Positions 1 to 17,302 of a stretch of 17,302 bases of DNA are shown here, one piece after another. The stretch covers positions 1 through 17,302 of the forward strand of contig QMWA01000014.1 of NCBI GenBank assembly GCA_003661385.1. The letters are read 5' to 3'. A model generated the notes under the pieces. That model searched no databases, had not been told where the DNA came from, and was given only the letters and a program-made list of their open reading frames with translations. Within the stretch, counting starts at the first letter, position 1. Each line of letters opens with the position of its first letter. The position numbers and the translations under genes were made by a program. This stretch comes from Thermoproteota archaeon (lineage in GTDB: Archaea; Korarchaeota; Korarchaeia; B14-G2).

Positions 1-585
1 GTCCTGTGCCACCAAGTCGAATACTACTGCGTTTATTCCTGTTAGCCCAGCGAAGCCCAGCTTATAGTAGAGTGCGCCCATTGGCAGCCCAGTCTCTGGG
101 TCTAGCCCTAGGTATGTGTAATGTGAGATGTTGATTGCGTTATAGTTCTCTCCTATGTAGCCCCACATTAGGTAGCCTCCTGCCATGTAGTTCATTGACA
201 GTGGGGCTGGCCATGTGACAGTTGGGTCATATGCCTGGACTACCGGTGCATTTGATGTCTCTACCTTGTCTAAGTCATACACGTACTCTTCCATCTTCAG
301 TAGGGCTGCATGTATCTTAAATGGCTCTGGTGGGTTCTTTGCGTGAGTATAGTACAGGTGGGTTCCTATCTTTGCAGCTATCAGTGCTGCGCCTAGTACA
401 TCTTCTGCTCTACCTGTCTCACCTAGTATGATTGCTACCTCATTAGTGCCATCCATGTCGTAGTCTATGAGTCCGTCCTTAACGAATGGCGATGGGAACT
501 CTGATAGTGGCTCTGCTGCTACTGGCACTATCCAACTAAGGGCGGCTAGTAGGGCCAAGGCTGCTAGGAACTTTCTCATCGACAT
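1..585 (-). CDS. Secreted surface (S-layer-like) protein, N-terminal 195 residues, cut by window edge
   Basis: I translated this by hand: an open frame runs from ATG at 585 to the first base of the window with no stop, so the C-terminal part lies outside. The product begins MSMRKFLAALALLAALSW, a basic start and hydrophobic core, with a likely signal-peptidase site after PVAA near residue 24. The mature part continues with a DYDMDGTNEVAIILG segment and an alternation of small and aromatic residues (MAGGYLMWGYIGENYN), which resembles crenarchaeal S-layer proteins that start with a FPSPF-type segment. Role by family: building block of the outer paracrystalline coat. The family call is by resemblance only. 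A second in-frame ATG lies at 579. AGAAGGTG lies about 8 bases before the first ATG and favours it. Codons lean towards GCA, CCA and ATA, consistent with high expression. The secretion call is firm, the S-layer call moderate. Confidence 0.7.
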   Translation of the reverse strand, partial: MSMRKFLAALALLAALSWIVPVAAEPLSEFPSPFVKDGLIDYDMDGTNEVAIILGETGRAEDVLGAALIAAKIGTHLYYTHAKNPPEPFKIHAALLKMEEYVYDLDKVETSNAPVVQAYDPTVTWPAPLSMNYMAGGYLMWGYIGENYNAINISHYTYLGLDPETGLPMGALYYKLGFAGLTGINAVVFDLVAQD

Positions 586-602
586 ACTTACACACCTTCT
601 CG

Positions 603-622
603 CGGTCCCCCTTGCGGGGCCG
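603..622 (-). promoter_or_regulatory. GC-rich 5' leader hairpin with GNRA-type tetraloop
   Basis: On the minus strand the leader of the S-layer-like gene reads CGG-CCCC-GCAA-GGGG-GA-CCG: seven G-C pairs with a two-base GA bulge, capped by GCAA, a GNRA tetraloop. It ends 18 bases before the ATG at 585. The surrounding 601-640 is almost all G and C in an otherwise AT-rich spacer. If the TATA-like box at 644-651 is used, transcription would start near 621, placing the hairpin at the very 5' end of the mRNA. A role in mRNA stability or translation control is inference. Confidence 0.5.
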
Positions 623-643
623 GGTGGTCGGGGGAGGGGCAGT

Positions 644-651
644 TATTTAAA
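644..651 (-). promoter_or_regulatory. Candidate TATA box for the S-layer-like gene (proximal)
   Basis: Minus-strand TTTAAATA. With the usual archaeal distance of about 27 bp the start would fall near 621, giving a leader of about 36 nt. The stretch between box and start is very GC-rich, which is unfavourable for melting, so the distal box at 711-718 is a real alternative. Confidence 0.35.
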
Positions 652-710
652 CATATCCATCTGGAACGTTTCAAGACGTTTTTTTGCAGCCTTTTACCGG
701 CATTTTAGCC

Positions 711-718
711 TTTATATA
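711..718 (-). promoter_or_regulatory. Candidate TATA box for the S-layer-like gene (distal)
   Basis: Minus-strand TATATAAA followed by GG, a good match to the archaeal TATA consensus. It would start transcription near 688 and give a leader of roughly 100 nt. That leader would contain a 5-bp hairpin (AACGT and ACGTT at 665-680, six-base loop) as well as the GC-rich hairpin at 603-622. Two boxes may mean two promoters. Confidence 0.35.
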
Positions 719-926
719 CGCCTGTTAAGTCCATCAGATGTTTATTTTCTCCAATAATTGATCATCTAGTGTCTTATACCCTAACCCATAATTCTTTGGT
801 TATTGACGAATGCGCTCCATCTTCACGTCTAAGTCTTAGTTAACCTCATAAATTGCACCTGTTCCCTTATAATTCAAGTGGTGGGTAGCTAGGGTGCCCT
901 CTCTGGCTTCTAGTAGAGAATAAACC

Positions 927-934
927 TTTTAAAT
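927..934 (+). promoter_or_regulatory. TATA box of tRNA-Thr
   Basis: TTTTAAAT preceded by AACC (a BRE-like purine/C stretch). Its centre is about 26 bp before the first base of the tRNA at 956, so the tRNA is probably transcribed with almost no 5' leader. Confidence 0.6.
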
Positions 935-955
935 TCCAGAGCTCCTAGTCCTAGT

Positions 956-1039
956 GCCCCGGTGGCGTAGCTGGTTAGCGCGGCCGCCTCGTAGTGTTGA
1001 GAGAGCGGCAGGGCGAGGGTTCGAATCCCTCCCGGGGCT
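956..1039 (+). tRNA. tRNA-Thr (anticodon CGU) with a 10-nt intron at 994-1003
   Basis: Full cloverleaf: acceptor GCCCCGG (956-962) with CCGGGGC (1032-1038), D stem GCGT/GCGC, anticodon stem GCCGC (983-987) with GCGGC (1005-1009), T arm GAGGG-TTCGAAT-CCCTC. The discriminator is T at 1039, as expected for archaeal tRNA-Thr. Seventeen bases lie in the anticodon loop, so 10 must be removed. A relaxed BHB places the cuts after position 37: CTCG (988-991) pairs with TGAG (998-1001), with bulges TA^G and AG^A. The spliced loop is CTCGTAA with anticodon CGU, reading ACG. CCA is not encoded. The gene ends on the base before the nop10 stop codon of the opposite strand. C32 is a possible TrmJ target. 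Confidence 0.93.
994..1003 (+). other. 10-nt tRNA intron (canonical position 37/38)
   Basis: GTGTTGAGAG. The 4-bp central helix CTCG/TGAG contains one G-U pair and is closed directly by a six-base loop, so the 5' bulge lies in the loop (bulge-helix-loop form). The outer helix is the anticodon stem. Cutting after the second base of each three-base bulge gives exactly this intron and restores a seven-base anticodon loop. Confidence 0.8.
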
Positions 1040-1207
1040 CTAGATAAGCCCGACCTTAATCAGCCTATGTGGATCCTTAGGACTATAATCTGGGGGTGGT
1101 GCTGGAATAGTTCTTTTGCCGCACTTTGGGCATTCTTCTCTGAGAGTATATGCTAGGCAGGAGAGACACTTCCTTATTTTGCTCTTTCCTCTTCTAGCAG
1201 GCGGCAT
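1040..1207 (-). CDS. nop10: Nop10, H/ACA RNP pseudouridylation subunit (55 aa)
   Basis: A short frame read by hand from the sequence. The product has the Nop10 pattern: KCLSCLAYTL (residues 13-22), ECPKCG (25-30), then the proline-rich PAPPPDYSPKDPH (35-47), which in the family wraps around the Cbf5 catalytic subunit. The two Cys pairs C14/C17 and C26/C29 form the small zinc knuckle. Nop10 works with Cbf5, Gar1 and L7Ae in RNA-guided pseudouridine formation in rRNA. The only suitable start is ATG at 1205-1207, inside the aIF2alpha coding end, giving a 34-base overlap; the basic N-terminal extension MPPARRGKSK is slightly longer than usual. The gene is last in the series with PriS, GINS, L44e, S27e and aIF2alpha, a familiar archaeal grouping. 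Its stop codon touches the 3' end of the convergent tRNA-Thr. Confidence 0.93.
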   Translation of the reverse strand: MPPARRGKSKIRKCLSCLAYTLREECPKCGKRTIPAPPPDYSPKDPHRLIKVGLI

Positions 1208-1971
1208 AGACCATCATGCTTTCTCAGTTCCTCATCTGCAAGCTTTACAATAAGCTCTGCTGCTTGCCTTAGCTGTTTAGGGTCATGTGATCTCGCCTTC
1301 AGTAAGTACCTAGGTGACCCTATGTTTGTGAAGTTTAATTCTACTTCCCTAAACTTCCTCTTAGCCTCATTTAGACTCGCTGTTAGTGCTCTTCTCAGGA
1401 CTACCGCGCCATCAGGAGCATAGCATCTAGCCTCTATTATGAACCTGCTTTCATATGTTGGGATAGAGACTCTCTCAAGACCTAGCTCTACTATTTTCTC
1501 TGCGAGCTCTCTGTCAAACCCTTCCTTGACCAGTACATCTGCTCCCTTTACTATAGCCTCCTCTATTGCAGCCAGCACATCTGTATAGCTCCTTAGGAGT
1601 CTTCTTGCCAGCGTCATGATCTTCCTCTTGTCTCTGCCAATCTTCCTAGCAGCCTCTAACATTATAGTGACCCCTCTCCTGTTTCTCTTCCATTCTCCAA
1701 GCTTTCTTTCAGCTTCATCTTTCCTGATGAACTTTAGTGTAAGGTCTATTTCCTCTCTTTTCTCGTCTACACGTAGTACTCTACCTACTACTATCTGCCC
1801 CTCTCTCACAAAGTCTCTGATGTTCCTTATCCTAACTGGAGCCACCTGCGACCTGGGTATGTAGGCCTGCTTTCCACCATACTCTAGTAGCTCAACTTTA
1901 GCTCCATACTCATCTACTTCAATGACCCTTGCTACAACAAGAGACCTAGGTCTTGGAAGGCCTTCAAACAC
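1174..1971 (-). CDS. eif2a: Translation initiation factor aIF2 subunit alpha
   Basis: 265 residues, the normal length. Aspects seen: an N-terminal S1/OB-fold domain (about residues 8-85, with LVVARVIEVDEYGAKVELLEY and the IRNIRDFVREGQ segment), a helical middle domain (about 86-170) and a C-terminal alpha-beta domain (about 175-265) that in the family contacts aIF2gamma. With beta and gamma subunits it brings initiator Met-tRNA to the small ribosomal subunit; archaeal aIF2 also guards mRNA 5' ends. The start is GTG at 1969-1971, overlapping the end of rps27e by 8 bases and preceded by GGTGAG at a suitable distance, which suggests coupled translation. Its 3' end overlaps nop10. Nothing in the sequence looks broken. 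Confidence 0.96.
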   Translation of the reverse strand: MFEGLPRPRSLVVARVIEVDEYGAKVELLEYGGKQAYIPRSQVAPVRIRNIRDFVREGQIVVGRVLRVDEKREEIDLTLKFIRKDEAERKLGEWKRNRRGVTIMLEAARKIGRDKRKIMTLARRLLRSYTDVLAAIEEAIVKGADVLVKEGFDRELAEKIVELGLERVSIPTYESRFIIEARCYAPDGAVVLRRALTASLNEAKRKFREVELNFTNIGSPRYLLKARSHDPKQLRQAAELIVKLADEELRKHDGLCRLLEEERAK

Positions 1972-2167
1972 CTAGCTCACCTACCACCTTCCCATACACT
2001 CTTGCTCTCCCTCCAGTAGGCTCTGCAAGAACTTCCTCGCAGACAAAGCATTTAACCACGGTTGAAGCATGGGAGAAAACGATCTGCTCATTTCCGCAGT
2101 TCTTACACTTGACTCGAAGGAACTTAGACTTTGGTAGTGGGACTTCTATCTTCCGCTTTGATACCAT
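1964..2167 (-). CDS. rps27e: Ribosomal protein S27e (eS27)
   Basis: 67 residues, normal for the family. The zinc finger is plain: C21-x2-C24 (KCKNCGNEQIV) and C40-x2-C43 (KCFVCEEVL) around the typical SHAST turn, followed by the conserved LAEPTGGRA segment. It is a component of the small ribosomal subunit. ATG start. It follows rpl44e with a 9-base gap and overlaps the GTG start of aIF2alpha by 8 bases, so it is translated from the same message. Confidence 0.97.
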   Translation of the reverse strand: MVSKRKIEVPLPKSKFLRVKCKNCGNEQIVFSHASTVVKCFVCEEVLAEPTGGRARVYGKVVGELGV

Positions 2168-2176
2168 TCTCTCACC

Positions 2177-2455
2177 TTATTCCTTGAACTCCAGTCTAGT
2201 AAGCCTGCCGACTACTCTGGTCTTTTTCATACCGCATACCTTACATACAAGCAGGAGTACTCCCTTCTTTGTAGTCTTAGCTTTTCTTCTAAGTCTTCCT
2301 CTCGGTTCTCCTCCATATCCCCGTCTCTTTCTCTCCAACTGCCTCTGACCCCAAGACATGCTTCTAGGCTTCCCCTTGCTAGGCTTCTTGACAGCATGCT
2401 CCGTATGCTTGTTGCACCTTCGACAGTAAACCCTAAGAACCGTTGGCGCCTTCAT
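2177..2455 (-). CDS. rpl44e: Ribosomal protein L44e (eL42)
   Basis: 92 residues from the chosen start. Zinc ligands C11/C14 (VYCRRCNKHTEH) and C71/C74 (LVCKVCGMKK) flank a very basic middle (KGKPRSMSWGQRQLERKRRGYGG) that in the family lines the E-site region of the large subunit. I chose ATG at 2453-2455 because family members begin MK-x-P at this point and GGGTG lies 8 bases upstream. An in-frame GTG at 2482, overlapping the GINS stop codon, would add nine residues without family support. It continues the operon from gins15. Confidence 0.95.
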   Translation of the reverse strand: MKAPTVLRVYCRRCNKHTEHAVKKPSKGKPRSMSWGQRQLERKRRGYGGEPRGRLRRKAKTTKKGVLLLVCKVCGMKKTRVVGRLTRLEFKE

Positions 2456-2481
2456 GTTTAAGCACCCTTCATGCTCTAGCA

Positions 2482-3015
2482 CTACTCTACATTAACCTTT
2501 TCCTCTCTACAAGCTCCCTCGCTCTTCAAAGCTGCAGCAAGCTCTGCAGGTATATAAGCAAGGTCTCCCCTTCTAAATGGCCCATAGACCTTCATCCTAG
2601 GTCCTATGACTTCAACGCTGTTTCTCTCAAATATGACGACTACCTTCTCGCCTATCTCCTTGGCGCTGACTTCAGGTATGACTGCTGCTGCATGCTGATA
2701 TGCTGCTTCATACACGTCTCTGACAGCTTTTCTCTCGGCTTCTGTGAGCCTTTCATCGTCTACACCGAGCACTGTGGCCATTAAACCTTTAATGACTCTT
2801 ATCATGAAAAGCAACCTTAATGCCTCTTGAGCTTCCCTTATCAAGTCGACGATTATGCTTCTACCTGGCTCAGAGTCTGGTATGCTTCTGCGGATGCTAA
2901 GCAGCTCTGAATAAGCTCTCCTATAGAAGCCTTCCTCTAGCTCTTGGCATCGTTCTGATGAAACCTCTGCCTCTATGAGCTCTCCAATTCTACTCAATGC
3001 TTTCACGCTTCTCAA
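2482..3015 (-). CDS. gins15: GINS subunit, Sld5/Psf1 (GINS15/GINS51) type
   Basis: 177 residues. The helical A domain comes first (about 1-115, with the hydrophobic helix LRLLFMIRVIKGLMA) and a small beta B domain last (about 123-167, VVVIFERNSVEVIGPRM then YGPFRRGDLAYIPAELAAAL). This A-then-B order marks the Sld5/Psf1 class rather than GINS23. GINS joins MCM and the RecJ-like Cdc45 homologue in the replicative helicase and contacts primase, which fits its position directly after priS. The ATG at 3015 lies within the last codons of priS (26-base overlap), so translation is probably coupled. Sequence divergence in this family is high, but the GPFxxGD-x-x-x-(I/L)P pattern is clear. Confidence 0.88.
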   Translation of the reverse strand: MRSVKALSRIGELIEAEVSSERCQELEEGFYRRAYSELLSIRRSIPDSEPGRSIIVDLIREAQEALRLLFMIRVIKGLMATVLGVDDERLTEAERKAVRDVYEAAYQHAAAVIPEVSAKEIGEKVVVIFERNSVEVIGPRMKVYGPFRRGDLAYIPAELAAALKSEGACREEKVNVE

Positions 3016-4210
3016 CAGCCATACCCCTCAGTATCAGGTATACAGCAGCATGTGTTGGGAGTTCTACTTCTTCACCGCTGTGATATGGGCCATATGACTT
3101 CTTTAAAAGCTGGAATCTAGGAACTGGGTACTGTACTACTATCCTAACAGCTTCATTAAATGGTACAACTGCCTGGCTAAATGGATCAAAACTCGCAACT
3201 TCAGCTTCAAGTAGGGGTACAACTCTAAAGCCTGTTCCTCCATGAAGGCTGTTAACAACTCTTATAAGCCTGTGTATGTCCTCAGTAACCACGATATCTA
3301 TCTTACCCCCCAACTCGGCAAGCCCCCTTTCGGCAAGCTTGATTATCCTCCTTAAGGCTTTAGTGCCAACTAGCATATGCGGCTTAGCCTCTCCAGATAA
3401 AGCGAGCTTAAGATTTCTCTTAAGCTCCTCACCAACTCCGTGAAAGATCTCTCCTTCCTCAATAGCCCTCAGCAGGTACTCTGCTATTCTCCTCTTCCAT
3501 CCTCCATCTCTGACTGTAGGCATTCTCACCCAAGCTCCTCCTCTTACATTCCTGATGTGCTGTATTATTCCTCTTTTCCCAAAGATTTCAACTCCCTCTC
3601 CCATAACATAGGCGCCTATCTCCCTTCGCTCATGTCCCCCTAGTTGCAAGATCTCATCGGATACAGCTCTAATGTGAAAGCCTCTATTGCCGCTAAACGA
3701 CACTCTAATGTCATCTAAGCCAAAGTCTTCTCTAAGGACATCTATTACCTTCACAGCCTCCTTAGCAGCTGCTTTTATGCAGCTGCTGCAGAACCACTTC
3801 CTGCTATCTACTTCCCCTCCGCATACAGGGCAGGCCTCAACCTCCTTAGTTCCCTCCTCCTTACAGCTCTTGCATCTCCATGGAGTATGTTCTGGCCTAC
3901 AAGGGGCATTAATGTGGTCTGCATCTATGTCAAATACGAGATCTGCTCCAATCCAGCCTTTCTCTCCCATTCTCGCACTGGGATCCCTGTAGTATGCCAC
4001 TGAATAGTAGCAATGGAGTGGAGTTTCCTCTCTGAGAAACTTCCTGAAGCTGCTAATCTCTTTAAACCACATGTGCCTGCTCATGCTGCCACTGAAGGGC
4101 ACGATACCTATCTCTCTGGCATCTATTCTCTCAACATAAATTATTCTTGAGAACTTCTCGTAATACTTTGTAAACATCATCTGGACTACTGTGCGCCCTT
4201 GAACCTGCAT
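2990..4210 (-). CDS. priS: DNA primase catalytic subunit PriS
   Basis: 406 residues. Catalytic signatures: LVFDIDAD (D94 and D96, metal ligands), SGNRGFHI (173-180, nucleotide binding), and IDIVVTEDIHRLIRVVNSLHGGTG (304-327) with the third acidic residue, probably D305. Between the first two motifs lies a cysteine-rich insert: C104, C113, C116, C127, C130, C141, C144, enough for one zinc site and perhaps two. The protein makes the RNA/DNA primers for replication together with PriL, whose gene lies directly upstream and overlaps by 25 bases. I kept the ATG at 4210, although M11 or M12 would also give a full catalytic domain. The gene overlaps gins15 at its end. Confidence 0.96.
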   Translation of the reverse strand: MQVQGRTVVQMMFTKYYEKFSRIIYVERIDAREIGIVPFSGSMSRHMWFKEISSFRKFLREETPLHCYYSVAYYRDPSARMGEKGWIGADLVFDIDADHINAPCRPEHTPWRCKSCKEEGTKEVEACPVCGGEVDSRKWFCSSCIKAAAKEAVKVIDVLREDFGLDDIRVSFSGNRGFHIRAVSDEILQLGGHERREIGAYVMGEGVEIFGKRGIIQHIRNVRGGAWVRMPTVRDGGWKRRIAEYLLRAIEEGEIFHGVGEELKRNLKLALSGEAKPHMLVGTKALRRIIKLAERGLAELGGKIDIVVTEDIHRLIRVVNSLHGGTGFRVVPLLEAEVASFDPFSQAVVPFNEAVRIVVQYPVPRFQLLKKSYGPYHSGEEVELPTHAAVYLILRGMAVEKRESIE

Positions 4211-5136
4211 AGCCCATCCTTAATCGGGCAGAGCCCCCACAGCTTTATTTTCTTACAGCTTGGCGGCCTGTACCTTATTCTAGATCCCTTAAGCCCAGCT
4301 ATGTGCATGACCTGATACTCTGTAATGCTTGGATTGTAGTCTGAGACACTTGTGAAAAGCTCTACTATTTCCTCTACGGTAGCTCCTCTTGACAGCATGT
4401 AGGTAGTCAGTGTGAACCTTGCCTGGTGGCTTACTGCCTCCCCTCTTAAGATAGCCTGCTTGATCTCTTCTACACATGGAGGAAGCTGTCCTCTAGTCTT
4501 CAGCGTCTTAGCTTTCACAGTTCTCTCAACATGCTCCTTTACCTTATCAGCCTTTACCCTGAGCTCCTCTGGAAGCCACTCAACCTCCCTCTCAATGCTG
4601 ACAATCCATAGTCTCACTGCCTCACTTAGAAGTCTTCTGAGTTCGCGCCAGGAAATCCTAACCCAACCCTTCCTAGGCTCTCTGTTCCCAAGTCTCCACT
4701 CTGGCGCGCTAAATCTTCTAGTCAACCTAAGGTATGATGTAAAATGCATCTGAAGCTCGTCTTCCTCTCTAGCAACTCTAATGTCGTATTCTTTAGCAAG
4801 CTGTAGCAGTACATCAGGGGGTTCTCCAGTGGATGAGGCTAAAAACCTCCAACTCTCATAGTCTGCCAGCCTTTCTTTAAGAAGTCTGTTTTTTGTGTAA
4901 AGCACCATCCATAATGCAACATAAGCTGAAAGAAATTCCGACAGGTAGTCTACAGCTCTTTTCACAGATCTAGGCTTTATTCCAGCTGCCTGCTCCAGTC
5001 TCACGACTGCTGCATTCAATACAGCTCTTCTCTCAGGCTGAAGGAGCTCTTCAAGCGGCACCTTAAGCTTTCTAAGGAAACTTACACCAGATTTCGTAAA
5101 TGGATACTTGGCAAGGAACTCTATGTTGGCGGCCAT
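4186..5136 (-). CDS. priL: DNA primase large subunit PriL
   Basis: 316 residues. The N-terminal two thirds are alpha-helical and divergent, as is usual, and hold the PriS-binding part. The C-terminal domain carries the four cysteines of the [4Fe-4S] cluster: C221 (QLPPCVEEI), then C294, C303 and C310 (PPSCKKIKLWGLCPIKDGLC). The SHQARFTLTTYMLSRGATVEEIVELF stretch (236-261) is typical of the primer/template-binding domain. PriL regulates primer initiation and length. It starts with ATG two bases after the PCNA stop codon and overlaps priS at its end. Confidence 0.94.
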   Translation of the reverse strand: MAANIEFLAKYPFTKSGVSFLRKLKVPLEELLQPERRAVLNAAVVRLEQAAGIKPRSVKRAVDYLSEFLSAYVALWMVLYTKNRLLKERLADYESWRFLASSTGEPPDVLLQLAKEYDIRVAREEDELQMHFTSYLRLTRRFSAPEWRLGNREPRKGWVRISWRELRRLLSEAVRLWIVSIEREVEWLPEELRVKADKVKEHVERTVKAKTLKTRGQLPPCVEEIKQAILRGEAVSHQARFTLTTYMLSRGATVEEIVELFTSVSDYNPSITEYQVMHIAGLKGSRIRYRPPSCKKIKLWGLCPIKDGLCRFKGAQ

Positions 5137-5138
5137 CT

Positions 5139-5903
5139 CTAACTCTTCAGAATAGGTGCTAAGAAGTACCTTAGAACTCCCCCCTCAAGTGGTTGGAATG
5201 TCAGTATGAGTGGTGCATCTGTTGCATACTCGAGGGTCACTTTCTCAGCTAGCTTAGCTCCTTCCATCATCTTCCTGACATACTCTATCCCATAAGTTGA
5301 CTTTACTAGCTCCTCTTCGACCTCAAGCTCTAGCAGGGCAGCATCTCCTCTCCTAAGGTTTATTGTGACGCTCTGCCCATTCCCCTCAGACAGGAACTTA
5401 ACTTCCTCTCTTGTAGATTCTATAGTGAACTCACTACCCACAAGCTGAATGTCTTTTATTATCTCCTTCATCTCATCACTCAATATAACTACTCTGGCCT
5501 TAACAGGAAGCCTAACCTCTCTCTCCTCTGACATCTCCTTTACAATAGAAGGCAGCCTGAACTCCCTCGTAGAAACTCCTATAAGCTTGAGCTTAAGCAT
5601 ATTTCCCTCAGGAGGCACCTCTATCTCAAGCTTATCATCTCTCCTAGCCCTCTTAAGGATTCTAGATACTTCATAGAAGTTTATTCCTACCGCTATGGCC
5701 TCTGTAACCTCATAGTCCTCAAAGTAGTCTTTAGGCATGCTTACCTCAACCATAGTGGTCTTGGATGCATCCATCTCTCTAATATACACCTTCTCAGGCT
5801 TGAAGCTGACTGTAGCCTCCTCAACTATAGCCTCAACAGCCTTAGTGAACTGGGCAAACGACTTTGCTTCTCTGATAGTTACTCTAACAGACCCCAATAA
5901 CAT
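5139..5903 (-). CDS. pcn: DNA sliding clamp PCNA
   Basis: 254 residues, the standard clamp length. The usual landmarks are present: FKPEKVYIREMDASKTTMVEVSMP in the first half, an interdomain region near residues 110-130, and the C-terminal APILKS, where PIP-box partners dock in the family. Two clamp folds are implied. It tethers polymerase, FEN1, ligase and others to DNA. Crenarchaea often have three PCNA paralogues that form a heterotrimer; the sequence alone does not tell which one this is. A TATA-like TTTATTTA at 5928-5935 predicts a start at about 5904, so this gene may have its own leaderless transcript in addition to read-through from tfs. Confidence 0.95.
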   Translation of the reverse strand: MLLGSVRVTIREAKSFAQFTKAVEAIVEEATVSFKPEKVYIREMDASKTTMVEVSMPKDYFEDYEVTEAIAVGINFYEVSRILKRARRDDKLEIEVPPEGNMLKLKLIGVSTREFRLPSIVKEMSEEREVRLPVKARVVILSDEMKEIIKDIQLVGSEFTIESTREEVKFLSEGNGQSVTINLRRGDAALLELEVEEELVKSTYGIEYVRKMMEGAKLAEKVTLEYATDAPLILTFQPLEGGVLRYFLAPILKS

Positions 5904-5927
5904 CCCCAGTTAGCTTCGTTCTCGCAG

Positions 5928-5935
5928 TAAATAAA
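5928..5935 (-). promoter_or_regulatory. TATA box for a leaderless PCNA-primase transcript
   Basis: Minus-strand TTTATTTA in the 35-base gap between the OB-like gene and pcn. Its centre is 27-28 bp from the PCNA ATG, the right distance for a leaderless mRNA. Confidence 0.5.
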
Positions 5936-5941
5936 GTTTTG

Positions 5942-6253
5942 CTAGAACCTACGCAAGTCCAACAGCCTAGCTACCTTCTTGAACATATTGTGCGTGTCTA
6001 GGTCTATTCTGGCTAACAGATCACATGCAACTTCAATGACCTCCCCCAACCCTATCACTGTGCCCGCTACAAGAACAGGCTCTGAAATCTTCAGCTCGTC
6101 ACACTCACTGCAATATACTCTGGCCTTCTTCTCGTCATCTCCTACAAGTAGGAATCCCTCTCCCTTCTCAAGTATCACTCCCGTGAACATCACCAAATCC
6201 TCTATTTTATCTATGCTGCTTAGTTGTTTCATCACGTAGCCTCGCTCAACCAA
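5942..6253 (-). CDS. Small OB-fold-like protein of unknown function
   Basis: 103 residues from a TTG start at 6251-6253; the ATG at 6230-6232 gives 96 residues and is an equally good start. I do not recognise a named family. After a short helix, residues 20-86 read as alternating short beta strands with glycine turns (VMFTGVILEKGEGFLLVG, ARVYCSECDEL, PVLVAGTVIGLGEVIEVACDLLARI), the pattern of a single OB fold, followed by a C-terminal helix. A CxxC pair (C48, C51) sits on one strand. It lies between tfs (9-base gap) and pcn (35-base gap), so a role with single-stranded DNA or nascent RNA is likely by context. The fold is inferred from pattern, the function unknown. Confidence 0.65.
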   Translation of the reverse strand: MVERGYVMKQLSSIDKIEDLVMFTGVILEKGEGFLLVGDDEKKARVYCSECDELKISEPVLVAGTVIGLGEVIEVACDLLARIDLDTHNMFKKVARLLDLRRF

Positions 6254-6262
6254 TTTGCTCCC

Positions 6263-6598
6263 TCACGCATACTCTCTCCACGTATGCTTACATTTAACAC
6301 ACCTGTAAAACCTTGTTGGAGGTTCGTCTCCGCTCCTCGTCTGCTCTATCCACCAGTATGCGCCAACATTGCCGCACTTCGGGCATTCTTCGTCGGTTAC
6401 CGGAAGCCCTTCTTCAATATGAGAAACTGCAACTACTCCCGGCTTTTTTTCTGTCCTCTTTCTAGTAACCCTGGCTATAGCTGATGGGGACTTGACTTCC
6501 TCTGTGTACCCACAATTGGGGCACCTTTTAACCACTTTACCCTGTTCTCTTCTTACTGAAAGGAGAGTACCGCACTTTGGGCAGAACATCCTAACCAC
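6263..6598 (-). CDS. tfs: Transcription elongation factor TFS (transcript cleavage)
   Basis: 111 residues. The N-terminal zinc ribbon uses C6, C9, C26, C29 (MFCPKCG, KRCPNCG). The C-terminal TFIIS-type ribbon uses C72, C75, C100, C103. The tip carries the acidic pair D91-E92 in QTRSGDEPPTRFYRC, which reaches into the RNA polymerase active site and stimulates cleavage of backtracked RNA. So this looks like an active cleavage factor, not one of the degenerate TFS paralogues. Start GTG at 6598; ATG at 6587-6589 (MFCPKCG) is the alternative and matches most family members. It heads the series running down to nop10. Confidence 0.95.
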   Translation of the reverse strand: MVRMFCPKCGTLLSVRREQGKVVKRCPNCGYTEEVKSPSAIARVTRKRTEKKPGVVAVSHIEEGLPVTDEECPKCGNVGAYWWIEQTRSGDEPPTRFYRCVKCKHTWREYA

Positions 6599-6620
6599 TT
6601 AAAGCTCTCCATCATGCTAA

Positions 6621-6628
6621 GTTAAAAA
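6621..6628 (-). promoter_or_regulatory. TATA box for tfs
   Basis: Minus-strand TTTTTAAC centred about 27 bp from the GTG at 6598, in the 47-bp divergent gap between tfs and the DUF99 gene. The same AT-rich patch (plus-strand AGTTAAAAA) may also serve the DUF99 gene, though the spacing on that side is short. Confidence 0.45.
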
Positions 6629-6645
6629 CGTAGGGGCTATCCGCC

Positions 6646-7206
6646 ATGCCTCTCAAGCCAGGTGCCCGTATTCTAGCTTTCGACGATACGCCCTTTCGAA
6701 GAGGAGTGGATAGGAAGACTCTAATAATTGGTGTGATGACTCGAGGCCCCATAGTGCTTGAAGCCGTCTTCAAAGAAGAGATACAAGTTGATGGAATAGA
6801 CTCCACCCAGAAGATATGCAAAATTGCAAACTCCCACCCTGCTAGGGATCAAGCTAAGTTGATAATTCTACATGGAACAGTATTCGGTGGACTTAACGTC
6901 GTCAACCTGAGGCAGCTACATGAGGAAACAGCTCGTCCTGTTGCTTCAATAGTTCTCAAGCCTCCTAGTAACATACGCCTTCTAGCTGCTGCAAGATCCA
7001 TATTAGGGTCTTCAAGTAGGATTGAAGCTGTCCTCAGAGCACAGCCTCCATTTCAGAAAGTGTTTCTGAGGAAAAGGCCCATATACGTCTCATATCTAGG
7101 CCTAGAGAGAGAGGAGATGATCCGTGTGCTTAGGAGGCTATGCATTCTCAGCAGCTATCCTGAGCCTCTAAGAATAGCCTGCCTAATAGCCTCTGCGCTA
7201 CGCTAG
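6646..7206 (+). CDS. DUF99 family protein
   Basis: 186 residues, typical of the archaeal DUF99 (UPF0215) family. Signatures: ILAFDDTPF (9-17), DGIDST (49-54), ILHGTVFGGLNVVN (74-87) and KPVA-like ARPVASIVLKPP (96-107). The family is regarded as distantly related to endonuclease V nucleases, and the DD pair and D49/D52 are the acidic residues that would fit a metal site, but no activity is established. It is transcribed divergently from tfs and ends with a 4-base convergent overlap with rpoL. Start ATG at 6646; no in-frame alternative nearby. Confidence 0.88.
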   Translation: MPLKPGARILAFDDTPFRRGVDRKTLIIGVMTRGPIVLEAVFKEEIQVDGIDSTQKICKIANSHPARDQAKLIILHGTVFGGLNVVNLRQLHEETARPVASIVLKPPSNIRLLAAARSILGSSSRIEAVLRAQPPFQKVFLRKRPIYVSYLGLEREEMIRVLRRLCILSSYPEPLRIACLIASALR

Positions 7207-7481
7207 CTTTCCTCTCTCTTAAGGCTCTCAAGAACTTCTCTGTACTCGGATATAAGCTTATCTAGCGCCTTTATTAGGGTTTCAAGGGGCTCAGCTCCCT
7301 TCTTTACTTTAATAGTAAGGTAGACTTTACTTTCAAGGGGATGTGTGAGCTGGTACCCTGCCCACTCTACTTCCTCCATCTTGTTAAGCTCCTCAACAAC
7401 TAGGTTTGGTATGGTATGCCTTTCTCCATCGATGAGAAGCACTATACCTCCATCTCTTCTTTTAACTTCACTTACCTTCAC
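7203..7481 (-). CDS. rpoL: RNA polymerase subunit L (Rpo11)
   Basis: 92 residues. The Rpb11-like core is clear from HTIPNLVVEELNKMEEVEWAGYQLTHPLESKVYLTIKVKKG followed by a long C-terminal helix (LETLIKALDKLISEYREVLESL). With subunit D it forms the assembly platform of the archaeal polymerase. The usual NPHTLGN motif is altered here to RHTIPNL, so the protein is somewhat divergent. Start GTG at 7479-7481 overlaps the DUF2067 stop by 14 bases. It is the last gene of the block that begins with the EF-2-like gene. Confidence 0.9.
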   Translation of the reverse strand: MKVSEVKRRDGGIVLLIDGERHTIPNLVVEELNKMEEVEWAGYQLTHPLESKVYLTIKVKKGAEPLETLIKALDKLISEYREVLESLKREES

Positions 7482-8079
7482 TTTTAGCCCCCCTAACTAT
7501 GTGCTCGATCATCTGCTGAGGTGAGGTCGCCAGCTGATAGCCCCCCTCAACCTCTCTTAAAATCCCCTGCTCTAGGCACTCCTCTAGAATGTCCTCTGGA
7601 TGTATTCCTGTCTTCAAGGTACAAAGTGCTAGCAAAGTGCTTATGTACCTTGTTCTAACAAGCTTCAAAGCTATTCTGTAGGCTTCTCCAAACTCCATAG
7701 CCAGCCTCTCCATCTCCTCAACTCCTATGTCTGAATAAACCGCTTGCTCCTCCTTAGAGTTGAATACCTTGTGCCCCTCTGACCTTATTGCCTCAATTAT
7801 AGCAGCTATTGTTGCTCTCCCAGCTTTCTCTTGAACCCACCAGTAGGGATACCTCCTAAGCCCCCCTCTAGGCTTATATATCCCTATGAAGTCTCTGACT
7901 GCTTCCTTAATCCTCCACTCTACCTCAGAGTCCACCATCCTGCTATCATAGACTATCTCAACCTTCCTCCCCCTATATTTGACTCTAAATTCTCCTCTTT
8001 TTGCTCGTTTTCTCAGAATTTCTATAACCTTCTCCACTTCAGCTACGCTACTGACGTTAAGTGATAGCTTCCGCTTCAC
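7468..8079 (-). CDS. DUF2067 family protein
   Basis: About 203 residues from GTG at 8077-8079. This resembles the crenarchaeal DUF2067 family, of unknown function. Seen: an N-terminal alpha-beta part (KLSLNVSSVAEVEKVIEILRKRAKRGEFRV then GRKVEIVYD), a basic PRGGLRRYPYWWVQEK segment, and a mostly helical C-terminal half. No catalytic motif or membrane segment is visible. GGTGGGGA lies about 6 bases before the GTG at 8079, while no ribosome binding site precedes the outer ATG at 8106, so I prefer the shorter form. It sits between csl4 (23-base overlap) and rpoL (14-base overlap), so a role in RNA handling is the obvious but unproven guess. Confidence 0.7.
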   Translation of the reverse strand: MKRKLSLNVSSVAEVEKVIEILRKRAKRGEFRVKYRGRKVEIVYDSRMVDSEVEWRIKEAVRDFIGIYKPRGGLRRYPYWWVQEKAGRATIAAIIEAIRSEGHKVFNSKEEQAVYSDIGVEEMERLAMEFGEAYRIALKLVRTRYISTLLALCTLKTGIHPEDILEECLEQGILREVEGGYQLATSPQQMIEHIVRGAKSEGK

Positions 8080-8629
8080 TCTCCCCACCTTTAAGCTGCA
8101 GACCATAGTAATATGATACTCTAACAGCAGTATCTACTCTACCACAGCTATTACAAACAAGGCTATAACCATATCTCTTCCTTAGAGTCCCACAATACCC
8201 ACACATAGACCATACTATGCCTATCTCTTTCATGCCGGGAGGCATGTCTAGGAGAATCTGCTTTCCCACTATACTGCTAACTCTTGCTATAATGATATCT
8301 GAAACATTAAGTTCGCCTGTACTCTCCTGCTGCAGAAGAGCTGCCGTGAAGGGGTTCTTTAGGACTCTAATCCTCTTCTCACTCTTCCATAGCCCCCAGA
8401 CCTTTGTTAATACGACTATCCCGTTTTTCCCGGTTATTTCTGCTAGAACAAGCTGCCCTACTGCTGGGATCCCATGCTCTTTAACTTTATGTATCCTCAC
8501 CTTTCTGCCGCTCACCTCTAGTACACCAACATACTTAGCGCATATCACACCATCTCTCTGATAAGTTCCTTCTCCTCCCATATAGGCCTCTGCTACTCCT
8601 AGCTCTTCTCCAGGCACCACTACACTCAT
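8057..8629 (-). CDS. csl4: Exosome complex cap protein Csl4
   Basis: 190 residues. The N-terminal domain shows the family hallmark PGEELGVAEAYMGGEGTY (6-23). An S1 RNA-binding domain follows (about 57-130, VGQLVLAEIT then DIIIARVSSIVGKQILLDM). A C-terminal zinc ribbon uses C143, C146, C159 and C162. Csl4 and Rrp4 form alternative caps on the Rrp41-Rrp42 ring and, with DnaG, steer RNAs into the 3'-5' degradation chamber. Its ATG overlaps the stop of the methyltransferase gene as ATGA, and its end overlaps the DUF2067 gene, all signs of a single message. Confidence 0.95.
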   Translation of the reverse strand: MSVVVPGEELGVAEAYMGGEGTYQRDGVICAKYVGVLEVSGRKVRIHKVKEHGIPAVGQLVLAEITGKNGIVVLTKVWGLWKSEKRIRVLKNPFTAALLQQESTGELNVSDIIIARVSSIVGKQILLDMPPGMKEIGIVWSMCGYCGTLRKRYGYSLVCNSCGRVDTAVRVSYYYGLQLKGGESEAEAIT

Positions 8630-9279
8630 TTAACCACCTCAATCCTTATCATGTCGACATTAACCTCATGTCTAAGCTCTCTATGGAAGTCCATCGTTGG
8701 AGGTATAGGCATTACCGCCTCAATTAGATGGGTCACTCTGCCCCCTATCTCTTCTATCTTCCTAAGTATGAACTTTCTGGTTGCCCTTTTATGTATGCTA
8801 TAAACGACTCTTGCCGTCTCCACAGCCCTCCTCAGAAACAATACATCAGCTCCCCTCCTCCTTACGCCGAAAGGTGGGTTTTGGACCACCGTATCAGCTT
8901 CTATACCCAGTTTCTCTCTGAGATCTGCTTGAATGAATTCCATACAGCATATAACACGCATTCTTCTCGCATTCTTCATTGCAAGGGCAAGCATACTCCT
9001 ATCGATGTCTACACAAATGATCTTGCTAGCTCCCATCATAGCTGAGGCGATGCCCAGGATTCCTGTGCCGCATCCAAGGTCTGCTACAGTCTTCTTCTCT
9101 ATGTCTCCCATCCTCCATGCAAAGTATACTAGCCTAGCTGCTATGTAAGGTGGTGTTCTATATTGCTCTAGCTCAACCTTGGAGTACACTGGAGCCTCTA
9201 TATGCTCCAACTCTATTTCTAGCTCTTTTTCACCAGATGGCTTTCTTTTACTGTGGCTAGCAGGGCATATAGCCTTCAC
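8626..9279 (-). CDS. METTL5-like N6-adenine methyltransferase (COG2263)
   Basis: 217 residues from GTG at 9277-9279, which overlaps the uL16 stop as GTGA. Class I methyltransferase motifs: EQYRTP (38-43), SAM-binding VADLGCGTGILGI (65-77), VDID (90-93) and the catalytic NPPFG (134-138), which marks base-amino methylation. EQY-x-T-P before the SAM loop and NPPF are the combination seen in METTL5, which in eukaryotes makes one m6A in 18S rRNA; archaeal relatives probably modify 16S rRNA. Its place between uL16 and csl4 agrees with an rRNA target. The substrate is inferred, the chemistry fairly sure. The N-terminal 25 residues are poorly conserved and the real start could be slightly later. Confidence 0.87.
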   Translation of the reverse strand: MKAICPASHSKRKPSGEKELEIELEHIEAPVYSKVELEQYRTPPYIAARLVYFAWRMGDIEKKTVADLGCGTGILGIASAMMGASKIICVDIDRSMLALAMKNARRMRVICCMEFIQADLREKLGIEADTVVQNPPFGVRRRGADVLFLRRAVETARVVYSIHKRATRKFILRKIEEIGGRVTHLIEAVMPIPPTMDFHRELRHEVNVDMIRIEVVK

Positions 9280-9779
9280 GCTGCTCTCTCTACTATAACT
9301 GATGTAGGAGGAGGGACTTTTACTTTCACCCTTTGAAGGAGCCGCTTTGCAAGCTCTAAATGCTCTTTATTGACCCACACAGTAAGTATAGGTCTTCCCC
9401 TCCTGACTATTGCTCCTGCTACTTCAGGCCTCCCGAAGGCGAGTCTCATGCCCTTCTGTAGCCTTTCTGCTTTATGCACTCCAGCTAGAGCATGCTTCCT
9501 TATTATGTGATGTGGATAGGCTCTCACCTGATACTTGTAGTTTTCTGAGCCTATTTGCTTGTCGAATGTCTTCATTGTTAATACTCTTAAGGCCTCTAGT
9601 GCATTGCTTCTAACAACTATGTCCGCGTCTGCGACGATTGTTAAGGCGTATTCGAAGTCCTTATCCCAGCTTCCTCCTACAAATACTCTTATCTTCGGAT
9701 CTGGAGGGCCTTTGATGTACTCTTTACGTGTATATGGCCTCTTTACACGTCTGTCGCATCTCCCTGGCCTGAGTGGCAT
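9276..9779 (-). CDS. rpl10e: Ribosomal protein uL16 (L10e)
   Basis: 167 residues. Family signatures: MPLRPGRCDRRVKRPYTRKEY at the N terminus, PPDPKIRVF, EALRVLTMKTFDKQIG, AYPHHIIRKHALAG and RLQKGMRLAFGRP. It is a late-joining large-subunit protein near the peptidyl-transferase centre and the tRNA CCA ends. The start ATG at 9779 is fixed by the conserved N terminus. This creates a 56-base overlap with trmJ, while its end overlaps the methyltransferase start as GTGA. Some normally invariant positions differ (RKHALAGVHKAER instead of the usual ENK-ATGAGADR-like stretch), so it is slightly divergent at the loop that approaches the active site. Confidence 0.95.
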   Translation of the reverse strand: MPLRPGRCDRRVKRPYTRKEYIKGPPDPKIRVFVGGSWDKDFEYALTIVADADIVVRSNALEALRVLTMKTFDKQIGSENYKYQVRAYPHHIIRKHALAGVHKAERLQKGMRLAFGRPEVAGAIVRRGRPILTVWVNKEHLELAKRLLQRVKVKVPPPTSVIVERAA

Positions 9780-10512
9780 GGTTTTCCCCTATCCTCCTAG
9801 TCACCCTCTTTAATAAACCAACTATCCTTTCACACTCCTCATGGGTCAGCATATGGGGGGCACGCCTAAGAAGTACTCGCCTGAGCAGCAGGGCAGCGCT
9901 CCTCTTTTTGAACTCAGGGTAGCTTGCTGCCTCAGCAAGCTTCTCTATGCAAATGATCAGCTCTTTCCTCAGCCTTGGATGGGGAGGCTTAGCAAGCTTA
10001 GTTCTATGCCTCAAGCTTCTCCTTAGCTCATAGAGGATTATTGCTGCTGCTACTGCTAAGTTCAGGGTAGGATATTGCATGTCGGTTGGTACTCTAACAA
10101 GTACATCGCACATTGCTAGCTCTTCGACTTTCAGCCCAATGCTCTCTCTGCCAAACACTATCGCCATTCCAGAGGGTGACCATTTAAAGCTGCTGAAAAA
10201 CAGGTCGACATCAATTACCTTTCTAACAACGGCTCTCGGCCCCCCAGACTTTGCTGTCGTCCCTATGACCAGTGTACTGCCTTCAATGGCTTCAGCAAGG
10301 CTATTATATTTCATAGCCTTCTCTAGCACGTCTACTGCCCTCCTGGCCGTTACCTCAGCGCGTTTCCTCCAATTGCTGACCGGGTTAACGAGGACTAGCC
10401 TCCTATATCCAAGGTTCTTCATCACTCTAGCCACGCTCCCTATATTAAGCGGGTCTTCCGGCTCAACTAGCACAACGAGGACTTCTTTGAGATGCTTTAA
10501 TGCCTCACTCAT
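9724..10512 (-). CDS. trmJ: SPOUT tRNA 2'-O-methyltransferase TrmJ
   Basis: 262 residues from ATG at 10510-10512. SPOUT (knotted) motifs: PLNIGSVARVMKNLG (21-35), AIVFGRESIGL (117-127) and YPTLNLAVAAAIILYE (147-162). TrmJ methylates the ribose of residue 32 in tRNA anticodon loops; both tRNAs in this window have C32. AGGAGGAAG about 8-10 bases before this ATG decides the start; a frame-open ATG at 10563 lacks such a signal. After the catalytic domain follows a basic helical tail of about 90 residues. Its last 18 codons overlap uL16. It follows the EF-2-like gene by 74 bases, with no clear promoter between. Confidence 0.9.
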   Translation of the reverse strand: MSEALKHLKEVLVVLVEPEDPLNIGSVARVMKNLGYRRLVLVNPVSNWRKRAEVTARRAVDVLEKAMKYNSLAEAIEGSTLVIGTTAKSGGPRAVVRKVIDVDLFFSSFKWSPSGMAIVFGRESIGLKVEELAMCDVLVRVPTDMQYPTLNLAVAAAIILYELRRSLRHRTKLAKPPHPRLRKELIICIEKLAEAASYPEFKKRSAALLLRRVLLRRAPHMLTHEECERIVGLLKRVTRRIGENHATQAREMRQTCKEAIYT

Positions 10513-10586
10513 GCTCTTACTTCCTCCTAGAAACCTACCTCCAGTGACTTGACCACTTAGCATTAGTCCATGCTAGCAGAATGCTT

Positions 10587-12638
10587 TCAGCTTAAGCCAC
10601 TTAAGTACCCTCTTCTCCTTCTTCTTTCCTCCATAGCTCTCTCTGCTGCACTTTTTTCCATCTGCCTATAACCTGAGAGCTGTATGGTATAGATGGCTCT
10701 GCCGGATGTTGCTGCTCTGAGCTCGCTAGACAGCCCGAATGTCTCGGATAAGGGTATTTCCCCTTTAACTACCGAGTATACTCCTGTAGAGCTTATTGTG
10801 TGTATGTTACACCTTCTCTTCCTAAGTACTCCCTCAACTACACCGACCAGCTCTAATGGTGTATAGACTTCTATTTCACCAACAGGCTCGAATAAGATTG
10901 GTTTAGCAGCTAAGAATGACTTTATGAGCCCTCTTGCGAGAGCTGCCAGCACCTGAGCAGCGTTTAGCTTGCCCCTACAGACTGCTTCTTTGATCTCAAA
11001 GAAGCTTCTCCACACAGGTTCCCCACAGAGGGGGCCTCTCCTAGAGAATTCCAAAAGTACCCTGCGCATAAGCTCTCTGTCTACCTCTAGTGTGTGGGGA
11101 GCTTTCAGAATGCACTCCATTTCCGTCTTTATAATGTTGCCGCCATTCATCTGTGCTCTTTCAATCGGCTGGCATACTAGTGTTAGCTTACAGCTTCCAT
11201 CTGGGCTTACTACAGCTATGTCCCCCGAGTTCTCGGTGGCTTTCTCACGTAGGACTACTGTTGGCTCTCCAGTTCTGACAGGTGCAATCTCAGCAATGAA
11301 CCCTGCCACTATCTCAAGCTGAAGCTCTCCAACCCCATGTACTACGATCTCACCGGTTTCTTCATCCACCTGATAGCCTATCAGAGGCTCTCTTAACCTC
11401 AGCTTCTCCAGCTCGGCTGTTACCTTCTCAACGTCGCTAGGGTTCTCAGGCTCTATTGTCACGTATACGACAGGCTCCGATAGGTAATATGGGGGCTCGA
11501 CAGGTTTGACCTCTCTAGCGTCGCTGCCTACTATCGTCTCTCCAGAGAAGACTTTCTTAATCCCGGTGCATACTGCTATATTCCCGGCTAATACCCTCTC
11601 AACCTGGGCTTTTCCCTTCCCTACTGGTATGTAAACAGCTTGTACCTTGCTTCTAGCTCCTGCCCCCACCAGATAAAGCTCAGTGCCATGTGATATGCTT
11701 CCAGAGAAGATTCTAATCGTGGGTATAGGCCTACCTGAGCTATCAAAGTCTATGTTACCGACGACAGCTATCAGAGGTCCTTCATCGCTGCAGCTTGCTA
11801 CAGCTTTTCTCTCGGCGTCTCCAAGTTTACCATCCCAAAGGGCGGCTACCCTGTATGCTTGAGCTTCAAGTGGAGATGGGGCGCTCTTATAGACCTCCAT
11901 CATCACTGCTTTGTGAAGTGGTAGCTTGCTGCTCAGCTTCTCTCCTCTCCTATATGCTTCTACTATGTTCTTTATTCTAACCCCTGTTTCTCTAGCTATC
12001 TCAGCTGTCACCCCCCAGCCATCAAGCGCTGATCCAAGAATCATTCCCTTATCAGCCTTTATCCTCCAGTTGCTGTACCTTTCTGGGAGGAACGCCTCTA
12101 TAAGCTGATTGACATCTCCAATGATCTCAGCTACCCTCTTTCTGATCTCATCTCCATTATACTGCAGCTCGAGAATAAGCCTATCAACCTTATTTATGAA
12201 CAGCAGAGGCTTAACCATTTCCTTCAAGGCAAGCCTAAGGTAGTTCTCTGTCTGCACCATTACTCCTTCGACAGCGTCTACAACTAAGATCACAGAGTCT
12301 ACTAACCTCAAGCTCCTGCTAACATACCCGCTGAAGTCTATGTGTCCTGGTGTGTCGACTAAGTTCACTAGCAGCTTCATATCGCTTCCACTGTAAATAA
12401 ATGTGCAGCTAGCCGACTTCACCGTCATTCTTCTCTTCTTCTCCACTTCAAGGTAATCTAAGTACAGTAGGGTTCCAGCTAGCCCATCTGATATGATACC
12501 CCCTGCAGAAAGAAGTCTGTCGCTTAGAGTGGTTTTCCCGTGGTCTACGTGGGCTATTATCCCGATATTCCTGATAGCATCCTTGCTTTTCATGAGGTTC
12601 GATATTTCCTTGAGCTTCTCTCTACTAACTCTAGGCAT
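10587..12638 (-). CDS. EF-2-like GTPase lacking the diphthamide site
   Basis: 683 residues; archaeal EF-2 usually has about 730-740. G motifs are intact: AHVDHGKTT (29-37), DTPGH (95-99), NKVD (149-152), GSA (202-204). Domain II (about 290-370), III (about 385-455), IV and V (SETFGLSSELRAATSGRA) follow in EF-2 order, and the N terminus matches archaeal EF-2 closely. Differences: the switch I RGIT motif reads RRMT (69-72); domain IV is shortened by roughly 35-40 residues before GPLCGEP (535-541); the tip loop that should read HEDPAHRGPAQ reads RGKLNAAQ (555-562), so the diphthamide histidine is replaced by K557 in my alignment; the C-terminal tryptophan segment is replaced by a very basic tail (ERRRRRGYLSGLS). 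This is most likely an EF-2 paralogue rather than the housekeeping translocase, but a lineage-specific EF-2 without diphthamide cannot be excluded. GGAG lies about 8 bases before the ATG. Confidence 0.9.
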   Translation of the reverse strand: MPRVSREKLKEISNLMKSKDAIRNIGIIAHVDHGKTTLSDRLLSAGGIISDGLAGTLLYLDYLEVEKKRRMTVKSASCTFIYSGSDMKLLVNLVDTPGHIDFSGYVSRSLRLVDSVILVVDAVEGVMVQTENYLRLALKEMVKPLLFINKVDRLILELQYNGDEIRKRVAEIIGDVNQLIEAFLPERYSNWRIKADKGMILGSALDGWGVTAEIARETGVRIKNIVEAYRRGEKLSSKLPLHKAVMMEVYKSAPSPLEAQAYRVAALWDGKLGDAERKAVASCSDEGPLIAVVGNIDFDSSGRPIPTIRIFSGSISHGTELYLVGAGARSKVQAVYIPVGKGKAQVERVLAGNIAVCTGIKKVFSGETIVGSDAREVKPVEPPYYLSEPVVYVTIEPENPSDVEKVTAELEKLRLREPLIGYQVDEETGEIVVHGVGELQLEIVAGFIAEIAPVRTGEPTVVLREKATENSGDIAVVSPDGSCKLTLVCQPIERAQMNGGNIIKTEMECILKAPHTLEVDRELMRRVLLEFSRRGPLCGEPVWRSFFEIKEAVCRGKLNAAQVLAALARGLIKSFLAAKPILFEPVGEIEVYTPLELVGVVEGVLRKRRCNIHTISSTGVYSVVKGEIPLSETFGLSSELRAATSGRAIYTIQLSGYRQMEKSAAERAMEERRRRRGYLSGLS

Positions 12639-12686
12639 CTATCTCTCCACTAATCTTATTCTACCTGGAGTCTTAAGGCTTAGTAG

Positions 12687-13451
12687 ATGAGCATGCTGAT
12701 GGAGCAGCCACAGCTAAGCAAAGTTCTCGAGGCCTTAAGGTCCTTAGCTGGGAGAGAGACCATAGTCTTGGCTGCAAGATGCTCTGCATCTTATATTGGT
12801 AGGGGTGAGGCCTATTTAGCTGAGGGAGATAGGGTCCTCATAATCAAGCAAGACTCCTCTATGCAGCTACAGCAGCCAGTTTCTCCTACACCAGTGATGT
12901 GGCAGCCTAGCGGAAGCGTCTTCTCCTTTCATATTGAAGGTCACCAGCTAGTTATAACGGTGCTGAGGCAGAAGCCCTCAGAGGTAGTTACTTTAAGAGT
13001 CTCTAAGGTATACATGCTCTACTCAATGAAGCTACATGATGATGCAAAGCTGGCTTCTACTCTACCTGAGTCTGCGATATACGATGCTATAATGCGAGAC
13101 CCATCGATGATAGAGCCAGGGATGAGAGTTGTAAAGCTTCAGAAGAAAACCAGCCTCGGGATAGCAGACCTATTATGTGAAGACTCCCAGGGGAGACTTG
13201 TTGTTATTGAAGTCAAGAGAGAGGCCTCTGGCGAGGCTCCTGCTATTCAGCTAAAGAGATACGTGGAAAGCATTAAAGCTTCTTTTCCTAACAGAGAGGT
13301 TCGAGGGCTTTTGGTCGCGTTGCGCATTACAGAGGACTCTAGGAGAGCCCTTGCAATCCGGGGATTGGAGGCTAGAATACTCAAAAAAGAGGAGCTTCTT
13401 AACTTACTGCTACCAAAGAGACAAGCAAAGCTCATAGAGATTATTAAGTAG
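12687..13451 (+). CDS. nucS: Mismatch-specific endonuclease NucS/EndoMS
   Basis: 254 residues. The C-terminal nuclease domain has the RecB-like motif in order: GIADLLCED (D161), VVIEVKRE (E175, K177) and AIQLKRYV (Q188, Y192), all catalytic or metal positions in the family. The N-terminal domain (about 20-120) contains the conserved SASYIGRGEAYL segment used for DNA binding and dimerisation. NucS cuts both strands at mismatches and acts with PCNA in archaea and actinobacteria, replacing MutS/MutL repair. Start ATG at 12687; M5 is an alternative. It is divergent from the EF-2-like gene (48-bp gap, no clear TATA box) and its stop codon falls two bases from the CCA end of the convergent tRNA-Gln. 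Confidence 0.95.
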   Translation: MSMLMEQPQLSKVLEALRSLAGRETIVLAARCSASYIGRGEAYLAEGDRVLIIKQDSSMQLQQPVSPTPVMWQPSGSVFSFHIEGHQLVITVLRQKPSEVVTLRVSKVYMLYSMKLHDDAKLASTLPESAIYDAIMRDPSMIEPGMRVVKLQKKTSLGIADLLCEDSQGRLVVIEVKREASGEAPAIQLKRYVESIKASFPNREVRGLLVALRITEDSRRALAIRGLEARILKKEELLNLLLPKRQAKLIEIIK

Positions 13452-13475
13452 GTGGTAGCCCCGGTCGGATTCGAA

Positions 13476-13489
13476 CCCGTCGGATTCCT
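13476..13489 (-). other. 14-nt tRNA-Gln intron at position 53/54
   Basis: AGGAATCCGACGGG. Complete BHB: central helix CGTC (13495-13492) with GACG (13481-13478); bulges GG^A and GG^T; inner stem GG/CC with triloop AAT. Shifting the intron by one base destroys the helix, so the position is fixed. Its GAATCCGAC is identical to the T-loop/T-stem 3' strand at 13472-13464. Confidence 0.87.
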
Positions 13490-13512
13490 CCGACGTCTGC
13501 GGGTCCAGAGCC

Positions 13513-13526
13513 TTATGGGCAGTGCA
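13513..13526 (-). other. 14-nt tRNA-Gln intron at position 29/30
   Basis: TGCACTGCCCATAA. Complete BHB: central helix ATGG (13532-13529) with CCAT (13518-13515); bulges CG^T and AA^G; inner stem GC/GC with triloop ACT; outer helix AGC/GCT. Cutting after the second base of each bulge restores the anticodon stem GCGGG/CCCGC. Confidence 0.87.
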
Positions 13527-13582
13527 CGCCATGCTTGGCCAGCTACACCACGGGGCTACCAGTAGATTGGTAATATAGGGCA

Positions 13583-13590
13583 TATTAAAA
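13583..13590 (-). promoter_or_regulatory. TATA box of tRNA-Gln
   Basis: Minus-strand TTTTAATA preceded by AACC, centred about 29 bp before the first tRNA base at 13557. AACCTTTTAA is shared with the tRNA-Thr promoter at 923-932. Confidence 0.6.
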
Positions 13591-13637
13591 GGTTTCTATG
13601 CTTTTTAGTTTGCGTTCAAAAGAGGTTTCATGCTTTT

Positions 13638-13679
13638 GCTAGCCTTCTAGCAGTGACGTTGAAGTCACGATAAGCTAGC
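13638..13679. repeat. Imperfect inverted repeat in the tRNA-Gln/phoU spacer
   Basis: GCTAGC (13638-13643) and GCTAGC (13674-13679) enclose an asymmetric internal loop and the inner hairpin GTGAC-GTTGAA-GTCAC (13653-13668). The whole could fold on either strand. No C/D or ACA box was found. It could be a structured small RNA or a transcription-end structure for phoU; the remaining 13561-13710 contains no credible gene. Confidence 0.4.
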
Positions 13680-13710
13680 CCTTAGCGTGCTATTGTGCAT
13701 TGCATGCTGT

Positions 13711-14691
13711 TCACGGGACGACTATGTCCGCGATATCTCTCCCGCATTCTGCTATTCTTCTCAAATTGTCGATAACTCTATGCATCTTAACTAACATTCC
13801 ATCTGACTTCTTGGCTATGAGCTCTATCAGCTTGGATGCTTTCTCTTTAAACTCTGCTTCCATGGCAATGACGCTCTCAGCGAGTACCACGTCCCTCTCC
13901 ATTAGGGACTCCATAGCCTTGCTGTGTATGCTGTAGATATGCTTGCTCAAGTCTATAAGCTCATTTGAGAACTCTCTTGCCTCTCTGCTGCACTCCTCTA
14001 GTGCTAATGCTCCTATCTCTTCCGCGTAATCTCCCATGTTCTCTATGCTCTTAGCTATGGTTCTTAAATCTAGGCATTCTAATGGGGTAATATTGAGCTT
14101 AGCTGCAAGCAAAGGGTCTGCAGATGCTGCTCTCAGCTGCTTAACTACTAGAAAGTACAGCCGGTCAACTATCTTATCTCTTGATATGACGTCTTCAGCC
14201 AGCATTCTATCACATTTTATCAGCGAGGTCACAGCATCCATCTGCATCGAGAGAGCTATCTCGTGCATTTTCTTAATAACCTGCTTAACTGGAAGCACTG
14301 TTGGATCTGATATGTCTTTTATTACGACTAAATCAGCTTTCTCCTCCACTATCTCTAGCCCAGCAAGCCTGCTTAAGAGCCTCCCTATACTCTGCTTCTC
14401 ATCCAATGTGAGGGGCCTATGCGACCTTATCACTATAGTGGTGTACCCAGAAAGGTAGTGTGTGAGGAGCTGTCTCTCTAGTATAATGCGGTCCCTGTCT
14501 ATGGATATTTCTGCTACCTTCTCCCTCTCTCCTCTCCTTAAAGGCATGACTGTAAGTGAGTTCTCATGTACTATCAAGGCTACTTCCTCACCCTTCTTTA
14601 GCTTCAGCCTCTTTACCCACTCAGATGGCAAGGTCACAGCCAGCGTTGACCTACCTACAACCTGAAGTCTCCTCTTAACCACTCTAGCCAA
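13711..14691 (-). CDS. AbrB-PhoU fusion, phosphate-uptake-type regulator
   Basis: 326 residues. An N-terminal SpoVT/AbrB swapped-hairpin DNA-binding domain (about 8-50: RLQVVGRSTLAVTLPSEWVKRLKLKKGEEVALIV) is followed, after a linker, by two PhoU helical repeats (about 125-210 and 215-326) with the acidic metal-binding pattern (SIENMGDYAEEI, NLRRIAECGRDIAD). Archaeal proteins of this build are thought to sense phosphate status and control transport genes. No pst transporter or two-component gene is nearby, so here it acts in trans or on something else. Start TTG at 14689-14691 is chosen for family length; the GTG three codons later is an alternative. It is divergent from the NYN gene, and the two probably share a symmetrical TATA element. 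Confidence 0.88.
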   Translation of the reverse strand: MARVVKRRLQVVGRSTLAVTLPSEWVKRLKLKKGEEVALIVHENSLTVMPLRRGEREKVAEISIDRDRIILERQLLTHYLSGYTTIVIRSHRPLTLDEKQSIGRLLSRLAGLEIVEEKADLVVIKDISDPTVLPVKQVIKKMHEIALSMQMDAVTSLIKCDRMLAEDVISRDKIVDRLYFLVVKQLRAASADPLLAAKLNITPLECLDLRTIAKSIENMGDYAEEIGALALEECSREAREFSNELIDLSKHIYSIHSKAMESLMERDVVLAESVIAMEAEFKEKASKLIELIAKKSDGMLVKMHRVIDNLRRIAECGRDIADIVVP

Positions 14692-14730
14692 GACTACCCA
14701 CTCTCTCAGCTTCTTACGCTATGTATTTAC

Positions 14731-14739
14731 CTTTATAAG
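14731..14739. promoter_or_regulatory. Symmetrical TATA element between phoU-like and NYN genes
   Basis: CTTTATAAG is nearly its own reverse complement. Read forward it predicts a start near 14762 (about 10 bases before the NYN start codon); read in reverse it predicts a start near 14708 (about 16 bases before the phoU-like TTG). Confidence 0.45.
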
Positions 14740-14772
14740 ATACCCCTTATCCAAGTTTCTTGAGCTGGGATC

Positions 14773-15267
14773 TTGAGCTCGGTAAGAGAGCTATCAGCGA
14801 TAATAAAGGGGCTGGCAAAAAGGAGGAAGGAGAAGGAGAAGGAGGTTGCGGTTCTAGTAGATGGTCCTAACATTCTAAGGAAGGATCTATCCCCTCAGGT
14901 TGATCTGTCTGACATCTTTAGGATAGCTAGCAACTACGGCAGAATAAGGGTTGCTAAAGTAATCCTCAACAAGTATGCTTCAGATAAGCTAATTGATGCT
15001 GTATCCAACACTGGTTTCACGCCTATTGTGACCCCTGGTAAGGTGGAGGTATCTCTAACAATGGAGGCTATGGATATTATAAGCAACGACCAAATAGATG
15101 TGATCGTGTTTGTTGTAAGAGATGCAGGCTATGCTCCTCTATTAGCTCTTGCAAAAGAGCGAGGTAAGGACGTCGTTGTAATAGGATCAGAGCCAGGGTT
15201 TTCTGTAGCGCTCAGGAAGACAGCTGATGAAACTATAAACCTCTCTGAGATAGCAGCTCGAGCCTAG
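14773..15267 (+). CDS. NYN/PIN-like domain protein (TIGR00288-type)
   Basis: 164 residues from TTG at 14773; an in-frame stop at 14761 excludes anything longer, and GGGATC lies just before the start. After a basic N-terminal helix (KRRKEKEKE), the NYN fold is evident: VAVLVDGPNI (26-34, D30), a middle acidic position D101 (MEAMDII), and IVFVVRDAGYAPLLALAKERGKDVVVIG (111-138) with D117 where most NYN proteins have SGDxDF. These acidic residues bind the metal in PIN/NYN ribonucleases, so RNA cleavage is plausible, but the changed third motif leaves activity uncertain. The gene converges on the DUF373 gene with a 4-base overlap. Confidence 0.82.
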   Translation: MSSVRELSAIIKGLAKRRKEKEKEVAVLVDGPNILRKDLSPQVDLSDIFRIASNYGRIRVAKVILNKYASDKLIDAVSNTGFTPIVTPGKVEVSLTMEAMDIISNDQIDVIVFVVRDAGYAPLLALAKERGKDVVVIGSEPGFSVALRKTADETINLSEIAARA

Positions 15268-16358
15268 TCTCCTTCACCATTTTTGCCCTTGATGATCCTA
15301 AGCAGAATCACGTGTAAAGCTATGAAGGAAGCTACCGCAGCTAGGGTCACAGTCCCAAGCACTATAGAAAGGTAGTATATTGACTTTTCTCCCCGCATGA
15401 ACTCTATTATTGCCTTCAATGCAGGGTATGTTAGCCCTAACATTATCATTGCTGCAATGTTACTCTCTGCTCGCCTCCTCCTCTTCTCTATAATGCTCCC
15501 AGCGGCAACTCCTGATAGCCCTATTATCATCGAGAAGATGATGTATCCAAGCGTATTCTCGAGTACATTTAAAACAAGCTGTATGAACCTGATGTTTAAT
15601 GGAGCTCCCTCTGCTCTCAGGTACCCGGTATACACGCTTATAGCGAGCAGTGCTCCCCCTATTGTTAGTGTAAACACTCCCAACTTGCCTCCCACGTCTC
15701 TTTTTAGTCTCCCTAGCATAGGCTGCAGTCCAAATCCGAATATCGTAAGCACAGCACCCATAAACCCTATGAAACCGAGCTTTAGATAAGCCTGTAGCCC
15801 GGCTAAGGACAGCATAGAGTATAGAAGAAGGAGAAACCCTGGGACCCCTATGAAGGCTGCTCTAAAGGCCCTGTTTGCAAGTAGCTTTTCTGAGATGTAT
15901 CTTCTCAGAATGACATATGTAGTTTCAAGTTCCTTACTCTGTTGGACTATTATCCTCTTAAGTGAGAAAGTCTTCACGTATCCTGCTAGCAAAGGCAGTA
16001 TATGCTCGTCATCTGCTCCATCTGAGACAAAAACAGCCTCTTCGGCGGGGAACTTGGCTAACACCTCTCTTATCTGCCTCCGTATTTCGTCGTCTGCTAT
16101 GAGCCCCCTCCTATAGTGCCCTGTCAAGGTGGCGACTTCAACAGAGTCTTCTCCATACCTCTTGGCCAGCTCATCGTGGGTCTTAACTGCTGCGAAAATG
16201 GCGTTAGCATCAGATTCCTCTGGATCTTCAAGTATTAGCCTGTTAGCTGCCTTAAGGTTCTCCTCTCTACCTATTACAGGTCCTCTGATTCCGGTTTTCC
16301 TCCCTAAGTCGTCGTCTCTATCCACACACAGGACTAATATTCTCCTTTTGCTCTCCAT
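15264..16358 (-). CDS. DUF373 family membrane protein
   Basis: 364 residues. The first 160 residues are soluble and alpha-beta in pattern, with the family's ILVLCVDRDDDLGRKTGIRGPVIG start, an acidic EDPEESDANAIFAAVKTHDEL stretch, VATLTGH and AVFVSDGADDEHILPLL. Then follow about six membrane spans (near 168-187, 194-212, 226-246, 265-289, 299-319, 328-353) with a basic loop EKRRRRAE. The family is archaeal and of unknown function; the paired aspartates in the soluble part suggest metal or nucleotide binding. ATG start, three bases after the stop of the coiled-coil gene, so the two are surely co-transcribed. Confidence 0.88.
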   Translation of the reverse strand: MESKRRILVLCVDRDDDLGRKTGIRGPVIGREENLKAANRLILEDPEESDANAIFAAVKTHDELAKRYGEDSVEVATLTGHYRRGLIADDEIRRQIREVLAKFPAEEAVFVSDGADDEHILPLLAGYVKTFSLKRIIVQQSKELETTYVILRRYISEKLLANRAFRAAFIGVPGFLLLLYSMLSLAGLQAYLKLGFIGFMGAVLTIFGFGLQPMLGRLKRDVGGKLGVFTLTIGGALLAISVYTGYLRAEGAPLNIRFIQLVLNVLENTLGYIIFSMIIGLSGVAAGSIIEKRRRRAESNIAAMIMLGLTYPALKAIIEFMRGEKSIYYLSIVLGTVTLAAVASFIALHVILLRIIKGKNGEGD

Positions 16359-16361
16359 TTG

Positions 16362-17258
16362 CTAAATCCTCCCCTCCCTGACGAGTAGGCAGAACTCCCA
16401 GTACTCAAGCTTCTCTTTCTTTCTCACTTTCTCCATTATTTCATCTACTAGCTTCCTACTTATTTCTTTCTCTTCCTCCTCCCTTTCCTTTTCAACCCCC
16501 TCTATGATGCTCCTTATCTTAGCTGTAATCTCTCCAATTTTCTTCTTGTACTCTAGATATGTCTGGTGGTATTTGTCGCTCTCCCCCTTTATCTCGCTTA
16601 TTTCCCTGCTTATCCTCTCTATCTCCTCCCTCTTTTTATCTTTCTCCTTGACTATTTTGCCTATTTCCTCTCTTATTGCTGCCTTTTCTTCTCTGAGCTT
16701 AGCGATGTTCTCTTTCAAGGTCATTGCTAGTGTCCTCCATTTCGAAGCCTCGATATACCTCAGTTCTGCCATCCTTTTCGTCTCTAAGGCTTTCTTGTAT
16801 TTCCTATAATCCTGCTCGAGTTTTGATATCCTCATAACAACTTCATGCTCGCGTTCTAGGGGGACTCTCCCCTCGTTGATGTTTCTCTCAAGTTCACGTA
16901 TCTTAAAGAGTATTTGCGAGGGGTTTCCGTCTATTTCGCTTATTATTTCATTATATTGCTGCTTTAGCCTCCTAGCTTCCTCTATCCCCTCTTTATACCT
17001 GTTGAAGGCTTCCTCCTTCTTCTTATTGAGTTCCTCTATCTCTTTGCTGAGCTCTTGTCTCTTACTTATTAGTTGCTTGAGCTGGTTGTCAAGCTTCCGC
17101 AGCTCGTCTATAAGCTGCCTCCTCTTCTCAGCTCTCTCTTTTACCTTCATGTTAAACTGATCTCTCATATTTCTTGCCTTTTCCATCTCCTTTGTCAGGG
17201 CTCTCTTTTCCTCTAGTAGCTTCTCTATGTGCTCTAGGCTTTTGTCGACCTCACTCAT
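16362..17258 (-). CDS. Long coiled-coil protein (COG1340-like)
   Basis: 298 residues from ATG at 17256-17258, nearly all heptad-type charged helix (runs of E, K, R with L or I spacing), broken once near 110-135 (SEIDGNPSQILFKIRELERNINEGRVPLE), which probably folds the rod back into an antiparallel hairpin. The C terminus ends in a short conserved-looking KLEYWEFCLLVREGRI. This build matches the archaeal coiled-coil family COG1340, of unknown function, often mentioned as SMC-like by resemblance only. The start is chosen because GGAGATGATC stands just upstream and a TATA box at 17287-17292 predicts a start near 17262; the ATG at 17267 would lie upstream of that. It leads the DUF373 gene. Confidence 0.8.
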   Translation of the reverse strand: MSEVDKSLEHIEKLLEEKRALTKEMEKARNMRDQFNMKVKERAEKRRQLIDELRKLDNQLKQLISKRQELSKEIEELNKKKEEAFNRYKEGIEEARRLKQQYNEIISEIDGNPSQILFKIRELERNINEGRVPLEREHEVVMRISKLEQDYRKYKKALETKRMAELRYIEASKWRTLAMTLKENIAKLREEKAAIREEIGKIVKEKDKKREEIERISREISEIKGESDKYHQTYLEYKKKIGEITAKIRSIIEGVEKEREEEEKEISRKLVDEIMEKVRKKEKLEYWEFCLLVREGRI

Positions 17259-17286
17259 CTGGATCATCTCCCTAGTAGCCGGTAGC

Positions 17287-17292
17287 TTTAAA
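17287..17292 (-). promoter_or_regulatory. TATA box of the coiled-coil/DUF373 operon
   Basis: TTTAAA inside the palindrome AGCTTTAAAGCT (17284-17295), about 27 bp before the predicted transcription start near 17262. This gives an almost leaderless mRNA beginning at the ATG at 17258. Confidence 0.45.
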
Positions 17293-17302
17293 GCTGTCTC
17301 TA

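Follow-up and report, generated by a model that had tools for sequence, protein, structure and literature searches.

An EF-2-type GTPase without the diphthamide histidine at the canonical EF-2 locus of a korarchaeal genome that encodes a second, HTG-type EF-2

The stretch of DNA analysed here (the window, 17,302 nucleotides) encodes a real EF-2-type GTPase from which the diphthamide histidine is missing, as a preliminary description of the sequence had proposed, and gene order indicates that this gene is the native korarchaeal EF-2. Nearly all archaea have EF-2, as a rule encoded by a single gene. The window, contig C14, belongs to a fragmented genome of 1.74 Mb in 206 contigs (91% complete, 1.9% contamination), which encodes another EF-2 on contig C61. 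Taken as a whole, the explanation that we favor, and consider probable from the comparison of sequences, is that a korarchaeal lineage without dph genes had its native EF-2 displaced by a transferred translocase of the HTG type.

The window EF-2 and its domain IV

The gene is a minus-strand open reading frame of 683 residues (positions 10587-12638), uninterrupted and open through domain V to its end. Pfam matches to GTP_EFTU, EFG_III and EFG_C, the signatures of the GTPase domain, domain III and domain V of EF-2 and EF-G, were found along the protein. The motifs of the GTPase are all intact, namely AHVDHGKT (G1, the P-loop, 12531-12554), T72, DTPGH (G3, 12342-12356), NKVD (G4, 12183-12194) and GSA, the positions given being on the minus strand. 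Against the NCBIfam archaeal EF-2 equivalog model TIGR00490 the protein scored 521.3 bits, below the cut-off of 738.45; the HTG copy and the second copy of the Odin-type genome G038 are likewise under this cut-off (659 and 639). An AlphaFold2 model built from 12 sequences shows a complete five-domain EF-2 fold (pLDDT 83, pTM 0.80), the closest solved structure is the archaeal EF-2 6u44 (Z 53 over 663 residues), and structure searches returned the expected EF-2 and Snu114 matches only. Domains, motifs, model and structural match agree with the preliminary view that the protein follows EF-2 domain by domain.

The divergence is concentrated in domain IV. In the alignment, the window EF-2 has a lysine in the diphthamide column, which holds histidine in all 44 canonical EF-2s aligned. 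The surrounding tip loop reads RGKLNAAQ (residues 555-562, 10953-10976, minus strand), is three residues shorter than the canonical loop, and does not follow the HxDxxHRGxxQ pattern with its diphthamide histidine. The second tip loop is SPDGSCK (residues 478-484, 11187-11207, minus strand) instead of the SPNKHN type of canonical EF-2s, so that the SPNxHN motif is lost. The distance from the position of this motif to the GPL(C/A)GEP segment is 57 residues, compared to 90-93 in most canonical EF-2s, and the roughly 35 missing residues belong to the archaeal domain IV insert, in the region of residues 492-522 (11073-11165, minus strand). In domain IV, whose modelling was suggested as a check in the preliminary description, the AlphaFold2 model has a short turn (residues 555-559) at the expected position of the diphthamide loop, with low confidence at residues 495-516. 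The lysine, the deletion of a few residues in the loop and a domain IV about 35-40 residues short before GPLCGEP, all described earlier from the sequence, were borne out by the alignment. A sequencing error as the source of the altered loop, which had been named as a possible objection, is very unlikely because the frame is open and the syntenic EF-2 of another family, represented by genome G021, also has no histidine.

Gene order and the second EF-2

On the minus strand, next to the window EF-2, there are genes for a SpoU-family RNA methyltransferase (9724-10563), ribosomal protein L10e (9276-9779), a small-domain methyltransferase (8626-9279) and a Csl4-like exosome subunit (8057-8629). The first three were identified by Pfam and the last was named from its gene context. 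The same order is found in five sister genomes, where SpoU, L10e, the methyltransferase, Csl4 and further shared genes come after a canonical EF-2 (IHEDPAHRGPAQ), and a short sixth contig has the order EF-2, SpoU, L10e. In the f3 family (G021) the EF-2 gene lies in a matching block from which the methyltransferase is missing; the gene is intact and its loop (LSPNPKLRGYQQ) is the histidine-less one mentioned above. The window EF-2 is thus found at the native korarchaeal EF-2 position. Elsewhere in the window, a tRNA gene at 956-1040 (plus strand) has an anticodon that ARAGORN could not read; the sequence is compatible with a tRNA-Thr(CGT) in which some 10 additional bases follow the anticodon and might be a small intron.

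Free trees placed the window and f3 EF-2s together on long branches, outside the korarchaeal EF-2s, a placement that is unreliable because of the length of these branches. Forced grouping of both with the korarchaeal EF-2s was not rejected (p-AU 0.22 and 0.21), and neither was a single clade of all second or degenerate copies together with the window and f3 proteins (p-AU 0.31). Because both constraints survive the AU test, it is gene order that carries the argument for a native EF-2. These trees are nonetheless relevant to an alternative in which a single ancient family of paralogues (aEF-2p sensu Narrowe et al.), common to Asgard archaea and korarchaea through an old duplication or transfer, includes the window EF-2. 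The unrejected single clade and the free trees that keep the window and f3 proteins out of the korarchaeal EF-2s agree with this alternative. We consider it unlikely, however, since gene order puts both genes at the canonical korarchaeal EF-2 locus and a korarchaeal clade that includes them is likewise not rejected.

When the genome was searched with the window protein, contig C61 turned out to encode another EF-2, the only one besides the query; all further matches were sized like other translation GTPases. The preliminary description had recommended looking for a second EF-2 with an intact HEDxxHRGPAQ loop. The second copy is there and keeps the histidine, but its loop is HTDPAHTGYSE (VVHTDPAHTGYSEV), of the type HxDPAHTG that is here called HTG. 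The EF-2 tree, which had also been recommended, placed the C61 copy in an HTG clade with support of 100 (best identity 65%). The other members of this clade are Odin-, Heimdall- and Kariarchaea and related lineages, as well as a single record with the label Bathyarchaeota. Together with the gene order at the window locus, this placement indicates that the C61 copy is the putative newcomer, of Asgard type, and that the window gene would not be the added one. The possibility that C61 is a contaminant contig was considered and found unsupported. Its tetranucleotide composition correlates at 0.968 with its own genome, at 0.355 with the Odin-type genome and at 0.65-0.69 with a sister korarchaeon, and the adjoining Nfo gene is most similar to copies from the korarchaeal phylum and absent from the Odin-type genome. 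In a scan of a contig collection, the window EF-2 alone as a query found no relative, and an alignment of HTG-type copies used as the query matched one. The Bathyarchaeota-labelled record (WJJB01000174.1, Bin_245) carries an HTG-type EF-2 that groups with an Asgard-phylum copy, and could represent another transfer or a mislabelled contig.

The frame of the C61 EF-2 is broken near residues 60-65 by 31 nt (C61, 6433-6463, minus strand). This insert contains a 12-bp perfect stem beside a 3-4-3 bulge-helix-bulge (BHB; helix CGAC/GUCG, bulges UAA and AGU), and is the best 3-4-3 BHB of its region. Excision of the 31 nt at the standard positions restores the frame (...LLTDYDEEERKRGITIF...), with a junction, TDYDEEERKRGITIF, that agrees with the homologues. 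A frameshift or pseudogene was set aside for these reasons, and what looks like a frameshift is best explained by a candidate 31-nt BHB mRNA intron that is predicted to be spliced. A lenient BHB scan of the other contigs returned only candidates with shorter helices, such as could arise by chance. There is a precedent for BHB introns in archaeal mRNAs in cbf5 (PMC2738675).

Diphthamide genes and EF-2 pairs in related genomes

The diphthamide genes dph1/2, dph5 and dph6, also singled out earlier as worth searching for, gave no match in this 91% complete genome to PF01866 (Dph1/2), TIGR00522 (Dph5) or PF01902 (Dph6). Dph2, Dph5 and Dph6 are missing from nearly all genomes of its class too. Within the class, PF01902 matches strongly in one genome (G017) and slightly over its cut-off in three others, and the Dph5 matches of two genomes fall below the cut-off. 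Strong matches to Dph2 and Dph5 were confined to the three genomes of the 29-genome phylum that lie outside this class. Korarchaeum cryptofilum has no Dph2, Dph5 or DUF71, yet its EF-2 keeps the histidine, His603 (PMC3541065). Its canonical korarchaeal EF-2 resembles the window gene in locus, domain order and the missing Dph2, Dph5 and Dph6, whereas the window EF-2 has lost the loop. The preliminary description had left two options, a paralogue with a specialised role or the abandonment of diphthamide by the lineage. Each is partly borne out, by the second EF-2 and by the lack of Dph2, Dph5 and Dph6 matches, but the order of genes at the canonical locus argues against the window gene being an added copy.

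The korarchaeal family f2 is informative in this respect. All 21 of its aligned EF-2s keep the full HEDPAHRGPAQ loop as the single EF-2, and neither Dph2 or Dph5 above the cut-off nor an HTG-type EF-2 was found in the family. Since f2 keeps the loop without Dph2, loss of the tip tracks the presence of a second, HTG-type EF-2 and not the loss of diphthamide alone. In f3 (G021) the histidine is lost, and no HTG-type EF-2 was found in that 66% complete genome. The f2 proteins have a peculiarity of their own, as the histidine of SPNxHN is replaced by leucine in 21 of 21, the Dph-bearing relatives having histidine; the leucine is possibly a compensation for the unmodified diphthamide loop.

The same relationship was seen, across 119 genomes, in the phylum to which the Odin-type genome G038 belongs. 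An HTG-type EF-2, called at about 55% identity or more to the Odin copy with fragments included, is present in at least 94 of the 119, and Dph2 in 11, with zero overlap (hypergeometric probability 4e-9, a value that ignores the relatedness of the genomes). HTG-type copies have the histidine in 45 of 45 cases and a threonine after it in 44 of 45. Their partners, the second copies, have tips that vary freely, and just 2 of 29 retain the histidine. These two exceptions, from genomes without Dph2 (G063 and G055), keep His-Arg (LTAEHRSPSN). The EF-2s aligned from Dph-bearing genomes have canonical HRG loops. The single-contig G038 encodes an HTG-type and a degenerate EF-2 but no Dph2, and it has no further match of EF-2 size. 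For the majority of the Asgard second copies, no neighbours in common with canonical EF-2 were found, and displacement is therefore backed by synteny for the korarchaea only. The exception is the degenerate EF-2 of the Asgard-phylum genome G062 (C9, 34000-52000), which has several neighbours in common, and in the same order, with the canonical EF-2 of G026, a Dph-bearing genome of the korarchaeal phylum. This match hints that the degenerate EF-2 of G062 is also in an old native locus.

These comparisons bear on whether translocation still falls to the window EF-2, mainly or in part, despite the lack of a long tip, the HTG copy being the specialised one. The native locus of the window EF-2 and its retention of every GTPase motif would be expected in that case, and domains G to III of the window and C61 copies show about equal identity to phylum relatives (43% and 41%, respectively). 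However, both tip loops of the window EF-2 are degenerate, the tips of the Asgard second copies vary freely, unlike the strongly conserved HTG tip, and domain IV of EF-G and EF-2, tip included, is needed for efficient translocation. We regard this alternative as improbable. It is highly improbable that this incomplete assembly of 206 contigs has missed a third EF-2, of canonical type, and that both known copies are accessory, given that the single-contig G038 has the same pair without a third copy and that the canonical locus is present here, occupied by the window gene. A decaying pseudogene, which the long branch and the deletions might bring to mind, is hardly credible for a gene with a full open frame, all G motifs, domain V, a confidently predicted model of the whole fold and an intact syntenic counterpart in f3 that is histidine-less too.

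Probable displacement, possible function and known systems

In the explanation that we favor, displacement of the native EF-2, diphthamide biosynthesis would have been lost in the korarchaeal lineage holding the window gene and an HTG-type EF-2 would have been gained through transfer. This protein, with its conserved full tip, would be the current diphthamide-independent translocase, and selection on the tip of the native EF-2 would have been relaxed once the HTG-type protein translocated. It is likely, judging from these sequence patterns, that translocation has been taken over from the native EF-2. The native protein may then act as a ribosome-dependent GTPase that keeps factor-site binding and GTP hydrolysis, with the decoding centre out of its reach, and its job could consist of 50S-side duties such as release of aIF6 or subunit recycling. 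Efl1 is the eukaryotic EF-2-like GTPase that releases eIF6. A 50S-side role of this kind is weakly suggested by analogy, and we advance it tentatively. It is favored because aIF6 is encoded in this genome (a PF01912 match on contig C126), aEF-2 releases aIF6 from the 50S subunit in vitro even when unmodified, as reported for the canonical Sulfolobus solfataricus aEF-2 only (PMC8024482), and an Efl1 orthologue is reported to be absent from archaea (PMC8024482). Rather doubtful, in our estimation, is the general form of this idea, in which some archaea would have an EF-2 that does not translocate and is devoted to 50S maturation or recycling, parallel to Efl1, and that recurs when a diphthamide-independent HTG-type EF-2 takes over translocation; here the incoming EF-2 gene would have reached a korarchaeote by transfer and would carry an mRNA intron of the BHB type.

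Three other factors offer comparisons. Efl1 has EF-2 architecture and coexists with a separate translocase; the window protein is likened to it by analogy. Snu114/EFTUD2 is a full-fold EF-2 paralogue that is not a translocase (6qdv, Z 46), but it is spliceosomal and shares 25% identity, and the fold match says nothing on function. To our knowledge, the spliceosome is absent from archaea. Labour is split between two translocase-like GTPases in the case of mitochondrial EF-G2, the recycling-specific EF-G, which differs in its bacterial lineage and in having RRF as its partner. We know of no RRF in archaea.

EF-2 paralogues of diphthamide-less archaea are reportedly the subject of Narrowe et al. 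2018, Genome Biol Evol 10:2380. EF-2 paralogues of the kind found in the window have thus been published already, and the window protein belongs to this kind: the genome has no match to dph genes, there are two EF-2 genes, and the diphthamide residues of one are gone. As that study is presented in PMC10307638, it reported dph-less archaea with a second EF-2 missing the diphthamide residues. The present case differs in that the degenerate copy is native by gene order and the histidine-bearing copy is the apparent newcomer, in that about 35 domain IV residues have also been lost, and in the candidate intron of the newcomer gene. Displacement of the native gene as read from gene order, the intermediate stage in korarchaea, the mutual exclusion of HTG-type EF-2 and Dph2, and the candidate intron are, as far as the literature consulted goes, unreported, and the Narrowe paper may contain some of them.

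The korarchaeal phylum offers a series that consists of genomes with Dph and a canonical loop, genomes in which Dph is lost and the loop is kept, and genomes in which Dph is lost, a second EF-2 is present and the native tip is lost. This series makes it possible to tell the consequences of diphthamide loss apart from those of acquiring a second EF-2, and it yields a testable prediction on which EF-2 copy translocates. It is also a warning that, in such genomes, the native gene may be the one taken for a "paralogue", a point of consequence because EF-2 serves as a phylogenetic marker in work on eukaryote origins.
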